From Peribacillus simplex (GTDB lineage Bacteria; Bacillota; Bacilli; Bacillales; DSM-1321): a stretch of 64,000 nucleotides of DNA. Made by a program: the position numbers and the translations under genes. The stretch is from contig NZ_LNNH01000010.1 in assembly GCF_001542915.1 (NCBI RefSeq), forward strand, positions 39,740-103,739, given 5' to 3'. Under the pieces are notes generated by a model. The model saw nothing but the letters and a program-made list of their open reading frames with translations. It was not told where the DNA came from and did no database searches. Below are positions 1 to 64,000 of the stretch, in pieces (position 1 is the stretch's first letter; each line of letters begins with the position of its first letter).

Positions 1-25
1 GCCATTTGGCTGCCTTTTCCAGGTT

Positions 26-673
26 TTAATAAGACCATATCTCTTCATCCATGATCCAATCATTTTTCTTTAAATCGAAGGATTCCGTATCATCTTGGAT
101 GGAGAAGTAAGCGGGCAGCGGCACCGATTTCCCGTTTGCTTTTTCCCAGCATTCTGCGAACCAATTTGCAAATGCCCGCTTCTCTTCTTCCTCGATTTCT
201 TCACTATTGGCTTCGTAAAATTCCCAGAACTCTTCTGATTGGCCGCCAAAGCGTTCCCCATAGTTCACACCTTCGATGATGCTCACACTCCCCCCAAATA
301 TGGCAGGATCTTTCCCGTCGTAAAACACTTCATTCGCCTGTCGATCCATCGAGAACATGGTAATCGACAGCTCCGAGGATTCTGGAAAGGATACGAAATC
401 CAATAATTCCACCTGTGAATAAAAGGTGTACGTATGCAATTTCTGAAGGTTGTTGATCAAGGCTTCGGATTGCAATTCCAGATTCGAATTCACCTCAGCT
501 ATATAGCCTTCGACCGAATAAGTAGATTTAGCTGTTTCTTTCACCGGTTCAACCTTGTCGCCTTCCAATGTTTCTTTTTCAGGATGCTCGTCCGTCTCAT
601 CCCGACTCGCTGGTGCACACCCCATCAGTCCCACCACCAGCATGGTAAGTAAAATAATGCCTATTTTTTTCAA
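26..673 (-). CDS. Putative lipoprotein of unknown function
   Basis: A 215-aa protein that I do not recognise beyond its export signal. It begins with a short positive N-terminus, a hydrophobic stretch and a lipobox (LMGC, Cys at about residue 19), so it is probably lipid-anchored on the outer face of the membrane. The mature part is strongly acidic, with an E/K-rich linker (about residues 25-45) followed by a globular region containing several aromatic and Glu-rich segments. The start is TTG, supported by a GAGG motif 7 nt upstream. No operon partner is visible. A role as an extracytoplasmic binding or stress lipoprotein is possible but not shown. Confidence 0.7.
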   Translation of the reverse strand: MKKIGIILLTMLVVGLMGCAPASRDETDEHPEKETLEGDKVEPVKETAKSTYSVEGYIAEVNSNLELQSEALINNLQKLHTYTFYSQVELLDFVSFPESSELSITMFSMDRQANEVFYDGKDPAIFGGSVSIIEGVNYGERFGGQSEEFWEFYEANSEEIEEEEKRAFANWFAECWEKANGKSVPLPAYFSIQDDTESFDLKKNDWIMDEEIWSY

Positions 674-753
674 CCGCTATCCTCATCTCTCTTGATACTT
701 TTTTTAACCCCCTATACTTACGATCCTTCCGCCAAAAGGTTTCGGTTGAAAGA

Positions 754-786
754 ATAAACCCCGACTACTTTTGCAGCCGGGGTTCC
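754..786 (-). terminator. Terminator of the amino-acid permease gene
   Basis: Inverted repeat with AACCCCG and CGGGGTT arms around a 14-nt loop, directly after the permease stop codon. On the minus strand it is followed by a T-rich stretch, so a Rho-independent terminator is the natural reading. Confidence 0.6.
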
Positions 787-791
787 GTAAG

Positions 792-2207
792 TCAATCCAG
801 TTCCGATTTCCTCATTTTCGCCGCCATCGCCTTGTTCTTGTTCCAAACCTTGAACTTCATGAAAATGGCCGCAAGTCCGATTATCACCACGAACAACAGG
901 CTTATGAAAAATCCGGGACGGATCTCCTTTTCGAGCAAGGTCCCACTGACCGCAGCAAAAATCAACAGCATGCCAAAAACGCCTGTGCCCTTGCTCCACG
1001 CTTTGCTTTCCAAGATCTTGAAAGAAGAAAGGATGATGAAGGACCAGTTATATAATAGTAAAATACCGGCAGCTGTCGTGATGTATTCATAAATCTTGCC
1101 TGGCAGGAGCAGGGCAGTGATGATCGAGCCTAAAAGCCCCAGCACCCCAAGACATAGTGACGGCAATGGCAGATCCTTGAATTTTTTAATCTTTTGCATG
1201 AATAACGAAGGGGCATTCCCATCATCGGCAATCGTTACCAATAAATTGGTCACACCGAATAATGAAGCCGTCATCGTCGAAAATCCAGCCACGATGATGG
1301 CCCCGTTAAAAACATGCGGAAAAAAAGCCAGATGATAACTATCCAACGCGGTTACAAAAGGACTCTCCTTCTCACTGAACGCCCCTAGCGAAACCATCGT
1401 GACAGCCAGTCCCAATGAGACTACATAGATGATCGTCAGTCCCAACAGCATGATCGTCCCTGCCTTGGGTGCCTCTTCTTTCTTTTTAAGCTGCATCGCC
1501 ATCAATCCGATCACTTCAATGCCGCCAAATGCATAAAAGGCATAAATGAGCGATGTCCAAAACCCTTTGAGCCCTTTTGGAAATAATTCGTTATACGTAT
1601 TGGGAAATGACGGCGGCTTCTCTCCATCGAGACCGAACCAACCAAGCACGGCACATGCTGCAAGGATGATGAACATGACGATTGCAGCCGTTTTTATGAT
1701 CGCAAGGAGGTTTTCAATCCTATCGAATCCTTTTGTTCCCATCAATACCACAACGATTGAAACAAAAGCAAACCCGGCGGAAAATAACCATAGCGGTACA
1801 CTCGGGAACCAAAATTGCGATAAAAGCGACAAGGCGGTCAACTGGCTGCCCATGATCAAAATATTCGAGGACCAATAATTCCAGCCGCAGCTAAAGCCAG
1901 CCCAACGGCCGAATGCTTTATTGGCATAATAACAAAAGGAGCCCTCTTGAGGGTCTTCTGCCGTCATTTTGGCGAGCAGGTTATACACGATATACGTACC
2001 AAGGGCAGCCAATATAAAGGAAAACACTATCGATGGACCCGTTGTGATAATCCCGATTGTCGATCCAAGAAAATATCCAGTACCGATCGTGCATCCTACA
2101 CCGACCAATGACAGCTGCCACCATTTCATATCGCCAGTTTGCCCGCCTGAATCAGATGCCTCCATGTTTTTCTTCCCTTTAGCTGGAGTACAATTGGCTT
2201 TTACCAT
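792..2207 (-). CDS. APC-family amino-acid permease
   Basis: A 471-aa integral membrane protein with about 12 hydrophobic segments. The first transmembrane region carries the APC-type glycine-rich stretch (GVGCTIGTGYFLGS) typical of amino acid/polyamine/organocation transporters, so it probably imports an amino acid by cation symport. The length fits the family. The start ATG is supported by GGAGGGGG a few bases upstream; the first 25 residues are hydrophilic and cytoplasmic. It is followed by its own terminator and lies 50 nt after an MFS gene on the same strand, so co-transcription with that gene is possible. Substrate is not predictable from sequence alone. Confidence 0.85.
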   Translation of the reverse strand: MVKANCTPAKGKKNMEASDSGGQTGDMKWWQLSLVGVGCTIGTGYFLGSTIGIITTGPSIVFSFILAALGTYIVYNLLAKMTAEDPQEGSFCYYANKAFGRWAGFSCGWNYWSSNILIMGSQLTALSLLSQFWFPSVPLWLFSAGFAFVSIVVVLMGTKGFDRIENLLAIIKTAAIVMFIILAACAVLGWFGLDGEKPPSFPNTYNELFPKGLKGFWTSLIYAFYAFGGIEVIGLMAMQLKKKEEAPKAGTIMLLGLTIIYVVSLGLAVTMVSLGAFSEKESPFVTALDSYHLAFFPHVFNGAIIVAGFSTMTASLFGVTNLLVTIADDGNAPSLFMQKIKKFKDLPLPSLCLGVLGLLGSIITALLLPGKIYEYITTAAGILLLYNWSFIILSSFKILESKAWSKGTGVFGMLLIFAAVSGTLLEKEIRPGFFISLLFVVIIGLAAIFMKFKVWNKNKAMAAKMRKSELD

Positions 2208-2257
2208 GACGCTCCCCCTCCATTCTTCATAGTGTTGATAAAGCGGAATCCGACTTA

Positions 2258-3484
2258 TTACTGGGCCGCTTCTTTTTTATCCGAACTAATGCATTTCAGC
2301 ACGATCAATACGATGCAAATGCCCATGATTCCAGAGATGATATAACTCATATTTAGATAGTTCTTCATCACAAGTGACATGACAGGTGGGCCCGCTGCGA
2401 CTCCGATGAACCTTGAGGACATATAAAAGGAGGTTATCGTCCCCCTCTGTTCCTTTTCGATATTTTGGGTGATGATGGCATCGAGCGTCGGCAGTAAAGC
2501 ACCAATTGCGATGCCCACCAGACTTGTAACGAGCAGGAGCAGGAATACCTTATCCTTAGTGAATCCGACAAAGACCAGGCTGATCGACAGCGTTGCCAAA
2601 CTGATCATGATGATCTTTTTCATGATCGGTAATTCACCTTTGATCTTCTTTCCTGCAATATAGGAAGAAACACAAAGAAAAAACAGCGGAATCGCGATGA
2701 CGAAGCCTTTCTTGACTCCATGCAGATGATGTATTTTCTCCAGGTTTTCCGACAAAAAGAAAAGGACCCCGAACAAAACCAACATAACAAATACACCAAT
2801 CAGGAATACGGTATACAGCCATTTGCCTTCCTTCTTGAAGATTTGTTTCGTATCATGCCAAAATTCCTTTAATTTCTTCGGTTCGTCCTTTTCTTTTGGT
2901 ACCTTAATGAAGAAAAAGACTAAGACGATTGATATCAAGCTGAAGAAGGAAATCGAGAAAAAGGGTAAAAACCATATAAATGCGGCAAAAAGGGAACCTA
3001 ATATCGGGCTCAGCACTTTTCCAAATGTATTCGATGTTTCGATGATGCCCAAGCACGAACTCGTTTTTTCATCATCATCCTTGTATAAGTCCCCGACTAA
3101 AGGCAGGATGATTGGCGAGGCTCCAGAAGCACCGATCCCTTGCAGCACTCTCCCAATGATGATCCAAGTATATGGATCATCGATCTTCCACGATGCATAT
3201 CCTGCAACCAAACCGCCAATCAAAGCAAGAACCAGGCTCGGCAGGATGACCATTTTCCGTCCGAAACGATCGGATAAATAACCTGCGATAGGGATTAAAA
3301 AAATGGAAGCTACCGAATAACTTGTAATGACCATGCTTGATTGAAATGAAGATATCCCCACCTTTTTCTCAAAAATGGGCAATACCGGGATAAGCATTGA
3401 ATTTCCAAGTGTCATAACTAATGGGATTGACGCCATACTGATCAAGCACCATATGCTGACATTATTTTTCTCATGACCTTCCAT
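2258..3484 (-). CDS. MFS transporter (probable drug or metabolite exporter)
   Basis: About 408 aa with 12 hydrophobic segments. The signature loop between TM2 and TM3 is present (GYLSDRFGRKMV), as is a TM5 motif-C-like region (GIIETSNTFGKVLSPILGS), the hallmark of antiporter-type drug exporters. The family exports small molecules in exchange for protons. I place the start at the ATG 15 nt inside the longest frame, because AGGAG sits 7 nt before it. It reads toward the APC permease 50 nt away. The exported compound is unknown. Confidence 0.85.
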   Translation of the reverse strand: MEGHEKNNVSIWCLISMASIPLVMTLGNSMLIPVLPIFEKKVGISSFQSSMVITSYSVASIFLIPIAGYLSDRFGRKMVILPSLVLALIGGLVAGYASWKIDDPYTWIIIGRVLQGIGASGASPIILPLVGDLYKDDDEKTSSCLGIIETSNTFGKVLSPILGSLFAAFIWFLPFFSISFFSLISIVLVFFFIKVPKEKDEPKKLKEFWHDTKQIFKKEGKWLYTVFLIGVFVMLVLFGVLFFLSENLEKIHHLHGVKKGFVIAIPLFFLCVSSYIAGKKIKGELPIMKKIIMISLATLSISLVFVGFTKDKVFLLLLVTSLVGIAIGALLPTLDAIITQNIEKEQRGTITSFYMSSRFIGVAAGPPVMSLVMKNYLNMSYIISGIMGICIVLIVLKCISSDKKEAAQ

Positions 3485-3729
3485 ACCTACACTCCTCATC
3501 CATTATAAACACGACTTTCAGCATACAAAGGCAAAAAAAATTGATGACTCAATCGTCCTTCATTGAATTTTGATGTCTTTAATTAATATGTTGTAGGGCG
3601 CAAAGATTTATTCAGCGGCTCCCTTGGATAATGAATGGTTCGTTTTCCAAGTCAAAAAAAGTGGTACAAGTCCATTTTCGTGAATACATTCAATTAAGCA
3701 GATGTATTTCATGATGAGGTGATGTTGTA

Positions 3730-4356
3730 TTGGCCATTTTTTTTAGCTATGTATTGCTGGGTCTATCCTTAGCGGCACCAATCGGCCCCATTAACGCCGG
3801 GCAATTGGACAAAGGAATCAAGAAAGGGTTTTGGCACGCCTGGATTTTCGGCTGGGGTGCCATTTTAGCGGATGCTGTCTATTTGTTCCTTGTCTATTAC
3901 GGGGTCAGCCGCTTTCTGGAAAACTCCTTCATGCAAACATTTTTATGGCTTTTTGGCTTTTTTGTCCTGACTTATACCGGTATTGAAAGCCTTTTTAGTG
4001 CAGGTAAAATAGAAGTGAATGCACGGAATGTGAAAGAATCCCACTTTTCTTCTTTTGCATCAGGATTCATCATGGCCCTCTCGAACCCTTTATCCATTTT
4101 GTTCTGGCTCGGTATTTACGGCTCGATCCTGGCAAACACCACGACTAAATACGACTTTCATCACATACTTCTATATAGCTCAGGCATCCTTCTCGGCCTC
4201 TTAGCCTGGGATACCACAATGGCCATCATCTCCAGCAGCTTCAGACGTTTTTTATCCAAACCCATCCTTGTTGGCATATCCGTCATCTCCGGGCTATCCC
4301 TAATCGGAATCGGCATATACTTTGCCATTCAGGCCGCAAAAGTACTATTTACATAA
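3730..4356 (+). CDS. LysE-family amino-acid exporter
   Basis: A 208-aa membrane protein with about six hydrophobic segments. The N-terminus carries the family signature (LSLAAPIGPINAGQ), and the middle has the matching SNPLSILFW stretch. LysE/RhtB proteins export basic or neutral amino acids or related metabolites. The start is TTG with GAGGTGAT about 7 nt upstream. It is transcribed alone and converges on thrZ, with a strong hairpin between them. It could relieve amino-acid overload, but no regulator is adjacent to hint at the substrate. Confidence 0.85.
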   Translation: MAIFFSYVLLGLSLAAPIGPINAGQLDKGIKKGFWHAWIFGWGAILADAVYLFLVYYGVSRFLENSFMQTFLWLFGFFVLTYTGIESLFSAGKIEVNARNVKESHFSSFASGFIMALSNPLSILFWLGIYGSILANTTTKYDFHHILLYSSGILLGLLAWDTTMAIISSSFRRFLSKPILVGISVISGLSLIGIGIYFAIQAAKVLFT

Positions 4357-4364
4357 ACGAAACA

Positions 4365-4418
4365 CCCCCTGTTGATAGCAAAAGCCCCCGAGCAGAGGCT
4401 TTTGCCATCAACAGGGGG
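4365..4418. terminator. Long perfect hairpin between convergent genes
   Basis: Inverted repeat with CCCCCTGTTGAT...AAAAGCC on one side and GGCTTTT...ATCAACAGGGGG on the other, more than 20 bp of stem. It lies just after the LysE-type gene and faces the thrZ 3' end. There is no long T run, so it may end transcription from both sides by structure or act as an mRNA 3' protector. Confidence 0.6.
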
Positions 4419-4437
4419 GCGCTTTGACGGAAATGGG

Positions 4438-4515
4438 AACTTTTCTCGAAGGTATGATGCTTTTACTCGCGAATTCGTGTTTCTCCTGGAATTTCGCCGT
4501 CTATTCGTGATTTAC
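4438..4515. repeat. Intergenic degenerate repeat array (copy 1)
   Basis: Short motifs of the type ACTTTTCTCG and TACTCGCGAATTCG are spaced through this 3' intergenic stretch. Closely related words occur at 29809-29872 and, in inverted form, at 12911-13020. This looks like an interspersed non-coding repeat family. Function unknown. Confidence 0.4.
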
Positions 4516-4529
4516 GTGAGAGTTCACTC

Positions 4530-6449
4530 CTAGTTGCTGCGTACTTTTATTTGTTGGAGCAGTTTGTTGATGAATGCATCTATTGAACTTGATTCATAAT
4601 TTTGCTCGCCGTATTTCCGGACGTTGACTTGATTTTCCTGCTCTTCTTTATCGCCAAGGACAAGCATATATGGAATTTTCCCCATCTGGGCTTCCCTGAT
4701 TTTATATCCCAGCTTTTCGTTTCGTTCGTCTGTTGTCACTCTTATGCCGAGTCTTTTGAGCTGTTTTTGGAGTTTATGGCAAAATGGAATATGAACATGC
4801 GAGACAGGGATGAGTTGAACCTGTACCGGGGCAAGCCATACCGGGAAAGCCCCGGCAAAATGCTCAATCAGGATACCAAAAAAACGATCAATCGAGCCAT
4901 AAATCGCACGATGGATGACGACCGGGCGGACTTTTTCATTTTCTTCATCGATGTAAGTCAAATCGAATTTTTCCGGCATTTGAAAATCAAGTTGAATGGT
5001 TGCACATTGATGGCTCCGTTTTAATGCATCCTTAATATGAAAATCAATTTTCGGCCCGTAAAATGCTCCGTCGCCTTCATTTAATTGATAAGGTATGCCG
5101 ATATCGGCAAGCACATTTTTCAAGGCTGCTTCAGAGGCATCCCAAAGGGAGTCATCTCCCAATGAATCCTCTGGTCGAGTCGAGAGCTCCACGGAATATT
5201 CGAATCCAAATGTACGATACACTTCGTCAATCAGTTGAAACACCTGCTTGATCTCCCCCTCGATTTGATCCTGCCGGACGAATAGGTGAGCATCATCCTG
5301 GCAAAATGTCCGGACCCGAAGCATTCCGTTCAATGCTCCACTATATTCATGGCGATGGACTTGACCGAACTCGGCCATCCTGATGGGTAAGTCCCTGTAG
5401 GAATAGCGGTTATTTTTGAAGATAAGCATATGACCCGGGCAATTCATCGGCTTCATCGCGAATTTTGTCTCATCGACCTCAGTAAAGTACATATTTTCAT
5501 GATAGTGATCCCAGTGGCCCGATCTTTCCCATAACCGCTGATTCATCATGAACGGCGTGCGAACCTCGTCATAATCAGCATCGCCCTGGAGCTCACGCGA
5601 GAACTTCTCCAACTCATTCCTGATGATTTGTCCTTTCGGTAAATAAAACGGCATTCCAGGGGCTTCCTCGGAAAACATGAATAGTTCGAGCTGCTTCCCT
5701 AATTTCCGGTGATCGTGCTTGGCTGCTTCTTCCATAAAATCCAAGTGATCTTGTAAATCTTTTTTCCTTCCGAAGGCGACCCCATATACCCGTTGAAGAA
5801 CTTCATTTCGTTTGTCTCCCCGCCAATAGGCACCTGAAACACGTGTCAACTTGAATGCTTTTACCAAAGATGTCGAGGGAAGATGCGGTCCGCGGCAAAG
5901 GTCAATAAACTCCCCTTGTTGATAAAGCGTTAGTTTTTCACCGTTCGGGATGTTCCTCGCAATATCCAGCTTGAATGACTCTCCTTGACTTTCGAATAGC
6001 TTCACCGCTTCTTCATAAGAAACCTCCCTCCTTTTTATTTCCAGATTTTCGTTTATGATTTTTTCCATCTCTTTTTCAATGGCTTGCAGACTCTCTGCGC
6101 TCAAAGGATGATCGAGCTTAAAATCATAGTAAAACCCATCCTCGATGACCTTACCCAAGCCCAGTTTCGCCGTGCCATGAAGTCTCTTCACCGCTTGGGC
6201 CAAAATATGCGCCGAAGTGTGCCGCAACACGTGCAGTCCTTCCTCCGAATCAAGTGTTAAAATCGAGAGTTCAGCATCTTCATTCAATTGGAAATGTAGA
6301 TCGACCAGTTGCTTATCGAGCTTTCCTGCAACTGCCTTTTTCCTTAAGCTTGAGCTGATGGAGCCTGCCACGCTTCCCACTGTCGCACCCATCGGATATT
6401 CCTTCTGCTTCCCATCCGGGAATCGGATTTTGATCATTTTTTCATCCAT
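4530..6449 (-). CDS. thrZ: Threonyl-tRNA synthetase, ThrZ type
   Basis: A 639-aa class II aminoacyl-tRNA synthetase that charges tRNA-Thr. Order: TGS domain (about 1-65), editing domain with the HTSAH motif (near residue 77) and CRGPH (near 185), catalytic core with motif 2 (RMAEFGQVHRHE) and zinc/active-site motifs (MNCPGH, CQDDAH, VVIHRA), then the anticodon-binding domain (from about 540). By memory of both Bacillus subtilis enzymes, the sequence resembles the inducible ThrZ more than ThrS, for example in MFSEEAPGMPFYLPKGQ. The start ATG has AAGGGGTG 8 nt upstream. Expression should be set by the two upstream T-box leaders. A second, constitutive thrS may exist elsewhere in the genome. Confidence 0.95.
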   Translation of the reverse strand: MDEKMIKIRFPDGKQKEYPMGATVGSVAGSISSSLRKKAVAGKLDKQLVDLHFQLNEDAELSILTLDSEEGLHVLRHTSAHILAQAVKRLHGTAKLGLGKVIEDGFYYDFKLDHPLSAESLQAIEKEMEKIINENLEIKRREVSYEEAVKLFESQGESFKLDIARNIPNGEKLTLYQQGEFIDLCRGPHLPSTSLVKAFKLTRVSGAYWRGDKRNEVLQRVYGVAFGRKKDLQDHLDFMEEAAKHDHRKLGKQLELFMFSEEAPGMPFYLPKGQIIRNELEKFSRELQGDADYDEVRTPFMMNQRLWERSGHWDHYHENMYFTEVDETKFAMKPMNCPGHMLIFKNNRYSYRDLPIRMAEFGQVHRHEYSGALNGMLRVRTFCQDDAHLFVRQDQIEGEIKQVFQLIDEVYRTFGFEYSVELSTRPEDSLGDDSLWDASEAALKNVLADIGIPYQLNEGDGAFYGPKIDFHIKDALKRSHQCATIQLDFQMPEKFDLTYIDEENEKVRPVVIHRAIYGSIDRFFGILIEHFAGAFPVWLAPVQVQLIPVSHVHIPFCHKLQKQLKRLGIRVTTDERNEKLGYKIREAQMGKIPYMLVLGDKEEQENQVNVRKYGEQNYESSSIDAFINKLLQQIKVRSN

Positions 6450-6471
6450 TACATGAACACCCCTTTAGAAT

Positions 6472-6712
6472 AATAAAAAAAACGCACTCATCCCTAAGCA
6501 AGGGACGAGTGCGTTTACTCGTGGTTCCACCCAATTTCCCATAAGCAAGAAAACACTCATGGCTCTGGAGCTTGTAACGCAGCTTAGACGATATCAGCTA
6601 CTAAAAGTTCACTGATATAGCTCAAAGGCGGTAAATCATTTTCCTAAGCCAGGAAGTTCGCAGCTGCCCTTCCCTCTCTGAAAACCGTAAAAATGATTAT
6701 TGTCCTTTTCAT
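6472..6712 (-). promoter_or_regulatory. T-box leader 2 (gene-proximal), Thr specifier
   Basis: On the minus strand this has the T-box layout: apical Stem I motifs AGAGAGGGAAGG and GCTGCGAA, a specifier codon ACC (complement of 6630-6632) followed by G-CC-TTTGAG, the T-box sequence GGGTGGAACCACG (6520-6532), and a terminator with GCACTCGTCCCT/AGGGATGAGTGC arms before a run of T (6472-6511). Uncharged tRNA-Thr should favour the antiterminator and allow thrZ transcription. Confidence 0.9.
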
Positions 6713-6732
6713 CGCAATGGTTTTATAAACAA

Positions 6733-6960
6733 AAAAACGCACTCATCCCTAAGCAAGGGACGAGTGCGTTACCCGTGATTCCACCCAATTTCCCATAAGT
6801 ATCATCACTTATGGCTCTGGAGCTTGTAACGCAGCTTAGACGATATCGGTTACTCTCGTTCACCAATAAAAGCTCAAAGGCGGTAAATCATTTTCCTAAG
6901 CCAGGAAGTTCGCAGCTATCCTTCCCTCTCTTAAGACCGTAAAAATGATTGTTGTCCTCA
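6733..6960 (-). promoter_or_regulatory. T-box leader 1 (promoter-proximal), Thr specifier
   Basis: A second complete T-box copy in tandem with leader 2. It has the same Stem I apical motifs, specifier ACC (complement of 6882-6884), T-box element GGGTGGAATCACG (6774-6786, one change from the usual ACC) and its own terminator followed by seven T residues (6732-6770). The two leaders are highly similar over Stem I but differ in the Stem II/III region. Transcription must escape both terminators to reach thrZ. Confidence 0.9.
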
Positions 6961-7126
6961 TCATGGCTTATGCTATTGCAAATCGATTTTTATATTGTTA
7001 TACATATTACAACCAATCCCTGAAAGTTACAACATTTTATTCCAAAAAATATTACTTTTACCAAATGAATAATCCCTATCCTAGCACTCTACCATTTGGT
7101 ATAATTAGTAAAAAAAGGAGGGTCCC

Positions 7127-7402
7127 ATGAAAAATTTAAGCAGCTGGTCGATCGGATTCGCCGTGATGGGTGCCGCAGCATTTGGCTTTTCTTTTGTCAG
7201 CAAAGAAGCCTTCGATTTTTTAATGGTCTTCGGATTCGGGGCATTATTACTCGGCATGCTATTAAGTTTCGCGGCCATATTCAAAAAGGAAAAAGGAAAG
7301 ACGAAATTTTTGGCTGTCGCCACGTTCTTTCTTTTAAGCTTCATCCTGGTTTGGAATGAACCCTTTCAAATCATCAGGCTGTTAACATGGATGAGGAATT
7401 AA
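7127..7402 (+). CDS. Small membrane protein of unknown function
   Basis: A 91-aa protein with three hydrophobic segments (about residues 8-25, 30-52 and 60-80), a short basic loop (KKEKGKTK) and a positive C-terminus. I do not recognise the family. The start ATG follows a clear AAAGGAGG with good spacing, which supports it as a real gene. The next gene starts about 30 nt later on the same strand, so the two may be co-transcribed. Confidence 0.65.
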   Translation: MKNLSSWSIGFAVMGAAAFGFSFVSKEAFDFLMVFGFGALLLGMLLSFAAIFKKEKGKTKFLAVATFFLLSFILVWNEPFQIIRLLTWMRN

Positions 7403-7433
7403 TTTGCTCTAACGACTGGGAGGCGATCCATAG

Positions 7434-8060
7434 ATGGACATTTGTTTCATTGGCGGCGGCAATCACGCGAATTCCGAATTAGCTGAAGTGTACCTGGAAC
7501 TTTCAAACATGATGAAGCCCCATGCCAAAATTTTAATAATCCCGTTTGCAACCGATGTTTCCCGGTACGAAGGCTGGCTGGCAACCGTCAAGAAAGCCTT
7601 TTCCATCATGGAACATGCTAGTGTTGACTTATTGAGAGAAAACCTTTCGGAGCAAGAGATGCAACAAGCCCTAAACGAATATGATGCTCTTTATTTTATT
7701 GGCGGCAGGCCAGAACGATTGATCACTGTCATGGAAAATAAAGGCCTTACACCGATCTTGAAAAACTTTAATGGCTTATTGATTGGATATAGTGCGGGTT
7801 CGTTAGCCTTCTGCACGGATTGCATAATGACGAAAGATACAGACTATCCAGAAACGATAATGATCAAAGGCTTGGCATTAGTTGAGTTCAGCGTTGAAGT
7901 CCATTACGAAGCTAAGATAGATGGAGAATTGCTTCCCCTTTCAACTGAACGAAAAATATATGCCATTCCAGATGGAAGTGCCCTTTTCACAAAGAACGGC
8001 GAACTCTATAAAGTGGTGAATGATATATACTTCTTTCAAAATGGTACACGCTTTCCCTGA
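7434..8060 (+). CDS. Peptidase S51 family protein (PepE/YgaJ-like)
   Basis: A 208-aa cytoplasmic protein of the dipeptidase E/cyanophycinase class. The nucleophile elbow GYSAGS (Ser at about residue 122) and the upstream FIGGRPERL stretch match the S51 fold; a downstream EVHYEAK may carry the catalytic His. The family cleaves Asp-containing dipeptides or related substrates; the precise substrate here is unknown. The start ATG is preceded by GGGAGGCG. It follows a small membrane-protein gene with a short gap. Confidence 0.75.
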   Translation: MDICFIGGGNHANSELAEVYLELSNMMKPHAKILIIPFATDVSRYEGWLATVKKAFSIMEHASVDLLRENLSEQEMQQALNEYDALYFIGGRPERLITVMENKGLTPILKNFNGLLIGYSAGSLAFCTDCIMTKDTDYPETIMIKGLALVEFSVEVHYEAKIDGELLPLSTERKIYAIPDGSALFTKNGELYKVVNDIYFFQNGTRFP

Positions 8061-8098
8061 GTGAAGGAGTTGCTTGGAAACATTCTTGAGAAAGTTAT

Positions 8099-8707
8099 TC
8101 AGCTTGGATGGTCTTCGGTGTGACCAACCGATCCCGTTGCATTCTTCACACGGAGCATTAAGGTAAGTCCAGTGGACCACAAGATCAGGGCGCAGCCAAA
8201 GCCGAGCAGTGATAATTTTGCAGTAATTTCATGACCTCCAAGCATGAAGGCGCTTGGAGCGGCCAGTAACGTGATAAGTGCCAACGAGCAAAGCAGCGTT
8301 CCGGTCAAATAGTAGAGCTTGATTTGAAAAAGCGATGCCAGGGGTAAGAAATGCAGGCCCACGATAATAGCGATGACGCCAGGTATAAGATCGGTTTGAT
8401 GGGTCGCGTTACAGATGGCTATGGCTGCCCCGATCAGCAAACCTTCGGCGATGAAGACGATATTGAACCAGAATCGGATTCGCTTCAGCTTCCCTGTAAT
8501 TTGATGCGGCATTTCTTGTGCCGCATGTAACAGTGAAATGCCTCCGATAAGCAGGAGGAATCCAACCAGTATGGCGGCGAGTTCCACGTACGGAAAGCCC
8601 CATTCTTGCAATCCCATTACACCGATACCTGCCCACAGCGTACCGAAGAACGCCATGAAAATGACTCCAATTCCTGTACCGCGATATGCTTCTTTCGTTT
8701 GCATCAT
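8099..8707 (-). CDS. Integral membrane protein, DUF7010-like
   Basis: About 202 aa with six hydrophobic segments and little else. Topology suggests a compact bundle with cytoplasmic ends (MMQTKEAYRG at the N-terminus). I recall similar Bacillus proteins filed under DUF7010, but that is from memory only. I chose the internal ATG-ATG because GAAAGGAAAC precedes it, rather than the ATG ten codons earlier. It converges with the S51 peptidase gene. Function unknown. Confidence 0.6.
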   Translation of the reverse strand: MMQTKEAYRGTGIGVIFMAFFGTLWAGIGVMGLQEWGFPYVELAAILVGFLLLIGGISLLHAAQEMPHQITGKLKRIRFWFNIVFIAEGLLIGAAIAICNATHQTDLIPGVIAIIVGLHFLPLASLFQIKLYYLTGTLLCSLALITLLAAPSAFMLGGHEITAKLSLLGFGCALILWSTGLTLMLRVKNATGSVGHTEDHPS

Positions 8708-8854
8708 CCCGTTTCCTTTCATCTTCAGTAATATCATACATAAACCATCATACTGCAGAAATTAGCCGATTATTCATGATCCATTTACCTAAAAAGCGAA
8801 AGGGAGATATGATTGCGGGAGAAGGGATGGCTATCATCCGCTTCTCCCGCGATT

Positions 8855-9121
8855 TCATTTCCAATTGAATAGTTGCTTGACTGGCGCCGCAAGAAGCTGA
8901 TCATAGGCGAACTCGTCAGGATATTGACTCAGATCATGTATGGATAAGGCCTCATCCACCTTCTGATTCCTATGATCGGACACATATATCCCACATTCCG
9001 GGCAGTTTATGGCAGGAACCTGCAGGAGCTTTATCGATCGCTTCCCATCGGGCATGATCCAGAAACAGTCCTTCTTTTCACTTTCTTCAACGTTAGGGGC
9101 ATTGCACCACAAGCAGTCCAT
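8855..9121 (-). CDS. yokU: YokU-family CxxC zinc-binding-like protein
   Basis: An 88-aa protein with two CxxC pairs (CLWC near the N-terminus and CPEC near residue 40), as in the YokU/YgiT-type zinc-ribbon domain. In Bacillus subtilis yokU is the neighbour of kamA, and the same arrangement is seen here: its ATG lies 2 nt after the kamA stop. AAGGAGG is 7 nt upstream of the chosen ATG; the ATG two codons earlier is too close to it. Likely translationally coupled to kamA. Molecular role not established. Confidence 0.75.
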   Translation of the reverse strand: MDCLWCNAPNVEESEKKDCFWIMPDGKRSIKLLQVPAINCPECGIYVSDHRNQKVDEALSIHDLSQYPDEFAYDQLLAAPVKQLFNWK

Positions 9122-9123
9122 CT

Positions 9124-10575
9124 TCATCCCTCCTTGCCTTCCGGCTCCACTGGTTCACTTTGGGCCAGGGCATTCTTTTTTTCTTGCGCTTTCCTCAATT
9201 TCTCCTTCATTTCATCCCGTTTATCGCGACGGTCCTTCAATGAGGCATGTTCTGCCGCATTTTCATAGGCCTTTCTCTTATCAAGACGGCGCAAGCCCTC
9301 TGGCACCAAATTGAATTTTTCGTCCGTCATGAGCGCGGATATCCCCACGGCTGCTTTTCGGTCTTCGGTGCCATACACTTCATCAAAGTACGCGTCGGCA
9401 CTGCCGGAAACATAATTCTTCGGCTCCGGATAGCTCGTGATGACACCTTCGAAGTTCCGCAATACGACCTTATCCGGGCTTTGGGATAGCAGGTAATTCG
9501 GAGTCAGGGCTATCTTTCCTCCGCCGCCAGGCGCATCCACCACAAAGGTCGGCACCGCATATCCCGATGTATGGCCACGCAGCGCCTCAATGATTTCCAA
9601 TCCTTTTGAAACCGGGGCCCGGAAATGGCCAATCCCTTCGGATAGATCGCATTGATAAATGTAGTAAGGCCTTACCCTGGCCATGACACAGTCATGCATC
9701 AGCTTTTTCATGATATGGACACTATCGTTGATGCCAGCGAGGATGACCGCCTGATTACCGAGCGGGACGCCTGCCATGGACAGCATATCGCAAGCCTTTT
9801 TCGCTTCATCGGTCAGTTCAAGCGAATGATTGAAATGGGTGTTTAACCAAATCGGATGGTATTTCTTCAGAATATTGCATAAATTTTCCGTAATCCGCTG
9901 CGGAAAAACGACCGGGGCCCGTGTACCGATCCGAATGATCTCCACATGCGGGATGGCGCGCAAGTTGCTCAATACATATTCGAGGATCTTATCATTGATC
10001 AGCAATCCGTCCCCTCCGGAAATCAGCACGTCCCTCACTTCCGGTGTATTTCTTATATATTCGATCGCTCCATCCAATTGCTTCTTTGGAACGCCCATTC
10101 CCACCTGGCCTGAAAAACGGCGGCGCGTGCAATATCGGCAGTACATCGAGCACTGGTTCGTAACGAGGAACAGCACCCTGTCCGGATACCGATGCGTCAA
10201 GCCTGGAACTGGTGAATCCTCATCCTCATGGAGCGGATCCTCCAAATCATATCTCGTCTTGTTCATTTCTGCCGAGAGCGGTACCGACTGTAAACGAATT
10301 GGACAGCGAGGATCATCAGGATTCATCAAAGAAGCATAATAGGGCGTTATATTCAAAGGAATCGTCTGCGTCGAGATCCGGACTCCTTCCTCTTCCTCCG
10401 GAGTCAGATTGACGACCTTTTTCAAATCATCCAAGGTTTTGATCGTATTGGTCAATTGCCAGATCCAATCGTTCCACTGCTCTTCCTTGACGTCCTTCCA
10501 AAGCTCGATATCATGATAATGCCTGCGCCCGCCAAGGTACTCTTTATGTTTTATTTCCATTCCCATCATGTTCAT
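9124..10575 (-). CDS. kamA: L-lysine 2,3-aminomutase
   Basis: A 483-aa radical-SAM enzyme that converts L-lysine to L-beta-lysine using a 4Fe-4S cluster, SAM and PLP. The cluster motif CxxxCxxC (CSMYCRYC) lies near residue 140. The PLP-binding PGGGGK is near residue 350. The C-terminal 60 residues are a charged Glu/Lys-rich tail. The start ATG follows GGGGAGGGG. A consensus-like sigma-54 promoter sits about 50 nt upstream, and a PAS-type sigma-54 activator gene lies immediately beyond, so lysine catabolism here is probably sigma-54 dependent. This placement beside a ketone-body cluster fits a lysine degradation route feeding CoA-esters. Confidence 0.95.
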   Translation of the reverse strand: MNMMGMEIKHKEYLGGRRHYHDIELWKDVKEEQWNDWIWQLTNTIKTLDDLKKVVNLTPEEEEGVRISTQTIPLNITPYYASLMNPDDPRCPIRLQSVPLSAEMNKTRYDLEDPLHEDEDSPVPGLTHRYPDRVLFLVTNQCSMYCRYCTRRRFSGQVGMGVPKKQLDGAIEYIRNTPEVRDVLISGGDGLLINDKILEYVLSNLRAIPHVEIIRIGTRAPVVFPQRITENLCNILKKYHPIWLNTHFNHSLELTDEAKKACDMLSMAGVPLGNQAVILAGINDSVHIMKKLMHDCVMARVRPYYIYQCDLSEGIGHFRAPVSKGLEIIEALRGHTSGYAVPTFVVDAPGGGGKIALTPNYLLSQSPDKVVLRNFEGVITSYPEPKNYVSGSADAYFDEVYGTEDRKAAVGISALMTDEKFNLVPEGLRRLDKRKAYENAAEHASLKDRRDKRDEMKEKLRKAQEKKNALAQSEPVEPEGKEG

Positions 10576-10622
10576 GTTAAAAATCCCCTCCCCTTATTCT
10601 AAGAACTTATCGATATACTCTC

Positions 10623-10638
10623 GCAAGAATGATGCCAA
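10623..10638 (-). promoter_or_regulatory. Sigma-54 (-24/-12) promoter for kamA
   Basis: The minus strand reads TTGGCATCATTCTTGC, with the invariant GG and GC in the exact spacing of the sigma-54 consensus (TTGGCACGN4TTGC). Expected transcription start is about 12 nt downstream, roughly 35 nt before the kamA start codon. Confidence 0.8.
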
Positions 10639-10768
10639 CTCTTTTGAGAAGGAAAACATCAGAATAAGAGGGGAATGCGGGCGTGCGGGCCGCAAAATTC
10701 TTTTCTAAACGCCCAATATTTTGCAGCCAAATTCTTTGCATCTCATACAAAATACTTTACCTTCATTT

Positions 10769-12229
10769 CTATCCTCTTGATTCCTTCCATTCCGCCGTAT
10801 ACACCTTTTCAATCTTGTACTTGTTTAACTTATATTGTAATCCTTGTCTGGTAATATTGAGGGACTCAGCCGTTTTGCTGATATTCCCGTTGTATTTCCG
10901 GAACATATTGATGATCATTTCCTTTTCCAGTTCCTCAAGGACGACAGGTAAATCCATCTTGTCCGTTAATATGGGCGGCAGGCTCTGTGCACTGGGGGGA
11001 GTGTATTTGCCTGAAGGAAAAAGATAGGCCGGAAGGTGATGCTCATCAATCATATCCTCCCCAGCATCCATGACGTTAAAGGCCAATTCGATGGCATGGC
11101 CCAGTTCACGAATGTTTCCGGGCCACGGATACTGAAGAAGCCGATTCATCGCCTTCTGACTGATCCCGCGCACGTCCGAAAAAAATGATTTGTTGAACTT
11201 CTGAATAAAGTGATGGGCGATTTCCGCTATATCTGTTTTACGCTCCTTAAGAGAAGGCATGGCGATCGTCACGACATTCAGGCGAAAAAACAAATCGGAG
11301 CGAATGATTCCCCGCTCTAGCGCCTCTTCTGGAGAAATGTTCATCGCCGCAATGATCTTCACATTGATTTTTTGCTCCTGCGCCCCTCCGACGCGGCGCA
11401 CCTCACCCTCCTGCAGCACCCGCAGCAATTTCGCCTGCAATCCAGGATCGAGGCTATTCAATTCATCAAGAAACAGCGTACCGCCATTGGCCTGTTCAAA
11501 AATCCCGAGTCGATCCACTGCTCCCGTGAAAGCCCCTTTCGTCGTGCCAAACAACAGACCTTCCATTAATTCCTTTGGGACGGCCGCACAGTTTTGCGCA
11601 ATGAATGGCTGATGGCGATGGGCACTTATATTATGGATACTTTGCGCAACCAATTCCTTCCCCGTTCCCGTCGGTCCATAAATCATGACCGGGGAATGGC
11701 TGCGGGCCGATTTTTTGGCCAATGATATCGCTTCTTGAAAAGCGGGACTGCTCCCGATCAAATCACTGAAATGATAAGCCGCCGTCCCTTCGAAGTACTT
11801 ATTTTTCTTATAGGTCTCGGCAAGCTGGGAGCGTAAATCGACGATTTGGTCATACATGTTCATGACCTTGGTAATGTCTTTGGCGATCTCGACTGCCCCG
11901 ATGATCTCGCCATCCTCATATAGTGGATACGTGCTATTGATCGACGTTATCTTTTTCTCCTTTACATTCACATACGTTTGAATCGACTCATTCGTTTCGA
12001 TGCCCTTGTCCAACGCCGCCTGCAGCGTACTCGACTCATCGGTCAAGGACGGGTAAAGCTGAAAGATATTCTCCCCGAGCACCTGTTCGCGAGCCAGCCC
12101 ATCGATATGTGCCATCATTTCATTATAAAAAACCGTATCCCCATCTTTATTCACGATATGGACACCCACATTTATCACATTCAATATCCATTCAAATTGC
12201 GTGGAAAACTGATTGACTGAAGATTTCAT
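10769..12229 (-). CDS. PAS-domain sigma-54-dependent transcriptional activator
   Basis: A 486-aa bacterial enhancer-binding protein. N-terminal PAS sensor (about 10-125), AAA+ ATPase with Walker A GPTGTGKE (near 187), the sigma-54 contact loop GAFTGA (near 235) and Walker B (LFLDEL), and a C-terminal Fis-type helix-turn-helix (SKTAESLNITRQGLQYKLNK). Such proteins open sigma-54 promoters by ATP hydrolysis after sensing a ligand through the PAS domain. It lies next to the kamA sigma-54 promoter, so kamA is the obvious target. The start ATG has GGAG 8 nt upstream. The ligand, perhaps lysine or a breakdown product, is inference. Confidence 0.9.
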   Translation of the reverse strand: MKSSVNQFSTQFEWILNVINVGVHIVNKDGDTVFYNEMMAHIDGLAREQVLGENIFQLYPSLTDESSTLQAALDKGIETNESIQTYVNVKEKKITSINSTYPLYEDGEIIGAVEIAKDITKVMNMYDQIVDLRSQLAETYKKNKYFEGTAAYHFSDLIGSSPAFQEAISLAKKSARSHSPVMIYGPTGTGKELVAQSIHNISAHRHQPFIAQNCAAVPKELMEGLLFGTTKGAFTGAVDRLGIFEQANGGTLFLDELNSLDPGLQAKLLRVLQEGEVRRVGGAQEQKINVKIIAAMNISPEEALERGIIRSDLFFRLNVVTIAMPSLKERKTDIAEIAHHFIQKFNKSFFSDVRGISQKAMNRLLQYPWPGNIRELGHAIELAFNVMDAGEDMIDEHHLPAYLFPSGKYTPPSAQSLPPILTDKMDLPVVLEELEKEMIINMFRKYNGNISKTAESLNITRQGLQYKLNKYKIEKVYTAEWKESRG

Positions 12230-12372
12230 TTCTTCATCTCCGTTCTCGTCACTTGATAGAATTACCTGTAAATTATATCATTTAATGGTAAATAGAATCA
12301 TAGAAATGATAAAGCTTCTGAAGAGAAGAAAGGAGTTTCCCTTTCTACAGGGAAACCTATAAATAAAAGGGG

Positions 12373-12888
12373 GTGAATGGTATTTTAAAAAGGAATGAAA
12401 CCAAATTAGAAATTAAACCTTGGGAAGAGAAGGATCTTGATTTACTTTTTCAACTCAATGAACCGAAAATGATGGAGCATCTTGGTGGTCCAGAGAGTGC
12501 AGAACAAATCCAAAAACGCCACAAACGATACCTTGAAATCGGAAACAGGGGATGCATGTTCAGCATCATCCTGCCAAAGGACGAAGCTGTTGGTTCCGTA
12601 GGCTACTGGCAAACCGTCTGGAACGATGAAAATGTGTATGAAATCGGCTGGAGTGTCCTCCACTCTTTCCAGGGGAAAGGCATTGCATCACAAGCCGTCA
12701 GGGCTGTCATCGCCAAACTCAAGGACGAACGCAAATACAGCTCCATTCACGCATTTCCATCCGTCCATAACGCCGCATCCAATGCCCTTTGCCGCAAGCT
12801 TGATTTCAATCTCATCTCCGAATGTGAATTCGAATATCCGCCAGGGAGCCTCATGCAATGCAATGATTGGTGCTTGGAGCTTGAATGA
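12373..12888 (+). CDS. GNAT-family N-acetyltransferase
   Basis: A 171-aa acetyltransferase of the RimJ/RimL type. The acetyl-CoA pyrophosphate loop appears as HSFQGKGIASQ (about residues 96-106), and a following NAASNALCRKLDF matches the usual C-terminal part of the fold. The family transfers acetyl groups to amines of antibiotics, proteins or small molecules; substrate unknown. The start is uncertain: AAAGGGGGTG overlaps the GTG used here, so translation could instead begin a few codons downstream. Transcribed alone. Confidence 0.75.
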   Translation: MNGILKRNETKLEIKPWEEKDLDLLFQLNEPKMMEHLGGPESAEQIQKRHKRYLEIGNRGCMFSIILPKDEAVGSVGYWQTVWNDENVYEIGWSVLHSFQGKGIASQAVRAVIAKLKDERKYSSIHAFPSVHNAASNALCRKLDFNLISECEFEYPPGSLMQCNDWCLELE

Positions 12889-12910
12889 AACAATAGCGGC
12901 TGTTTTCCAG

Positions 12911-13020
12911 TGGGAAAAGTCGAATTCTGTTAGGTTTAGGTGAATTTATTTCCCGGGAAAGTCGAATGATTCCCGAATAGGACGAATTATTCTTGGGCTG
13001 GGACGAATTAGCCTTCAGGC
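12911..13020. repeat. Intergenic degenerate repeat array (copy 3, inverted)
   Basis: Four spaced copies of a word like AAGTCGAATT or GGACGAATTA follow the acetyltransferase gene. In reverse complement they resemble the AATTCGGACTTTT motifs of the other two intergenic arrays. No gene is visible in this stretch. Confidence 0.35.
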
Positions 13021-13064
13021 GGGCAGGATGGGTTTACCATCCTATCCGCCAAGATCATACTCTA

Positions 13065-13973
13065 TCAAGCAAGCAATTTATTCCATGTTTCTTTGTTGGC
13101 TTGGCTATCCCCAGAAATGCTGCTTGCTTTTTGAAATTTGGATAATGCCGCCTCGGTTTTGCTGCCGAATCGTGCGTCAAGTGGCCCGGGATCGAATCCT
13201 TTCATATAGAGTGCTGCTTGCAGTATCCATGTGATAGGGCCCGTAGCTCCTATACTCAATGTGACCATCGCAGCCTTGGTTTTTGGCCCCCATTTTCCAT
13301 CGACCGCAAGTCTATGATTATATTGCTTATTAAGCTCCGTTTGTACTCCTTTTAAAAGAGCTGATCGAGTTTTGGGGCCGAAAAAACCATCGACCGCCAG
13401 ATTCGTTTTATAGCGGCTATTTACTGTTTCCTGAATGGAAATGATTTGGCTATCTCCTTTACTGCCCTTTGTTGTTTTGAATAGGTTGGTAAGATGCGGT
13501 TTCTTCCCTGCTTGTAATTGTATGTGGGTTAAGCCACCCGTCATTTGCAAGTGGGGATAATCCTTGAATGTACGCCAATCTCCGCCCCATTCGAATCCTA
13601 ACTTTTTACCTATCGCAGCCACACGCTGCCACCTTGAATCCACCGTCCAGATCGCTTTCCTGCCATCATCACTCACAAGGAAGAAATCGATGGCCAGTCC
13701 AAAATTATGATAAGATTGGCCTGGCTTAGCGTTCGTCACAACAGGCTTAGCCGGATCACTATAATTTTTTCCATTGTACCTGTAGATTCGTCCTTGACCA
13801 TAAAGCGCGGCTTGCTCTTCCAAAGAGCGGTAACCTGCGCTTATTTGTACAGCGATCCCTTCTGTATAAGCCCGTTCGATCATCTCCAATGCTGATGCCT
13901 TCACTACTGCATCCATCCCTATACCCATCTTCTTCACTGATCGATCCAATAATGTTCGTAATTCCACGTTCAA
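13065..13973 (-). CDS. M15 L-alanoyl-D-glutamate-type peptidase with C-terminal repeats
   Basis: About 302 aa. The N-terminal half is a zinc peptidase of the M15/CwlK-endolysin class that cuts peptidoglycan stem peptides; zinc ligands are visible in SYHNFGLAIDF and in HLQM (near residue 148). The second half has three peptidoglycan-binding-like repeats, seen as VDGFFGPKTRSAL, VDGKWGPKTKAAM and LDARFGSKTEAAL. No signal peptide is present, so release may need lysis or a holin, as for phage or spore lytic enzymes. The start is probably TTG, 7 nt after AAGGAGG; the ATG two codons earlier is too close. It could be a prophage-derived or germination-related enzyme. Confidence 0.85.
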   Translation of the reverse strand: MNVELRTLLDRSVKKMGIGMDAVVKASALEMIERAYTEGIAVQISAGYRSLEEQAALYGQGRIYRYNGKNYSDPAKPVVTNAKPGQSYHNFGLAIDFFLVSDDGRKAIWTVDSRWQRVAAIGKKLGFEWGGDWRTFKDYPHLQMTGGLTHIQLQAGKKPHLTNLFKTTKGSKGDSQIISIQETVNSRYKTNLAVDGFFGPKTRSALLKGVQTELNKQYNHRLAVDGKWGPKTKAAMVTLSIGATGPITWILQAALYMKGFDPGPLDARFGSKTEAALSKFQKASSISGDSQANKETWNKLLA

Positions 13974-14074
13974 TGCCATCCCTCCTTTTTACGTTTCCAT
14001 CACCCTTTATATAAGCCTTTTTAACGGAAAAGTAGCATGAGGAATCATGAAACAAAAGAGGTGCAACAAAAAAT

Positions 14075-14114
14075 AGACCACTTCCATTCGCCTGGTTGCG
14101 AATGGAAATAGTCT
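14075..14114 (-). terminator. Terminator of the GntP-scoAB operon
   Basis: Inverted repeat with TTCCATTCGC and GCGAATGGAA arms flanked by AGAC/AGTCT, just after scoB. On the minus strand it is followed by ATTTTTTG. Confidence 0.8.
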
Positions 14115-14131
14115 AATAGTTCTTATTAATC

Positions 14132-14779
14132 TTATGCCCTGATTTCAATAGAGGGACTTATGGTGAAGTCAGCCTCTGTTTTGCTTTTCACTTCATCAAG
14201 TGTTATGCCATTTTGCAATTCAATCAATTCCATTCCCGCTTCGGAAAAATGGAAAACAGCCAATTCGGTAATCAGGCAGTGGACGACCTTTTCTCCTGTC
14301 AATGGCAATGTACAGCTCTTTTTCACTTTGGATTCACCATGCTTGTTCACATGGTCCATGATGACAACGATGCGTTTTGCGCCTTGGACGAGGTCCATTG
14401 CGCCCCCCATTCCTTTGACCATCTTGCCAGGAATCATCCAGTTGGCCAAGTCCCCAGTCTCCGAAACTTCCATCCCGCCTAAAATGGCTAGATCGATATG
14501 GCCGCCGCGGATCATCGCGAACGATTCAGCGCTATCAAAAAAGGATGCGCCCGCTTTGGCCGTTACCGTTTCTTTCCCTGCATTGATCAAATCCGGATCG
14601 ACTTCGTCCTTTTGTGGGTAAGGTCCGATTCCGAGTAAGCCATTTTCCGATTGAAGCATGACATTGAAGTCATTTGGGATCATATTGGCAATCAAGGTCG
14701 GCATCCCGATCCCTAAATTCACACACATCCCATCTTGGATTTCCTTAACGGCCCGTTCTAAAATCAGTTGTCTTGTCAT
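14132..14779 (-). CDS. scoB: Succinyl/butyrate-acetoacetate CoA-transferase, subunit B
   Basis: A 215-aa beta subunit of a class I CoA-transferase that moves CoA from succinyl-CoA or another acyl-CoA to acetoacetate. The family glutamate lies in the SENGLLG motif (near residue 45), and NLGIGMPTL is the usual N-terminal signature. It lies 17 nt after scoA and shares the operon with a GntP permease, matching the yxjC-scoA-scoB order known from Bacillus subtilis. Start ATG has AAGGAGGAG upstream. With scoA it should activate acetoacetate to acetoacetyl-CoA for the thiolase encoded nearby. Confidence 0.93.
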   Translation of the reverse strand: MTRQLILERAVKEIQDGMCVNLGIGMPTLIANMIPNDFNVMLQSENGLLGIGPYPQKDEVDPDLINAGKETVTAKAGASFFDSAESFAMIRGGHIDLAILGGMEVSETGDLANWMIPGKMVKGMGGAMDLVQGAKRIVVIMDHVNKHGESKVKKSCTLPLTGEKVVHCLITELAVFHFSEAGMELIELQNGITLDEVKSKTEADFTISPSIEIRA

Positions 14780-14796
14780 TTGAATACTCCTCCTTT

Positions 14797-15492
14797 TTAT
14801 GCGTTAGCAGTTGTAAGTTTTTCAATACGTTTTACATAGTCATTTCCTACAAGCACTTTTTGTACATAAACTCCTGAAGTATGAATTTCATCCGGATCAA
14901 GCTCCCCTGTGTTCACAAGCTCCTCCACTTCGACCAACGTGACTTTCCCCGCTGTGGCAACGACAGGATTGAAATTCCTGGCTGTTTTTCGATATACGAG
15001 GTTACCGAAATGATCCGCTTTCCAAGCTTTGACAAAGGCAAAATCCCCGACGATCCCTTTTTCCATGATGTATGTGCGGCCATCGAACTCTTTATGTTCC
15101 TTCCCTTTGGCGACTTCCGTTCCCACTCCCGTGGCTGTATAAAAGGCAGGAATGCCCGCTCCGCCCGCTCTTAATCGCTCAGCAAGCGTTCCTTGGGGAA
15201 CTAGCTCGACCTCCAGCTCGCCGCTTAAAAATTGCTGCTCGAACAATTTATTTTCCCCGACATAGGAGGCTATCATTTTTTTGATTTGTTTATTTTCAAG
15301 CAAAAGTCCCAGACCCCAATCATCGACCCCGCAATTGTTGCTGACGACCGTCAAATCCTTTACACCTTTGTTACGCAAAGCAATGATTAGTTTTTCTGGA
15401 ATTCCGCTTAATCCGAACCCGCCAACGATAATGGTAGCTCCATTCTCGATATGTTCAATAGCGCTGTCAAAAGATGATAACAATTTACTCAT
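14797..15492 (-). CDS. scoA: Succinyl/butyrate-acetoacetate CoA-transferase, subunit A
   Basis: A 231-aa alpha subunit, partner of the product just downstream. The nucleotide-loop signature [13 protein letters not shown] lies near residue 24 and [10 protein letters not shown] near 110, as in SCOT-type enzymes. The start ATG follows TGGAGATGGG. The gap from the GntP gene is about 30 nt, so the three genes form one transcript. Role: acetoacetate activation in ketone-body or polyhydroxybutyrate-derived carbon use. Confidence 0.93.
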
Positions 15493-15521
15493 TTTCCCAT
15501 CTCCATTCCTAATCTATTCTT

Positions 15522-16907
15522 TTAAATAAACAATGATGTTCCAAAAGCAATGATGAACACGGTCACTGTTTTCAAGACCGTAATCGCAAAGATATCCTTG
15601 TACGATTGGCGATGTGTCAGCCCCGTAATGGCAAGTAAGGTGATGACGGCGCCATTATGCGGCAGCGTATCCATCCCGCCGGATGCCATGGATGCAATTC
15701 GATGAAGCATTTCCGGGGTGATCCCGACATTTTGGGCCACCTGCATATAGTGACTTCCCATCACTTCCAGCGCAATCGAAAGTCCGCCGGATGCCGATCC
15801 GGTGATCCCTGCCAGTACATTGACGGCAACAGCTTCGGAAACGAGTGGATTGCCGCTTGCATTGAACACCCAGTTTTGAATGACCGAGAATCCAGGAAGC
15901 GTTTTTACGACATTCCCAAAACCGACTTCAGATGCGGTATTGAATATGGCAAGCAAAGATCCCATCGCAGCAGCCGTCAAACCACTTGCCAATTTGACCT
16001 TTATGCGTCCGACATTCAAAAGCATGGCGGCTATGATACCGATTGTGAGGGCAACGATCAGCGACCACGATGAAGTGACTGTGCTTACATCGGCAATGTT
16101 GAATGTTTCCTTCAGCATCGATCCGTCATACCAATGCTTAACCGAAATGGCGCTGCGGCTGAAAGCGAAGTTGAAAGCGACGACAAGGATGAGCGGTACG
16201 AGGGAGAGCCAGAAGTTAGGCAGGTTTTGCTGTTCTGCACTTTCGGGTTCATTGATATGCCCTTCCCCGTACCCTTCCCCATTTGCCACCGCTTGTTTAC
16301 GACGGCGTTCCAGCCAAAGCATTCCTCCTGTGAATACAAGGATTGCGCCAATGATCCCCATGATGGGAGCTGCATAGGTATCCGTTCCGAAATAATTCGT
16401 TGGAATGATATTTTGGATCTGAGGTGTTCCAGGAAGAGCATCCATCGTATAAGTGAAAGCGCCTAAGGCTATCGTTCCCGGCAACAATCTCTTTGGAATG
16501 TCGGCTTCTTTAAAAATGGCTGCTGCAAATGGATAAACGGCGAATGCCACGACAAACAGTGAAACCCCGCCATATGTCAGCGCCGAACAGGCAAGCACGA
16601 CGGCCAGGATGGCCTGCTTCGAGCCTAGTGATTTTACGATGGTCTTGGCAATGGATGCTGCTGCACCGCTCATCTCCATGACCTTTCCGAATACGGCCCC
16701 TAATAAAAATATCGGAAAAAACGCTTTTATATAGTTAGCGGCGAACGTCATGTATGTCTCTGTATAACTCGGCAGCAAGTGACCGCCGGATAATATGACC
16801 GCCAACAATGTAACAAGCGGCGCTATGATAATGACCGGATAGCCCCGGTAGGCTAAAAAGATTAAAAGTCCCAGCGCCACGACAATGGCTAAAATTTGAA
16901 TCACCAA
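15522..16907 (-). CDS. GntP-family permease (YxjC-like)
   Basis: About 461 aa with 12 or more hydrophobic segments. GntP-type features include FPIFLLGAVFGKVMEMSG and the C-terminal GASGGLS-like and MDTLPHNGAVITLL stretches. Family members import gluconate, hydroxybutyrate or similar carboxylates with protons. Position before scoAB and resemblance to YxjC suggest acetoacetate or 3-hydroxybutyrate uptake. The frame is open for 59 codons further upstream, but that part is hydrophilic and covers a cre-like operator. AGGGGG lies 7 nt before the TTG chosen as the start (a GTG follows at once). A sigma-54 promoter lies about 265 nt upstream. Confidence 0.88.
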   Translation of the reverse strand: MVIQILAIVVALGLLIFLAYRGYPVIIIAPLVTLLAVILSGGHLLPSYTETYMTFAANYIKAFFPIFLLGAVFGKVMEMSGAAASIAKTIVKSLGSKQAILAVVLACSALTYGGVSLFVVAFAVYPFAAAIFKEADIPKRLLPGTIALGAFTYTMDALPGTPQIQNIIPTNYFGTDTYAAPIMGIIGAILVFTGGMLWLERRRKQAVANGEGYGEGHINEPESAEQQNLPNFWLSLVPLILVVAFNFAFSRSAISVKHWYDGSMLKETFNIADVSTVTSSWSLIVALTIGIIAAMLLNVGRIKVKLASGLTAAAMGSLLAIFNTASEVGFGNVVKTLPGFSVIQNWVFNASGNPLVSEAVAVNVLAGITGSASGGLSIALEVMGSHYMQVAQNVGITPEMLHRIASMASGGMDTLPHNGAVITLLAITGLTHRQSYKDIFAITVLKTVTVFIIAFGTSLFI

Positions 16908-17069
16908 CTCATTTCCCCCTTTTCTTTTTTCTCCCTTTGCCCCAAAATGAGACGGAAATCTCTTAGTAAAAAATATCAATCTCCCTAAATCCCATATTTT
17001 TTCCTTTGTTCCATCCAAGCCTGCCTTCCCCAAGTCAAGCTGAATGATCTCCCCAAACTTTCCAAGCGT

Positions 17070-17083
17070 TGATAACGCTTTCA
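17070..17083 (-). promoter_or_regulatory. Catabolite-responsive element (cre) in the GntP-scoAB leader
   Basis: The minus strand reads TGAAAGCGTTATCA, a full match to the CcpA-binding consensus TGWAANCGNTNWCA. It sits about 85 nt downstream of the expected sigma-54 start, where bound CcpA would block elongation. This predicts glucose repression of the operon. Confidence 0.75.
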
Positions 17084-17171
17084 ACTTTCTTGGTGAATGA
17101 TGAATTTTCTTTTCATTTTACGTGCAAACAGCATTTATCATGACAGATTGGCCATTCACTAATTTAATAAT

Positions 17172-17187
17172 GCAATTGTCGTGCCAA
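17172..17187 (-). promoter_or_regulatory. Sigma-54 promoter for the GntP-scoAB operon
   Basis: The minus strand reads TTGGCACGACAATTGC, an exact match to the sigma-54 consensus including the CG after TTGGCA. The upstream 290 nt to the next gene hold no other gene I can see and could contain enhancer sites for the adjacent activator. Confidence 0.92.
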
Positions 17188-17479
17188 CTTGATTTCAAGG
17201 TCTATTCGTTACGTTTTTATAAATGGGACAAGCTAAAATCCCTGGTAACTGTCAGGTTTTCCTTACAGATAAGCAGAAAAGGTTAAAAAGTGTAAGCCTT
17301 TTCATACAACATCTCAAAACTATCTTGTTTTATGTACGGATTCCCTGACACACCACGATTTTTGAAAGGATAAAATAGGCGCAAACGTTACGCTTCCGGG
17401 ATTGCTTCTGAGCGGATGCCCACCCAATTACCAATATTTTAACATTTAAATAGATGGGCAAACAGCTATTTTCCTATCA

Positions 17480-19150
17480 TCATAAACCATATTTATTCAT
17501 TTTTTCATAAAGCGTCGTTCGGCTGACCCCTAGTCTCTTTGCCGTTTCCGACTTATTGCCAGAAGTCATTTCCAGGCAGGAAAGGATGGCAGCCCGCTCG
17601 GTCTCATCCATCACCTCGGCTAAGGTGCGGATCGTGACCGCTTCCTTCTGACCCGTGATTTCTTTCGGGAGGTGCTTGGAACATATCCTTTCCCCTTCTT
17701 CCACGATATTCATTGCCCGTTCAATGATATTCTCCAGCTCACGAATATTGCCCGGCCACCCATAATGTCGCAGCAGCCGTAATGCTTGGTCGCTCATCCC
17801 GATTACACGCTTTTTCATGAGGCTCTGGTACTTTTCGACAAAATGATTGACCAGTATTTCAATGTCCTCCGGCCGCTCCTTCAGGGAAGGGACCTGAAAT
17901 TGCATGACCTTTAGCCGATAATACATATCAAGCCGGAATTCCCCTTTTGAGACCATTTCATCCAAATTGCGGTTCGTTGCAGCGATTACCCGGACATCAA
18001 TCGGAATGCTTCCCGTCGATCCGACCCTCTCGATTTCTTTTTCTTGGAGCACACGAAGCAGCTTCACCTGCATATGCAGCGGCAGCTCACCGATTTCATC
18101 GAGAAAAATCGTTCCCCCTTCAGCTGCTTCGAACTTCCCTGCTTTTCCGCCTTTTTTTGCACCAGTGAAGGAACCCTCTTCATAGCCAAAAAGCTCCGAC
18201 TCCAGCAGCTCTGCCGGGATGGCGGCACAGTTCACCTTGACGAACACGCCCATCGCCCGTCTGCTATCATTATGGATGGAATGGGCAAACAGCTCCTTAC
18301 CCGTTCCGCTTTCGCCCAAGATCAACACATTCGAATCGCTTTTCGCGGCAATTTTGGCTTGACCTTTCACTTCCATGAATGCGGGACTTCTGCCCATCAA
18401 ATGATCAAACGTATAGGAGGCTTTATTCCTCTCGCGAAAATCACCTTTGTACTTTTTCAGCTCTACTTCAAGTGAGTTTATCCGCTTGGAAAGAGCGGTG
18501 AATTGCCCGACATTCTTAAAAAGAATCTTCCCGACCGCTCCTATTAATTTACCTTGTTTCCGTATGGGGGAGCGTGTCGCGATGATATAGTTATCTTTTA
18601 TTTTCTGTAATTCGGCGACCTCTTGCTTGCCTGTTTTGGAGACCACATGCATCCGCGTATTTTCAATGACCTCCGTTACATGTTTCCCTATGGAGCTTTC
18701 CTGATCGACCCCCAGAAAATCCGCATAAGCGTGGCTCAGCATTTGGACATACCCCTCCGTATCGACCATCACCAACCCGTCATAGGCAAATTCAATGATA
18801 TCCTTGAACAGAATTTCTTCATGATTATCGACATTAAGAAAATCACTTTTATTATTCGTAAACAATAGTAGATAAATCTGATACTGCTCAGCACCGATTT
18901 GAATGATGGTTTTTCTGACAATCCCATTGTGATCGTTCAAACGGATGGGCGTATTGACAGCTGGTCTAAGCTTTTTTTCCATCAGCACATTTATTTGCCG
19001 ATCAAATTGATCCTCAGGGAATATCTCTGATAATATGCGATTGCATAAAAAGATTTCATTTTCGTTTTTCGTTACCAAAACACCTACAGGCAATTCTTCC
19101 ACTATCGCCTTCACTAATTCCAACTGAACAGTTTCACTATCGCTTGCCAT
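17480..19150 (-). CDS. PAS-domain sigma-54-dependent activator of the ketone-body cluster
   Basis: About 556 aa. Two PAS-like regions fill the N-terminal part (about 1-110 and 120-230), then a coiled segment and an AAA+ domain with Walker A GESGTGKE (near 290), FLDEIGEL and the sigma-54 contact loop written GSFTGA rather than the usual GAFTGA. A Fis-type helix-turn-helix ends the protein (SETAKRLGVSRTTLYEKMNK). AAGGAG is 7 nt upstream of the chosen ATG; the longer frame adds 26 unlikely residues. It lies between two sigma-54-promoted operons and should control both. The inducer may be acetoacetate, by analogy with AtoC-type regulation; this is inference. Confidence 0.9.
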   Translation of the reverse strand: MASDSETVQLELVKAIVEELPVGVLVTKNENEIFLCNRILSEIFPEDQFDRQINVLMEKKLRPAVNTPIRLNDHNGIVRKTIIQIGAEQYQIYLLLFTNNKSDFLNVDNHEEILFKDIIEFAYDGLVMVDTEGYVQMLSHAYADFLGVDQESSIGKHVTEVIENTRMHVVSKTGKQEVAELQKIKDNYIIATRSPIRKQGKLIGAVGKILFKNVGQFTALSKRINSLEVELKKYKGDFRERNKASYTFDHLMGRSPAFMEVKGQAKIAAKSDSNVLILGESGTGKELFAHSIHNDSRRAMGVFVKVNCAAIPAELLESELFGYEEGSFTGAKKGGKAGKFEAAEGGTIFLDEIGELPLHMQVKLLRVLQEKEIERVGSTGSIPIDVRVIAATNRNLDEMVSKGEFRLDMYYRLKVMQFQVPSLKERPEDIEILVNHFVEKYQSLMKKRVIGMSDQALRLLRHYGWPGNIRELENIIERAMNIVEEGERICSKHLPKEITGQKEAVTIRTLAEVMDETERAAILSCLEMTSGNKSETAKRLGVSRTTLYEKMNKYGL

Positions 19151-19214
19151 CCTTATTCTCCTTAACCCGTCTGAATTTTCCCTCATTATATCATAGGAAA
19201 TTGAAGTCAAGGGA

Positions 19215-20393
19215 TTACCGCTCCACAATCAGCGCCGTTCCTTGTCCGCCGCCAATACATAGGGTGGCAAGGCCGGTTTTTGCGTCCCTGCGCTTCATTT
19301 CATACAGTAAAGTCACTAAGATGCGGGCACCAGATGCACCTACCGGATGACCCAATGCAATCGCCCCGCCATTCACATTCACTTTCCCCGGATTCAATTC
19401 AAGGTCATGAAGCACGGCGAGTGACTGCGCCGCAAAGGCTTCATTCACTTCCAGCAAATCGATTTCATCGATTGTCATTCCCGCTTTCTCTAGAGCTTTT
19501 TTTGTCGCAGGAACTGGCCCGTAGCCCATGATTTTCGGATCGAGGGCGGCATTGGCATAGGATTTGATCGTTGCCAGCGCTTCCAGTCCCAGCTCGTCTG
19601 CTTTTTCCTTGGACATCAGGACCAGCATCGCTCCCCCATCATTGATTCCCGATGCATTGCCGGCCGTCACCGTTCCGTTTTCCTTAAAAGCAGGACGCAG
19701 CTTCGTTAGCTGATCGATCGTCAGCCCATGACGCGGATGTTCATCCTGGTCCACCAAGATCGTCTTTCCGCGGCGTTTATATTCAACAGGGGATATTTCA
19801 TCTGCAAACCGTCCTTCAAGCTGGGCCTTTTCAGCCTTCATTTGGCTATTCAAAGCGAATTCATCTTGCTTTTCCCGGCTGATTTCCCATTGCTCGGCAA
19901 TATTCTCCGCAGTCACGCCCATATGATATTGGTTGAAGACATCCGTTAAGGCATCATACGTCATGGAATCCACGGCTTCGGCATTCCCCATTTTCTGGCC
20001 AAAGCGATAGTTGGGAAGTAAATACGGGGCATTGCTCATGCTTTCGATCCCTCCAGCAAGAATCACATCCGCATCACCAAGGGCAATGAATTGTGCTCCC
20101 ATTATGACTGTACGGAGTCCGGACCCGCAAAGTTTATTAACGGCCATAGCCGGCGTCGTTTCCGGAATGCCTGCATGAATCGCAACCTGACGTGCCACAT
20201 TTTGCCCTAATCCAGCAGACAGGATATTCCCGACCAACACCTCATCGATCAAATCAGCCGGGATTTTTGCCCGTTTAATCGCTTCCTTGGCTGCCACAAC
20301 TCCCAATTCAACCGCTGAAACATTGGCAAGACTTCCTCCAAATGTACCAACCGGTGTCCTAGCTGCGCCTACAATCACTACTTCTCTCATCAT
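19215..20393 (-). CDS. mmgA: Acetyl-CoA C-acetyltransferase (thiolase)
   Basis: A 392-aa biosynthetic/degradative thiolase converting acetoacetyl-CoA and CoA to two acetyl-CoA. The nucleophilic Cys is in NKLCGSGLR (near residue 88), the His in [10 protein letters not shown] (near 348) and the second Cys in CIGGGQG (near 378). The gene overlaps the preceding dehydrogenase by 4 nt, so the two are translationally coupled. It completes the path from acetoacetate via the nearby CoA-transferase. The symbol mmgA is used by analogy with Bacillus subtilis; thlA would be an equally fair name. Confidence 0.92.
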
Positions 20394-21334
20394 ACTTCCT
20401 CCTTCTCCCTTTTTAATTTTGCCAGTTTAATGAAATGACGGTCCCGCTCATCGATTTTCTCGGAAGCGGCAGATCCTTCATACGTAAAGATCCCTTCTCC
20501 CGACTTTACCCCAAGCTTCCCTTCCTCCACCAAATCACGAATCAACACAGGAGCTTCCTTACTCTGATCAAGCTTGGGTGAAACATTATCAAAAACACGC
20601 TGCCATGTATCCAGTCCGCCAAAATCGGCAATCTCGATCGGCCCGGTAAATGCCCAGCGAAAGCCTGGTCCGGCCGTTATCGCCGTATCGATATCCTCAG
20701 CATCGGCAACACCCTCTTTTAATAGATGAAAGGCTTCCCGCATCAAGGCAGTCTGGAGGCGATTGGCAATGAAGCCTGGTATTTCTTTTTTCAAGAGAAT
20801 CGGAGACTTGCCGATTTTACGCATCAAAGCAAGGGTTGTCTCGACGATATCCGGTTTTGTTTCGTCATGCTGAACAATTTCAACCAATGGAACCAGATGG
20901 CCGGGATTGAAGAAATGCGTGATCACCATCCTGTTTGCAAACGAAGCCTTCTCCATCAATTGGGAAATCGGAAAAGTCGATGTATTGGAAGCAACAATCG
21001 CATCCGGTTTGATGATGTTCTCCATTTGCTGATAGAGACTCAACTTCAGCTCGATGACTTCCGGGATCGCTTCAATGATAAAATCGGCTTCCCTTAAGGC
21101 CGCTCCCAAATCAATGCTATAGGTAATATTCGCCAAAGCGTCTTGCTTTTCCTGATCGGTCAACACCCCTTCCGCAATCAGCAGGGATAGATTCTCAGAA
21201 ATCCGGTTTTTGGCATGCGCTAAGAATTCTCCCTGGATATCGTTAATCGTGACGGAATACCCGCTAACGGCAAATGACTGCGCGATCCCACTCCCCATGA
21301 CACCTGAACCGATAATCGCTATTTTGTTAATCAT
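20390..21334 (-). CDS. 3-hydroxyacyl-CoA (3-hydroxybutyryl-CoA) dehydrogenase
   Basis: A 314-aa NAD-dependent dehydrogenase. The Rossmann motif [10 protein letters not shown] is at residues 9-18, the catalytic region includes HFFNPGH (near 140) and the C-terminal domain begins with [10 protein letters not shown] (near 185). It would interconvert 3-hydroxybutyryl-CoA and acetoacetyl-CoA, feeding the thiolase with which it overlaps. AAGGGGAATTAGG precedes the ATG. A sigma-54 promoter lies about 45 nt upstream. The C-terminal charged tail is a bit longer than in short HBD proteins; it could also act on a related beta-hydroxy acid. Confidence 0.88.
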
Positions 21335-21376
21335 CCTAATTCCCCTTTCCGTTTTATGTCCTCACCTTTCATTCAT

Positions 21377-21392
21377 GCAATATTCGTGCCAC
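21377..21392 (-). promoter_or_regulatory. Sigma-54 promoter for the dehydrogenase-thiolase operon
   Basis: The minus strand reads GTGGCACGAATATTGC, with GG and GC in correct spacing and the CACG extension of the consensus. The start of transcription would fall about 30 nt before the dehydrogenase ATG. It faces the divergent 3-hydroxybutyrate dehydrogenase gene. Confidence 0.9.
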
Positions 21393-21568
21393 CGATAACG
21401 AAAAAACAAAATTCTTTTGTTATGCCAAAAATCATGATAGACTCTTACTCATTAACCTAACCCATATTTTTATAACTTCCCTATTCATTTCCAACATTAT
21501 CTTGAGGAATCTCCCTTTTTTTTAAATGGACAGATTGGACCATTACATTTTTTTTGGAGGAATGTAAG

Positions 21569-22345
21569 ATGGTTAACAACAAAGTGGCGATCATTACCGG
21601 ATCGGCTAGAGGAATCGGGTTTGAAATTGGAAAGATTTTTGCCGAAAATGGCGCGAAGGTCGTTTTATCCGATCTTGATCAAAACACAGTTGAAAAAGCT
21701 GCTTCAGATCTAAGAAACAAAGGCTTGGACGTTATCGGCTTAAAAGCAGATGTAACCGTTGAAGACGATATCATCCAACTGATCAATCAAGCTAAAGACA
21801 AATATGGACGAATCGATATTTTCATTAATAACGCCGGCCTTCAGCATGTGGCGCCGATTGAAGAATTTCCAACCGAAAAGTTCGAACTGATGATCAAAAT
21901 CATGCTGACCGCTCCTTTCATCGCGATCAAGAACGTTTTGCCCATCATGAAAGAACAAGGCTTCGGCAGGATCATCAACATCTCTTCCATCAACGGTCTA
22001 ATTGGCTTCGCCAACAAAGCGGCATACAATAGCGCCAAACATGGTGTCATCGGCTTAACGAAAGTCGCCGCCTTGGAAAGCGCCGCAAAGGGCATAACCG
22101 TCAATGCCCTTTGCCCTGGATATGTAGACACTCCGCTCGTCCGCGGACAAATGGCAGACTTGGCGAAAACACGCAATGTTCCTCTAGAAGATGTATTGGC
22201 AGAAGTCCTTCTTCCGCTAGTGCCTCAAAAACGCCTTCTGGATGTTAGTGAAATTGCCGACTACGCCATCTTCCTCGCAAGCGACAAAGCACGGGGCATC
22301 ACAGGCCAGGCAGTTGTATTGGATGGCGGATATACAGCTCAATAA
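21569..22345 (+). CDS. 3-hydroxybutyrate dehydrogenase (SDR), copy 1
   Basis: A 258-aa short-chain dehydrogenase that oxidises 3-hydroxybutyrate to acetoacetate with NAD. It has the cofactor motif TGSARGIG (residues 10-17), NNAG, catalytic Ser in ISSINGLIG and the YNSAK motif (Tyr near 153). The ATG follows GGAGGAATG; the TTG five codons earlier lies inside the ribosome binding site. A second copy of the same length is at 31434-32210, and about 45 residues near the C-terminus (from GYVDTPLVRGQ) are identical between them. No -24/-12 promoter is seen on this strand, so it is probably under sigma-A control. Confidence 0.92.
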   Translation: MVNNKVAIITGSARGIGFEIGKIFAENGAKVVLSDLDQNTVEKAASDLRNKGLDVIGLKADVTVEDDIIQLINQAKDKYGRIDIFINNAGLQHVAPIEEFPTEKFELMIKIMLTAPFIAIKNVLPIMKEQGFGRIINISSINGLIGFANKAAYNSAKHGVIGLTKVAALESAAKGITVNALCPGYVDTPLVRGQMADLAKTRNVPLEDVLAEVLLPLVPQKRLLDVSEIADYAIFLASDKARGITGQAVVLDGGYTAQ

Positions 22346-22364
22346 AAAGAAAATATATCAGCAA

Positions 22365-22411
22365 TAAGCCCGATTAAACAACACCAACAAAGGTGCTCAT
22401 CATTCGGGCTT
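22365..22411 (+). terminator. Terminator after 3-hydroxybutyrate dehydrogenase copy 1
   Basis: Arms AAGCCCGA and TCGGGCTT enclose an inner hairpin (CACC...GGTG) and are followed by a run of T. Confidence 0.75.
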
Positions 22412-22537
22412 TTTTGTATTCATGGGATAACTAGACAGTCGTTTGGATCGGAAAAGAAGTGGAAGAAAATGGTGGAACAAAGAATTCCCTCATGTTACAG
22501 TAATATAGGGATACGACCCTTAAAAGGAGGCTTCGTC

Positions 22538-22567
22538 ATGATTATTAAGTGGGTTAGACTGCGCTAA
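22538..22567 (+). CDS. Possible nine-residue leader peptide
   Basis: A strong ribosome binding site (AAAAGGAGG) with good spacing precedes ATG and only nine codons (MIIKWVRLR) before a stop. It may be a leader peptide, or the stump of a lost gene, upstream of the alpha/beta hydrolase. The 303-nt gap between the two genes holds nothing else I recognise. Confidence 0.25.
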   Translation: MIIKWVRLR

Positions 22568-22648
22568 TTAAAAGGGCTGGCCAATCATGCTCCGGAAAGA
22601 ATGTATGGATTTGCGCAATTAAATCATATTTAATACGGAGGGTAAAAC

Positions 22649-23488
22649 ATGAGTGAACAAATCGTGAAAATAAATAAAGTCGATATATGTACAGAAAGTT
22701 TCGGAAACTCCAAAGACCCTGCTGTGCTTTTGATCATGGGAGCGATGTCTTCTTTAGATTGGTGGGATGAGGACTTTTGTATCCGCCTCGCCGAGCAGGG
22801 GAGGTTTGTCATTCGATACGATCATCGGGATTTGGGACGATCGACCGTTTATGAACCCGGCACTTCCAACTATACCATAACGGACTTGGCTGACGACGCC
22901 GCGGGTGTCCTGGACGCTCATTCCATAGAGCAAGCTCATATCGTCGGCATGTCCATGGGCGGTATGATCGGCCAAATCCTTGCCTTAAGATATCCGGAAC
23001 GCGTCACTACGCTTACGCTCATCGCATCAAGTGTGTTCGGGACTGTCATGGAAGAACTGCCGCCAATGGACCAAAGCATATTGGATCATCACGCGAAAAG
23101 CGCTTCCGTGGATTGGGCAAACAAGGAGTCGGTCATCGCCTTTCTTGCGGATGGCTGGAAAACGCTGGCCGGTTCGAAACCTTATGAGCAGGAAAGAATG
23201 TATAAACTGGCTAAAAGAGAAGCAGAGCGCGCCAAACAGCTGCCAAGCAGATTCAATCATGCCATGCTTGCCGGCGGGGACGAATATTACGATCGAATGG
23301 GGGAGATCACGGCGCCTGTCCTCATCATCCACGGGACAGAAGATCCAGCCTTGCCATACGAACATGGACTTGCGCTTGCAAAAGCAATCCCTCAAGCTTC
23401 ATTCGTGACACTTGAGGGATCGGGGCATGAAATTCATCGTGAAGACTGGGATGACATCATCGATTCCGTTAAAAAGCTTACTTCATGA
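22649..23488 (+). CDS. Alpha/beta-fold hydrolase
   Basis: A 279-aa cytoplasmic hydrolase. The nucleophile elbow GMSMGG (Ser near residue 101), an acidic residue in HGTEDPALP (near 230) and a C-terminal His in GSGHEIHRED (near 258) form the expected catalytic triad. The oxyanion region LIMGAMSS is near residue 31. Family members cleave esters, lactones or C-C bonds; no substrate can be named. The start ATG has ACGGAGGG upstream. Transcribed alone and closed by a symmetric hairpin. Confidence 0.85.
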   Translation: MSEQIVKINKVDICTESFGNSKDPAVLLIMGAMSSLDWWDEDFCIRLAEQGRFVIRYDHRDLGRSTVYEPGTSNYTITDLADDAAGVLDAHSIEQAHIVGMSMGGMIGQILALRYPERVTTLTLIASSVFGTVMEELPPMDQSILDHHAKSASVDWANKESVIAFLADGWKTLAGSKPYEQERMYKLAKREAERAKQLPSRFNHAMLAGGDEYYDRMGEITAPVLIIHGTEDPALPYEHGLALAKAIPQASFVTLEGSGHEIHREDWDDIIDSVKKLTS

Positions 23489-23507
23489 TAAGAATCAGCC
23501 ATAAAAG

Positions 23508-23532
23508 AAGCCGACCATTTAAAGGTCGGCTT
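23508..23532. terminator. Bidirectional terminator
   Basis: AAGCCGACC and GGTCGGCTT arms around a 7-nt AT loop, with A's on one side and T's on the other. It separates the hydrolase gene from the convergent YjcZ-type gene. Confidence 0.8.
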
Positions 23533-23545
23533 TTCTTAATACGTT

Positions 23546-23731
23546 TTAGCAGTAACCGCCATATCCTTGAACGCCGCCATAACCGCCACCGTTATCGCCA
23601 CCGCCGCCGAAGCAAGCCGCTCCGACAATGATTAAGAGGATAAACAAAACGACTATAAAAGCGAAACCTCCACCAAAACCGCCAACACCGTTATCGCAAC
23701 CGCAATTTGATTCATGACCACAATTAGACAA
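23546..23731 (-). CDS. YjcZ-family small glycine-rich protein
   Basis: A 61-aa protein with a Gly-rich N-terminus, one hydrophobic helix (FAFIVVLFILLIIVGAACF) and a Gly/Tyr-rich tail. This is the pattern of the YjcZ/small sporulation protein family in Bacillus, which is typically found in the spore coat or forespore membrane. The N-terminal Cys-rich segment (NCGHESNCGC) is a variation. AAGGAG abuts the ATG of the longest frame, while TTG three codons later has a 9-nt spacing, so I start there. Role in sporulation is inferred from the family. Confidence 0.75.
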   Translation of the reverse strand: MSNCGHESNCGCDNGVGGFGGGFAFIVVLFILLIIVGAACFGGGGDNGGGYGGVQGYGGYC

Positions 23732-23881
23732 TAGAAACATCTCCTTATTTGTTTTAGAACTTGAAAAATTAAATGGGTTAATTCACTTTATGTTCTAATT
23801 AGGATAATGACACAATAATCACCAGAAACTTTGTATGAACCACCCACAACTACCTCTCAAGAGCAAACTGGACGTTTTTAG

Positions 23882-23948
23882 TTTCGGGCCTCCTTCATGA
23901 CGGAGATCTTATCGTGAAAGAAGACGTGACTCACTCCATGGCCCGAAA
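23882..23948. other. Structured intergenic segment
   Basis: TTTCGGGCC at 23882-23890 can pair with GGCCCGAAA ending at 23948; the loop contains an inner CTCC...GGAG hairpin, and an A-rich stretch follows. It could be a terminator for a minus-strand transcript or a small structured RNA. Nothing else is visible in the gap 23741-24020. Confidence 0.3.
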
Positions 23949-24020
23949 AAATGAGCATGTAACCCATTCCTGCTAGCTTCGGCTTATTGTACAATGAAGC
24001 TAAAAAGGCTCGAGGTATGT

Positions 24021-24539
24021 ATGATAAAAGGAAATTCTTATATTTTTGTTTTCTCCATGCTGATTGTGTTGCTAATCGTACTTGTTTCAGAAACGCCGAT
24101 AATCATCAAGGCTTCACTTGCTGCCCTAACGATGGCATTTTCAATCCCTTCAATCAGGAAGCTTATGTTCAAAGACAAATGCAGAAAAATGAAAGCGGCA
24201 CTGTACTCCTCATTGACCTTTACATTGGGCCTATTTCTAATCTCGATTTTCGAAGAACCATCATCCATTTTATCTGGTGATCACCTTTCCCTTCTTATGG
24301 CTGTGCTTTTTTATAGCTTATTGGGAAATTTCATTTACGGCTTACCCGCCTCGCTTATGGCTGAAGTTATTTCAATCAGGTTTTTCACGATCCGTACCTG
24401 GTTATCTGGATTCATTCATATAGCCTTTGGACTGATTACATACTTCATCATGCCAGGCTTGTTTATACCGGCGATTATTTGCGCCATACTCTTTTTTGCA
24501 CTGGATGAAATCATTAACGTATATCCGTCAAATACCTGA
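24021..24539 (+). CDS. Integral membrane protein of unknown function
   Basis: About 172 aa with five to six hydrophobic segments and a basic cytoplasmic loop (KDKCRKMKA). I do not recognise the family. The ATG chosen follows GAGGT; an ATG nine codons earlier has no ribosome binding site. The last helix ends in a short polar tail. It stands alone between non-coding stretches. Confidence 0.55.
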   Translation: MIKGNSYIFVFSMLIVLLIVLVSETPIIIKASLAALTMAFSIPSIRKLMFKDKCRKMKAALYSSLTFTLGLFLISIFEEPSSILSGDHLSLLMAVLFYSLLGNFIYGLPASLMAEVISIRFFTIRTWLSGFIHIAFGLITYFIMPGLFIPAIICAILFFALDEIINVYPSNT

Positions 24540-24647
24540 CCTCTGTTATCCTGACCAGTTTGCAGTGTGGCAAAATGAAAAGGATAAAAGAAATTAGCTT
24601 CTTTTATCCTGCAGTTCATTTACTCTATTAAACGCCGCCAAAGCAAC

Positions 24648-25060
24648 TCATAGATAAGGTAGAGTTGACACAAAATAGTCGTATTGTTTTAACCTGATGG
24701 CACGTCCCGCCATAGAGCCCGAAAACATATTGAGTAATTTTTCAAAAAAATGTAATAAATCCGCAACTAAACACTGGAACATTTGTTCTGATTGTGTTAT
24801 TCTTATATTAAACAATAAAAGATCCAATCGCTGCCAAACGATTTGATCGTAACGATAATCAAAGGCCGGTTGTATCCGCGGGCCTAAAACAAGGTTGTAC
24901 CGCTGAGCCGAGCCAATTGCTGACAACAAAGGTGCTGGTGATAAATAACAGCTTCGATCTTCAGCTAACGCACCTGATTGTTCTTTAATAACTGGTATTC
25001 TATTACTCGCAGAGTTTTATTCCACCAGTCAATTGCAATTCCAGCCTTCTGGTTTAAAAA
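24648..25060 (-). other. Non-coding or decayed stretch
   Basis: A 93-codon minus-strand frame ends here (24648-24929) without a convincing ribosome binding site or family match; its Arg/Gln/Leu pattern (LLLFNIRITQSEQMFQ) could be a transposase remnant, but I cannot name it. It precedes two clear pseudogenes, so decay is the best reading. Confidence 0.3.
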
Positions 25061-25063
25061 GGT

Positions 25064-25407
25064 TAGTGCATATTCTCAGCAATCTTTTTCTCCAAAAACA
25101 ACTTATCCGCTAAAACTCCAATTGGACCGAACGGTGATTTAAATTGAAATTTATCTATCATTATAGTCCCGCCCTGCTCATCTATGAACAGATGTGTGTG
25201 TTAGAAGGAATGGAAGGCTCCCTTCACCATAATGTCCACAAACTTATTTGGTTTTTCCATTAATGTCACTTGGGCCTTCAGCCTTTGTTTGATTCCAACG
25301 TGAACGGCTTCCCAAGTTACAGTATCTCCCTCCTCCAATAACCCTTCTGTCACACATCAACAGCAATTTCCTTTGTACTCGCCGTCTTTTTGGTATGGAT
25401 ATCCACG
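25064..25407 (-). pseudogene. Decayed SRPBCC-family protein
   Basis: In two frames the minus strand reads VDIHTKKTASTKEIAVD, then EGLLEEGDTVTWEAVHVG, then KPNKFVDIMVKGAFHSF, stop, HTHLFIDEQGGTIMIDKF and SPFGPIGVLADKLFLEKK. This is the pattern of a small START/SRPBCC protein of Bacillus. There is a one-base deletion near 25360 and a TAA in place of the expected Lys codon near 25200. About 25 residues are missing from the N-terminus, although GGAGG precedes a GTG at 25407. Non-functional. Confidence 0.7.
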
Positions 25408-25470
25408 CTTTCAACCTCCTAATATAAACCCCTTCTAACCATCATTATAGCTAGATTTTGTACATATTAC

Positions 25471-25815
25471 CTACCCTTTATTCCTGGATCCTTCATAGTT
25501 CCTTTGCCTGGATCCACCTTTTCCACAGGCATACATATTTCACTTCTAAATGTTGGTGAAGTACTATCTTTATTTTCGTTCCAAAGGATTTCCGGCAGTT
25601 CTATTTGTTCATAATTTGATAACGGAAACCACTCAGAATAAATGCGTCCCCATATAATTTGCAGTGATCAGGAAAGGGACCGACTGCTTCGAACATGCCC
25701 TTGCAGATGCATCAACTTCAAGCTGAGTTAAATGATCGGGACCAATAAATATAAACGCGCTCCTCACTCCAACCCATTTAGTGACTTTTCCGGAACAAAC
25801 CCTCATTTCCACCAT
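25471..25815 (-). pseudogene. Decayed GyrI-like/AraC effector-binding domain protein
   Basis: The minus-strand frame starting at 25815 ends early, but the next frame continues with [20 protein letters not shown] and [20 protein letters not shown], the C-terminal part of an AraC-type effector-binding (GyrI-like) domain. At least one frameshift separates the halves, and the DNA-binding part is absent. It follows the other decayed gene in the same direction. Confidence 0.6.
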
Positions 25816-25917
25816 CTTAAAACTCCATGCAGTTCCATACGTTTTCGCTTTCCCAAAACGGGTAGTGTATGATATAGGCAGGAATGGAATAAACGTCTCT
25901 CTTTAGGAGGAATGTTC

Positions 25918-26310
25918 ATGAATCCGGTGATATTGTTTGATGGGGATTGCAACTTTTGTGATGCGAGCGTGCAGTTCATTATAAAGCGGGATCCGAAGGG
26001 GCTTTTTCATTTTGCTTCTCTTCAAAGCGAGGCAGGGCAGGAGCTGCTGAAAAAGTACGATGTTCCTGCGGACATCGATAGCATGGTGCTGATCGAGAAG
26101 GACCAAGCCCATTATAAATCGTCTGCAGCCTTGAGGATTTCCCGCAGGTTACAAGGGGCATGGAAGCTGTGTTACGGTTTCATCGTCGTTCCAAGCTTCA
26201 TCCGGAATATGGTTTATGACTTCATTGCCAAAAACCGGTACAAATGGTTCGGGAAGAAGGAAGAAAGCTGTATGCTGCCATCGCCTAGTGTTCGGAAGCG
26301 CTTTTTATAA
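25918..26310 (+). CDS. DCC-family thiol-disulfide oxidoreductase (YuxK-like, DUF393)
   Basis: A 130-aa protein. The family signature LFDGDCNFCDASVQF lies at the N-terminus with the DGxCxxC cysteines, followed by the conserved FASLQSEAGQELL and a SSAALRI stretch. DCC proteins are predicted to be thioredoxin-like but their partners are little known. AGGAGG has 7-nt spacing to the chosen ATG; an ATG two codons earlier is too close. A symmetric terminator separates it from the convergent gene. Confidence 0.85.
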   Translation: MNPVILFDGDCNFCDASVQFIIKRDPKGLFHFASLQSEAGQELLKKYDVPADIDSMVLIEKDQAHYKSSAALRISRRLQGAWKLCYGFIVVPSFIRNMVYDFIAKNRYKWFGKKEESCMLPSPSVRKRFL

Positions 26311-26317
26311 GAAAAGA

Positions 26318-26353
26318 AAAAGGACGAAGAGCCATCAGCGGCTCTCCGTCCTT
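26318..26353. terminator. Bidirectional terminator
   Basis: AAGGACG-GAGCC and GGCTC-CGTCCTT arms around a 4-nt loop, with A-rich and T-rich flanks, between two convergent stop codons. Confidence 0.8.
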
Positions 26354-26354
26354 T

Positions 26355-27701
26355 TCATTGTATAAAGGTGGAATATCTCCATAGATGATTGGCCGTCGGG
26401 CGGGCCATCATTTCAAGGCCTTTACTCTTCGCTTGATGCAGGGGCTCCCACTCCTGTTCATCTGTTTCCTTTAGATAAACTTCGTGATGGGGTGCCTGGT
26501 CATGATAGCCGGCAATATTGATTTCGCCATTTCGGTAAAAGGTCCCGATCACTTTATAATCCACCGCAGGAGAAAGAATGATCGGGTTCCCGACAGAGTG
26601 TGTCAGTTGAATCGTCGTTTTCTCTTTATTGGCTAACACGTGTTTCACTACAATGTCTTCGTCAGATGCCACACCTTCCTCGAGAAAAACAAAATCCTTG
26701 TCGTATGCCTCACTTTTTCCGACCGCTTTGGAAAACTCGATTTCCGCATCCTTCTCCTTCTCTTGAATCGTCAGATCGACCCTGGTCCTATAGCGGGATG
26801 AATCGGGATCGAAGCCCCGATTGTCCCCTTTAAAATATGGAACCTTGGAAGCAAGGTTGGGGTTCTTCAGCCACTCCTCCGGTAAAAAGGTGGAATAACG
26901 AAGCCGCCAATGTCTCAGCTTTTGGTCATCCGCCTTGCTTTCTTTAACCGATTGCAACAGCTGCTTCACGGGTCCTACCTTTTTGGTGTTCGTTATTTCC
27001 TCAATCGCTGCCTGTGCTTGGGAAGAACCTTTTTTAAAGACGCCGACCATACTCGCCAAAAACGATTTAACGGCATATGTTTCTTGCTCCGAACGCGGGA
27101 GGGGACGCCTCGCTTTGATCGTGTACGTGTATCCTTGGTTCTCGCTAATCCTCCGATCACTGAAGGAACATCCATGCACCTTCCCGACCTTTACGCCGTT
27201 CCGGAAAATCATGTATTCCTCTATCCCTTTAATCGGTTCCCATTCGAGGCTGATTTGACCTTTGGCGACAATCGTCGTGAAGACCAGATCCAAAAGGATA
27301 TTATCCTCCTTTTTATTCTCGGCGGTCGTCGATGTTTGTATTTTCATCCTTTTTTTGACTTGCTTCTCCCCATCCAGGCTCTCGATCATATACGTATAGA
27401 TCGTTCCTGCTGCCAGACCTTGTTCCGCTACATAAGGCTCCTTCCCGCTATAAATCGGCTGTAAACCTCTAAATACCCGGTAAAATCGCCCTTCATCCGG
27501 CCAGACAAGCTTTATGGCAGTCTCCTTCCGTTCAATTTTGCACATCAAGGACGTCGTCTTGATCACGGCCCGATGCAGCCTCTTATGCGAAACGAGATAA
27601 GCGATCCCTGCAATCCCGAGAGCCAGCAATGATTGCCGAGTGGTGATTTTAACTCCACGTTGTTTTAAGCCTGGAAATGAAAAATGAGTCATCCACATCA
27701 T
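26355..27701 (-). CDS. Fn3-like repeat protein, DUF3238-like
   Basis: A 448-aa protein with one N-terminal hydrophobic stretch (LLALGIAGIAYLVS), so probably membrane-anchored. Two fibronectin-III-like segments follow (about 60-130 with FYRVFRG and about 150-215 with EEYMIFRNG), and the C-terminal half has the HEVYLKETDEQEW and MMARPTANHLWRYSTFIQ features I associate with the Bacillus DUF3238 family. Two internal stretches repeat a word (RLRYSTFLPEEWL and WRYSTFIQ). Function unknown. The start is one of two adjacent ATGs after GGAAGAGG. The next 200 nt upstream hold no gene I can support. Confidence 0.65.
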   Translation of the reverse strand: MMWMTHFSFPGLKQRGVKITTRQSLLALGIAGIAYLVSHKRLHRAVIKTTSLMCKIERKETAIKLVWPDEGRFYRVFRGLQPIYSGKEPYVAEQGLAAGTIYTYMIESLDGEKQVKKRMKIQTSTTAENKKEDNILLDLVFTTIVAKGQISLEWEPIKGIEEYMIFRNGVKVGKVHGCSFSDRRISENQGYTYTIKARRPLPRSEQETYAVKSFLASMVGVFKKGSSQAQAAIEEITNTKKVGPVKQLLQSVKESKADDQKLRHWRLRYSTFLPEEWLKNPNLASKVPYFKGDNRGFDPDSSRYRTRVDLTIQEKEKDAEIEFSKAVGKSEAYDKDFVFLEEGVASDEDIVVKHVLANKEKTTIQLTHSVGNPIILSPAVDYKVIGTFYRNGEINIAGYHDQAPHHEVYLKETDEQEWEPLHQAKSKGLEMMARPTANHLWRYSTFIQ

Positions 27702-27921
27702 CAACACCTCTTCCTTTGATAGGTGTATCTTTTTTTTCCTTTACCCATTTTAAACTCGGGGCACACTTTGCGATGTGCTGCCACGTTCATTAACCTAAAA
27801 AAAATGAGGAAGTGCATGCCCACGGTCTTGTTTACATTTAACGGCGATTTTATATGTCTATTCATTTTTTCGTCGAAAAAAGCATCATGAATGCTACCAC
27901 TCATGATGCTTTCCCCCTTCT

Positions 27922-28077
27922 TTATCCCGATTTTGGAATCCCCTCTCGCAGACGATCTGGCAGCTCTACAAGCGTTTCGTTCAAGGTATCCAGTTTCGTT
28001 TCAATCCGATGAAGCAAATAAAGGGTAACAATGATCGGAAACCCAATATCACTGACAAACGGCAGGATTTGATCCAC
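27922..28077 (-). CDS. yvrJ: YvrJ-family small membrane protein
   Basis: A 51-residue frame reading VDQILPFVSDIGFPIIVTL and continuing YLLHRIETKLDTLNETL, the YvrJ pattern: one hydrophobic helix followed by a short coil. GTG start with GAGGTG upstream. It is the last gene of a DUF1659-DUF2922-yvrJ trio in one direction, a grouping common in Bacillus. Function not known; the trio may work at the membrane. Confidence 0.85.
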   Translation of the reverse strand: MDQILPFVSDIGFPIIVTLYLLHRIETKLDTLNETLVELPDRLREGIPKSG

Positions 28078-28130
28078 TTTTTTCTTCACCTCACCTTCCA
28101 GGGTGTACGGTCAAGGAAACACTTCCTAAG

Positions 28131-28349
28131 TTAGTTAAGCTCCAAATCCTCGACATTCCGCTCAACAAGCCGTGCTCCCTTCACGCCAACGAATCCACCT
28201 GAGGCAGAAATGAAAGCATTCCCAGCAATGACTTGTTCCATTGCCAGTTTAACCGTATTTACATGAATCGGATTTTTCGGATTTTCTACGGCAATCGTCG
28301 CTGATTTTCCTTCCTCCGTCTCGAATATCATTTCCAACACTTTAGCCAC
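28131..28349 (-). CDS. DUF2922 protein
   Basis: A 72-aa protein with the family features LEMIFETEEGK, VNTVKLAMEQVIAG and KGARLVERNVEDLEL. It lies between the DUF1659 and yvrJ genes with short gaps, so it is probably in the same transcript. Cytoplasmic, small and of unknown role. Confidence 0.85.
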   Translation of the reverse strand: MAKVLEMIFETEEGKSATIAVENPKNPIHVNTVKLAMEQVIAGNAFISASGGFVGVKGARLVERNVEDLELN

Positions 28350-28386
28350 TTGACATCACCTCCCTCCGGTCGGTTTCATGCACCAA

Positions 28387-28605
28387 TTAGCCCATCAATG
28401 AATACGTATCGACCCTCGTCACTTCGCCCAATGGATAAGTCTGCACGCTTGCGATCGCCGCAGCTGTTGAAAATAACTGATCAGCCGTCGCCTCGGTCTT
28501 GATGTTGGTGAAGGATTTACGTTTGAAGGTAATGTTCCCTTTTTCATTCAGCCCTGTTTCAAAATCGACCCGGAGCGTACTGGATACTGGAATTTGGTTG
28601 GCCAT
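28387..28605 (-). CDS. DUF1659 protein
   Basis: A 72-aa protein starting MANQIPVSSTLRVDFETG with the typical KRKSFTNIK and SVQTYPLGEVTRVDTYSL. AAGGGGGTGAGAG precedes the ATG; an upstream in-frame start adds 18 unlikely residues. First gene of the DUF1659-DUF2922-yvrJ trio. Role unknown. Confidence 0.85.
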   Translation of the reverse strand: MANQIPVSSTLRVDFETGLNEKGNITFKRKSFTNIKTEATADQLFSTAAAIASVQTYPLGEVTRVDTYSLMG

Positions 28606-28752
28606 GTCTCTCACCCCCTTTCGCACTCTATATACATTATTCCGAGCCGAAAGTAGCATGGTCTTAGTAAAAAGTTGGCATTTGGTTTTAACTGGAACGA
28701 TATGTTCACCTTTTAATGGGAAATAATATTCGAGAAAGGAAGTGGATCAGTC

Positions 28753-29382
28753 ATGTCATTAGAATGGTTCGACAGAATAAGCGGAGAATTGCAGGATCAT
28801 CTTACCTCGATTTGCGATGAGTACGACCGAAATGGCAGCATGATCGTGGAGCGGGGATCTAAGCATCCACGCATCGAATTTTATACAGAGCTCGATGACC
28901 ATGAGAGGGATTATTTCGCCTCGGTGTTTTTCGATCCGCATAATGAAGAATTTTACCTCGAATTCTTCGAGCAGGAATTGGGCCAGGTCAGCAAGGTGGT
29001 TTTGGCTGATATTGAAGATATCGTGGATGCTGTGCACGAAAGCTTCCATATCTATTTGGAAGAAAACGACACTGACGATGAATATGATCTTGATGCCGAT
29101 GCATTAGAAGAACATGATGATGTGGAGATTTACGAAATTGATGTCGATTGGGAAACGCCTGAAGTGACCGCTTATATGAAGGAAAATGAAGTGGAGGTCA
29201 CCTATCAATTCGGAATCGTCCAGGAAACCGGTGATGGCGTGCTAAAGCGCATCAATCGGATTCGAACAGCGGATGATGACATGTTAAAGGATGAAACGAA
29301 CTTTATTTTCAGCAAGGAAGAGGCAAGCACCATCATCGCCATGATCGCAAGCCACATGGATAAACTGAGCGAAATGGATTAA
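28753..29382 (+). CDS. Acidic cytoplasmic protein of unknown function
   Basis: A 209-aa strongly acidic protein (Asp/Glu-rich between about 105 and 135) without membrane segments or signal peptide. I do not recognise a domain. AAGGAAGTGG precedes the ATG. It is transcribed alone and ends at a symmetric hairpin shared with csgA. Confidence 0.7.
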   Translation: MSLEWFDRISGELQDHLTSICDEYDRNGSMIVERGSKHPRIEFYTELDDHERDYFASVFFDPHNEEFYLEFFEQELGQVSKVVLADIEDIVDAVHESFHIYLEENDTDDEYDLDADALEEHDDVEIYEIDVDWETPEVTAYMKENEVEVTYQFGIVQETGDGVLKRINRIRTADDDMLKDETNFIFSKEEASTIIAMIASHMDKLSEMD

Positions 29383-29387
29383 CGAAA

Positions 29388-29422
29388 GAAACCTTGTCCA
29401 TGCACATCATGGACAAGGTTTC
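29388..29422. terminator. Bidirectional terminator
   Basis: Perfect 13-bp arms GAAACCTTGTCCA and TGGACAAGGTTTC around a 9-nt loop, ending next to the csgA stop codon; convergent genes on both sides. Confidence 0.85.
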
Positions 29423-29423
29423 A

Positions 29424-29678
29424 TTACATCAAAATCAGTTCATAAACTTCCGATAATTGAGTGACCCGCTCCGTATCACTGGACTCTTTGGCATGCTTGA
29501 TTTCCTGCGGCAGGATATGATTCAGGAAACTGGCTTCTTTACCGGTAAGCACATTGATGAGATCTTCTTCTGATTGAAGATGGCCACCCTTGATTTTATT
29601 ATATATGCCCTGCGCTGCAGGATTTTGATCCGTATAGTTTGACAAGATCTCACGTAAGTAACCAAGCGTACGATCCAT
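29424..29678 (-). CDS. csgA: Sporulation protein CsgA
   Basis: An 84-aa protein very like the CsgA sporulation protein of Bacillus subtilis: MD-TLGYLRE at the start, SFLNHIL and EIK-A in the middle, and LSEVYELILM at the end. The B. subtilis gene is expressed in the forespore under sigma-G. GAGAGGGATGG precedes the ATG. Its presence is direct evidence for a spore former. No sigma-G promoter is claimed. Confidence 0.88.
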   Translation of the reverse strand: MDRTLGYLREILSNYTDQNPAAQGIYNKIKGGHLQSEEDLINVLTGKEASFLNHILPQEIKHAKESSDTERVTQLSEVYELILM

Positions 29679-29773
29679 TATTCCATCCCTCTCCCCTGTT
29701 AGGTTTACAGCTTATATATACCTTCCCCTATTATGGGCGGATGCATTCCTTGCTTTATTTTTCGAGTTTTATA

Positions 29774-29806
29774 AAAAAAGGACCCATTACGCTTGGGTCC
29801 TTTTTC
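29774..29806 (-). terminator. Terminator of the GntP (29877-31304) gene
   Basis: Arms AAAAAGGACCCA and TGGGTCCTTTTT around 6 nt, T-rich on both outer sides; located 70 nt after the permease stop codon. Confidence 0.7.
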
Positions 29807-29808
29807 GG

Positions 29809-29872
29809 GTTCGCGCGAGTTTCGGCGCTTTACTCGCCAATTCGGACTTTTCTCGCGAGTTCATGCTGTGTC
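29809..29872. repeat. Intergenic degenerate repeat array (copy 2)
   Basis: Contains TCGCGCGAGTTTCGGCGC, TACTCGCCAATTCGGACTTT and TCTCGCGAGTTC, words shared with the array at 4438-4515 and, inverted, at 12911-13020. Confidence 0.4.
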
Positions 29873-29876
29873 ATCA

Positions 29877-31304
29877 TTACACGATGCCAAACCAGGTGTA
29901 GAGGGCGATGATGACGAAGACAGCGAGTGATTTGATGACGGTGATCATGAAGATGTTGCCGTATGATTGTCGATGCGTTAGTCCGGTGACGGCAAGCAGG
30001 GTGATGACGGCTCCGTTATGCGGGAGGGTATCCATGCCGCCTGATGCCATGGCGACGACGCGGTGCATCACTTCGGGTGAGATGTTTGCCGCGGCGATGG
30101 CCTGATTGTATTTGTCGGCCATGGCGCTTAGTGCAATTCCCATTCCTCCTGAGGCGGATCCCGTTATGCCTGCGAGTGCGCTGGTGGAGACGGCACCATT
30201 GACGAGCGGATTCGAGAATACACCGGATATGCTGTCGCTGATTTTGGCGAATCCTGGGAGGGCGGCAATGACTCCCCCGAAGCCGTACTCGGATCCTGTG
30301 TTCATGACGGCAAGCAAGGAGCCACCAATACTGGTATTGAGGCCTTCCTTCATGTTTTTCGTCACTCGTTTCCAATCATAAGCAAGGGCCGTGATGATGC
30401 CGACGACCAAGGCGATTTCAACCGCCCAGATGGCAGCGGTGGCCGCTACATCCACGGAATAGGTTTCAAGCCCGATTGCTGAAAAATCAAATCCATTCGG
30501 GTACCATTTCGGTATCGCTTTCGATAGATAATTATTCATGAGGGCCACTAATCCAAGGGGGACGAAGGCTAAAATTTGCCGTAATGCCGTTTGATTGGTT
30601 CGTAAATCCGGAGCTGGCTCGCCTTTTTCCGATTCAGCGGCCGCCTCCTTTTCCTCCGCCGTGCCATAATAGCCTTCTCCGGCTTTCTTGGCACGCCTTT
30701 TTCTGCTTTCCAAATACGTCAAGCCGACCGATAGGACAAAAATGGCGCCTATGCTGCCAAGTAATGGAGCGGCATAAATGTCCGTACCAAAGAAGGCTGT
30801 TGGAATGACATTTTGGATTTGCGGTGTGCCGGGTAACGCATCCATCGTGAACGTGAATGCACCAAGTGCGATGGTTGCAGGCATCAGCCTTTTCGGAATG
30901 TCGGCTTGCTTGAACAATTGAACGGCAAAAGGATAAATCGCGAACACCGCTACAAACAAGCTCACGCCGCTATAGGTTAAGATCGCACCCAAGAGGACAA
31001 TCGTCAGCATCGCTTGTTTGGCCCCGATCAGGCGCACGATCGTCTTCGCAATCGATTCGGCGATTCCCGACATTTCAATGATTTTCCCGAATATGGCCCC
31101 TAATAGGAAGACGGGAAAATAATTTTTGATGAAAATGACCATCTTTTCCATGAATACACCCGAATAGAACGGAAGGATGTTACTCGGATCGATGAAAAAA
31201 ACCGGTAAAAGTGCAAAGATGGGTGCAAATAAAATAACGGAATACCCGCGATAGGCTGCAAACATCAGCAATCCTAACGATAGTAAAATAATCAGTAAGT
31301 CCAT
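29877..31304 (-). CDS. GntP-family permease
   Basis: A 475-aa transporter with 12 or more hydrophobic segments and the same signatures as the other two GntP copies here (FPVFLLGAIFGKIIEMSG, MDALPGTPQIQN and MDTLPHNGAVITLL). It is closer to the 15522-16907 copy than to the 32247-33530 copy by eye. AAAGGGGG precedes the ATG. It follows 3-hydroxybutyrate dehydrogenase copy 2 but a strong hairpin lies between, so it may be expressed only by read-through or from a weak local promoter. Probable 3-hydroxybutyrate or acetoacetate uptake. Confidence 0.87.
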   Translation of the reverse strand: MDLLIILLSLGLLMFAAYRGYSVILFAPIFALLPVFFIDPSNILPFYSGVFMEKMVIFIKNYFPVFLLGAIFGKIIEMSGIAESIAKTIVRLIGAKQAMLTIVLLGAILTYSGVSLFVAVFAIYPFAVQLFKQADIPKRLMPATIALGAFTFTMDALPGTPQIQNVIPTAFFGTDIYAAPLLGSIGAIFVLSVGLTYLESRKRRAKKAGEGYYGTAEEKEAAAESEKGEPAPDLRTNQTALRQILAFVPLGLVALMNNYLSKAIPKWYPNGFDFSAIGLETYSVDVAATAAIWAVEIALVVGIITALAYDWKRVTKNMKEGLNTSIGGSLLAVMNTGSEYGFGGVIAALPGFAKISDSISGVFSNPLVNGAVSTSALAGITGSASGGMGIALSAMADKYNQAIAAANISPEVMHRVVAMASGGMDTLPHNGAVITLLAVTGLTHRQSYGNIFMITVIKSLAVFVIIALYTWFGIV

Positions 31305-31365
31305 GTAAATCCCCCTTTAATCCAACTTTGAAAAATTCCCCCAAATCAGTCATATATACGCCAAA

Positions 31366-31408
31366 AGTGAACCTCTCCGTCCATTTAAATTGGACGGAAG
31401 GGTTCACC
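31366..31408 (-). terminator. Hairpin between 3-hydroxybutyrate dehydrogenase copy 2 and the GntP gene
   Basis: Arms GTGAACC-TCCGTCCA and TGGACGGA-GGTTCAC with a short AT loop; on the minus strand it is followed by TTTTGG. It may partly terminate the operon. Confidence 0.75.
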
Positions 31409-31433
31409 TTCAGTTTGTTATACGTTATTCCTA

Positions 31434-32210
31434 TTACTGAGCTGTGTAGCCGCCATCGATGACGACAGCTTGTCCTGTTACACTTTTCGCTTTATCGCTT
31501 GCCAAGAACAATGCATAATCAGCAATTTCACTAACATCCAATAAACGTTTTTGAGGCACTAATGGAAGAAGGACTTCTGCCAATACATCCTCAAGCGGGA
31601 CATTGCGTGTTTTCGCCAAGTCTGCCATTTGTCCGCGAACAAGCGGTGTATCCACATATCCAGGACATAATGCATTGACCGTGATTCCGTGCTCTGCACC
31701 TTCAAGGGCAGCAACTTTCGTTAAACCGATCACCCCGTGTTTCGCACTGTTGTAAGCCGCTTTACCTGCGAAGCCGATGACTCCGTTAATGGAAGAAACG
31801 TTAATGATGCGTCCGAAGCCTTGTTCCTTCATGATCGGGAATACGGCTTTCGTTAGCATGAACGGTGCCGTCAGCATGATTTTGATCATCAATTCGTATT
31901 TTTCAGTCGGGAAGTCCTCGATTGGCGATACGTGCTGCAACCCGGCATTGTTGATGACGATGTCTACGGAACCGAATGTTTCTTTAGCTTCCTTCACCAT
32001 GTTTACGATATCTTCTTCTTTCGTTACATCGGCTTTGATACCGATCGATTCGAAGCCTTCCGCTTTAAGGGATGCTGCCGCTTCCTTTACCATTTCTTCA
32101 TTAATGTCGGATAGAACCACTTTCGCTCCGCTTTGAGCGAAATGTTTGCCGATTTCAAATCCAATACCGCGAGCAGAACCTGTAATGATGACGACTTTGT
32201 TTTCAACCAT
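31434..32210 (-). CDS. 3-hydroxybutyrate dehydrogenase (SDR), copy 2
   Basis: A 258-aa short-chain dehydrogenase with TGSARGIG, NNAG, VSSINGVIG and YNSAK, the same set as the copy at 21569-22345. Over the N-terminal half the two copies differ at many positions, but the block from GYVDTPLVRGQ to about SEIADYA is identical, which suggests recent gene conversion or strong constraint. It lies 36 nt after a GntP permease in the same direction, as in the yxjC/yxjF arrangement. AGGAGG precedes the ATG. Confidence 0.92.
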   Translation of the reverse strand: MVENKVVIITGSARGIGFEIGKHFAQSGAKVVLSDINEEMVKEAAASLKAEGFESIGIKADVTKEEDIVNMVKEAKETFGSVDIVINNAGLQHVSPIEDFPTEKYELMIKIMLTAPFMLTKAVFPIMKEQGFGRIINVSSINGVIGFAGKAAYNSAKHGVIGLTKVAALEGAEHGITVNALCPGYVDTPLVRGQMADLAKTRNVPLEDVLAEVLLPLVPQKRLLDVSEIADYALFLASDKAKSVTGQAVVIDGGYTAQ

Positions 32211-32246
32211 GATAAATTTCCTCCTATTTGTATACGTTTTTATTGA

Positions 32247-33530
32247 TTAGACGATTCCGATGGCACCCATGATAATCCCGACGATCATCGCAATGGTCGG
32301 GATGATGAAGGCTACCATGAAAACATCCTTATATGTTTCTTTATGTGTTAAACCTGTTACCGCTAGAAGTGTTAATAGCGCGCCGTTGTTCGGGAAAATG
32401 GATGCACCTGAAGCAACTGCGGCCATTCTGTGGAATACATCCGGGCTGATTCCCGTCGATTGCGACAAGCTGTAGAACGTATCGCCAAGTGCATTAAGCG
32501 CAATACCCATACCGCCCGAAGCAGAACCTGTAATGATGGCCATGATCTGGACGGCAAGTGATTCGGCAACGAGCGGATTGCTGGAAATATTCAGCAGCCA
32601 GGAAGTGATATTATCGAATGCAGGTATGACCGCAATGACAGCGCCAAATCCAACGGCAGCACTCGTATTCAGGATCGCCATAACCGACCCTTTTGCTCCC
32701 TCGTTCACAGAGAATATGAACTTTTTATAATCCTTGATATTAATGAGCATTATGCTCAGGACCCCTAATAATAAGGCATAAATCGGCTCTAATTTCACAA
32801 CATTAAGTAATAGGACAACGATCAGAAGCGGAACCAAAGACAAGATCCAGTTCGGGATTTTTTCGTCCTCGGCTGAAGCCGTGACCGAGTCGTCCGTTGC
32901 GATGAAGCCTTCTCCCTTGGCGGAAAGTGATTTTTCCCTATAAGATAACCAGAAATACCCGCCAACGGCCATGATTAATGAAGTGACGATCCCGATGATC
33001 ATCCCCGAAGTTGGGGTCGTGTGGAAATATTCCATCGGTATCAGGTTTTGAATTTGCGGTGTACCCGGTATGGCTGTCATCGTGAACGTGAATGCCCCAA
33101 GCGCGAAAGTCGGAACAAGCAGCCTTCTCGTAACATTGGCTTCTTTAAAGAGAGCCAGCGCAATCGGATAAACGGCAAACACGACGACAAATAAGCTAAC
33201 GCCGCCATATGTCAATAAAGCGGAAGCGATCAATACACCCAGAATCGCCCTCTTTTTACCGATGATTTGTGTTACCTTCTTGGCGACGGATTTCGCTGCG
33301 CCCGTTTCTTCCATTAACTTCCCGAATATCGCTCCGAGTAAGAAGATCGGGAACCATTTCTGTACGAAACCGACCAATCCGGTCATATATGTGCCCGTAT
33401 ACGTATCGAATACATTCAATCCGCTCATTAATGCGACTACTCCAGCAACCAATGGTGCTACCCAAATAATGGACCATCCCAAATAGGCTAAAGCCATCAG
33501 CAATACTAAGCCAACAATGATACTTAACAC
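32247..33530 (-). CDS. GntP-family permease (YxjC-like)
   Basis: A 427-aa transporter with about 12 hydrophobic segments, FPIFLLGAIFGKLMEETG near residue 45 and FPNNGALLTLLAVTG near the end. This copy has SIFPNNGA where the other two have MDTLPHNGA, so it is a distinct lineage. GTG start with GAGGTGG upstream. It opens a GntP-dehydrogenase-(hairpin)-GntP operon. The 410-nt region to the divergent LysR gene shows a small stem-loop (33611-33627) but no -24/-12 promoter. Confidence 0.88.
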   Translation of the reverse strand: MLSIIVGLVLLMALAYLGWSIIWVAPLVAGVVALMSGLNVFDTYTGTYMTGLVGFVQKWFPIFLLGAIFGKLMEETGAAKSVAKKVTQIIGKKRAILGVLIASALLTYGGVSLFVVVFAVYPIALALFKEANVTRRLLVPTFALGAFTFTMTAIPGTPQIQNLIPMEYFHTTPTSGMIIGIVTSLIMAVGGYFWLSYREKSLSAKGEGFIATDDSVTASAEDEKIPNWILSLVPLLIVVLLLNVVKLEPIYALLLGVLSIMLINIKDYKKFIFSVNEGAKGSVMAILNTSAAVGFGAVIAVIPAFDNITSWLLNISSNPLVAESLAVQIMAIITGSASGGMGIALNALGDTFYSLSQSTGISPDVFHRMAAVASGASIFPNNGALLTLLAVTGLTHKETYKDVFMVAFIIPTIAMIVGIIMGAIGIV

Positions 33531-33940
33531 ACGGAACCACCTCTTTTCATGGTGATATCAATCATTTTGCTTTCCATCCCAGTTCCCCCTTGATGTGTAA
33601 ATCTCTCTCGGCTGAAAACTTCAGCCTCTACCCCATAAAGAATTGTAAACATGATCTATCAGGACACTCTCTTTTATTATGCCAAGATAATTTAAAGCCA
33701 TTCCTTGACCGTATTCCGAAAAAGATGAATAAGCCAAGCAATAAGTAAGGAATATATCTACTAACAAAGAATGCAATCTTGTTTTGGATCCTTTTAGAAA
33801 AGAGAATGTTTTTTTGATATAGGGTAATATATACTTGCTTTTTTTATCTTCATATAGTTTACATCCACTTAATTTATAAGTAAAATGAATAAAAAGAATA
33901 CAATCCATGCCAAAGGCGAATAAATAGGAGCGAGAGAGAT
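33531..33940. other. Divergent intergenic region of GntP operon and LysR gene
   Basis: AT-rich. Apart from the GGCTGAA...TTCAGCC stem-loop near 33611-33627 and possible A/T-rich binding sites for the LysR product, I see no gene. Likely holds both promoters. Confidence 0.4.
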
Positions 33941-34864
33941 ATGGAATTCCGAGACTTAAAATCCTTCATGGAGGTAGCCCTTCACAAGAGCTTTACAAAT
34001 GCCGCGGCCCAATCTTATTTAACCCAGCCTTCCTTGAGTAAAGCTGTCAAAAAACTAGAGGAAGAACTGCGTGTCGAGCTATTCGACCGTTCTACGAGAC
34101 ACCTCCGCCTTACCGATGCCGGTCAAATCGTCTATCAGCAAAGCCAAAAAGCCTTCGCGGCATTATCGGAATTGAACGTGCTCCTCGATGACCTGAGGGA
34201 CATTACGACCGGCGAGGTGAAAATCGGCATCCCTCCGCTGATCGGCACCTTGTTTTTCCCGGAAATTGCCCGCAGCTTTCAGGAACGCTATCCGAAGGTT
34301 TCCCTTCAGTTGGTGGAGCTTGGAGCCAAGCTGATCGGCAAGCTTGTCGAAGATGGCGAAATTGATCTCGGCATCGTCGTATTGCCGGCCAGTGATGCAA
34401 CCTTCCATATCTCCCCCTTCATTGAAGACGAATTCGTCTTATTCCTTCATGAAGAACACAGACTTGCGCAGCAACCCGCTGTCTCTTTAGCTGAACTGAA
34501 AGATGAGAAATTCATCCTCTTTTCAGAAGACTTCACCCTGCATGACTACATCATTCAGGCGTGTGAAAAGGATGGCTTCACCCCGGACATCTCATACCAA
34601 AGCTCACAATGGGATTTGATCATCGAGCTCGTCTCATCCAAGCTGGGCATCACCCTCCTGCCCAGATCGATCTATCGTAAGCAAAACAATGAAAATGTTA
34701 CAATCAAGCCGCTAAAACACTCGAATCTTTATTGGAAACTTGGGATCATCACCAAAAAAGACGCCTACCAATCCTACGCGTTGAAAGAGTTATTGAAGCT
34801 GCTGGAGGAAGGGATTCATTTCGTGCAGTGCGACAATCATCCAAATGAAAAGGAAAAGCAGTGA
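33941..34864 (+). CDS. LysR-family transcriptional regulator
   Basis: A 307-aa regulator. N-terminal winged helix-turn-helix (LKSFMEVALHKSFTNAA and SQPSLS-type recognition region QPSLSKAVKKLE), then the periplasmic-binding-like effector domain (from about residue 90, VKIGIPPLIGTLFFPEIA). CynR/CcpC-type members act on divergent genes, and this gene is divergent from the GntP-dehydrogenase operon, so it probably controls 3-hydroxybutyrate use in response to a carboxylate. AGGAGCGAGAGAG precedes the ATG. The last 15 residues are polar and may be a tail. Confidence 0.88.
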   Translation: MEFRDLKSFMEVALHKSFTNAAAQSYLTQPSLSKAVKKLEEELRVELFDRSTRHLRLTDAGQIVYQQSQKAFAALSELNVLLDDLRDITTGEVKIGIPPLIGTLFFPEIARSFQERYPKVSLQLVELGAKLIGKLVEDGEIDLGIVVLPASDATFHISPFIEDEFVLFLHEEHRLAQQPAVSLAELKDEKFILFSEDFTLHDYIIQACEKDGFTPDISYQSSQWDLIIELVSSKLGITLLPRSIYRKQNNENVTIKPLKHSNLYWKLGIITKKDAYQSYALKELLKLLEEGIHFVQCDNHPNEKEKQ

Positions 34865-34889
34865 AATTTACGAAATTCACTGCTTTTTT
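34858..34889 (+). terminator. Terminator of the LysR gene
   Basis: AGCAGTGAA and TTCACTGCT arms, T-run afterwards; overlaps the end of the reading frame. Confidence 0.8.
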
Positions 34890-34952
34890 GCATGTATGGA
34901 GGCTTTCATCATAAGATGAACAGATTGATTCGATTCCTAAGGAGACTGGCTT

Positions 34953-35876
34953 ATGAAGGCAATGGTATGCACCAAATATGGTTCACCCGATGTACTGGAG
35001 CTCCAGGAGGTGGCAAAACCCACACCGAGGGACAATGAAATCCTCGTAAAGATACATGCGACTACAGTTGCCTCAGGAGACATAAGAGTCCGCCGTTTCC
35101 ATAGCCCTTTCTTGCTTTGGCTCCCGATGCGGATCTTCCTGGGACTTACAAGGCCGCGCAAAGCCATCCTCGGCGTGGAGCTGGCCGGGGAAGTGGTTGA
35201 AACGGGAGCGAAGGTGAAAAAATTCAAAAACGGCGACGCGATTTTTGCGATGACAGGCATGAATTTTGGCGCTTATGCCGAATACACATGCTTGCCTGAG
35301 GATAGGGCCGTGGCCATGAAACCGGCCAACCTTTCCTATCAGGAGGCGGCCGCCCTCTCATTCGGAGGAACGACAGCGCTGCATTTTTTTCGAAAAGGAC
35401 AAATCGAGGCTGGGCAAAAGGTGCTCATCTACGGTGCTTCCGGAGCTGTAGGGACTTCGGCGATACAGCTTGCCAAAATCGTAGGCACAGAGGTTACCGG
35501 CGTATGCAGTGCCGCCAATTTTGAATGGGTGAAATCGCTCGGAGCCGATAAACTCATCGATTATACCAAAGAGGATTTCACGAAAAGCCCGGAGCGATAC
35601 GATGTCATCTTTGATGCAGTCGGAAAAAGCTCCAAGGCAAGCTGCAAGAAGCTCCTAACTCCGAATGGCCGCTACGTGTCAGTCGAGGGCCAAGGAATAG
35701 CCAAAATCCTTACCGACGATTTACTCTACCTCAAAGGACTCATCGAAACAGGAAAGCTAAAACCGGTCATCGACAAATGCTACCCGTTCGAGCAAATTCC
35801 CGAAGCCCATCGCTATGTCGAAAAAGGACATAAAAAGGGAAATGTCGTGATAACCATTAATCATGACGAACTGTGA
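34953..35876 (+). CDS. Zinc-independent NAD(P)-dependent alcohol dehydrogenase/quinone oxidoreductase
   Basis: A 307-aa MDR-superfamily enzyme. The GroES-like catalytic half comes first ([12 protein letters not shown] near 75), followed by the Rossmann motif [16 protein letters not shown] (near 150). The ligands of the structural and catalytic zinc found in true alcohol dehydrogenases are lacking, so a quinone-oxidoreductase-like or enoyl-reductase function is more likely. AAGGAGACTGG precedes the ATG. Transcribed alone. Confidence 0.85.
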
Positions 35877-36000
35877 CATAACATCACTCTCTTTTTGAAT
35901 CCTAACCCGCTTTCCCCTTACTTCCAATCAGCGTATGCATGGTGAAACTTTAACCAGGAATAAACGTATAGAAGGTAGCTAGGGATTCCGGGAGGATTTC

Positions 36001-36357
36001 ATGAAAATAGTTGCCATTGTACGACTCGTTTTAATCATTGTCATTCCAGCCTTCATGATGCGGCGGAGCTATAAAAAGATGTCGAAGGAAGAAAGACATG
36101 ACTTTATGACTGAAGTTGCGAGTAAGCGTTTTGCCGCTACATACGGCTTAGTTGCACTCAGCTTCGTATTCTTATTGCTTCATCCGATTTTTGAATTCAC
36201 ATGGTTGAAAACGGGAAGCGCTGTGTTTTTTTCAATTGGAATGATAGTGAGCTGTGTCTTTGTATGGTTATACGCTTCATCAAAATGGAAAGCCGTGCTA
36301 CGTATCATCTCTGCCCTCATCGCTATAGTCATCTTTTTATGGTGGGTCACAAAATAG
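36001..36357 (+). CDS. Small integral membrane protein
   Basis: A 118-aa protein with four hydrophobic segments (about 5-20, 45-65, 70-90 and 95-115), a charged cytoplasmic loop (KKMSKEERHDF) and no recognised domain. GGGAGGATTTC precedes the ATG. A strong terminator follows at once. Role unknown. Confidence 0.65.
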   Translation: MKIVAIVRLVLIIVIPAFMMRRSYKKMSKEERHDFMTEVASKRFAATYGLVALSFVFLLLHPIFEFTWLKTGSAVFFSIGMIVSCVFVWLYASSKWKAVLRIISALIAIVIFLWWVTK

Positions 36358-36388
36358 GTGCAGCCATTTCTGCACCTATTCTTTTTTT
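36355..36388 (+). terminator. Terminator of the 36001-36357 gene
   Basis: Perfect AGGTGCAG and CTGCACCT arms, then T-rich ATTCTTTTTTT. Confidence 0.85.
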
Positions 36389-36422
36389 CTATCTATAAAT
36401 CAAAGGATAGAAAAAAATGACC

Positions 36423-36851
36423 TCATACGGATTTTTCCGTAGGTTTTTCTGAATTTATTCTATATAAGCTTTGCACTTTTTCGGCTACTTCTTTTGGACG
36501 TACATCCAACGTTGAAAGGTCTTCTAGTTTCACCCACAACGGCTGATAGGTTCCTCTTACTCCGTTTTCCTCCGTGTACTCTTCTCCCTTTCCCTTTCCG
36601 AGAACACCTTCCTCGATATCGCCTAAGAAAAAGAAGTGTACCCCATTATAATGAATGACTGACAGGCATTCTTTAACCTTCACCACCAGCCCCAATTCCT
36701 CAAAGGCTTCCCTTCTTGCCGCTGTTTGAGGCGTTTCATCTTTCTCGATGCCTCCCCCAGGGAAGACATAATAAGCAGTCCCTTCCCTATATCTTCTAAT
36801 CAAGGCTACGCTATCTTTTTCCATTAAGATCATTGACCCTCTATTCCTCAC
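36423..36851 (-). CDS. NUDIX hydrolase
   Basis: A 142-aa NUDIX protein with the box GGGIEKDETPQTAARREAFEELG (seen in part here as GxE...REAxEELG), near residue 35. NUDIX enzymes cleave nucleoside diphosphates linked to other groups. I begin at the internal GTG, because GGGAGGG lies 5 nt upstream and the resulting start (MRNRGSMILME) is the usual one; the 56 codons before it are not typical. It is divergent from a riboswitch-controlled gene. Substrate unknown. Confidence 0.85.
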   Translation of the reverse strand: MRNRGSMILMEKDSVALIRRYREGTAYYVFPGGGIEKDETPQTAARREAFEELGLVVKVKECLSVIHYNGVHFFFLGDIEEGVLGKGKGEEYTEENGVRGTYQPLWVKLEDLSTLDVRPKEVAEKVQSLYRINSEKPTEKSV

Positions 36852-37074
36852 ACTATCCCTCCCATTAACATAAAAGAGTACACCCATTATATTTGTCTCA
36901 CTCTTCTCACCATTACAAAAATCCTTTTTCCACTCAATGAATTTGTGAGTTTTCGAAAAAATCATACACAAAACACGAACATTATGCAACACTATTTTAT
37001 GAACGTTCACTTTTTTCATTGCTATTCGATCATTCCTTTGTTATATTAGCAAAGTGATAATCGTACCTATCATT

Positions 37075-37146
37075 ACTCGTATAGGCTTGGAAATATGGTC
37101 CGAGCGTTTCTACCTGGTTCCCATCTGAAAGAACTGGTCTACGAGT
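37075..37146 (+). promoter_or_regulatory. Purine riboswitch aptamer (guanine/hypoxanthine type)
   Basis: P1 arms ACTCGTA (37075-37081) and TACGAGT (37140-37146), P2/P3 hairpins and the core J2/3 motif TTTCTACC (37107-37114) match the purine aptamer. The base that sets specificity, before the 3' P1 strand, is C (37139), which predicts guanine or hypoxanthine rather than adenine. It lies 180 nt before a nucleosidase-like gene, with a terminator between. Confidence 0.85.
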
Positions 37147-37236
37147 TGAAGCATCCTCCCGCTCTTCTTATTTGAGCAGGTCATGATTTAGCATGTTCTT
37201 CGCTTTTGCTTTATTATCCGATGCTTTGACGCTCGC

Positions 37237-37279
37237 AGCACCAGGAGACAGGATCATTCTGCCGTTCTGGAGCTTTTTT
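37237..37279 (+). terminator. Riboswitch expression-platform terminator
   Basis: AGCACCAG (37237-37244) pairs with CTGGAGCT (37267-37274, one A-A mismatch), followed by six T residues. Located between the aptamer and the gene, it should form when purine is bound. Confidence 0.6.
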
Positions 37280-37327
37280 CTTTCAGGCCAAACCTGCGGG
37301 TGCATCCAATATAAAGGAGAGATTACG

Positions 37328-38209
37328 ATGAGAAACATCCTGTTGAAAAAGTATTCGATAGTAGGCATCATTACATTACTGCTTGTGTCGATGGTTGCAG
37401 CTTGCAGTTCGACACTAAAAAATGAAACGGAAGAAAAAAAGGCGCAAAGGCCGATCATGGTTCAAGGTCCGATGCCGATCGAGGCTGAACATTTCGCGAA
37501 AAAATTGGAAGATGTGAAAGAAGAAAAATCAGGGGATTTCGTATTTTATAAGGGAACTTTAGATGGTTACCCTGTCATCGTTGCGAAAACGGGTAAAGGG
37601 ATGGAAAATACCGCTGCCGCTACTGCCGTGGCGATTGAAAAGTATAACCCCATCGCCATCATCAATCAAGGAACATCCGGAGGACATGACCCAAGCTTAA
37701 ACGTTTTTGATATTGTTTTGGGCCAAAAAACGGTAAACCTAGGTTCATTAAAAACGGCAGATAAAGCTGAAAACCAGGGCATCGATCCAACTATATGGAA
37801 GCCGATGGATCTAATGGCGTCTGAAGGAAGTGCAGGGGAAGATCCTAATGCTGAAAAACCACGCTTCTACGAAGGTGATAAGGATTTGCTTGCGGCCGCA
37901 CATGCCGTTAAGGAAACATACACAAAAGGGAAGGTTGTCGATGGCACGATCGGTTCAGCGGACGTTTGGAATAATGAAGTCGATCGGATCAAATGGTTCC
38001 ATACGAAATATGGTACATCCGTAGAAGAGATGGAAGGAGCCGCCGCTGCCCAAATCGCCAAAGCGTACGATGTGCCCTTCCTAGGGATACGGGTGCTATC
38101 CAATAATAAAGTGAATGGCGGTACATATAACCCGAATACAGCAACCGCCAATCAAGGCTATGTGTATGAAGTGGTCAAACAATATATCTCCACGGTTTCA
38201 AGCAAATAA
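37328..38209 (+). CDS. Lipoprotein nucleosidase/phosphorylase (PNP_UDP_1-like)
   Basis: A 293-aa exported lipoprotein. A signal sequence ends in VAACSS (Cys near residue 25). The rest resembles the 5'-methylthioadenosine/nucleoside phosphorylase family: AKTGKGMENTAAATAV, INQGTSGGHDPSLNVFDIVLG and the catalytic-type VEEMEGAAAAQIA with GIRVLSNN. It would split nucleosides outside the cell, probably to supply purine bases. The start ATG follows GGAGAGATTACG; the longer frame runs through the riboswitch terminator. Control by the guanine riboswitch fits such a scavenging role. Confidence 0.85.
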   Translation: MRNILLKKYSIVGIITLLLVSMVAACSSTLKNETEEKKAQRPIMVQGPMPIEAEHFAKKLEDVKEEKSGDFVFYKGTLDGYPVIVAKTGKGMENTAAATAVAIEKYNPIAIINQGTSGGHDPSLNVFDIVLGQKTVNLGSLKTADKAENQGIDPTIWKPMDLMASEGSAGEDPNAEKPRFYEGDKDLLAAAHAVKETYTKGKVVDGTIGSADVWNNEVDRIKWFHTKYGTSVEEMEGAAAAQIAKAYDVPFLGIRVLSNNKVNGGTYNPNTATANQGYVYEVVKQYISTVSSK

Positions 38210-38221
38210 GCTCTATATGCA

Positions 38222-38257
38222 AAAGAGGCGCAGACCACTATCTAGCGCCTCTTTCCT
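38222..38257 (+). terminator. Terminator after the lipoprotein nucleosidase
   Basis: Arms AAAGAGGCGC and GCGCCTCTTT around a 12-nt loop, no gene between. Confidence 0.8.
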
Positions 38258-38268
38258 TGTGGAAAGCC

Positions 38269-38625
38269 TCATTCCTCGCCGCACAATATCAAGCTGAGGC
38301 TGTTCAATGTGTGCAGTCTGGCGGTGAAAATGAATAAATCATCGTAGTTATTTCCTACGTATTCTTCGATGATGATATAGCCTTTTCTGAATCTATCAAC
38401 CAATAAATGCGTGTAGTTTTCATCCCAGGTGAACCGGTTGATCCTTTTCAATTCATCGGCCCATACTTGAAACTTAAACTCCTCGACAAGCAGCTTCAAT
38501 TGATACAATTTATCTATATGTAAACAAAAGATATTGTTCTTATCTTGATGGTGTTTTTGGACGAATTCAATAAAACCCTTGATTTGATCAGCCAGCATAT
38601 TCGCTATTTGCATCTCGAAGTTCAT
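38269..38625 (-). CDS. Conserved-looking small cytoplasmic protein of unknown function
   Basis: A 118-aa protein rich in aromatic and charged residues with no signal or membrane helix. I do not recognise a domain. GGAGATGGAGAG precedes the ATG. Convergent with the nucleosidase gene; transcribed alone. Confidence 0.6.
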   Translation of the reverse strand: MNFEMQIANMLADQIKGFIEFVQKHHQDKNNIFCLHIDKLYQLKLLVEEFKFQVWADELKRINRFTWDENYTHLLVDRFRKGYIIIEEYVGNNYDDLFIFTARLHTLNSLSLILCGEE

Positions 38626-38754
38626 CTCTCCATCTCCCCAATGTCTAAAATCTAATCCATCGCATTAGTTGAATATATGTTTTGAAATGGTATTTTAACA
38701 CCAGCAATTTTTCTCGATGATGATAGATTTATCATGGTGATCCGGCACAAAAAA

Positions 38755-38777
38755 AGTCCCCAACTTTTCAAGGGGAC
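38755..38777 (-). terminator. Terminator of the ZIP transporter gene
   Basis: GTCCCC and GGGGAC arms; on the minus strand a run of seven T follows. Confidence 0.8.
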
Positions 38778-38788
38778 CCTTCCATGCT

Positions 38789-39517
38789 TCACATCGAATC
38801 AAGAATCAAGGAGATGAGCAGGCCGGCAGCGGTGAATATCCCGGTGATCGGCCCTCCGTCTTCATAGGCTTCCGGCATCATCGTGGACGCAATCATGGCG
38901 ATGATGCCGCCGCCTGCAAAGGCTGCCATCGCTGCCATCGCATAATCCGGGGCATGGTCGAGGAACAGATAGCCACCCATCGAGGATAGGGACGAGATGA
39001 CCAGCACGGAAAACCACAGCAGCATGATTTTCTTTTTGGAATAGTTGCTATTGAGCAAGCCTGTCGTACTAGAGAGCCCCTCGGGAATATTACTGATGAA
39101 GATGGCAATCACCAACAGCCAGCTTACCGAGCCGCCGCTTAACAGGCTGGCGCCAATCATGATCGACTCCGGGATGGCATCCATCACCGTCCCGATGAAA
39201 ATCGCCAGGCCCGCTTCCTTCGACGAGCTATTATTCGATCGTTTCCGTTGATCGGCACCTTTTTTGGAAACAAGGAAATCCAGGACCGTAAACACGACGG
39301 CCCCGGCTATAAAGCCGATTGCCGTTGCCCAGATGCCCCCATCATCCACCGAATCGGCAAGCAGCTCATAAGCAGCCGCCCCGATCAGCACCCCCGTTCC
39401 GAATGCCATGATGTAGCCAATGACGTTTTTCTTGATCGGAATGAAAATGGCCGCAAGTGCGCCAAGCAGGACAGCAGAACCTGAAACCCCTCCCCAAAAG
39501 ACCGCATTCCACATCAT
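38789..39517 (-). CDS. ZIP-family metal transporter
   Basis: A 242-aa protein with eight hydrophobic segments. The metal-site helix IGTVMDAIPESIMIGA (near 110) and NIPEGLSS (near 145) are the ZIP signatures with conserved His replaced by Asn/Asp in part, so the metal preference may differ from zinc. The short cytoplasmic loop lacks the His-rich motif. Start is the first of two ATGs after AAAGTAGGG. Transcribed alone. Substrate unknown. Confidence 0.85.
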   Translation of the reverse strand: MMWNAVFWGGVSGSAVLLGALAAIFIPIKKNVIGYIMAFGTGVLIGAAAYELLADSVDDGGIWATAIGFIAGAVVFTVLDFLVSKKGADQRKRSNNSSSKEAGLAIFIGTVMDAIPESIMIGASLLSGGSVSWLLVIAIFISNIPEGLSSTTGLLNSNYSKKKIMLLWFSVLVISSLSSMGGYLFLDHAPDYAMAAMAAFAGGGIIAMIASTMMPEAYEDGGPITGIFTAAGLLISLILDSM

Positions 39518-39614
39518 ATACCCTACTTTCCTTTTTTATAGCATGATACCCATGTTGGTGCCGTATGTAAACAAGGACAAAGCAAAGCAGCGCCGCGGGG
39601 ATATAGGCGCCCTC

Positions 39615-39941
39615 TTAGATGGTGGATGCCTGCGGTTTATCTTCCTCCCTTTCACTAACCTTCGCAATCTTATCAACGAACATGTGGAAAACCTTTCTCT
39701 TTTCCTCCAGCTCCTTGATCGATCCCTTCAACTCGTTCAGCTTCTGTTCAAACGGTTTATGATACATCTCACGGATGTTGCGGATAATTTCATCATTGAT
39801 CGTCGATTGGACAACCTGCTTGGTGATATTGAATTTATAGGAATAAACCTGAAGCTCCCGTTTCACGTCCTCATATTCCTTTTCAATTCCATTCAGCACA
39901 TCGCTAATTTCTTCATTCCATTCCACTAGCGCCTTTTTCAC
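39615..39941 (-). CDS. Coiled-coil protein of unknown function
   Basis: About 108 aa, predominantly charged and helical (heptad-like ELKGSIKELEEKRKVF region), with no membrane segment. The likely start is a GTG five codons inside the longer frame, since GGAGG lies 5 nt before it. I do not recognise a family; an antitoxin- or structural-type coiled coil is possible. Confidence 0.55.
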   Translation of the reverse strand: MKKALVEWNEEISDVLNGIEKEYEDVKRELQVYSYKFNITKQVVQSTINDEIIRNIREMYHKPFEQKLNELKGSIKELEEKRKVFHMFVDKIAKVSEREEDKPQASTI

Positions 39942-40149
39942 ATGCTCCTCCACCTATATTCCCCCTCTTTCACTGTCAAATCCAACTCGATAAAAAATTC
40001 ATTGTATCAAACATTCATGTCGGTTCCTTTTCTGCTTATTTACTGAACCAATACGTATTATTAAAAACAGATAACAACAGCTTCACGAAACACTTTTTCT
40101 CCTCTACATACAATGTAAGGTAACGAAGATATCCGATGGAGGTGATTAG

Positions 40150-40644
40150 ATGATCCATACAGTCAAGCAAGGGGAAACGCTCGGGCAGATTTCCAAAGAC
40201 TACCGGACGCCGCTGGCAGCGATCATCCTGGCTAACCCGACCATAAACCCTAACGTCATCTACCCTGGTCAAGCAATCGTCATACCCGGCTTTCCACCAC
40301 CTGACTCCCTTCCCTATCAAATTGATGTCTCGATAAACAACCGTACACTCAGGCTGCTGAAGGATGGCGTCCTGCAAAAACAATACCCGATCGCCGTTGG
40401 CAGGATATTGTTCGGAACCCCTGTAGGCCGGTTCATCATCGTCAATAAAGACCCCAACCCCGGCGGCCCATTCGGTACGATGTGGATGAGTTTATCCAAG
40501 GAACATTACGGGATTCATGGAACGAATGATCCAAGCTCGATCGGGAGAGCCGTATCCAAGGGCTGCATTCGCATGCACAACAAGGATGTCGAGGAATTAT
40601 CTAAAATCGTTCCGATCGGGACATTGGTGACGATTCATCCGTAG
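40150..40644 (+). CDS. ykuD: L,D-transpeptidase with LysM domain
   Basis: A 164-aa enzyme. LysM module first (about 2-48, [13 protein letters not shown] and [14 protein letters not shown]), then the YkuD catalytic domain with the [19 protein letters not shown] signature (His and Cys around 124-141). It cross-links peptidoglycan; the Bacillus subtilis ortholog is a spore-coat-associated enzyme made late in sporulation. GGAGGTGATTAG precedes the ATG. Single-gene transcript with a clear terminator. Confidence 0.93.
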
Positions 40645-40659
40645 AGGTTAAAACACGAA

Positions 40660-40699
40660 AGGCCAACTCGATGATGGTAGAGTTTGGCCTGCTTTTTTT
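40660..40699 (+). terminator. Terminator of ykuD
   Basis: AGGCCAACTC and GAGTTTGGCCT arms, then seven T residues. Confidence 0.8.
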
Positions 40700-41136
40700 A
40701 GATTGTATAAATTTGTAATGTTGCATTTTCACTCCAACTCCAGGCACTCGCTTATCAAGAGGAGGTCCGGGAGCCTCCTCGGCGCTTTCTACACCTCCCC
40801 CTATAAATTAATTGGTCACGTTTTTCCCGCAGGCGTCGCGCGCCTTTTGTTCTCATTAATTTAGATTTAGTTTAGAATGCCATTGGCGCTGCCCCAGTAT
40901 GTAAAGGAATTCCGTCACAATAACCTGCTTCATAGGCACCACCTGCATCCGCCAAACATCAACCGAATTCTGTAACCGGTTGCTAAATCTTGAAAACTAC
41001 TGGCAGTGTGTGTCACAATCAAAAAGAGAGAGGCAGATTTACTCGTGACGTGAAGACAGGCCTGGCACATTTCTTCTTTGCAGGTGACGGACTCACACAC
41101 CATGTACGCGATTACAAATAAGGGGGATATCATTCA
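40700..41136. other. Intergenic stretch with a possible mobile-element remnant
   Basis: No ribosome binding site or known protein is supported. On the minus strand a 67-codon frame (40930-41133) with an odd Cys-rich sequence occurs; I have a vague memory of such frames in repeated non-coding elements of Bacillus, but cannot verify it. The last 30 nt carry the AAGGGGG ribosome binding site of the next gene. Confidence 0.3.
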
Positions 41137-42054
41137 ATGAAGACAATGAAACTTGGAAGCAGTACATTAGAGGTGCCGGTCGTTTCAGTCGGCTGCATGC
41201 GAATCAATTCGCTGGACAAGACCGAGGCGGAGCACTTTGTGCAAACGGCGCTGGAATTGGGCGCGAACTTCTTCGACCATGCCGATATTTATGGCAGCGG
41301 CGAATGTGAGGAAATATTCGCCGACGCGATCGGGATGAACGCAAGCATCCGGGAAAAGATCATCGTGCAATCCAAATGCGGCATACGCAAGGGGATGTTC
41401 GACTTTTCCAAGGAACATATCCTCGAATCGGTGGACGCAAGCCTGAAGCGCCTGAAGACGGATTATCTGGATACGTTCCTCCTTCACCGCCCGGATACGT
41501 TGATGGAGCCGGAAGAAGTGGCGGAAGCCTTCGATATTCTTGAAAACTCAGGAAAAGTGCGTCATTTCGGCGTTTCCAACCAAAATCCGATGCAAATCCA
41601 GCTACTGAAAAAATCGGTCAAGCAGCCGATCGTGGCCAACCAGCTGCAATTAAGCATCACGAACGCCAACATGATTTCCAATGGCTTTAATGTGAACATG
41701 GAAAATGAACAAGCCGTGAACCGCGACGGCAGTGTGCTCGATTTTTGCAGACTGAACGATATCACGATTCAGCCTTGGTCACCGTTCCAATACGGATTTT
41801 TTGAAGGCGTATTCCTCGGAAACGAGAAGTTCCCTGAATTGAACAAACAGATTGATGAAGTCGCTCGCAAATATGACGTCAGCAACACGACGATCGCGAT
41901 CGCCTGGATCCTGCGCCACCCCGCGCATATGCAGCCGGTCATCGGAACGATGAATGAAGGCCGCTTAAGGGATTGCTGCCAGGCAACCGAAATCAAGCTA
42001 ACACGCGAAGAATGGTATAGCATCTATCGCGCGGCAGGCAATGTGCTGCCGTAA
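41137..42054 (+). CDS. Aldo/keto reductase
   Basis: A 305-aa NADPH-dependent reductase of the YdhF type. Catalytic Asp/Tyr lie in FFDHADIYGSGE (Tyr near residue 54), Lys in QSKCGIR (near 80) and His in LLHRPDTLM (near 112). C-terminal WILRHPAHMQPVIGTM is the cofactor-binding region. These enzymes reduce a broad range of carbonyls. AAGGGGGATATC precedes the ATG. Transcribed alone and closed by a hairpin. Confidence 0.9.
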   Translation: MKTMKLGSSTLEVPVVSVGCMRINSLDKTEAEHFVQTALELGANFFDHADIYGSGECEEIFADAIGMNASIREKIIVQSKCGIRKGMFDFSKEHILESVDASLKRLKTDYLDTFLLHRPDTLMEPEEVAEAFDILENSGKVRHFGVSNQNPMQIQLLKKSVKQPIVANQLQLSITNANMISNGFNVNMENEQAVNRDGSVLDFCRLNDITIQPWSPFQYGFFEGVFLGNEKFPELNKQIDEVARKYDVSNTTIAIAWILRHPAHMQPVIGTMNEGRLRDCCQATEIKLTREEWYSIYRAAGNVLP

Positions 42055-42068
42055 CGGTTTATAATGAA

Positions 42069-42100
42069 GAGCCCTCCATAAAATTTTGGAGGGCTCTATT
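42069..42100 (+). terminator. Terminator of the aldo/keto reductase
   Basis: GAGCCCTCC and GGAGGGCTC arms around an AT loop, followed by ATTTTTG. Confidence 0.8.
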
Positions 42101-42115
42101 TTTGTGGCGGTAATC

Positions 42116-43492
42116 CTAAATGGGCAAGAAGTTAGTGGGCTGCCTACGATTTTTCCTGCTGTCAAGGACGGCAATACAGTCAGCCAACAGCTTGATCCCC
42201 GGGATAATTTGGCTGTCATTCACCTGGGAGATACTCAATCGGATCAGGTTTTCTTTTTTATATGGAGGTAAAAACATCCTGGAGGCATCATCCACATAGA
42301 CATGCTGCTCGTGCAGCAGCTGGACGACCTGCTTCGCCTTTACATTCTCAGGCAAGCTGATCGAAAGATAAAAACCTGAAGCTGGTTTCGAAAAACTGGT
42401 GTTAGCCGGCAGCCATGCTTCACAGGCTTCTTGCACGATGCGCATCTTCTTCCGGTACACCTCTTTTACCTTTTTGAGATGGCTATTGAACATCCCGCTT
42501 TTCAAATAGATCTCCAGCGCACCTTGGGAAAGGGCCGAGCTCGTAAAATCCATACAGAATTTAGCCTGCAAAAAATCCCTCATCATGATTGCTGGCAGAA
42601 CGACCGTACCAATCCTTAACCCCGGGAGAAAAATTTTCGAAAGGCTTTTAATATAAATCACCCGCCCCGAAGGATCAAAGGAAAATAACGGATCAGCTTT
42701 CGAATCAAGATCAAGGTCTCCTAAAATATCATCCTCGACGATATAGACATCGTATTTTTCCGCCAGCTCAACGATTTTTTTCTTTTCACGATTCGTATAA
42801 CCATGTCCAAGCGGATTGTGAAACCTCGGGACGATATAGAAAAATTTTATATCATTATTTCGAAACATGTATTCCAGCCGCTCAAGATCGATTCCTTCCA
42901 TCGTTAATTCTATACCAAAAACGGTAGCCTGCTGCAGATGGAGGGACTCGATGAAGCCGAAATACGTAGGCTGTTCAATTAAAATATTATTTTTCCCATT
43001 TGGAAACGGCAAGGATACCAATAAATGAAGGGCCTGCTGCGAGCCAGATACAACGACCAATCTTTCCGCCTCGGTGAACACCTGTAAACTTTGCAGATAT
43101 TTCACCAATTGCACGCGCAGCGAGTACAGCCCTTGTGGATCGGAATAGGCAAAAAGCTCTTCTTTATATTGGTCAATCGCCTGATTCAAACAATGCTGAA
43201 ATTCCACATAAGGCATGATATTTTTATCCGGACCGGCAGACAAAAAATCAATCACCTCCTGCTCCTCCCTCGCTTGTTGAAAGTCATTGACCACATAATA
43301 TCCGCTTTTCGGAACCGAATAAATGACATGCTCTTTTTCAAGCTCATCATAAGCTTTCATGACCGTGTTCTTGCTGCAGCCATAATCCACGGACACCTGC
43401 CGAACAGAAGGAAGCTTACTCCCTGCAGTAAGCACCCCTTCCTCCAGCCGGCGCTTCATGTCCGCCATGATCTTTTCGTATTTCGAGCTCAT
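42116..43492 (-). CDS. MocR-type regulator (GntR/aminotransferase fusion)
   Basis: A 458-aa transcription factor. GntR-type winged helix (about 5-72, AGSKLPSVRQVS and SKNTVMKAYDELE) is fused to a fold-type I aminotransferase domain, with the PLP Lys in IYIKSLSKIFLPG (near 280). MocR proteins bind PLP or an amino-acid derivative and often control a divergent gene; here that is the EamA exporter. GGGAGGGCGACAG precedes the ATG. The target ligand is unknown. Confidence 0.9.
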   Translation of the reverse strand: MSSKYEKIMADMKRRLEEGVLTAGSKLPSVRQVSVDYGCSKNTVMKAYDELEKEHVIYSVPKSGYYVVNDFQQAREEQEVIDFLSAGPDKNIMPYVEFQHCLNQAIDQYKEELFAYSDPQGLYSLRVQLVKYLQSLQVFTEAERLVVVSGSQQALHLLVSLPFPNGKNNILIEQPTYFGFIESLHLQQATVFGIELTMEGIDLERLEYMFRNNDIKFFYIVPRFHNPLGHGYTNREKKKIVELAEKYDVYIVEDDILGDLDLDSKADPLFSFDPSGRVIYIKSLSKIFLPGLRIGTVVLPAIMMRDFLQAKFCMDFTSSALSQGALEIYLKSGMFNSHLKKVKEVYRKKMRIVQEACEAWLPANTSFSKPASGFYLSISLPENVKAKQVVQLLHEQHVYVDDASRMFLPPYKKENLIRLSISQVNDSQIIPGIKLLADCIAVLDSRKNRRQPTNFLPI

Positions 43493-43642
43493 TCTGTCGC
43501 CCTCCCTCCATCTGTACCAGGACAGATTAACAAAAAACTGGTTTATTTTTCATCTCTGTACTCATATTATGTTAATTATAGCAAAACTATTTTGATAAAT
43601 GGTACAAATCTGAAACAACTAACAGAATGGGAGCTGGATAGA

Positions 43643-44545
43643 ATGCAGGGAGAAAAAAGAGAAAAAATGGGGTTATTAGTGGGATTGGTCGGGGTGATTT
43701 GCTTTAGCCTGACGCTCCCTGCCACGAGGATTGCCGTCGAGCATTTCGGCACGACGCTCGTCGGCTTAGGCAGAACGGTCGTTGCGGCCATGTTAGTCGC
43801 GGTCGTATTGATCGTTCGCAAGGAAAAATTCCCCTCACCCCGACAATTCAAAAGTCTCCTGATCGTTGCGCTCGGCGCCGTTTTAGGCTTTCCGCTCCTC
43901 ACCTCGTGGGCCATGGAAGACCTGCCCGTTTCCCATGGCGCAGTGGAAGTGGCGCTATTGCCATTAGCGACAGCCGGATTTGCCATGCTTCGGGCCGGCG
44001 AAATCCCCTCGCTCAAATTCTGGATCTCAAGCGCAATCGGCTCCTTGGCGGTCATCATCTATGCCCTCCACCTTGGATTCGGTTCCCTGCAATATGCCGA
44101 CCTGGCCTTACTCACAGCCGTGATCATCCTCGGCCTCAGCTACGCGGAAGGTGGAAAATTAGCGAAGGAACTAGGCAGCTGGCAGGTGATCGCCTGGGCA
44201 ATCATCATCGGCGCCCCCTTCTTCATCATCCCGGTCGCCCTAAGCGTAACATCGGAAATGCTCCATGCGCCCATCCAAGCCTGGATCAGCTTCATCTATC
44301 TCGCCATCGTCAGCCAATTCCTCGCCTACGTCGCCTGGTACAGCGGCATGGCCATGGGCGGAATAGCCAGAGTCAGCCAAATCCAATACCTGCAGCCCTT
44401 TCTGATGATCCTATTCGCCACCCTATTCCTAAACGAATCCATCACCTATTTTACGATTGTAATCGCCGTGATCGTGGTACTTTCGGTTGTTTTTGGGAAG
44501 GGTGCTCGTGTAAGGAAGAAAGTGGAGGTAGCTCGGGAGGGGTGA
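43643..44545 (+). CDS. EamA/DMT-family transporter
   Basis: A 300-aa membrane protein with ten hydrophobic segments in two EamA repeats, beginning with LVGLVGVICFSLTLPATRIA. DMT exporters release amino acids or other metabolites. The start is the ATG at 43643, 9 nt after GGGAG; the same frame runs open upstream through the divergent regulator but that part is antisense and not real. Likely controlled by the MocR gene next to it. A perfect terminator follows. Confidence 0.87.
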   Translation: MQGEKREKMGLLVGLVGVICFSLTLPATRIAVEHFGTTLVGLGRTVVAAMLVAVVLIVRKEKFPSPRQFKSLLIVALGAVLGFPLLTSWAMEDLPVSHGAVEVALLPLATAGFAMLRAGEIPSLKFWISSAIGSLAVIIYALHLGFGSLQYADLALLTAVIILGLSYAEGGKLAKELGSWQVIAWAIIIGAPFFIIPVALSVTSEMLHAPIQAWISFIYLAIVSQFLAYVAWYSGMAMGGIARVSQIQYLQPFLMILFATLFLNESITYFTIVIAVIVVLSVVFGKGARVRKKVEVAREG

Positions 44546-44566
44546 TGGGTGGGTTTTCATGAAAAA

Positions 44567-44603
44567 ATAGTGGCTACCATTTGTTAAACATGGTAGCCAC
44601 TAT
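44567..44603 (+). terminator. Terminator of the EamA transporter
   Basis: Perfect 14-bp arms ATAGTGGCTACCAT and ATGGTAGCCACTAT, then a T run. Confidence 0.85.
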
Positions 44604-44916
44604 TTTTTTCTCTACTGCTTCTAAGTCAAATCATGTTTGTTGGCCAATAATATAATTTGTCATATATTTATGACCTCTGTTTAAGCTTTTCAAGTCTAAC
44701 ATATGCGACTGACGTCAAACAGATAGTGGATTGTCTTGGACCGTGTATGATAGAAGTAGTAACGCATGAGGGGATGATGAGTGTTATAAGTTCATTGGGA
44801 AAAGAGACATCCCTGGGGCGGGATATCTCTTTTAGTCTTTTCAAGCACCCATAAAAATGAGGACTATATATCTGGGGGAGTGTCTTGATCCAAGTATCTT
44901 TCAATAAATCCACCCA
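44604..44916. other. Boundary stretch before the defence island
   Basis: No gene can be supported. Short open frames on both strands have no ribosome binding site or family match. It marks the change from ordinary metabolic genes to the AT-richer defence genes and could hold a former insertion junction. Confidence 0.35.
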
Positions 44917-46251
44917 TTAGAATATAATTCCACAACCTCCTGTAGCAATACATGTTTGTTCAACTTTTAATGTATAGTCATCTTTACTGAATACATGTAC
45001 GTACTTATTCCATGTGACTGTGCCGATATCATTTATGGTTTGAAATACAATGACGGGGTTGCCTTCCTTACTGTAATAAAAATAAGGCTCTTTTATTTCA
45101 GGCTCTTCCTCGATCATTTCCCATTCATTATATATGTAACGCCCAAATGATTCTTCTCCTGATTCCTCTTGCTGTGGCAAGATAACATTTCTGCCCCAAG
45201 ATGTACCATGCCATTGAGCTCCAAATTCTTTTAATTCATGATATGAGATCGCTGCCTGTAAATAAGATAAAGGGGTTTTATCTCCTTCGATGACTTGCAT
45301 ATAATCCGACAATGCATTTGCCGGTTTTGGCGGTGATAGAAACTCATCCAACCGCTCACAATCTGCAGAATCCTGTAACTCCTTTTCTTCAGGAATTGCC
45401 CACACGATTCCATTTCCGTTACCACCACCATCACTGAATTGATACGCCCTTAGCTTATAACCGTTTTGGATGCTCAAGTGAGAAAATCCCTTTACAATTG
45501 ATTCAGGATTTTCAGGCGTCCTATACCATCCATGGAAGTGTTCATCTTTATCGTCATATTTTTCGACCTGTTTCGATTCGAGAATTAAATTAGGCTTTGT
45601 TGCGTAGCTTGTAAATCGTTGAATACAAAACTTCTGCTTGTATAACGTTATCAGCTCTTTTGCCATCATGGGTCTGTTTGATGAAATGAGAGGGCATGGG
45701 TGATAGTAGTCATCACTTTTATGATGCTTTTTCCCAAAACAAGGTACTTTTGATTCTCTTATTAGATTATGCCATTTCTCCTTTATCAGTCGATAGTTCT
45801 TCCAACCATTCTCTTGTCTAACACCCCAGCCAAGAAGAATCCAAGGATGCAATTTTAATTCATCTGTTTTAACTAATGATTCGGAATTGTCATATTTCCC
45901 GGATGAGACAAGATTTTCCAAATGATCAATGGCATTCACTGAGGTAGGACTTTGTAGGTTGAAAATATTATAGATATGGAATCGACCTGAAATAGGCTTA
46001 TCTACGCCATAAATCCCTTCGACAATGGACACTAACTGTTTCATGGTGGGATCTTCTGCTAACCAACCACTGGCGGAACCCACTGTATCAAGTAACTGAG
46101 TTAATTTTTTATCAAGTTTGGCTGATCCGGGATTCTGTAAAATGCATGCCCCTATAGACTCTTTCGAATCTCCCCACTGAATGAAAGCTGATGTTCTATA
46201 AATATTTTCTCCCCTTTTAACAAATGATCCATAAGCTTTTGGTTCAATCAT
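44917..46251 (-). CDS. Defence-island protein with DUF1643-like N-terminus
   Basis: A 444-aa cytoplasmic protein. The N-terminal third has a pattern like DUF1643: ACILQNPGSAKL near residue 35, EDPTMKQLV near 66 and FHIYNIFNLQSP near 90. The remaining part has no recognised domain, with a Gly/Asn-rich DGGGNGNGIVW and a Cys-rich end (CIATGGCGIIF). The start ATG has AAAGGAG upstream, and a 49-codon frame ends 20 nt before it. It sits divergent from vsr at the edge of the island. Function unknown; a nucleotide- or DNA-related role is only a guess from the neighbourhood. Confidence 0.6.
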   Translation of the reverse strand: MIEPKAYGSFVKRGENIYRTSAFIQWGDSKESIGACILQNPGSAKLDKKLTQLLDTVGSASGWLAEDPTMKQLVSIVEGIYGVDKPISGRFHIYNIFNLQSPTSVNAIDHLENLVSSGKYDNSESLVKTDELKLHPWILLGWGVRQENGWKNYRLIKEKWHNLIRESKVPCFGKKHHKSDDYYHPCPLISSNRPMMAKELITLYKQKFCIQRFTSYATKPNLILESKQVEKYDDKDEHFHGWYRTPENPESIVKGFSHLSIQNGYKLRAYQFSDGGGNGNGIVWAIPEEKELQDSADCERLDEFLSPPKPANALSDYMQVIEGDKTPLSYLQAAISYHELKEFGAQWHGTSWGRNVILPQQEESGEESFGRYIYNEWEMIEEEPEIKEPYFYYSKEGNPVIVFQTINDIGTVTWNKYVHVFSKDDYTLKVEQTCIATGGCGIIF

Positions 46252-46271
46252 TTTTTATTCTCCTTTTAATT

Positions 46272-46421
46272 CTATAGTCTAATTACCTCTTGAAATTTTT
46301 GGTTATTCGCATCTCGACTTGATGAGCTATTGGTCCCTAAATCAACATAACCCTTTTTGTATCTCGATTCAATTTGAACTACCGCTTCTTCTTCACTCAT
46401 TGTTTTTTCAATAAAATTCAT
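46272..46421 (-). CDS. Possible 49-aa protein upstream of the DUF1643-like gene
   Basis: An uninterrupted 49-codon frame beginning MNFIEKTMSEEEAVVQIES and ending KFQEVIRL, acidic then polar. It ends 20 nt before the next gene on the same strand, suggesting coupling. The ribosome binding site (GGAT) is weak, so support is limited. No family recognised. Confidence 0.35.
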   Translation of the reverse strand: MNFIEKTMSEEEAVVQIESRYKKGYVDLGTNSSSSRDANNQKFQEVIRL

Positions 46422-46605
46422 TTTATCCAGAATTATAACGGTACATATATACCATTATATATATACTATTACGGATTTACAGTTTTCTCTTAATTTTCTC
46501 TTATATAGTAATTAAAATTGAAATTAAATCAATGTTTGAAAACCTGAAGAATTGGTACTATTAAAGTATGGACAACACTTCTCTTCCTGAAAGGGGACTC
46601 TTCAA

Positions 46606-47043
46606 ATGGAAAATAAAGCACGATTACCAGAGACGAAAGATACCCGGAGTAAAATCATGTCAACCATTAAAGCCGTTTCGAAGCTGGAAACGTTCGTTTC
46701 ACATGAACTATGGCACAGGGGGTATAGATTCAGGAGGAATGTCAGGGGGATGATGGGAACACCAGACATCGCCATCAAAAAGTATAAAGTCGTCATATTC
46801 ATCGATTCGTGCTTTTGGCACTTTTGCCCGATACACGGAAAAATGCCAAAGAGCAATATAGATTTCTGGGTGAAGAAGCTTGAGAGAAACCAAGAACGCG
46901 ATTTAGAAATCACAAAATATTATACAGATGGAAATTGGCATATCCTGCGAATATGGGAGCATGAAATAAGGAAGGATTTTGATAATACCATCGAAAAAAT
47001 CACCACTTTCATCGATAATGCCAAGGAAGATGAGACACAATAA
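46606..47043 (+). CDS. vsr: Very short patch repair endonuclease
   Basis: A 145-aa Vsr enzyme that nicks T:G mismatches formed by deamination of 5-methylcytosine. The motifs MSTIKAVSKLETFVSHELW, GTPDIAIKKYKVVIFIDSCFWH (Asp and His near 51-73), CP and NWHILRIWEHE match the family. AAAGGGG precedes the ATG. It converges on a Dcm-type methyltransferase, the usual partner, as in other Vsr loci. Confidence 0.92.
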   Translation: MENKARLPETKDTRSKIMSTIKAVSKLETFVSHELWHRGYRFRRNVRGMMGTPDIAIKKYKVVIFIDSCFWHFCPIHGKMPKSNIDFWVKKLERNQERDLEITKYYTDGNWHILRIWEHEIRKDFDNTIEKITTFIDNAKEDETQ

Positions 47044-47044
47044 A

Positions 47045-47075
47045 AATGCCCCTGAAAATTTTTCCAGGGACCACT
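47045..47075. terminator. Hairpin between vsr and the methyltransferase gene
   Basis: CCCCTGaAAA and TTTTcCAGGG arms (imperfect) between the two convergent stop codons. Confidence 0.5.
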
Positions 47076-47081
47076 CTAAAT

Positions 47082-48335
47082 TTAATATAAACTAAGTTGT
47101 AGTTGTTGTGGATTCACTTTAATGGCTTCCGCATCTTCTTCCTCGATTTCGAGAATTCGCTTGGCCATTCTTTCAACAAGTCCGACCACCAAGGCATTTC
47201 CCATACAGAAGTACCTCATCCGTTCGGACATTCCTTCCGTCCAATGATCAGGGAACCCATTCAATCGTTCACATTCCACCGGGGTAAGGATGCGAAGCCT
47301 TTTCGTTTCAGGGTCTTCCACCACATGGCTACTCCGATTCACTGTCCCTTCACTTGTCAACATCGTACGGCCGGGCTTATCCAAAGCATCCGGGAAAGCC
47401 ATCCCACCTTCGGAGAAGGTATATTTATGCCCAGTCACAGCAATTCTCTCAATCTTTTTCGGCCCTTTAAACTCTTTAAACTTGTTGATTGCACTTTCGT
47501 TCAAATAATACTTTTCATCGACACCTGACTGTAAGATTTCACCTAACATACGTGGTTTCTCCTCTATGGGAACCAGTTGCTCAGTATAAACCTTGCCATT
47601 TCTCATTATCCCTGCATTCAAATAAGTCTTCGAGAATGAATCCGATATTTCCAAAAGATCTTCTTCCATCATGAAACAATCGGGCTTATGCTTTGTGGAA
47701 ATTTCCAACTTCACCGGGAATGCATTTGCGAAGAAACCTCGCTCATGCAGCATGGCGGCTTCACCTTCGTTAAATCTGCTTATGGCATACGGCGTATCGT
47801 TCCTTATAGCAAAAATGAAGACCCTGCGTCGCCTCTGGGCTTGTCCATACTCAGCGGCATTAACTACTCTCCACTCAACCGAATAATTCTTATCCCTGAA
47901 GCTTGCCAGCATGATGGAAAAGTCCCTTCCCCGCTGTTTCGATGGTGACTTCAATAATCTGTCCACATTTTCCAGCAAGATATACTTTGGCCTGATTCCA
48001 TCCACTAGCCTCATTATTTCCCAGAAAAGCACCCCTTTTTTACCTTGGATTCCCTTTTCTCCGGAAAGACCCCTGGCAACTGAATAATCTTGACAGGGAA
48101 ATCCGCCTACAATTAATTCAATCCCTTTATTTACAAACATCTTTTCGTCCACTGTTGTAATATCTTCGTTGGAGTGAACGCCTTTTTCGAACTGTCTTGC
48201 ATAACATTCAAAAGCATCCTGTGATTTTTTTGATGGTTCCCATTGGTTACCCCAAACCACTTCAAATCCTTTTGCAGCTTCTAGGCCACGGCGAAACCCC
48301 CCGACCCCCGCAAACAATTCAATTGCATTTATCAT
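47082..48335 (-). CDS. dcm: DNA (cytosine-5)-methyltransferase
   Basis: A 417-aa m5C methyltransferase. Motif I FAGVGGFRRGLE (residues 8-19), motif IV with the catalytic Cys in GGFPCQDYS (near 80), motif VI ENVDRL (near 122), motif VIII QRRRRVFIFA (near 170) and motifs IX/X with NGFPDHWTEG and GNALVVGLVE. The target-recognition region (about 190-320) decides specificity and cannot be read by eye. AAAGGATG precedes the ATG. Paired with vsr and close to dptFGH and a BglII-family endonuclease, so it could be the modification part of a restriction system. Confidence 0.93.
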   Translation of the reverse strand: MINAIELFAGVGGFRRGLEAAKGFEVVWGNQWEPSKKSQDAFECYARQFEKGVHSNEDITTVDEKMFVNKGIELIVGGFPCQDYSVARGLSGEKGIQGKKGVLFWEIMRLVDGIRPKYILLENVDRLLKSPSKQRGRDFSIMLASFRDKNYSVEWRVVNAAEYGQAQRRRRVFIFAIRNDTPYAISRFNEGEAAMLHERGFFANAFPVKLEISTKHKPDCFMMEEDLLEISDSFSKTYLNAGIMRNGKVYTEQLVPIEEKPRMLGEILQSGVDEKYYLNESAINKFKEFKGPKKIERIAVTGHKYTFSEGGMAFPDALDKPGRTMLTSEGTVNRSSHVVEDPETKRLRILTPVECERLNGFPDHWTEGMSERMRYFCMGNALVVGLVERMAKRILEIEEEDAEAIKVNPQQLQLSLY

Positions 48336-48626
48336 GACCGAACATCCTTTCGGCTTTTATACCTATAATGAATGATAATCCCCTAAAGAATCAAGGATTA
48401 CCTTAAATAATTTATTTAAATTCTCTTTGCTACTGAGTATAATAGTTTAATATTATATATCCTATCTCTATCATTTTAAAGTGTAAAGAAGTAATAGTAA
48501 AAGAATTAATGATTCCATTTTTAAATACCCATACTATGGAGAACTAAAATATAAATGCCGCAGCATTAATTAAGAAAGGGTACAATGTAAATGATATCAA
48601 GACGATAGACAAAATAAAAATATTAA
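48336..48626. other. AT-rich gap between dptH and the methyltransferase
   Basis: About 290 nt without a supported gene. It is AT-rich and would hold the methyltransferase promoter. Confidence 0.4.
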
Positions 48627-48651
48627 AAGGCTCCTAGAAAACAGGAGCCTT
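48627..48651 (-). terminator. Terminator of the dptFGH operon
   Basis: AAGGCTCCT and AGGAGCCTT arms around a 7-nt loop just after dptH; on the minus strand T-rich sequence follows. Confidence 0.8.
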
Positions 48652-48658
48652 CTGTATT

Positions 48659-51600
48659 TCATTCCAATCTTTCATCCAATGAACTTATATCAATTACAAT
48701 CGGCATACTATGTTTCAATGTACCATCGTCCTGAAGCATAGGTCCCGAAACGACACATTGCCCTTTTTTTAATGTGGATAATTTGCGTTCCCATTCTTTT
48801 CTTGCAAGACTATCTTGAGCGAGATTGGCGGCTATTGAACTAATTTCATTTTCGGGTGGCATAAAATAAACTTTTTGACTCGAACCTTGCAACCTGGAAA
48901 TTTCATCGATGGTAAACTGACCTCTGAATGATTGAGTGGCATACCAACCTGACCAGCCAAACTTTCTTCCTTCCGACAAAATTTTAGCGCTTGGAGACTT
49001 TTCACGGTGATCCAAATTTTGGGCTTCGTCTAAAATGACAGCCAAAGGTTTAGTCTTATCTCCATGGTTTAATTGATAATTCCATAAATCCCACAAAATG
49101 AATTCAGTAATCATCATCTGAACATCCCGATTATAGCCTGTAAGCTGAACTATGAACACTTTACCTTTTTGAGATAAAATTTTTTGCCAATTATATTCGC
49201 CATCGCTCTTGAATGGATTTTTATCTATAAGTGGCTTGATTTGGGACCGTGCAGTTTTGGCTGGACCTGTATTGTCCTCCCCAAGTTCCACTAAAAGCAG
49301 TTCTAAATCCATGCTGTCCCCATACTTATCCAACCCGCGAAGTACAGCTTCATAAATGGCATTTTGCTGTTGGATTCCCAAATCTTTGTATACCGACGAG
49401 AATACACCTTTAATTCGTTCTGCAATGTCCGTGTTATCCTCATCCATGTATTCATCCTCATCAAGTTCCTTTTGATTACGCTTGAAAGGGTTGATCGGAA
49501 ACTTATCCCTTGCAACGAGGAATTGTTCCAAACTCCCACTTAATTGCTCTTTGAATTGTGGCTCAAGTTTAGAATTTTTAAATCCATCCGTATAATCAAA
49601 AATGATGTTGGAAATTCCGCTTCTGGATAATTCCAATAATAAACATTGGATGAAATAACTTTTTCCTTGTCCTGACTTTCCAGAAATCAAAATATGGCGA
49701 TTTGCTAGTTCTCGATGACCGTATTCCCAGTACACTTTTTTTGCGGATCCTTCTACAGTTCCTAAAAGGACCCTAACATCCTTCAACTCAGGAATGTTTG
49801 GAATACTCGGGTCCACGATAACAGGTTCTGGTTCTGGTTCTGGTTTTGGTTTTGGTGTTTCTATACCAGTTATTCCCGTAACATCTTCGGGCAGTGGATC
49901 AGTGGGCTCCACTATTTTAAATCGATATTTATGGAACAGTAAACTTTCTGGTTTAATGTCTGTTTTTGCACTTCTAATATTAGCTTTAAGGGTTTCAATC
50001 TCAGTGATCACACCTGAGTATCCATCATCCTCAGTTAAATCGACGACCAAAATATCATCATCCAGTCTAACCGCTCTCCATGTTTGTTCCTTCTTAAAGG
50101 ATAACACCGCTCCTTTTCCGATAAACGGTTGAAGATGGTTACTTAATTGATAATCATCATTCAACAATTTTTCTTTAAGGGAATGGACTTGGGAGTAATC
50201 CTTTTCGGGCCAGATATTATTATCAATCAATTTCTCAGCATTAGACAATAACAATTGGATGAAGAAGTTCCTAAAGAATTCATTTTTGAATAATGCTTGG
50301 TCATCCTCATTATATTTGGCTAATTGCGTTTTAAACAATTGTTGAGTTTTGTTAATTTGCTCTTTTGCTTTAACGATAGTCGATTCTTGATTAAAACCTA
50401 TTTTCACTTCTACTGGATAATAATGCACAAAGGTATCCTCACCTCTGGTTTCAATGCCAATCAAAAGCAAATCATCACTATGCATACCTTTGACATTAAG
50501 GTTTTTCGCAGAAAATACACCTTCACTTTTCGTTAACCTTACTGCTCCTGCAATACGTAATACTTCCTCTAATGATATAGGTACCCAAAGAATGTTTTCG
50601 TGATCCAAAGTACTGAGGATATAACGTATCGCTGAAATGATACTTACCTTTTCTCGGGAAAATTGTCCTTTACTGCCGATTATCCGGAGTAGCCACTCTC
50701 CATTCAAACTATTGAACCCACGAATTGCCGTTTCAATTTGACTTGGCTGAGCATTGATTTCCTGACCAGCTAGGTATTGCTCGATTATTAATTTATATTG
50801 TGCTGATTTATCCGTAACGGTGATTGCATCATACTGTGTGGAGGACGAATATTGATCACTATAATGAATTACCAATAGGTTCCGGGATGCACTTTGGAAA
50901 AAGTTCAAATCAACATTAGGTTCTATAAAAGTCACCCAATATGACGTATCATACAATTGATTCAGTATATCTTCATCATAATTGGCTGTTCTTGTAACAA
51001 TTGTTTCATCCTTACGATAAGGGTTGGTACCCCCGCTATCGAGGTTGCTGGCTAACTCATTCAAACAAATGGCAATAGAGATAAGTTCATTGGTTTGATG
51101 TTCAGCGTTCTTCAACCCAAAACCAGTACGATAATCCTTCTCCGTTTCCAAGAATGATATGGATGAAAGAAGCCCTTTCAATGACAAGCCAGTATCAATA
51201 TCCTGGATTTTATTTTTAGCTGGTGAATCGTTCGATATCATTTTATAAAACGAAATATGGGCATAACCATATTCATTTACATTCAATGGTTTATAATAGA
51301 GCACGTTTTCCCGAATCAACCTTAAAACATCAACTGCATCCAATTTTTTGGTAGTTAATGATACATTGAACGTTGCTTCAAATTCTTCCACATCGTCATT
51401 CATGGAAAACTTTTCGAAGGCACTGACGGAAGCTTTATCATCATAAAGGGCAACTTCAATCGGAACGATTTCAGATGCACCTTTTTTATCAATTTGCTTT
51501 TTGATGAAATTGATGAGTCCTCTAACCACCTCATGATCATTACTAATGTTAATTACATTTATTTGAATCGGTGATTTAGATTGTTTTAAAAATAGAAAAG

Positions 51601-53785
51601 GGAAGTGCTGCACGAATTGATTTAATTTTTCCTCCACTACATTAGCTAGGAACGCATTTGATTCACCTATTGCCACTTTTTGCATCGGCTCATAAATCAT
51701 CCATTCTGGAGCATCTTTCTGATTTATTGGGCGATAGATTTCTTTATCCTCCCCATAAATATATGGAAGTAAATTATTGGGATGTAGCCTATCCAATATA
51801 TGCAATTCTATTGGCTCATTCTTCAACCTTTTATTGATTTCCAATTGATATGCCACATTTAAAGGGTGTAAAGGTGTAAATGAAATTTTATCTTCTTCTA
51901 TGATTGTTCCAAGTTTAAATAAGTTCTTGGATTGTTCCGCCAAAATTACATTCTCCTGAATTCCCGAAATCAATCCAATGAAAGAATTTACGTACTTTAA
52001 GGATAAATCAAAAAGCTCTTCGTTCATATATGAAAGACTAGGTAATAAGTTTCGCGATTTATAATACCCAAGCAAATCGTTATAAGCCCGTTCAATTTCC
52101 ACGTTTAAATCAAGATTAAAACCTTCAAGCCCAGTTACCTCTCGCTTCGCATGGAAAAGTCCTTTACCTACCCACTCTTTTTCATCCAATAAATATACTT
52201 TTATTTCTTCACGTGCCGAAAACTCACGTGTGTTTTGTTTTAACTTATTATTTTCGACATCAAAATGGAAATCCTCTAACTGTTCCCTTTTAAGTTTCCA
52301 TATTCTTCTTCCCGTAATGGGTGTTACCCTAGAGATTTCTTCCTTTATATTGAATGGAATTAGAGCTCCATTCTTTTGTATCTGGAAATGTAAGTTATCA
52401 TCATTCCAAGCTGAAGAGGCATTTGAAATTTCAATCCCATGATCCGATTCCATGATGACTTGGTTTTCTTCTTCAACGAATATTTCATTCCTACCAGAAT
52501 TTTTATCTCCAAAGGTAATCATTTCGTCTTTTTTATTTAAAATAATCTTTTTGGTTTTACTATTGACTTCATATAGTGTTTTAATTTCCCCCAAGAAATC
52601 CTGGTCGCATTCAACAATGGCAATATTGAAATCATACTTGGATTTCGATTGATTGTTATGTGTATAGACGACTTGGTGGAAAGTGGTGCTCTTAGGTTCA
52701 TGAGCTAGGGACATCACTAGCTTTTTCCCTGATACACTACACAAGTTTTCGGATTTTTTATGGATGAATTCTTTTTTTAGACGCTCATCAAATTCAAAGG
52801 TAAGATTTACTTGGCTTTCTTTTGTTGTATTAAAAACAATCAAATGCCGCTTTCTTTGGCCAACTTTGGTATCTTTGTGAGGCTTTTCCCAATAGAATAA
52901 CCCTTCACTGGATTTCTTTTTCGGACTTTCAATATAACCAAGAGTACGTCCAGTTACTACATTATCTGCTGATTCCTTCACAAATCCATAGTCTAGTTCA
53001 TTCCAACTTTCCTTACGTAAGGCTTGGACACCTTTATCATCAAATATTTTTTCCAACTGATTTTGAAGGTTTTCGTATTCATGTATATGTTGCACTTTTT
53101 CGAATAAAGCATAGTTTTCTTCCAATCTTTTTTTCATTTGGCTTTGAGGATACTGATCCAATTTCCCGTCATAGAAAAGTCCTAAATGGGAATAGTCTTC
53201 TTTTTTTATCTGTCCTTGTGATAGGAAGCCTAATATCTCTTCATAATCCCATAATGATGATTGAATAAAAGATTCTTCCAATTTTTTGTTAAGGTGAAAT
53301 TTCAACAACTCTTTTTGATCGGCTGCTAGGAACTTATTCTTTTCGATTTCTTCTTTCAAAGTCCTTAATATTGACTTTACATTGAAAGGCATTCCTTCTT
53401 TTTGTAAGTCACTACTTCCACCCCTTATACTGTCCAGTGTTTCATGACAAATGCTCAGTAATGCCGTTCCTGACCAAATTCCCTTCTGTTCCCCCACTTG
53501 ATTCCGAAGTGTTACCAAGAAATCGGGGGTCACATTTTCGGATGTTGCCGCAACGACGATTTTTACTTTTCCGGATTGAAGCGAAAAAGTTGTATACGGG
53601 GAGCCTTGATGATGCTGATATCTAAAAATGCCTGATGTTTCATCAGATTCCAGGAACTCGTAAAACGCTTTAACTTGTTCCTCATTATCAAATTGCAGAT
53701 AAAAACGTTCTCCACCTTGTAAAGTGACTTGATTAAAATAATTGATTAATTTCTCAGATAGGTATTTATAAAATTGGTTTAACAT
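48659..53785 (-). CDS. dptH: DNA phosphorothioation-dependent restriction protein DptH
   Basis: About 1708 aa. The C-terminal quarter is a HerA/FtsK-type ATPase with Walker A GKSGQGKS (near residue 1365), Walker B-like AVILDEAQNL (near 1585) and GRKFGWSGWYATQS. The long N-terminal part is DptH-specific and may bind DNA or partner proteins. A Pro/Glu linker (KPEPEPEP near 1320) joins the two. It overlaps dptG by 20 nt, so translation is coupled. Start: the internal ATG after GGGG. In known systems DptFGH restricts DNA lacking phosphorothioate marks laid by DndBCDE. No DndBCDE is in this window. Confidence 0.9.
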   Translation of the reverse strand: MLNQFYKYLSEKLINYFNQVTLQGGERFYLQFDNEEQVKAFYEFLESDETSGIFRYQHHQGSPYTTFSLQSGKVKIVVAATSENVTPDFLVTLRNQVGEQKGIWSGTALLSICHETLDSIRGGSSDLQKEGMPFNVKSILRTLKEEIEKNKFLAADQKELLKFHLNKKLEESFIQSSLWDYEEILGFLSQGQIKKEDYSHLGLFYDGKLDQYPQSQMKKRLEENYALFEKVQHIHEYENLQNQLEKIFDDKGVQALRKESWNELDYGFVKESADNVVTGRTLGYIESPKKKSSEGLFYWEKPHKDTKVGQRKRHLIVFNTTKESQVNLTFEFDERLKKEFIHKKSENLCSVSGKKLVMSLAHEPKSTTFHQVVYTHNNQSKSKYDFNIAIVECDQDFLGEIKTLYEVNSKTKKIILNKKDEMITFGDKNSGRNEIFVEEENQVIMESDHGIEISNASSAWNDDNLHFQIQKNGALIPFNIKEEISRVTPITGRRIWKLKREQLEDFHFDVENNKLKQNTREFSAREEIKVYLLDEKEWVGKGLFHAKREVTGLEGFNLDLNVEIERAYNDLLGYYKSRNLLPSLSYMNEELFDLSLKYVNSFIGLISGIQENVILAEQSKNLFKLGTIIEEDKISFTPLHPLNVAYQLEINKRLKNEPIELHILDRLHPNNLLPYIYGEDKEIYRPINQKDAPEWMIYEPMQKVAIGESNAFLANVVEEKLNQFVQHFPFLFLKQSKSPIQINVINISNDHEVVRGLINFIKKQIDKKGASEIVPIEVALYDDKASVSAFEKFSMNDDVEEFEATFNVSLTTKKLDAVDVLRLIRENVLYYKPLNVNEYGYAHISFYKMISNDSPAKNKIQDIDTGLSLKGLLSSISFLETEKDYRTGFGLKNAEHQTNELISIAICLNELASNLDSGGTNPYRKDETIVTRTANYDEDILNQLYDTSYWVTFIEPNVDLNFFQSASRNLLVIHYSDQYSSSTQYDAITVTDKSAQYKLIIEQYLAGQEINAQPSQIETAIRGFNSLNGEWLLRIIGSKGQFSREKVSIISAIRYILSTLDHENILWVPISLEEVLRIAGAVRLTKSEGVFSAKNLNVKGMHSDDLLLIGIETRGEDTFVHYYPVEVKIGFNQESTIVKAKEQINKTQQLFKTQLAKYNEDDQALFKNEFFRNFFIQLLLSNAEKLIDNNIWPEKDYSQVHSLKEKLLNDDYQLSNHLQPFIGKGAVLSFKKEQTWRAVRLDDDILVVDLTEDDGYSGVITEIETLKANIRSAKTDIKPESLLFHKYRFKIVEPTDPLPEDVTGITGIETPKPKPEPEPEPVIVDPSIPNIPELKDVRVLLGTVEGSAKKVYWEYGHRELANRHILISGKSGQGKSYFIQCLLLELSRSGISNIIFDYTDGFKNSKLEPQFKEQLSGSLEQFLVARDKFPINPFKRNQKELDEDEYMDEDNTDIAERIKGVFSSVYKDLGIQQQNAIYEAVLRGLDKYGDSMDLELLLVELGEDNTGPAKTARSQIKPLIDKNPFKSDGEYNWQKILSQKGKVFIVQLTGYNRDVQMMITEFILWDLWNYQLNHGDKTKPLAVILDEAQNLDHREKSPSAKILSEGRKFGWSGWYATQSFRGQFTIDEISRLQGSSQKVYFMPPENEISSIAANLAQDSLARKEWERKLSTLKKGQCVVSGPMLQDDGTLKHSMPIVIDISSLDERLE

Positions 53786-55154
53786 ATTGGGCATCCCCAC
53801 TATCACTCTTTTTGTCTAACAAATTCAATTTATCATATAATTTAACGATTTCTTCTCGGGAATATCTATCTAAATATAAGCCCCGAAGTTCCAAATCAAG
53901 GAAAACCTGCTTTAATGACTTTCGTTCTTTTTTCAAACTAAGTGCGGTTAACAACAATAATAAATCCTGGCTAACATTCAACATGTAACCTAATGAACCC
54001 CTTGTTTTCAGGAAGAACTTTTTTCCGATTTCTTCAATTGACAAACTATACCGATTTCGTGGACCTTGCATCGTCGGCTTTTCGTATGCCTCTTCAATGC
54101 TTGAATATAACTTTGCAACCAGATCTTCATATGTTAAATTCTCAGGTAAGTTTTGTTCGGGTAGAGCTAGATGAAAGCGATACTCCACTATCCATTGATT
54201 AAGCAGGCCCAATAGCACCTCTTTTTCATCAGAAGGCAACTGTTCATATGTCAGCTGCAATTCAGAATAACTCTGGGAATCATCCGTTCCCATCAAGAAG
54301 TTCAAATGCTCTAAACTATTGATATCAATTAATAGAGTACGTGCGGCTTCCTTGATCATTTGGTAACCATAACCATAGCTCTTACGATTTTTACTCGTTG
54401 CTTCCCAATCCAAAGTGTAAAAAACTTCATTGTTTAAATCGAGTTTACCTTTTGCTTTTTGAGACATCTTTAAAGTCAATTGGTTAATATAAAAAAAGTA
54501 ATAATAACTTAAGAATATTTCATAATGACTTTTAAAGTAATCCTCATGTTGCGCCAAAAACAAGAAATCCTCTTTAAACATCTTTGAAATGTATGGAAGT
54601 TTGCTTGAATATTTTATTTTAGCATCTGTCTTCTCCACCCCGGCAAGTTGATGTAATACTAACTTCGCCACTAAATCATCGGATGAATTCTTTTCAAACA
54701 TTTTCCCGAATTCCTTATCCGCTTCTATCAAGACATCGGACAAAAATTTGGCAATCTCCTGTTCCCCTTTCATTTCAGGGCCCTCATTAAAGGGCAGGTA
54801 TTGAAAAACGTGTGGGTGGAACACTTTAATATTGCCCTTTTTATCTTGTAAATACAGGCGTAGTATTTGTTCAAAGAATGGTTTATCCTCTTCTGAAACA
54901 TCAACTACCTGGCTGATATTTTTAATCAAATCCTCAAGATTCAACTTTTCCCTCAAATGATTTGATGAAATATTACGGGTAAACTCACCTAGAACGCCTT
55001 CAAATCCCTTACGGAACTTAGGTCGCTCCGTACCCCTCGTGGTAAATGGCAAAAAGGTGCTCTTACGATTGATTGTATGTTTAAGCCCTGCATTATCAGG
55101 CTTGATAGATAAGGAATCTCTTAATTCTTGTAAATTTTTCTGCTCAACCATCAC
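53766..55154 (-). CDS. dptG: DNA phosphorothioation-dependent restriction protein DptG
   Basis: A 462-aa protein of the DptG family: LPFTTRGTERPKFRKGFEGVLG near the start, a helical middle with DSYYFF-like aromatic stretches and a charged C-terminus. It lacks recognised catalytic motifs and is thought to be a structural partner of DptF and DptH. GTG start immediately after the dptF stop; AGAAGGGATTAA precedes it. It overlaps dptH. All three genes are one transcript. Confidence 0.85.
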   Translation of the reverse strand: MMVEQKNLQELRDSLSIKPDNAGLKHTINRKSTFLPFTTRGTERPKFRKGFEGVLGEFTRNISSNHLREKLNLEDLIKNISQVVDVSEEDKPFFEQILRLYLQDKKGNIKVFHPHVFQYLPFNEGPEMKGEQEIAKFLSDVLIEADKEFGKMFEKNSSDDLVAKLVLHQLAGVEKTDAKIKYSSKLPYISKMFKEDFLFLAQHEDYFKSHYEIFLSYYYFFYINQLTLKMSQKAKGKLDLNNEVFYTLDWEATSKNRKSYGYGYQMIKEAARTLLIDINSLEHLNFLMGTDDSQSYSELQLTYEQLPSDEKEVLLGLLNQWIVEYRFHLALPEQNLPENLTYEDLVAKLYSSIEEAYEKPTMQGPRNRYSLSIEEIGKKFFLKTRGSLGYMLNVSQDLLLLLTALSLKKERKSLKQVFLDLELRGLYLDRYSREEIVKLYDKLNLLDKKSDSGDAQYVKPIL

Positions 55155-57488
55155 TTAATCCCTTCTGAACGTGAATTCTTCGTAGTCATCATCATAAATC
55201 AATTTAAACGTTTTATTGGATTGAAGGTTTACGAATAATAACTCCTTTTCCCTATTTCCGTGCTGCATGATTTTATCTATAAATTCAACATATTGAATGC
55301 AATCTTCTTTATCCTTCTTATTGGGACGATATCCTTTAGACAACTTAACTAACATTTCATATAAAGGATAATCAATCTCCATAAAGAAAGGATTTCTCCT
55401 TGATTCATCACCAAATGCTAAATGAATCGTCAAATGAAACCTATTTAATACACCATCGCCACCACTTTCCAAGTGCCCAAAATAAGGTTTGATCATTAAT
55501 GATTGCGCCACTTGAATGTTTTCATTCGATTTATCTATATATACATAATCATTCTTTGGGGTACCGTTCCAAAGGAAAATGGATTCTTTCAATAAATTCG
55601 TTATCCTCCTCAAACCATTCCTATCCCCTATATTAAAATGATATAAATATGAAAGATATTCCTTATAGTCGCTGTCCACAAAGACTTCCTTCACTTCATT
55701 GGCTAAAAAATAAGCCAAGCGGATTAACGCCTTATTATATAGATGACGGGAGGCTTCCGTTAAATCATGGAATGCACCAACACCCTCTATTTCCTTTGCC
55801 CAATCTCCAAGGGAGGACAGGTCAATATACTTATTAAAGGTATCCTTGATATCCAATGAATTATTCAATTCAATCAGTATTTGATCGACTACATCCGTAC
55901 GCTTATGAATTGGGTCCAATGCTGAAATCACTGACAACAAATGGGAGCGATCCTTTCCTTCGAAAAGAAGGTAAGGAAGTAGACCTTCCGTCTTTTGAAC
56001 AGCATCAGAATTGATATAATCCACTTCCTGATTAGCCGGAACCATGATATCATGTATGAAATTGAGTAAAGATCTTGTTGAAATGATCATTTTATGCTTG
56101 ATGATAGCCTGAATTAGCAAATCCACTATTCCTTTTCTAATTTCCGGCAACATCAGTAATTCATAGTTAGTGATAAAGAAACCTTTTATCCTTTCCTTAT
56201 CCCTTAAGTACGCTCGGTAGAAAGGATTTTCCTCCGTGTTATTCACTAAACGCTCTAAAAGGGTTGAATAATATTCCGAAACAGATCCACTTGCCGTTAA
56301 TTCAAAGGGTTGATAATCGCTAAAACTGATTAAATGAAAGTTGTCATTCTCTTTGTTTTCCGTAATGGTTGAAGTTTCAAAGACATTGGCCGCTTTAATG
56401 AATTCAGATAATATCTTGAAGTTTTCCAACGCATAAGGTGATTCCATGAAGTTATTCAGGACTCCCAGATTAATGGCCAAAATCAATTTATCTCGAGCAC
56501 CTTCAATTTTTTCATCACTGAAAGGCTTCAAAATTTCAGCCAATGTATCCAAAGAACTCTTTTGCGGATCGAAACTCTCGGTGGCATCGTTATGAATCAT
56601 GAACTGATTTACCAAGTCAGGATATTTATTTTTCAAATATGCAAGCAAATGGGATTTTCCATCACCAACACTTCCACACAAGAAAATCAACTGAGCCTGA
56701 TTCCTACTTACCGACCTATTCAATGCCTGCTCCAAATCATCTTGAATCGACCTTTTCACATGTAAATATTCTTTAAAACCACTGAATTGATTTGAATTCT
56801 CGATGGCCTCTTGCGAAGACTCCTTAAGTTTCGATAGCTCTTTAAGTAAATAACTTTCTCCTTCTTCAAGAGTGAATTCAAATTGGTCACTTATTTCTTT
56901 CTCATATACGAGATTAGGCTGTGGCGTACTTTCCCGATTTACAGGGACTTCGCTCTCAGTTTCAACTGTCGCAGCAGCAGCTTTGGATGCTGTCAATATC
57001 AATTCCAATTTTTTCTCTAAGCTTGAGGTCTTTTCCTCAAGTTCACTAAATATATCCAAATCACTTTTCGGTTGAGGATATTTATATTTTTGTGCAACAA
57101 ATGAATAATCCCCATAAAGTTCCATGAACCAAACCGATACTTCAAACAACCTTTTATGCATCTTGAAGGCATTTTCCAAATCATTATCAATGAATTCATG
57201 TGTTCCTTTATTCCCTAAATAACGGATTGTATCGAAAGATCTTGCAATATCCTTTGTTAAAATCTCCTCTTTCTCTAGAAGTTGGATCCTTTCCACCAAT
57301 TTTAAATAGCTTATATTTTCAAGCTCTTCATGTTGCTTAGCAATTTCCTTCAATAGCTCTTCAGAAAATATTCTTCCTTTTATTAAAACCGTTTGTGGAT
57401 CATTATAAAAGACATCTTCAATCTGCCGACCAATTTCCGCTAATTTCGGAAACTTCCCCTCTAAAAATCCAAAATTATTATTCTGCAA
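55155..57488 (-). CDS. dptF: DNA phosphorothioation-dependent restriction protein DptF
   Basis: A 777-aa P-loop NTPase. N-terminal DUF4145-like domain (about 1-110, ending GTHEF), a coiled linker (SSLEKKLELI), then Walker A CGSVGDGKSHLL (near 275) and HNDATESFDPQKSSLDTLAE. It is the first gene of the operon. The start is TTG, with GAGGTG 9 nt upstream. A 17-bp perfect inverted repeat lies about 100 nt upstream. It should drive the restriction complex with DptG and DptH. Confidence 0.9.
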   Translation of the reverse strand: MQNNNFGFLEGKFPKLAEIGRQIEDVFYNDPQTVLIKGRIFSEELLKEIAKQHEELENISYLKLVERIQLLEKEEILTKDIARSFDTIRYLGNKGTHEFIDNDLENAFKMHKRLFEVSVWFMELYGDYSFVAQKYKYPQPKSDLDIFSELEEKTSSLEKKLELILTASKAAAATVETESEVPVNRESTPQPNLVYEKEISDQFEFTLEEGESYLLKELSKLKESSQEAIENSNQFSGFKEYLHVKRSIQDDLEQALNRSVSRNQAQLIFLCGSVGDGKSHLLAYLKNKYPDLVNQFMIHNDATESFDPQKSSLDTLAEILKPFSDEKIEGARDKLILAINLGVLNNFMESPYALENFKILSEFIKAANVFETSTITENKENDNFHLISFSDYQPFELTASGSVSEYYSTLLERLVNNTEENPFYRAYLRDKERIKGFFITNYELLMLPEIRKGIVDLLIQAIIKHKMIISTRSLLNFIHDIMVPANQEVDYINSDAVQKTEGLLPYLLFEGKDRSHLLSVISALDPIHKRTDVVDQILIELNNSLDIKDTFNKYIDLSSLGDWAKEIEGVGAFHDLTEASRHLYNKALIRLAYFLANEVKEVFVDSDYKEYLSYLYHFNIGDRNGLRRITNLLKESIFLWNGTPKNDYVYIDKSNENIQVAQSLMIKPYFGHLESGGDGVLNRFHLTIHLAFGDESRRNPFFMEIDYPLYEMLVKLSKGYRPNKKDKEDCIQYVEFIDKIMQHGNREKELLFVNLQSNKTFKLIYDDDYEEFTFRRD

Positions 57489-57584
57489 TTACTAAAACAC
57501 CTCAGTATGTCTTTAGATTTTTTTAAAGCCTATAAAAATATATATTCAAAAAAATGAACACTGATCATTTTCTACCTTGAAAAA

Positions 57585-57624
57585 ATTAAACATGAAACTA
57601 TATACTTATAGTTTCATGTTTAAT
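57585..57624. promoter_or_regulatory. Perfect 17-bp inverted repeat upstream of dptF
   Basis: ATTAAACATGAAACTAT and its exact complement around 6 nt. It lies 97 nt before dptF; on the minus strand AATTTTTTC follows, so it can act as a terminator or attenuator. It could also be the operator of a dimeric repressor. Confidence 0.6.
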
Positions 57625-57769
57625 TATAGCAAACGGTTCACAATGGTCCTAGAGTAATAATCCATTTGTTTTCCAAAGTTTGTTATACAATCCCTCATAC
57701 GAATTCCATATGTTTATTCAAGAATAAAAACATTAACGAATATCCCAATTTTTGATTAAAAACAAAAAA

Positions 57770-57794
57770 GCAACCAACCAAAGGTCAGCTGCCA
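57770..57794 (-). terminator. Terminator of the BglII-family gene
   Basis: On the minus strand GCAGCTGACC and GGTTGGTTGC pair imperfectly (one G-T), followed by six T. Confidence 0.5.
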
Positions 57795-57842
57795 TTATTT
57801 TTTTACTATTTAATTAACATGATGATCTAATACATTAATTAT

Positions 57843-58490
57843 TCAAGCTCTAATGTTCTTAATAAGATCCCTAACAAACATATCATGCTTAATATTTGAT
57901 TTGCTTTGGAGTTCTTTCAATGTGAGCTCACCTGTATTCAGTGGTAGTTCATCATCTTCATTATAGTCTAACCCTATCACTAAAATTGGAAAATTAAATA
58001 TACCGTTAGCCGATTCCAGTTCACCCACAGTTTTTTCGTAGGTTGCTATTCCACTGTCTATGCGCTTTGACAAACTTTCCGTCGGTAATATTAACACACC
58101 AATATTATTACTTTTTTTATAATTTAAAAATTGGAGTTTAAAATAGTTCCGATAGGTACTGGCAACGTTTCCAAATTCAACTTCAAGGTGAATATTGTAG
58201 TCTTGTTCTCCGGTTGAAACATTTTTTTTATAGTCTATCGTTAAATATTCCTTATCATTTACAGGAAAATGCTCATCATGGTTCCAGCCATCGGATTTTA
58301 GTCTTAGATTTAAATATGAATCTATAATTTGTTGAATTACATCCAGTTTCTTTTGATTCGAGGATTTATTTTTATATATAGGAATTGGGGCTTGTTTGCA
58401 AATATTCAATAGCTCATCATATGTTTGTTTAAATGGCTCTTGAGATAGAATATTCTCAGCGAAATTATGGGAATGAATTTTCAGTTTCAT
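57843..58490 (-). CDS. BglII/BstYI-family type II restriction endonuclease
   Basis: A 215-aa protein. The family features are HLEVEFGNVASTYRNYFKLQF (catalytic Glu-x-Glu region near 107-113) and GVLILPTES, matching the BglII/BstYI endonuclease domain, which cuts AGATCT or RGATCY. AGGAGAAGAAA precedes the ATG. A terminator and an inverted repeat separate it from dptF. No dedicated N4-cytosine methyltransferase lies next to it; the nearest methyltransferase is the Dcm-type protein at 47082, beyond dptFGH. Confidence 0.8.
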   Translation of the reverse strand: MKLKIHSHNFAENILSQEPFKQTYDELLNICKQAPIPIYKNKSSNQKKLDVIQQIIDSYLNLRLKSDGWNHDEHFPVNDKEYLTIDYKKNVSTGEQDYNIHLEVEFGNVASTYRNYFKLQFLNYKKSNNIGVLILPTESLSKRIDSGIATYEKTVGELESANGIFNFPILVIGLDYNEDDELPLNTGELTLKELQSKSNIKHDMFVRDLIKNIRA

Positions 58491-58661
58491 TTTCTTCTCC
58501 TATTTCCATTTATTTCTATCAGTTTATTTATCTTTCAACACTCAAGCCAAAAATTTGATGATTAACTTTTAACCATAAACTGAATTAATGGACTTTTCTT
58601 TTCATTTCTTTTTATCTAAATTACACATTTTGAACTTTCATTTAAAGACGTGTAAAAATAT
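58491..58661. other. AT-rich leader of the BglII-family gene
   Basis: Non-coding, with the promoter and AGGAG of the endonuclease gene. Nothing else seen. Confidence 0.4.
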
Positions 58662-58836
58662 TTTTTTCACAGGCGATCAAGTCTTTATCTGGTCACTTTT
58701 TTATTGGCATCATATAGTACCTTTGATACGAGAGGCTTGTATTTCATTTTTACTTCTTTATTTATAACGGAATATAAACGAGCTACGCCTCCTTTATCCA
58801 ATGCCGTACAATTTTTATATGTCTTCACCTTTTTTT
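58662..58836 (-). pseudogene. Decayed Excalibur-domain protein
   Basis: The minus strand reads VKTYKNCTALDKGGVARLY and later KPLVSKVLYDANKKVTR, and after a one- or two-base shift DLIACEK. YKNCT and D-D-IACE are the calcium-binding Excalibur signature. A frameshift also separates EADAKK from VKTYKNC. The N-terminus is lost. Confidence 0.6.
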
Positions 58837-59215
58837 GGCATCGGCTTCTCGCGAGAGAACCAAAACTAGTCCTAATTTATATGTACGCTCCAAAATATGT
58901 TATATCTTCCCTGAAAATTAACTTTTTACTAATCATAATGTATCATTTCGATTTTGACAAAAACAACATTTCCATTAATAAAACTCCTTATTTAATTCAA
59001 TAATTAATAACTTTTCATCATCAAAAAAACACTTATCCTCTGGTGGTTTTTTCCCTTAAGGAATTAAAAAACAAAGTTATAGTTATCGGGAGTATAGTTA
59101 AGTAACTGGTACCTAAAGTGGATGATAAACGAAACTTGAATTCAAGTTTTAGTAATATTTCTAATTGGCGAGGTCTGCTGATTTCAAATCAATTAATCTT
59201 TATTAAATGCACCTT
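58837..59215. other. Non-coding AT-rich stretch
   Basis: No supported gene. Contains an 18-bp perfect palindrome AAACTTGAATTCAAGTTT at 59133-59150. Confidence 0.4.
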
Positions 59216-59315
59216 TTAATAGGGGCTAGCCAAAAACAATTTAATACCGCCTATAACATGGATTTCTTCACCTGTAATAGCTTCTGCACCGTCACTAGGA
59301 ATATGGATGTAGCCA
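59216..59315 (-). pseudogene. Short-chain dehydrogenase C-terminal fragment
   Basis: Minus-strand codons read GYIHIPSDGAEAITGEEIHV then IGGIKLFLASPY, which match the SDR end (ITGxxIHVxGG). Only about 33 residues remain. Confidence 0.5.
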
Positions 59316-59571
59316 TTTCTAAATGGTTTGATTCATTTTTGCTAGGATGTGGTGATTTAGCACTTCTTCTACCTTTGTTCCGTTGTTTCTATGATTGGCA
59401 GTTTTTTTCGATTAGATTTTTACTTACTGATCCAGACAAGTTCGTGTTTAAGCTTTAAGAAATTAAGCTTCCTCTTTAGCAATAATCTCAACATTCCAAA
59501 CACTTTTACTCTTAAGGGTAGTTTTAGAAACCAATAATCACGTACTATTTCCTCCTTTTCAGTTCACTTTT

Positions 59572-60081
59572 CTATTCTTTTACATCCATTCTTTGCTTTA
59601 AATATTCAGCAATTTCTGTTTGTCCTCTTTCAATGGCAAATGCATAAGCATCCATATCTTTCATGTTGTCACCAGAGTATTTTATAGATATATCTATTTT
59701 ATTCTCAACTAACAATTTAACAATCTCAAAATGACCACCATATATTGCAGCAAACAGTGGATTTCTATCTGGTTCACTAGTATCAATCTCAACATTCTGG
59801 TTAATGAGATATTCGACACTATCTAAATGCCCTTTTATAGCTGCTCTTTCAAGGGCATTTGTAGAAAAAGTTCCTCCCTGTGCATTAGTATCTATCCCTG
59901 CATTAAAAAGGTATTCTATTATTTCTAAATGCCCATAAGCTGCTGCTGTATGTAACCATGTACCAAAGGGCGTCATCCATGTTAACATTTCTGGTTCTTT
60001 CACAAGTAAATCCCTTACCGCATCCAATTTGCCACTTTTGATGGCACCTCTAATGTCTTTCGCAATTTGAGTTTTATCCAT
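59572..60081 (-). CDS. Ankyrin-repeat immunity protein, copy 1
   Basis: A 169-aa protein with four to five ankyrin repeats (WLHTAAAYGHLEIIEYL, ALERAAIKGHLDSVEYL, PLFAAIYGGHFEIVKLL and YAFAIERGQTEIAEYLKQ). It is a clear paralog of the gene at 60436-60945 (same length, same last 50 residues in pattern). Ankyrin proteins often serve as immunity proteins to polymorphic toxins, which fits the nearby toxin tail. AAAGGAG precedes the ATG. Confidence 0.8.
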   Translation of the reverse strand: MDKTQIAKDIRGAIKSGKLDAVRDLLVKEPEMLTWMTPFGTWLHTAAAYGHLEIIEYLFNAGIDTNAQGGTFSTNALERAAIKGHLDSVEYLINQNVEIDTSEPDRNPLFAAIYGGHFEIVKLLVENKIDISIKYSGDNMKDMDAYAFAIERGQTEIAEYLKQRMDVKE

Positions 60082-60082
60082 T

Positions 60083-60224
60083 TAGTTTCTCCTTTATTTC
60101 CAAGGTCTTCTAGTCCTTCAATAATATCATCTAAGTCTGAACCTGCCGTATAAACTGCTAATAATTTATTTTTAAAATTTTCTAAAGATTTAATATTATG
60201 TTTTCCTATAATTAAATTTCATAA
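60083..60224 (-). pseudogene. Remnant of a toxin C-terminus
   Basis: The frame upstream of the ankyrin gene reads NLIIGKHNIKSLENF, KNKLLAVYTAGSDLDDII and EGLEDLGNKGETK, like the end of HNH/AHH-type toxins. It has no start codon and runs across the ankyrin start codon. Probably the tail of a lost toxin whose immunity gene follows. Confidence 0.45.
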
Positions 60225-60435
60225 AAAACAAAAAGCACCTTTTGCCTCAAAGACAAACAAATGCTTTATCGTTAGCTATATAAAGTAATTTAATACAGTT
60301 CTTATCTTTAAACCAACGAGCTTGCTTAATTTCGTAAGTTTATAGCTTGTTCCTTGTAATGATACTTCGTAAACTTAAAATGTCATCTCGCCTAGCTATC
60401 TTTCGTATTTGTCATAACTTATATTGTTACAAAAA
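60225..60435. other. Intergenic stretch between ankyrin copies
   Basis: Possible weak terminator (AAAGCA...TGCTTT with T run, minus strand, near 60230-60265). No gene supported. Confidence 0.35.
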
Positions 60436-60945
60436 CTATTCTTTTTCATCTATCTTCTGCTTTAAATATTCAGCAATTTCCGTTTGCCCTCTTTCAATAG
60501 CAAATTCATAAGCTCCCATATCTTTCATCGTATCCCCTGTATACTTAACAGTAATATCAATACCATTCTTAACAAGATACTTTACAATATCAAGGTGCCC
60601 ACCATAAATCGCTGAGAATAGAGGATTTCTATTCGGGTCACTAACATCTAATATTGCACCATTGTCAAATAAGTACTCTACAATACTTATTTCACCTTCA
60701 CTAGCTGCATGTGCAATAGTCGCTGACTTTGGTACACCTTCGTTTATGTTAATATCCATACCAGATTCAACTAGAAATTTTATCATATCCAGTTTACCTG
60801 CTCTAGCCGCAACATGTAGCCAAGTTCCAAAAGGTGTTACAAAATCAAGCAAACTTTTATCAGTAATAATGATCTCTTTCGCTTGTTCTATATTACCATT
60901 CTTAATTAAATCATAGATTTTTATTGCTTTTTCCTTATTATCCAT
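60436..60945 (-). CDS. Ankyrin-repeat immunity protein, copy 2
   Basis: A 169-aa ankyrin protein with WLHVAARAGKLDMIKFL, THAASEGEISIVEYL-type and PLFSAIYGGHLDIVKYL repeats, ending in AIERGQTEIAEYLKQ as copy 1 does. It lies 20 nt after a toxin tail gene in the same direction. I begin at the ATG five codons inside the longer frame, because GGAGG precedes it at good spacing. Likely immunity protein for the adjacent AHH toxin. Confidence 0.82.
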   Translation of the reverse strand: MDNKEKAIKIYDLIKNGNIEQAKEIIITDKSLLDFVTPFGTWLHVAARAGKLDMIKFLVESGMDININEGVPKSATIAHAASEGEISIVEYLFDNGAILDVSDPNRNPLFSAIYGGHLDIVKYLVKNGIDITVKYTGDTMKDMGAYEFAIERGQTEIAEYLKQKIDEKE

Positions 60946-60965
60946 AGTATCCTCCAAAAATATCT

Positions 60966-61358
60966 TTATTTCATTGATGCTGCTTCTTCACCTAGTAGCT
61001 TAAGCATATCAACCATTTTTTCCCGAGTTCCACCAAAACTATCAACTTCTTTCAACTTATCAACAATATGTTGAAGACGTTCTACACCATGTTGTCCTGC
61101 AATTCTATTTGGTGCCCAAACAAGATTTTCTTCACCGATTATCGATTTTATTCCATACTTTTTTAATATTTCTTGACCTTCAGCAACAAGTTCTTTTTGC
61201 TTCTGGCCAAGACCCTTTTTAAATAGGATATGATGTGCATGTGGATCTATCGTAGCAGTAGGTGGGGCACCTATTAGTCCTCTAAGATACTTACCAAAAT
61301 AAAAGCTAATATAATATAATTTAAAACAAAAAACCTTGAAAGGTTTATAACCAATCAA
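60966..61358 (-). CDS. Truncated AHH-nuclease polymorphic toxin tail
   Basis: A 130-aa C-terminal toxin domain. IDPHAHHILFKKGLGQKQ (His-His near 43) and NLVWAPNRIAGQHG define the AHH branch of the HNH/ENDO VII nuclease superfamily. The preceding GAPPTATIDP is the usual hinge from the toxin body. The N-terminal body (LXG, RHS or similar) is missing, and no good start codon with a ribosome binding site is seen (the longest frame starts at TTG). So it is an orphan cassette, followed by an ankyrin gene as immunity. May be silent until recombined with a full toxin gene. Confidence 0.75.
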   Translation of the reverse strand: MIGYKPFKVFCFKLYYISFYFGKYLRGLIGAPPTATIDPHAHHILFKKGLGQKQKELVAEGQEILKKYGIKSIIGEENLVWAPNRIAGQHGVERLQHIVDKLKEVDSFGGTREKMVDMLKLLGEEAASMK

Positions 61359-61381
61359 GGTATGAGCTTTATTATCTTTCT

Positions 61382-61858
61382 TTAATCAGCTAGTAACTCC
61401 AAGTAATATTTATCATTTTCTTCTATCTTTCTTAAAAATTCTTCAAGAGAAGTCGCAATTTGTATATCATAATAGTAGACTGGACTTCTGTTATTTTCAT
61501 TCAATTCGATTGACATTAAAGCTGATTCACTACCTTCAAAAAATATTAGTTTGTTATTCTCAAATTCATCATAGATTTCTATGTCGGGATAAAACTCAAA
61601 ATCATTAACTCTTAATCGAAAATCTCTTACGGAATAAGGATCCATAATACGATTAATATTATGCTCTGACCCTTCAATAAATCCGTAGCCAACCTCTATG
61701 TAAAAATTAACTAACTCCCTAGGGAATTTTAAATCGAGTTCCTTCTCAACCTCTTTTATTTCTTTTTCAGTTACTGGATTTAAGCTATTTTCATGGTTTG
61801 CCTTAATAAATTCAAGACCATTATCTTTTAACTCCTTTAAATAGTATAGTACATAAAT
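61382..61858 (-). CDS. SMI1/KNR4-like immunity protein with unclear start
   Basis: From 61858 the frame is open for 159 codons: it reads KELKDNGLEFIKANHENSL, EKELDLKFPRELVNFYIEVGYG and SVRDFRLRVNDFEF, which is the SMI1/KNR4 (YxxD-like) pattern. No ATG with a ribosome binding site lies in frame before 61645; AAAGGAG followed by an out-of-frame ATG near 61833 suggests a one-base frameshift near the start. If only the ATG at 61645 is used the protein is 87 aa and lacks its N-terminal half. Either a rare start or a lesion. Confidence 0.55.
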   Translation of the reverse strand: MYVLYYLKELKDNGLEFIKANHENSLNPVTEKEIKEVEKELDLKFPRELVNFYIEVGYGFIEGSEHNINRIMDPYSVRDFRLRVNDFEFYPDIEIYDEFENNKLIFFEGSESALMSIELNENNRSPVYYYDIQIATSLEEFLRKIEENDKYYLELLAD

Positions 61859-61943
61859 CTAAATCAATAAAAAAATGGATAGTCCCTTTGATTTTCGAAA
61901 GGCTCTATCCACTTCTTCTTATATAAAAACATTTCTTACTTTA

Positions 61944-62399
61944 TTACCAATCTTCTTCATCTTCATCCCATTCTTCTTTTGCCAATTCAAGACGTTCAAT
62001 AAAATAGTCTAAAAAATTATCAGCAAGCTTTCGACCATAGCCCTCCTGATTATCCCACGTAATAACTGGACATTCTCCATTTTTCATTTTATTAGTATCG
62101 AGGCAATAGGCAAATTCATCAATATCTTCTATAACCACAAGTCCATCTAATAAATCATAATACTTTTGATGACCTTTGGTAGCATCTACTACCGCTGGCC
62201 CTGCAAAACCATAACCAATAATTCTCAATCCAAAAAGTCCACCGTAACCATAATTTCTTAAAAACCACTTATAACTTTCGGGTAATGGAACTTGTAATTT
62301 ATTTTCAGTTTCTTCAACTTTGTCTTCACTTACCCCTCCAGTAAAATCATCAACTTTGCCATAGTTCTTAATGAATTCCTGTAGATCTGAATAATTCAA
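61944..62399 (-). CDS. SMI1/KNR4 (SUKH) immunity protein, copy A
   Basis: About 151 aa with the SUKH core (VEETENKLQVPLPESYKWFLRNYGYGG, then GLRIIGYGFAGPAVVD). It is nearly the same as the gene at 62927-63382. The probable start is TTG, with AAAGGTGA upstream; a GTG three codons earlier overlaps it. SUKH proteins neutralise nuclease toxins. It ends in an acidic tail (WDEDEEDW). Confidence 0.85.
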   Translation of the reverse strand: MNYSDLQEFIKNYGKVDDFTGGVSEDKVEETENKLQVPLPESYKWFLRNYGYGGLFGLRIIGYGFAGPAVVDATKGHQKYYDLLDGLVVIEDIDEFAYCLDTNKMKNGECPVITWDNQEGYGRKLADNFLDYFIERLELAKEEWDEDEEDW

Positions 62400-62486
62400 T
62401 GAAATCACCTTTTAATCCTTAGTTTCGTAATGCTCGAATAAGTATGAAGAATAAACTAAGGGAATAATCAAATTAGAAGCATAAAT

Positions 62487-62831
62487 TCAATTCTCTTTTT
62501 TCTTGAATCTTTCTGGAATTTTACTTTTCCATATTAACATGAGTTCCTTAAATTCTTCAGTCTCCATTTCGTTTTCATAAGGCTCTTCATATGTATAAAA
62601 GTGTTCAAGGACTGTCATGTCTTTTTTTATTAGCACACTTGTTGCGTTAAGTTGAATCTCAAAATCCTGATATAAACCATTTAAAACATTTTCAACCTTT
62701 GTAATATACTCATCTGCTTTTTGCTCAATAGAAATGTCTTCAATAAAATCAGCGAATAATTCTATCTCACCTGGTAATTTTATTCTAAGCATTTCTAAAT
62801 GATCTCTATAAAACTCGTATGAATATTTCAT
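62487..62831 (-). CDS. Putative immunity protein of unknown family
   Basis: A 114-aa acidic protein starting MKYSYEFYRDHLEML and ending KELMLIWKSKIPERFKKKEN. I do not recognise the family. The last residues (FKELMLIWKSKIPE) closely match a partial gene at the window end (FKELLLVWQDKIPE), so it belongs to a repeated set between the SUKH genes. TGGAGGTCG precedes the ATG. Confidence 0.65.
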   Translation of the reverse strand: MKYSYEFYRDHLEMLRIKLPGEIELFADFIEDISIEQKADEYITKVENVLNGLYQDFEIQLNATSVLIKKDMTVLEHFYTYEEPYENEMETEEFKELMLIWKSKIPERFKKKEN

Positions 62832-62926
62832 AATCGACCTCCATCATAGTCCCTTTGAATTTCAAAAGAGCTATCAGCCGTTCCAAAAAACCCTTATATC
62901 ATTATCAATTCATATAAATCCAGCTT

Positions 62927-63382
62927 TCACCAATCCTCTTCATCTTCATCCCAGTTTTCTTTTGCCTCTTTAAGACTTTCGATTAAATAGTCTAGGAAAT
63001 TATCAGCTACCTTTCGTCCATAGCCTTCTTGATTATCCCACATTATAACTGGGCATTCCCCATTATTCATTTTATTAGTATCGAGGCAATAGGCAAATTC
63101 ATCAACCTTTTCTATAACTACTATCCCATCAATTAATTTATAATACTTCTGATAATCTTTAGTGGCATCTACTACTGCTGGACCATTTAAACCATACCCA
63201 ATTATTTCTACACCATAAATACCACCATAACCATAGTTTTTTAAAAACCATTTGTAGCTATCCGGAAGTGGGACTTGTAGTTTAATTTCAGTTTCTTTAA
63301 CTTTTTCATCACTAACTCCACCTGTAAAATAAGCATCGTGACGATTTTCCATAATAAATTCTTGTAACTCAGAATACTTCAA
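62927..63382 (-). CDS. SMI1/KNR4 (SUKH) immunity protein, copy B
   Basis: A close paralog of copy A, with the same KWFLKNYGYGG core, AYCLDTNKMNNGECPV and acidic DEDEEDW end. The differences are scattered conservative substitutions, so this is a duplication followed by drift. Probable TTG start after AAGGTGA. Immunity role inferred from family and array. Confidence 0.85.
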   Translation of the reverse strand: MKYSELQEFIMENRHDAYFTGGVSDEKVKETEIKLQVPLPDSYKWFLKNYGYGGIYGVEIIGYGLNGPAVVDATKDYQKYYKLIDGIVVIEKVDEFAYCLDTNKMNNGECPVIMWDNQEGYGRKVADNFLDYLIESLKEAKENWDEDEEDW

Positions 63383-63463
63383 CTTATTCACCTTCTAGTC
63401 TAATTTCGTATTGCTTACCTCTCCACTTCCAATACTTTGAAATCCTTGATCAAATAAAATGGA

Positions 63464-63913
63464 TTATTCTTCAACGTCTTCATATAATTTTTCTATAAAT
63501 TCATTAATATCATTCACTAGAAAATACATATTGCTCATATCATCAGGATTTTCAGGTTCTTGCTCATGATCCCAAAATTAAATATTATCCATATAAGGAG
63601 CTTTAGTGCCTAAGCATATTGCATTACCAGCAGGATCATCAGCTATTGGAATAAATCCATCTGGAAGTCTATACTCATATATGTCTATAACCTTTTCCAA
63701 GTTATCATACATGTCACCTATCCTATTAAATACATTTAAAACACTTTTTCCCTGATCATCAGAAATATCAAATACACTTGGCTCAGGGGTTCCACCATTC
63801 CATTTAAGTAAAAACCCCTTGTACTTTTCCGTTAATTTCACATTATTTTCTGTTTCAAATTGCTCTATTACTTCTAAAGAAAGTTTATTATGCGAGTTTT
63901 CAATTATTACCAT
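63464..63913 (-). pseudogene. SMI1/KNR4-type immunity gene broken by a stop codon
   Basis: The frame from ATG at 63913 reads FETENNVKLTEKYKGFLLKWNGG and AGNAICLG-type SMI1/KNR4 features up to a TAA at 63578-63580. Translation could continue in frame after it (FWDHEQEPENPDDMSNMYF and INEFIEKLYED) to a natural stop at 63464. One base change thus separates it from a full-length gene. Shortened form is 111 aa. Confidence 0.75.
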
Positions 63914-63939
63914 TTACATTAATGGTAAATTACCCAAAT

Positions 63940-64000
63940 TCACCCTTGGAATATCTCTGGAATTTTGTCTTGCCATACTAAAAGTAATTCTTTAAATTGC
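63940..64000 (-). CDS. Partial paralog of the 114-aa immunity protein
   Basis: The minus strand reads QFKELLLVWQDKIPEIFQG and stop, matching the end of the gene at 62487-62831. The start lies beyond the window. Confidence 0.65.
   Translation of the reverse strand, partial: QFKELLLVWQDKIPEIFQG

Follow-up and report, generated by a model that had tools for sequence, protein, structure and literature searches.

The guanine-I riboswitch of xpt-pbuX in Bacillus subtilis combines a three-way junction, L2-L3 bases, the core nucleotides U22, U47, U51 and C74, and an antiterminator-terminator platform of the OFF type. In this class of riboswitches, the C at position 74 is the base that pairs with guanine. 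The leader that we analyzed in a 64-kb window (the whole stretch of DNA under study) shares the junction, the loop bases and the core nucleotides, as well as an expression platform that is predicted from its folds to be of the same type. Unlike xpt-pbuX, it would control the gene of a predicted exported nucleosidase, and the copy in the window carries a U at position 73. A purine-class aptamer upstream of a nucleoside-splitting enzyme has also been described for 2'-dG-III RNAs, but these are described in PMC9295807 as having modified joining regions, a C at position 73 and a platform of the ON type, whereas we find a canonical core and a predicted OFF platform.

Several described enzymes are related to the encoded protein. 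The closest solved fold is that of the periplasmic enzyme of Aeromonas hydrophila (PDB 5b7g, 5b7n, 5b7p and 5b7q; Xu 2017), which is likewise exported and has Asn at the site of the catalytic Asp197 of methylthioadenosine/S-adenosylhomocysteine (MTA/SAH) nucleosidase (MTAN). However, its published name, as worded in the entry titles, asserts an adenine-nucleoside substrate, and the gammaproteobacterial loci possess no riboswitch. The cytosolic MtnN presents the same fold with the Glu12 and Met173-Glu174 equivalents, but it has Asp197 and no signal sequence, whereas the window protein has Asn259 and a signal sequence. Finally, the futalosine hydrolase MqnB and the phosphorylase PunA (PNP I) have Asn at the base-contact site and are enzymes of 6-oxopurine substrates, as we propose here. 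They differ from the window protein in that neither of them is exported; MqnB serves menaquinone synthesis, with futalosine as its substrate, and PunA is a phosphorylase of the cytosol. The features of the locus are as follows:

37019..37047, + strand: candidate promoter, TTGCTA, 17 nt, TATATT, with TG before the second hexamer (consensus scan, 9/12)
37057..37161, + strand: purine (guanine-type) riboswitch aptamer (RF00167, 65.1 bits, E 4.1e-9)
37074-37081/37140-37147, + strand: aptamer P1 (CM alignment)
37085-37091/37099-37105, + strand: aptamer P2, with L2 at 37092-37098 (CM alignment)
37106-37113, + strand: aptamer J2/3 (CM alignment)
37114-37120/37131-37137, + strand: aptamer P3, with L3 at 37121-37130, 10 nt (CM alignment)
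37138-37139, + strand: aptamer J3/1, bases U and C (CM alignment)
37138, + strand: position 73, U here and A in each of the 67 orthologue aptamers (orthologue alignment)
37139, + strand: specificity position 74, C here and in all 68 orthologue aptamers including that of the window (CM alignment)
37134..37155, + strand: antiterminator 5' strand, formed by the P3 and P1 3' strands with C74 and the next bases (fold; comparison of 68 leaders)
37220..37244, + strand: antiterminator 3' strand, overlapping the terminator 5' arm (fold; comparison of 68 leaders)
37238..37279, + strand: intrinsic terminator, GCACCAG...CTGGAGC followed by six T (fold, -12.9 kcal/mol, z -1.83)
37328..38209, + strand: gene of a predicted exported lipoprotein nucleosidase of the PNP_UDP_1 fold, 293 aa (translation, PF01048)

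We searched the entire window for Rfam families and the match at 37057-37161 (+) was the sole purine aptamer. Its score compares with a gathering score of 37, its E-value refers to the 64 kb, and the match covers the model from 1 to 102 in full (cmscan). U22, U47 and U51 are all present at 37082, 37107 and 37111 in the CM alignment, and positions 22, 47, 51 and 74 show no variation across 68 aptamers (67 orthologues and the window). A guanine-type riboswitch had been proposed here in the original prediction, which hinged in part on whether C37139 lies at the specificity position of the folded structure. The CM alignment indeed places C37139 at position 74 and, with the RF00167 score of 65.1 bits, bears this proposal out. 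An adenine switch was ruled out, position 74 being C. The CM score and the core bases suggest that this is a guanine-I-type aptamer whose predicted ligand is guanine. The candidate promoter ends just 5' of the aptamer (the scan returned 7 such sites, relative to 3.0 in shuffled sequences).

The aptamers of this nucleosidase gene (e.g., those of loci L011 and L024) constitute a recognizable subgroup. Indeed, L3 has 7 nt in the Rfam consensus of guanine-I, whereas it has 9 nt in 60 of the 68 aptamers (10 nt in 4, including the window, 8 nt in 3 and 7 nt in 1), and position 48 is C in 26 of them and U in 42. Elsewhere in the window, tandem T-box leaders are found at 6498-6721 and 6753-6973 on the - strand (113.8 and 100.6 bits), upstream of an ORF at 4530-6449 (-) that resembles threonyl-tRNA synthetase by eye. 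An arrangement of this kind is known upstream of thrZ in Bacillus.

We further analyzed the region between the aptamer and the gene. The segment 37130-37246 folds into a long antiterminator (-36.9 kcal/mol, z -3.29). In a scripted analysis of the 68 leaders (67 orthologues and the window), 60 presented an antiterminator duplex with z < -3, and 60 presented a hairpin followed by a T-run; the script found no terminator in the remaining 8, and four of the 60 terminator hairpins were weak (-6.5, -6.5, -6.5 and -2.4). C74 faces a G of the antiterminator in all 68 leaders. The types of pairs vary while pairing is kept: position 70, for instance, forms U-A in 46 leaders, C-G in 17 and U-G in 5. The minimum-energy fold of the whole window leader, mildly stable relative to shuffled sequences (z -1.48), contains the antiterminator rather than the aptamer, which is what competing folds would give. 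A simple terminator scan found no terminator in the window leader because the stem is mismatched and longer than the limits of the scan. A closed P1 excludes the antiterminator and frees the terminator, and the leader is therefore modeled as an OFF expression platform, a direction of control that we infer from these folds. The ATG at 37193, which would start a longer listed ORF, was rejected as a start codon since it falls within this leader.

The copy in the window presents two changes relative to its counterpart in a strain comparison that rests on one same-species genome (G025, locus L087): U instead of A at 37138 and A instead of T at 37240. These two positions are partners in the antiterminator, where the pair is thus preserved. 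Position 37240 also belongs to the terminator, where A37240 meets A37271, a mismatch peculiar to the window copy. The terminator is predicted at -12.9 kcal/mol (z -1.83) in the window and at -18.3 kcal/mol (z -3.76) in the same-species relative, against -36.9 and -35.2 kcal/mol, respectively, for the antiterminator. In addition, the predicted fold of the window aptamer pairs A52 (37112) with U73, and the fold of the sibling lacks this pair. The window copy departs in this way from the conserved A73 of the guanine-I class, and the membership of the family as a whole is unaffected. The window switch may be drifting towards ON, although the change could equally be tolerated, and A73U may reduce the guanine response of this copy.

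These features lend themselves to two other readings of the RNA. It is conceivable, although we consider it somewhat doubtful, that the window aptamer no longer responds to guanine: A73U would disturb the junction and the weak terminator would leave the gene nearly constitutive, with the antiterminator kept by selection. The restriction of U73 to the window among 68 aptamers, the predicted A52-U73 pair that the sibling lacks and the shift of both energies towards the antiterminator all favor this possibility. On the other hand, the ligand-contact bases are all kept, the CM score still reaches 65.1 bits and the comparison involves a single same-species genome, while the reading of the family is untouched. 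We find it very improbable that the aptamer is an ON switch for a guanine nucleoside, in the manner of the 2'-dG-III variants that precede purine nucleoside hydrolase genes. This alternative has a published precedent, but passages of PMC9295807 describe those RNAs as off-consensus in all three joining regions, with C73 and an ON platform; in contrast, U22, U47, U51 and C74 are constant here and the folds point to an OFF platform. We rejected the 2'-dG-III class on the basis of the canonical core and the OFF platform, and retain a guanine-I switch for the family. Whatever its effect, A73U together with its compensating change constitutes a natural experiment on junction tolerance in a guanine riboswitch.

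The gene downstream of the leader starts at ATG 37328, preceded by AAAGGAG at 37313-37319 (read by eye), and its product matches PF01048 with 137.7 bits relative to a cut-off of 25.1 (5.4e-40). The translation presents a signal sequence and a lipobox V-A-A-C ending at Cys26, which agrees with the exported lipoprotein of the original prediction, export itself being predicted. A lipobox was found in 47 of the 68 Bacillales orthologues; the remaining 21, which lack the lipobox Cys (e.g., L023 and L041), begin with a hydrophobic N-terminus and may be secreted or membrane-anchored otherwise. These properties suggest that the window protein is extracytoplasmic and membrane-anchored. An AlphaFold2 model based on 21 orthologues (pLDDT 86.4, pTM 0.81) ranked 5b7q first when aligned with VIA-align (Z 36.6, rmsd 3.1 over 246 residues, 42% identity). 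Both flanking genes (36423-37019 and 38269-38625) run in the opposite direction; an operon was considered and set aside for this reason, and the nucleosidase gene therefore stands alone. A hairpin is visible by eye 3' of the gene, at approximately 38222-38254.

The active site suggests which nucleosides might be split. Glu52, Met235, Glu236, Ser258, Asn259 and Asn260 are constant in 21 diverse members of the family; Glu52 is the equivalent of the catalytic Glu12 of MTAN, and Met235-Glu236 form the ribose site (equivalent to Met173-Glu174). Asn259 aligns with the catalytic Asp197 of MTAN, and Asn occupies this site in all 76 Bacillales and gammaproteobacterial orthologues that we read. The site is Asp in the MTAN and DeoD of the same genome, in two other MTANs and, in further alignments, in three solved MTANs, and it is Asn in four of four futalosine hydrolases. 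PunA of the same genome, which matches the 'inosine and guanosine-specific' TIGR01700, has Asn in the corresponding motif by eye. MTANs with an Asp-to-Asn mutation are nearly inactive. Work on PNPs indicates that Asn at the base-contact site favors 6-oxopurines, and it is the working residue in PunA. There is very little probability, in our view, that the protein has lost catalysis and kept the fold as a binding protein or adhesin: the loss of the acid Asp of MTAN would fit, but the six constant residues, and the use of Asn by enzymes of the same fold acting on 6-oxopurines, argue for a working enzyme. Among the clostridial relatives, L082 (38% identity) shows no evident signal sequence and carries Asp at this site, whereas L081 has Asn.

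The same residues bear on the name under which such proteins are recorded. Plasmid records call two of the examined orthologues MTA/SAH nucleosidase, and the nearest solved structures (5b7g, 5b7n, 5b7p and 5b7q), which share about 40% identity and likewise have Asn in place of Asp197, bear titles that speak of a periplasmic MTA/SAH nucleosidase and its 'functional analysis'; this counts against a 6-oxopurine reading. We consider it unlikely that the protein is a true MTA/SAH nucleosidase, exported and clearing external methylthioadenosine, under guanine control since it also yields adenine for salvage. Besides those titles, the conserved catalytic Glu and Met-Glu speak for this scenario, as do the periplasmic role of MTA in Aeromonas noted in a passage of a review (PMC6302742) and the score to TIGR01704 (MTA/SAH nucleosidase), although the latter exceeds its cut-off only narrowly (78 versus 73.8) and derives mainly from the first half of the domain. 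On the other side, the score to NF004079 is below its cut-off (97.3 versus 169), and all 76 orthologues have Asn where MTAN has Asp197. For two MTANs, Asp-to-Asn mutants have been crystallized, as their entry titles state, with substrate bound (E. coli Asp197Asn with MTA, 1z5o; Helicobacter Asp198Asn with SAH and MTA, 4oy3 and 4p54) and are therefore taken as poor catalysts. Moreover, Rfam scans of the 79 loci that we collected revealed no SAM or SAH riboswitch, and the regulators are of the purine type in both groups of bacteria.

The genome that contains the window also has separate genes for a cytosolic MTAN (370 bits to TIGR01704), DeoD and PunA. The fold supports the nucleosidase of the original prediction (PF01048), but methylthioadenosine, which it had listed among the substrates to assay, is unlikely as the natural substrate because the catalytic Asp of MTAN is Asn here. 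The database name MTA/SAH nucleosidase is probably wrong for this enzyme, which we would rather describe from its sequence as a putative extracytoplasmic nucleosidase of the guanosine/inosine type under guanine repression.

We then examined how general the association of the aptamer and the gene is. The orthologue search yielded 79 loci (68 Bacillales, 8 gammaproteobacterial and 3 clostridial), and Rfam scans identified the aptamer upstream of the gene in 67 of the 68 Bacillales, in none of the 8 gammaproteobacterial and in none of the 3 clostridial loci. The Bacillales exception (L043) was among 11 loci searched with laxer parameters, which revealed no aptamer there either. Because these 79 loci were chosen by sequence likeness to the query, we also used a separate sample of 199 genomes of the order, which overlaps in part with the 79-locus set. 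The gene was found at E 1e-60 or better in 34 of the 199 genomes (15 of 97 genera). The aptamer was present on the strand of the gene in 32 of the 33 other upstream stretches, and in 33 of 34 when including the window; the exception (L163, in G414) is a divergent gene whose contig extends only some 440 nt upstream. In the family of the window, we identified 22 gene copies in 21 genomes, omitting two matches of 34 and 36% identity, and the aptamer was recognized by pattern in 20 and by Rfam in one more. One genome (G012) has two nucleosidase copies, L106 and L109, of which L109 is without an aptamer.

None of the neighboring genes of the window is found in more than 10 of the 79 loci, and the leader and the gene therefore travel as a unit. 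The closest named orthologues are those of Peribacillus, and a relative about 50% identical is carried by Acinetobacter plasmid records (H4-H8). These results indicate that the pairing of aptamer and nucleosidase is general in Bacillales, as judged from the sequences of the order. In open-access PMC, none of the papers among the matches listed links a guanine riboswitch with a nucleosidase that is exported or resembles MTAN.

Gammaproteobacteria appear to have linked the same gene to purines by other means. No riboswitch reached the Rfam gathering score in 8 of 8 gammaproteobacterial loci. We also searched gammaproteobacterial loci for PurR boxes with a consensus, scoring the best match of each locus (maximum 28) and using a looser motif for the loci after the tenth. 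In 11 of the 14 distinct loci, the best match fell within the interval from -300 to +20 relative to the start, a count that overstates the independent evidence, since these loci are related. L118 was dropped from it as a repeat of L073. Scores ranged from 19 to 26 of 28, with L077 the weakest, and the best match of L083, L121 and L123 was outside this interval. No such placement was observed in the comparison loci (three Bacillales and one clostridial). Six of 10 other box matches examined in one genome (G103) precede genes for CvpA, PurT, PurL, GcvT, Prs and GlyA, which we take to be members of the PurR regulon. The nucleosidase gene is rare in the family of this genome (5 of 149 genomes), and a blastn search with an enterobacterial orthologue matched no E. 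coli genome record. External purine scavenging, the role that the original prediction had suggested, emerges as the best-supported reading from the pairing in 33 of 34 genomes with the gene and from the PurR-like boxes at 11 of these 14 related loci.

The draft genome of 5.1 Mb contains six purine aptamers, five besides that of the window. Four of these precede genes for a phosphoribosyltransferase, a purine permease, AIR carboxylase and a concentrative nucleoside transporter, and the fifth precedes a guaA-like gene by eye. Base uptake, nucleoside uptake, salvage and synthesis would therefore share their ligand with the exported nucleosidase. Overall, we consider it probable that a guanine-I riboswitch represses, by transcription termination, a single gene for a membrane-anchored extracytoplasmic purine nucleosidase. 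The computed basis of this model consists of the aptamer, the specificity base, the competing folds of 68 leaders, the lipobox, the fold, the gene pairing and the Asn at the base-contact site; from it we infer the ligand, the OFF direction, the export, hydrolysis, the 6-oxopurine preference and the salvage route. When internal guanine is low, the P3 and P1 3' strands would pair with the terminator 5' arm, and this antiterminator would block the terminator and allow the gene to be transcribed. The enzyme would then hydrolyze 6-oxopurine nucleosides (guanosine, inosine or their deoxy forms) outside the membrane, and the freed base would enter through purine permeases and be salvaged by phosphoribosyl transfer. 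A build-up of guanine would keep P1 closed, free the terminator and turn the gene off.

Relative to the original prediction, our analysis extends the pairing to Bacillales in general, spells out a predicted OFF platform and adds the likely misnaming of the enzyme, the gammaproteobacterial parallel and a caution on the window copy. More broadly, these proteins might constitute a class of exported hydrolytic 6-oxopurine nucleosidases of the NP-I type, marked by Asn and misnamed MTA/SAH nucleosidases, for which two phyla independently gained purine repression (through a guanine riboswitch in the Bacillales and through PurR in the Gammaproteobacteria), a proposal that we regard as evenly balanced. 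If it is true, the name of a gene of dozens of Bacillales genomes would be corrected, and Asn at the Asp197 site would represent a simple mark separating adenine- from 6-oxopurine-nucleoside hydrolases within the fold. The lowering of dietary purines is a further reason for interest in enzymes that split guanosine and inosine. For soil bacilli themselves, purine salvage would begin outside the cell with this enzyme, and the guanine riboswitch regulon would gain an extracellular step.
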